A stretch of 5,042 nt of DNA from Sedimentisphaerales bacterium (lineage in GTDB: Bacteria > Planctomycetota > Phycisphaerae > Sedimentisphaerales > SG8-4): the NCBI GenBank assembly GCA_016932895.1, contig JAFGCA010000069.1:1-5042 (forward strand). Reading direction: 5' to 3'. The notes beneath the pieces were generated by a model. The model was given only the letters and a program-made list of their open reading frames with translations. It did no database searches and was not told where the DNA came from. Below are positions 1-5,042 of this stretch, piece by piece (the stretch's first letter is position 1; each line of letters begins with the position of its first letter). The position numbers and the translations under genes are program-made.

Positions 1-2
1 AC

Positions 3-1649
3 CCCGACCACGGCCACAGCCACCGTCACAATCAATGTCTGTTCTATCTCTCCGATGGCGCCGAGCTGACCTTGACCGATTGCTACCTGGTGGAGAACCA
101 CGGCCAGGCCGGCCACGGCGAACACGCCGACCTGACCATGACCGGCTGTCTCGTGCAAAAATGCATCACCGCGGGCCAGTACAATCACGGCTCGGTCGTC
201 CTGGACGACTGCGCGCTCATCGAGTTTCCCGCCGAAACGGCTCCCTTCGCCGACGACGACAACGACGCCCTCTACCTGACCGGCGGTGCCCATTCCCTGA
301 GCAACTGCCTGATCGGCTGGGCGCTCGATGACGGCGTGGACGCAGGCTCCGGATCGGGCGGTTCCGTCACGGTCGACGACTGCTGGTTCGAGTCGTGCTA
401 CCACGAGGCGATGGCCTGGTCGGAATCGCGGGACGCCCTGGTTACCGGTACCGTCACCCTGAATTGCGGCCAGGGAATCGAATGCGGCTTCGGCTCCCCG
501 GACGTCAACGCCGTCGCCTGCCTCAGCACCGCCAACGCGGTGGGAGCCCGCTTCGGCGACAACTACGACTGGAGCTACCACGGCTTTCTCACAGTCACTG
601 ACTCGCTGCTGCTGTTCAACCTCAGAGACGTCTGGGGCCGGGCCTGGGACGACTGGACCGTCCACCTCGATCAGATGGACGTCCGGGGCAACTACCTCAG
701 CATCCCGAACCCGAATTTCCCCGACAACCGGCTCTGGGATCCGCAGAGCGATCCCAACCTGGCCGACGAACTGACGCCCTTCCTGCCGGCCCCCGCCGAC
801 GTGGTCGGCGTCGGCCTGGCCACGTACAACGACACGCTGGACCGGTCCGAGCTTCCCCACGAGATTCCCGTCCGCCTGAGCACTTTCACCACCAGCGGCG
901 TCTCCGTAGACTACGCGATCGAGACGGCAGATGGACACGTTGCCGGCGGCACGTTGCACTTCGCCCCTGGTGAAACGGTCAAGCACATTCCGCTTGACGG
1001 GCCCGGCCTCGAAGATGTGCATTCGGTTCGCGTGACACTGAGCGATCCGGTCAATGCCGAGCTTACCGGATACGCCCGGATCACCTATCAGGACTATAGC
1101 GAATTCGTGGAACCACTGATCGTGCGGGGAGACGAGTGGCGATACTTCAAGGGCACGCAGGAGCCGCCGACGGACTGGAACACGCTGGCGTTCGACGACG
1201 CCGCGTGGCCGGCCGGGCCGACGAGCATCGGCTACGAAGCCGGCTCGGGCTACGAAGCCTGTCTCGCCACCAATCTGGACGACATGCAAGACAACTACCT
1301 CAGCGTTTACGCGCGCCGGGAGTTCTTCGTCGAGGACCCGGCGCAACTGACGGCCCTGACGCTGACCGTGGACGTCGACGACGGCTACATCGCCTACCTC
1401 AACGGCGTCCGCGTCAACGGCGAGCATGCGCCGGACCCGCCCCGCTACGACGAGCCCGCCGCGGGCAACCACGAGGCCGACTGCGACGATACGCCCGAAC
1501 CGGTCGACCTGAGCGACCACATCGCCGACCTCGTGCCCGGAGCCAACGTGCTGGCCGTACAGGTCCACAATATCTCCCTGTCCAGCTCCGACTTCATCTT
1601 CATCCCCGAGCTCTTCGGCGTATTCGCGCCCCAGCCGGAGGGCCCCTGA
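3..1649 (+). CDS. Large secreted beta-helix protein with Calx-beta-like and C-terminal sandwich modules (5' partial)
   Basis: The frame is open from the window edge to a TGA at 1647-1649, giving 548 visible residues. The TTG at 72 is internal, because coding continues upstream of it, so the true start is outside the window. Residues ~1-245 look like a right-handed parallel beta-helix: rungs such as LTLTDCYL, LTMTGCLV, VVLDDCAL and VTVDDCWF recur about every 21-32 residues. Residues ~263-365 resemble a Calx-beta domain (VDYAIETADG, then LHFAPGETVKHIPL, then VTLSDP). Residues ~377-545 form a galactose-binding-like sandwich with FDDAAWPAGPTSIGY, YARREFFV and DDGYIAYLNGV. In planctomycetes and verrucomicrobia this last module often sits in large exported proteins carrying CotH-kinase or lamin-tail domains; I infer such a part may lie upstream. 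The protein starts His-rich (HGHSHRH) in the visible part. No C-terminal anchor or sorting signal is seen. Substrate and function are unknown; adhesion or carbohydrate binding is a guess. Confidence 0.85.
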   Translation, partial: PDHGHSHRHNQCLFYLSDGAELTLTDCYLVENHGQAGHGEHADLTMTGCLVQKCITAGQYNHGSVVLDDCALIEFPAETAPFADDDNDALYLTGGAHSLSNCLIGWALDDGVDAGSGSGGSVTVDDCWFESCYHEAMAWSESRDALVTGTVTLNCGQGIECGFGSPDVNAVACLSTANAVGARFGDNYDWSYHGFLTVTDSLLLFNLRDVWGRAWDDWTVHLDQMDVRGNYLSIPNPNFPDNRLWDPQSDPNLADELTPFLPAPADVVGVGLATYNDTLDRSELPHEIPVRLSTFTTSGVSVDYAIETADGHVAGGTLHFAPGETVKHIPLDGPGLEDVHSVRVTLSDPVNAELTGYARITYQDYSEFVEPLIVRGDEWRYFKGTQEPPTDWNTLAFDDAAWPAGPTSIGYEAGSGYEACLATNLDDMQDNYLSVYARREFFVEDPAQLTALTLTVDVDDGYIAYLNGVRVNGEHAPDPPRYDEPAAGNHEADCDDTPEPVDLSDHIADLVPGANVLAVQVHNISLSSSDFIFIPELFGVFAPQPEGP

Positions 1650-1806
1650 CCCGACCCGGACGCGGCGGCATCTTGCCCGGCCAGGCGCCTCCGTCACAGA
1701 TAGCGACGCATCGACCCGCAACGGACGAAAGAGACTTCGCTCTCAGAAACAATCTGTGGAAAACTCGGATTCATTTCTGCAATAAACGCAGCGTGGCCTT
1801 CGTTTC

Positions 1807-1841
1807 CCTATTTTGACAAATAGGACAAACCGTCGTACGCT
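1807..1841 (+). promoter_or_regulatory. Candidate promoter with inverted repeat over the -35 box
   Basis: A perfect TTGACA (1813-1818) is followed after 17 bases by TACGCT (1836-1841), a poor -10 match (3 of 6). The -35 box lies inside a perfect 7-bp inverted repeat, CCTATTT (1807-1813) and AAATAGG (1818-1824), with a TGAC loop. GACAAA also occurs twice, at 1815-1820 and 1824-1829. The site is about 90 bases upstream of the start of the exported repeat protein, which suits a promoter with an overlapping operator. This is inference; the weak -10 keeps confidence low. Confidence 0.35.
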
Positions 1842-1920
1842 TACGAGCGGCGTCCTCACCTCGCCCGATGCTTCTTCTACCGACGGTGGCAAGTGAAGTA
1901 ACCGCGGGGGATTTCTTGAA

Positions 1921-1925
1921 AGGAG
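1921..1925 (+). promoter_or_regulatory. Shine-Dalgarno for the exported helical-repeat protein
   Basis: AGGAG, preceded by AA, lies 7 bases before the ATG at 1933. It supports this ATG over the internal ATG at 1981, which lies just before the hydrophobic core of the signal peptide and has no comparable ribosome binding site. Confidence 0.75.
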
Positions 1926-1932
1926 ATTCAAA

Positions 1933-2730
1933 ATGATCGTATCAGCAAACCCGGACCGAACGAATTCACGCCGGCCGCAGATGTGCGTGGTGTTGCTCTG
2001 TGCGCTGGTCGTGCTTCCCCTGGGCATCGCCTCGGCCCAGGACTACGAGGCCGTGGGCAGGCGGCTCAGGGCGGCGGTCGCCGCCGGCGAGCTCACCGGC
2101 GAGCAGGCCAGGACCATGCTCGGCGCGCTGCGAAAAGCCGGCGCCGCCGGAAAGGACCAGGGCGCCGACCGGGCAAAGGCCTACCTGGTGAAGGTCAAGA
2201 AGGAACTCGCCGCCGCGGTCGAGGCCGGCGAAATCAGCCGGGAAGACGCCGCCAAGCGGTACGAAGCCGCCGAGAAAGGGATCAGAGAAAGAATGGCCGC
2301 CGGACGTGCACAGCGAGGCGAGAGGCGTATCAGCCGCGAGGACCTCGCCAAGGCCGCCGGCGAAATCCGCAAGGCGATCGCCGAGGGCAAAATCACAAAA
2401 GAACAAGGCCGGGCCAAACTCGGTGCAATGCGCAAAATGATCGGCGAAAAAAGTGAGAGTACCGCCGGAAGAGAGGTGGATTGGGAGCGTATCAAGAAGC
2501 GAATCGACGGCGCCGTCAAAAGCGGCCAAATGACCCGCGAACAAGCCGATGCGAAGTACCGGGAGATCCGGAAGCGAATGGCCCGAGAAAACCAGGGCGA
2601 GGACAAGCGGGGCAAGTACGAAAGCGTTGAGCGGCGGATCAAAGCGGCGCTCGAAGCGGGCAAGATAACGCCCGAGCAAGCCCGCAAAAAGCTCCAGGCC
2701 TACAGGAAGCGTATGGGCCGCGAAAGGTAA
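1933..2730 (+). CDS. Exported protein with five SHOCT-like helical repeats
   Basis: This is a 265-residue protein of unknown function. Residues 1-35 form a signal peptide: a basic n-region with RR at 13-14, a hydrophobic core (VVLLCALVVLPLGIA) and an AxA site (A33-S34-A35) before Q36. The mature part has five copies of a helix-turn-helix unit centred on GELTGEQA (52), GEISREDA (99), GKITKEQG (152), GQMTREQA (198) and GKITPEQA (243). The spacing is 45-53 residues. Each copy has an amphipathic helix before the glycine and a Lys/Arg-rich helix after it. The core resembles the SHOCT short helical motif (G-x-I-T-x-E-E), but that is pattern resemblance only. The mature protein has no cysteine, no aromatic-rich patch and no catalytic motif, and is rich in Lys, Arg, Glu and Ala. 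It has its own Shine-Dalgarno and a downstream hairpin, so it is probably monocistronic. Periplasmic binding or scaffolding is possible but unsupported. Confidence 0.85.
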   Translation: MIVSANPDRTNSRRPQMCVVLLCALVVLPLGIASAQDYEAVGRRLRAAVAAGELTGEQARTMLGALRKAGAAGKDQGADRAKAYLVKVKKELAAAVEAGEISREDAAKRYEAAEKGIRERMAAGRAQRGERRISREDLAKAAGEIRKAIAEGKITKEQGRAKLGAMRKMIGEKSESTAGREVDWERIKKRIDGAVKSGQMTREQADAKYREIRKRMARENQGEDKRGKYESVERRIKAALEAGKITPEQARKKLQAYRKRMGRER

Positions 2731-2746
2731 GTAGTCAAACGCAAAC

Positions 2747-2780
2747 CAGGGACCCGGTTGCACGCGCGACCGGGTCCTTG
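2747..2780 (+). terminator. Hairpin terminator after the helical-repeat gene
   Basis: The arms at 2747-2758 and 2769-2780 pair over 12 bp with one G-U (CAGGGACCCGGT with ACCGGGTCCTTG). Three further pairs (one a wobble) close it to an ACGC tetraloop. It begins 16 bases after the TAA. The following bases (AACATTCCTT) are not a real T-run, so termination may be imperfect or Rho-assisted; the arms also make it a potential 3'-end stabiliser. Confidence 0.7.
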
Positions 2781-2929
2781 AACATTCCTTGAGACACCGA
2801 ATCGTCTCGGGCGGACGCTCTGTGGACGCAGGCCGAACGCGCCCCTGCCATCGCGCCACCAAGCCCCGGGATACCCAAGACGCGCGGCCGGTCCGGCAAG
2901 CACGAAACCGGAAATCCGCCTTTTTTCTC

Positions 2930-2958
2930 TTGACGACCAACAGAACCGATGATATAGT
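2930..2958 (+). promoter_or_regulatory. Strong sigma70-type promoter with no clear downstream gene
   Basis: TTGACG (2930-2935) and TATAGT (2953-2958) each match the sigma70 consensus at 5 of 6 positions and are exactly 17 bases apart. The region around the -10 is locally AT-rich (GATGATATAGTCGATA) in otherwise GC-rich DNA, and a T6 run (2921-2926) lies just upstream. Transcription would start near 2965 and run into the repeat array. No convincing protein follows; the nearest candidate is a GTG at 3008 with a GGAAG just before it. The product may be a non-coding RNA. Function is inferred from the boxes alone. Confidence 0.6.
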
Positions 2959-3148
2959 CGATACAGAACGAATTAGGAAGGATTAGATTGGAAGCTGGCA
3001 GCCGGAAGTGAAGCACCCCAACGCACAAATCCCGCCCGGCGGTCCGGACTCGCAGCCATGTCCAACTCACGGACAACCCGGTTCCACGACCCACGATCCC
3101 GCGGTCTCGTTCCTCCGACCCTGTTGTTTGGATCGCGATGCCATGACG

Positions 3149-3276
3149 GCGCCAAACAAACCCAATTCCGCGCCCTCCAGGCCGGCAAGTCCCAACCCAA
3201 CCGCGCCAAACAAACCCAATTCCGCCTCCGCCGGGGCGGCAAGTCCCAATCCGGTCGCGCCAAACAGACCCAATTC
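3149..3276 (+). repeat. Tandem array of a 54-bp unit with a 20-bp conserved core
   Basis: The core GCGCCAAACAAACCCAATTC starts at 3149, 3203 and 3257. The first two copies are identical and the third differs by one base (G at 3267). The spacing is exactly 54 bases both times. By hand alignment, units 1 and 2 match at 45 of 54 positions; the linker shares GGCAAGTCCCAA at a fixed place (3184-3195 and 3238-3249). Unit 3 keeps only the core. The period is a multiple of three, so each frame gives a repeating peptide: AKQTQFR, PNKPNS or QTNPIP. I recall similar KQTQF / KTNPI strings in planctomycete hypothetical proteins, which suggests a dispersed DNA or RNA repeat that is often mis-called as coding. 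It is not a CRISPR: the linkers are similar rather than unique and there are only three copies. Confidence 0.85.
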
Positions 3277-3344
3277 GAAAGGGCACACTTCAAGGATAAA
3301 GCATTGTATTAGAATGATTTAGGCAAAAAGAAAAATTCCATGCC

Positions 3345-3364
3345 GGCGCAAAAACAAACCCAGT
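3345..3364 (+). repeat. Diverged outlying copy of the repeat core
   Basis: GGCGCAAAAACAAACCCAGT keeps AAACAAACCCA (3352-3362) from the array core but has lost the CCAA and AATTC edges. It sits 90 bases beyond the third unit, outside the 54-bp rhythm, and about 65 bases from the end of the converging peptidase gene. It could be a decayed fourth unit separated by unrelated sequence. Confidence 0.5.
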
Positions 3365-3429
3365 GGCCGTGCATTCAGATGGCGCGACGCTGCCTTGCAC
3401 TCTTGGACGTCGGCGGTGGCCGGTCGCGG

Positions 3430-4863
3430 CTACTTCATGTCGATCTGCGCCTTGGCGGGGTCTACCGTGATTCCGAGGGATTGGAACCAGGGGAAGAGGT
3501 CCCGGCCCATAGCAATGCTCAGGACGGCGACGCTGTCGTCGGCGGTGTATTTGTCGATTTTGTCGGGCGTGGCGAGCCGGCGCTTGGCCTGGAAATAGCG
3601 GGCCACGATGTCGGGCTTTTCCTTGGCCAACTGCTCGAAAATCCACATGGGCTTGGCCATACGGACCCCGTGGGGCACGTTTTCGCCGTAGGCCAGGTCG
3701 AGTTTCGTCATGTCCGGATCGTGGCGCCGGGCGCCCTTGATCCAGCCGGCCAGGGTCGCATCGGCGTCCTCGGCCAGCCCCAACCTGCGACCGACGAGGA
3801 TGCCGACGTACGTGGCGATCCCCTCGTTCCACATCGGCTCGCCGAAGGGAAGCACCCACGAATGGGTGGACTCGTGCGAGATCAGCTCGACCATCGGGTA
3901 CTTGTGCTCGGGGAAGCCGCCCCACCACGCCGCCAGGCCGATAGCCACACCGGAGGAGAACCCGCCGCCGCCGGTAGGCAGCAGGATCAGCGTGCTCAGC
4001 ATTCCCTCGGTGGGCGGCACACCCATGACCTCTTGGATCACGGGGAAGCACTCATCGTAGACGGCGTAGATGGCGTCGGCGTAGGACGCCAGGTAGTCGG
4101 AGTATTGGATGGGGAGCCGCTCGCGCTGCGTGCGGTTCTCGGGCGACTGGTCTTTCGGGCGGCGTTGCGGATCGACCGGCTTGCCGGCGGCGAGGCGTTG
4201 CAGCAGCGGCTTCCACCAGCGGTCGTTGATCGGATCGCTGGCGTTGGGGTTGCGGCCGCACAGGGACCGCGACGCTACCACGAGGTCCCCCTTCCCGACG
4301 CGCCGCTGCGCCATCACCACCCGTCCGTTAGCGTCCCGGACCAGAACCTGCCAGTCGGACGGCTCGGCCAGCTTGATGATTTTGGGCGAATAGCTGTCGA
4401 TTTTCTCATTCTCGAGCGACGAACGGCCCTGGAGGGGCTTTTTTGCCGGTTCATTGAGGAATTCCGCGCCGAAACGCTTGGCCAGGGCGTTGAGCTTGTA
4501 TTCCTTGTCGTCGCGGAAGAGGGCATAGTCGCCCAGCATGGCGACGCCGCCGCCGGCCTGGAGAAACCGCTGGACCGCTTCGATATCTTCCGGCACGTAG
4601 GGGCACGGCGAGGCGGACGACTGGACGATGAGCAGGTTGGCGTTCGCGAAATCGTATTTGTGCAGCGTGCCCCAGTTGCGGACGTCGATCCCGTTGGGCA
4701 GGACGTAGTTCTTGCCGAATCGCCCGTCGAAGTAGAACGAGAAGTCGTGGGAAATGTCGGTCACGCAATGGATGCGGCCGGGCTCGACCGCGGCAGCGGC
4801 CTGCCCCACCAGAACACTCGCCAAAACAAACACCAGGACCGTCAGACTCATCTTTTGCATCAT
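3430..4863 (-). CDS. Secreted gluzincin-type metallopeptidase with GATase1-like N-terminal domain
   Basis: This is a 477-residue protein read from an ATG at 4863 to a TAG at 3430. Residues 1-25 are a signal peptide (hydrophobic LTVLVFVLASVLVG, then AAAA). Residues ~30-230 resemble a class I glutamine-amidotransferase-like fold as used in non-enzymatic sensor or binding domains: ANLLIVQSSAS, then a helix, then LQAGGGVAMLGDY, and a closing strand RVGKGDLVVASR. No nucleophile-elbow cysteine is visible. Residues ~250-470 hold the peptidase: HESTH at 330-334 supplies two zinc-binding His and the catalytic E331, and MWNEGIATYVG places the likely third ligand at E347. The HExxH plus downstream EG(I/L)A(T/E)Y pattern fits the Peptidase MA-like (gluzincin) group; an M60-like relation is less likely because the HExxGH form is absent. 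The start has tandem ATGs (codons 1, 2, 5) and only a weak AAGAG upstream, so the exact start is uncertain. It follows tRNA-Leu on the same strand by 95 bases. The substrate is unknown. Confidence 0.85.
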   Translation of the reverse strand: MMQKMSLTVLVFVLASVLVGQAAAAVEPGRIHCVTDISHDFSFYFDGRFGKNYVLPNGIDVRNWGTLHKYDFANANLLIVQSSASPCPYVPEDIEAVQRFLQAGGGVAMLGDYALFRDDKEYKLNALAKRFGAEFLNEPAKKPLQGRSSLENEKIDSYSPKIIKLAEPSDWQVLVRDANGRVVMAQRRVGKGDLVVASRSLCGRNPNASDPINDRWWKPLLQRLAAGKPVDPQRRPKDQSPENRTQRERLPIQYSDYLASYADAIYAVYDECFPVIQEVMGVPPTEGMLSTLILLPTGGGGFSSGVAIGLAAWWGGFPEHKYPMVELISHESTHSWVLPFGEPMWNEGIATYVGILVGRRLGLAEDADATLAGWIKGARRHDPDMTKLDLAYGENVPHGVRMAKPMWIFEQLAKEKPDIVARYFQAKRRLATPDKIDKYTADDSVAVLSIAMGRDLFPWFQSLGITVDPAKAQIDMK

Positions 4864-4923
4864 TGCTCTTGCCCTGTCGATACACCCTTTTGCCAGAAAC
4901 CGGCGTGCCTGCGGTGGTCGCCG

Positions 4924-4950
4924 GCGCCGCCGGTTCTTCCGCGGCGGCGC
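4924..4950 (-). terminator. GC-rich hairpin downstream of tRNA-Leu
   Basis: The arms 4924-4932 and 4942-4950 are perfect 9-bp complements (GCGCCGCCG and CGGCGGCGC) around a 9-base loop. It lies 8 bases past the tRNA 3' end on the tRNA strand. There is no T-run after it; a short TTTT lies before it. A second possible 6-bp stem (4900-4905 with 4919-4924) overlaps its base. Either could end the tRNA transcript or separate it from the peptidase gene. Confidence 0.5.
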
Positions 4951-4958
4951 ATGAAAAG

Positions 4959-5042
4959 TGCCCGGGACTGGATTCGAACCAGCACGAGCCGAAGCTCACT
5001 AGCCCCTCAAGCTAGCGCGTCTGCCAAATTCCGCCACCCGGG
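4959..5042 (-). tRNA. tRNA-Leu, anticodon GAG (5' base cut by window edge)
   Basis: Read on the minus strand this is a complete class II tRNA apart from its first base. The acceptor arms are (G)CCCGGG and CCCGGGC. The D-arm carries the GG pair. The anticodon stem CTAGC/GCTAG encloses TTGAGGG, with anticodon GAG at 5008-5006, reading CUC and CUU leucine codons. The long variable arm is GAGC-TTCG-GCTC, a UUCG tetraloop typical of Leu/Ser tRNAs. The T-arm has GGTTCGAATCC. The discriminator is A (4959), as expected for leucine. CCA is not encoded (the next bases are CTT), so it must be added enzymatically. The expected first G pairs with C72 and would be at position 5043. Confidence 0.95.

Follow-up and report, generated by a model that had tools for sequence, protein, structure and literature searches.

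The window analysed here, taken as the whole stretch of 5,042 nucleotides, carries a short tandem array between two convergent genes, and it raises the question of whether such an array is coding sequence, a mobile repeat or a non-coding element with a transcript of its own. Core 1 (3149–3168), which was established by a repeat-family search and shuffles, is followed on the same plus strand by linker 1 (3169–3202), core 2 (3203–3222, identical to core 1), linker 2 (3223–3256) and core 3 (3257–3276, with one change, CAGACC). The core-to-core spacing was exactly 54 and 54 bp, as an earlier note on this DNA had stated, and the drift that it had pointed out between the two 34-nt linkers was confirmed by a count by eye, with 25 of 34 positions the same. 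Tandem Repeats Finder (TRF) gave the array a score of 186 with 2.4 copies, and the 20-mer core, searched within 3 mismatches, had three matches in the window and 0 in 200 shuffles. We found an additional, degenerate fourth core (AAACAAACCCAGTG, 3352–3365, plus strand, two mismatches to the 14-mer AAACAAACCCAATT), 90 nt past core 3 (3262 to 3352 in 14-mer coordinates); a mean of 0.0 cores appeared over 60 Markov shuffles of the array-free window sequence, and the distance fits the relatives, in which a spacing of 90–92 nt is common.

The gene upstream of the array (1933–2730, plus strand, 265 aa, weak DUF2680 and SHOCT-like matches) stops 423 nt ahead of the first core in 14-mer coordinates, and the downstream neighbour, gene B (3430–4863, minus strand, 477 aa, weak DUF4350 match), converges on it; both genes are outside the repeat unit. 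The upstream gene has internal repeats at the DNA level too, and a tRNA-Leu (GAG) lies at the window end (4958–5042, minus strand). Rfam at the gathering threshold returned only the tRNA from the window and nothing at the array, and a permissive Rfam scan of 2880–3430 gave a best E of 0.7.

We asked how far the core extends beyond this locus. The exact 19-mer core occurred in nine stretches of the reference genome collection, four of them in two Planctomycetota MAGs, FK_Sedi_B_Bin.55 (hereafter G001) and Prado173 (G002), and the remaining five in other phyla with a single exact match each. With up to 2 mismatches, a 16-mer had 354 copies in G001 and 52 in G002 (reversed pattern, 1 and 0). Among 294 genomes sampled evenly from the phylum, 170 had a match, usually in numbers similar to the control, and only G001 (354) and G144 (40) stood clear of the reversed pattern; the runners-up had 19 (controls 7 and 8), 13 (8), 12 (1), 11 (5) and 8 (0) matches. 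G001 and G144 both belong to one order, which was surveyed further. The exact relaxed core VAAACRAASCCAATT was present in 104 of the 161 genomes of that order, at least 10 times in 69, at least 50 times in 30 and at least 100 times in 13, with a maximum of 477 (threshold totals recounted by hand); because the reversed controls gave 0–2, a genome with one or two matches is hardly informative. Labels of proteins predicted from the repeat, which name a Planctomycetes, Phycisphaerae or Sedimentisphaerales bacterium, make Sedimentisphaerales the probable identity of the order.

These counts support the suggestion of the earlier note that the repeat is a dispersed, mostly intergenic family of planctomycetes. 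The word 'widespread' holds across this one order and fails beyond it, where the phylum sample was near control. The proposed check of strand bias found copies on both strands genome-wide and nearly always on a single strand per cluster. The window repeat is one locus of a large, apparently undescribed non-coding repeat-array family: no description was found in a full-text search of the open-access journal literature for repeats or RNAs of Planctomycetes, Phycisphaerae and Sedimentisphaerales, mostly among the top-ranked entries, and a search of the same scope on concerted evolution of bacterial interspersed repeats gave no account of this family. In viral contigs, the bare 15-mer occurred in at least 120 stretches, with a single exact match each among the matches listed and no array. 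Outside the planctomycetes, a Bryobacterales MAG (L004, 603–697) contains an exact core-like site and another with 2 mismatches, both on the same strand at a distance of 79 nt.

Could the repeats encode a small repetitive protein? Two open reading frames of the window, 3008–3322 and 3058–3312, run through the array, and the earlier note had mentioned KQTQF and KTNPI peptides in many planctomycete hypothetical proteins. Such entries do exist for the unit of one relative, G310: its translation (MNVS..NKPNSNPI..KQTQF) matched 55 predicted proteins at E≤1 and 52 at E≤1e-3, and the seven matches named by organism were each a 'hypothetical protein' of Planctomycetes/Planctomycetota, Phycisphaerae or Sedimentisphaerales bacteria. 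For the window's own 84-aa ORF, the protein search gave no candidate and Pfam no match. Sense frames through the arrays are also open more often than in Markov shuffles (22 of 22 vs 7.9 in G310, 18 of 20 vs 10.9 in G300, 10 of 19 vs 2.3 in G001), the more so where copies are homogenised, and more often than antisense frames (2, 7 and 6, respectively), and an ATG frame without stops was present in 20 of 20 G310 units. Because the copies are homogenised, however, the openness of the G310 frame represents few independent events. The core distances in G001 ignore the reading frame (54, 43 and 57 with remainders of 0, 1 and 2 on division by three), no bias among codon positions was seen (0.196, 0.219 and 0.218), and the three-frame comparison of synonymous and non-synonymous changes that had been proposed gave a synonymous excess as large or larger in the other two frames. 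We found no selection at the protein level, in agreement with the earlier impression that no frame looks like a real protein. A protein-coding reading is thus disfavoured by frame spacing, codon position and synonymous excess, and we consider it very improbable; the database proteins are best explained as translations of the repeat.

The arrays of the relatives vary widely in their layout. They have 1–16 cores per cluster, and throughout 60 loci and the window the cores of a cluster lie on one strand. Exceptions were met outside that set: G296, G297 and G298 each have two oppositely oriented cores 218–299 nt apart. These opposed pairs (G296:C6:139990–140222, G297:C158:117357–117635 and G298:C45:3241–3554) are apparently the same locus. 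Core spacing depends on the genome and was 51–53 and about 90 nt in G300; 32, 90 and 21 nt in G309–G313; 101–102 nt at most G305 loci; and 91–92 nt, among many others, in G001, where distances range from 19 nt up without a constant period. Orthologous loci vary in unit number. Column frequencies over 161 copies (G001 and G002) gave the core AAACRAASCCAATT; positions immediately upstream have slight preferences, and further out there is hardly any. This core is non-palindromic; short arms such as AATTG..CAATT seem to flank some of its copies. REP/BIME repeats, the GTAG and CGTC repeats among them, are described in parts of PMC3733652 as dispersed and extragenic, Planctomycetes included; the arrays share this dispersed extragenic placement but differ in that their core is not palindromic.

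By eye, linkers are shared among G001 loci. In G310, a unit of ~230 nt occurred at all 22 fetched clusters, with a mean identity of 0.883 over 170 nt; most copies end sharply after CCAATTT, and their 5′ side is genome-specific as judged by eye. A second conserved block of ~150–200 nt, with two TTYGTGCAACA words, lies ahead of most arrays in the G001 loci L160–L175. It resembled blocks of G305 and G310 by eye, and we do not claim homology, because an 11-copy profile of the G001 block had 15 hits, all in G001 loci, with no hits in other loci at E≤0.01. Four G305 loci (L180, L183, L186 and L189) have a last core whose end lies no more than ~10 nt from the end of the antisense neighbour gene. Rfam at the gathering threshold, run on eight loci of relatives, returned tRNA and TPP only, with none at the arrays.

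A candidate promoter was found upstream of the arrays in some genomes of the order. The G300 genome is one 6.5-Mb contig, and in it a sigma-70-type site was predicted on the array strand ahead of 22 of 33 assessable clusters, with 2.0 expected by shuffling, and on the opposite strand in 6 clusters, again with 2.0 expected; the count leaves out 7 of the 40 clusters, which have assembly gaps upstream. The sites lie 100–330 nt upstream of the clusters on the same strand, clusters often being found 140–350 nt past a promoter, and their consensus, ATTTnnCTTGACG-N17-TATnAT, has a 17-nt spacer that is weakly conserved, as expected of a promoter rather than of a transposase site. In the whole G300 genome, exact ATTTNNCTTGACR had 27 sites and the reversed control 0. 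Cores followed 158–353 nt downstream on the same strand at 17 of the 27; among the other 10, four ran into N gaps, one had a weak core only and five were coreless, and none of the 27 had antisense cores downstream. At L362, L364, L381 and L384 of this genome, motif sites hit 100-N scaffold gaps where an array is expected, and arrays may break assemblies.

Beyond G300, a fuller promoter pattern searched in 12 other genomes had 33 sites in 10 of them. Eleven of the 30 sites that were fetched had cores downstream and one had antisense cores; the sites leading to cores were 4 of 4 in G377, 3 of 5 in G326, 2 of 4 in G328, 1 of 1 in G299 and 1 of 2 in G301, and none of the 14 fetched sites of G334, G341, G370, G371 and G397 had a core downstream. 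A generic promoter scan gave no excess in G001 with the window (2 of 22, the window being one, vs 1.5 expected), in G310 (10 of 22 vs 9.7) or in G304–G306 (8 of 22 vs 9.6); AT-rich flanks yield many chance sites in the scans of G304–G306 and G310. At orthologous loci of G309–G313, a promoter with up to 2 mismatches was present in 8 of 21 upstream regions. A profile of the promoter and leader of this genus, built from 12 fetched loci, had 22 instances, 21 of them with a core 243–527 nt downstream, a link that is no independent test because most loci were fetched for their arrays. By sequence, a promoter on the array strand is tied to the arrays in G300 and, on smaller counts, in these five other genomes with cores downstream of the motif (G377, G326, G328, G299 and G301).

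In the window, a putative sigma-70-type promoter (TTGACG-N17-TATAGT, 2930–2958, plus strand) has TG before its -10 element and a T-rich stretch (TTTTTTCTC) ahead of it. It was the one site found by the promoter scan of 2700–3500, vs 0.2 in shuffles, it lies 219 nt ahead of core 1 on the array strand, and it is similar in sequence to the array promoter of G300. The putative transcribed leader would then span 2959–3148 (plus strand), between the promoter and core 1; no structure was predicted for it when folding was compared with shuffles (z 0.6 for the first 100 nt and 1.05 for 190 nt). The unit enters the 3′ end of the convergent gene, and a transcript there would therefore be independent of that gene. 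An element in another genome (L396 of G366, ~190–800) has a TTGAAA-17-TATAAT promoter ~300 nt ahead of its first core, and it adjoins a truncated orthologue of gene B, of which residues 367–476 match (82%).

A leader followed by repeats calls to mind known arrays. CRISPR arrays combine a leader that contains a promoter with direct repeats that all lie on the same strand, and the arrays described here likewise have a promoter-bearing leader and short same-strand direct repeats. A CRISPR-like array, an integron attC array or a type III toxin-antitoxin array is nevertheless barely worth entertaining as an explanation: the spacing is irregular, linkers recur between loci, tens of loci per genome adjoin many different neighbour genes, and no CRISPR or other array RNA family was among the Rfam matches.

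To determine how the arrays are placed with respect to genes, we masked the arrays before gene calling, since unmasked ORF calls are distorted by antisense ORFs and repeats. The downstream gene was on the array strand at 19 of 21 clusters in G001 (two-sided binomial p 0.0002), 16 of 21 in G310 (p 0.03) and 33 of 40 in G300 (p 0.00004); no fewer than three of these 40 G300 clusters consist of one core each, seemingly within a gene (L200, L340 and one in L346), and without them the count is 31 of 37. The bias was absent in G304–G306 (9 of 21), and G299 and G301 had 2 of 4, with few clusters. A wide variety of genes lie downstream, many with housekeeping roles (such as clpX, tex, ilvC, ilvD, nadC, dnaK and rplM, named by eye from their translations). 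This sense orientation ahead of diverse housekeeping genes is what one would see if the array formed the 5′ leader of the mRNA of the downstream gene, acting in cis and transcribed from the same promoter. We regard that explanation as unlikely in view of several findings. Of the 25 G300 segments that separate an array from a sense gene, 14 have a predicted gene promoter of their own, vs 16 of 77 array-free genes; in G001 the count was 8 of 19, vs 0.5 by shuffling. The seven G300 clusters with an antisense downstream gene include four with an array promoter (two are without it and one is masked). In addition, the window unit faces a convergent gene and has no sense gene to lead into, and orientation is unbiased in G304–G306.

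Arrays lie upstream of ilvD in G001, G300 and G310. In the best-scoring 30 ilvD loci of 146 matching genomes, there was no sense core and one single antisense core; 12 of these loci come from genomes in which the exact core occurs 8 or more times (one such locus includes just 344 nt of upstream sequence), and one start could not be placed. A conserved ilvD association as a general rule was rejected on these 30 fetched loci.

The leaders of the genus G309–G313 open with short hairpins, many of which have AGAA, AGCA or AGTA loops on different stems; AGAG, AGAC and AAGTC loops are present as well (L291, L229, L306, L222 and others). Five of these leaders fold at z -1.4 to -6.6, and 12 leader instances had a mean z of -4.1, vs -0.8 upstream. 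Covariation amounted to one base pair with both partners changed in 3 of the 15 sequences; 263 of 500 shuffle controls also had one such pair, and none had as many such cells. The G300 leaders (19 loci, mean z 0.2) folded no better than shuffles. Folding predictions thus favour an RNA structure only for the leader of the G309–G313 genus. A hairpin within the 52-nt G300 module (CGTTTTTGG..CCAAAAACG) was convincing by eye and was rejected: it paired at 75.5%, vs 75.9% in shuffles, with no covariation, although it was better than slid versions, and five folded examples (z -0.9 to 1.1) did not clearly beat shuffles.

The evolution of the elements was followed by comparing G310 loci with their relatives in the genus G309–G313. 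The element was present at 17 of 26 orthologous places, namely nadC 2 of 2, dnaK 3 of 3, rplM 3 of 4, thi4 1 of 2, 239b 1 of 2, 239a 0 of 2, thrC 2 of 2, nadK 0 of 2, pfp 3 of 3, ilvC 2 of 3 and ilvD 0 of 1; outside the 26 are nadC in G313, ilvD in G311 and G312 and 239b in G312, each at a contig edge or with a short upstream region, and 239a in G309, which was not fetched. Within genomes, identity over 170 nt was 0.883 in G310 (210 pairs), 0.777 in G313 (10), 0.776 in G312 (3), 0.728 in G311 (21) and 0.661 in G309 (1 pair). Between species, orthologous copies (0.670, 26 pairs) were no more alike than non-orthologous ones (0.691, 432 pairs; one-sided Mann-Whitney p 0.87), and 12 of the 26 orthologous pairs were above the mean of their genome pair; the starts of flanking genes are ~75–90% identical between species. 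As far as these alignments tell, sites persist while the sequence is homogenised within genomes, most clearly in G310, a pattern that is concerted evolution. We infer that gene conversion would be its simplest cause.

These same data bear on the main rival, and a strong one: a small interspersed repeat that is selfish, akin to BOX, Correia or MITE elements, and mobilised in trans. Such a repeat would carry its promoter incidentally and have no host function, and its arrays would lengthen through slippage and nested insertion. In agreement with it are the high copy number, subfamilies specific to single genomes, the similarity of copies within G310 (0.883) and a turnover of presence and absence that leaves 9 of the 26 orthologous places without the element. 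The G366 element beside the truncated gene B orthologue could likewise be an insertion into a gene, but the junction may be a MAG misjoin at the repeat. Inspection of the alignments by eye revealed no boxA/boxC-like fixed ends, no terminal inverted repeats and no target-site duplications. A search for empty sites found no clean junction, as element-free places do not align across the site. At the G305 locus L188, the flanks in G304 and G306 lead into other sequence. Moreover, many orthologous sites are kept even though the similarity of their copies does not exceed that of paralogous ones, and in G300 the promoter and the array are conserved and the intervening stretch is not, which fits selection on parts. 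On balance, we hold a selfish repeat to be possible without being probable.

Passages of PMC3049150 describe BOX elements of Streptococcus pneumoniae as dispersed modular repeats whose internal units vary in number; genes next to them can be affected, and some loci are transcribed. The arrays resemble them in that they too occupy scattered intergenic sites and contain varying numbers of an internal unit; they differ in the lack of BOX-like ends by eye, in a core of about 14–20 nt, in the order-wide extent of the family and in the conserved promoter upstream of the array in several genomes. In the same source (PMC3049150), Correia and ERIC elements are dispersed repeats of small size with effects on expression, those of the Correia type being able to make promoters, and both are grouped with putative MITEs; unlike these, the arrays have no terminal inverted repeats that could be seen by eye.

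Three features were not anticipated in the earlier note: the upstream promoter in several genomes, the orientation toward the neighbour gene in three genome groups, and concerted evolution. Taken together, the evidence supports a non-coding unit that appears to be promoter-driven at least in part of the order; a working promoter, an RNA product and a reader of the core are what we infer beyond that. The repeat resembles a set of RNA-producing units more than it does a protein gene or a single isolated duplication. The unit would consist of a sigma-70-type promoter, a leader of ~100–350 nt and a same-strand array of 1–16 copies of a 14–20 nt core (AAACRAASCCAATT) within variable linkers. The promoter would give rise to an RNA running through the array. 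We propose the core as the part read by a shared partner, either an RNA-binding protein or a pairing RNA, because it is kept while linkers drift. The target of the array RNA may be the neighbouring gene or its vicinity; alternatively, the RNA may serve as a decoy with multiple sites. Arrays would be resized by local duplication, and recombination in the form of gene conversion would homogenise the copies. That the window carries one locus of such an order-wide family of non-coding repeat-array transcription units is the reading we favour, at about an even chance. We put forward a bolder version as a speculation that is rather improbable: each genome would have dozens of promoter-driven paralogous non-coding RNA genes in the same gene neighbourhoods, homogenised genome-wide, sharing a common 14-nt core in 1–16 copies and one protein or RNA partner, and would use them as a multi-locus scaffold or sponge upstream of housekeeping genes.

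The kept sites and the homogenisation within genomes make concerted evolution of short dispersed bacterial repeats directly testable, and the link with a promoter turns a 'junk repeat' into a hypothesis that RNA-seq can decide. If this reading is right, an order of planctomycetes would have a large non-coding layer, regulatory or selfish, which annotation pipelines misread as tiny hypothetical proteins.
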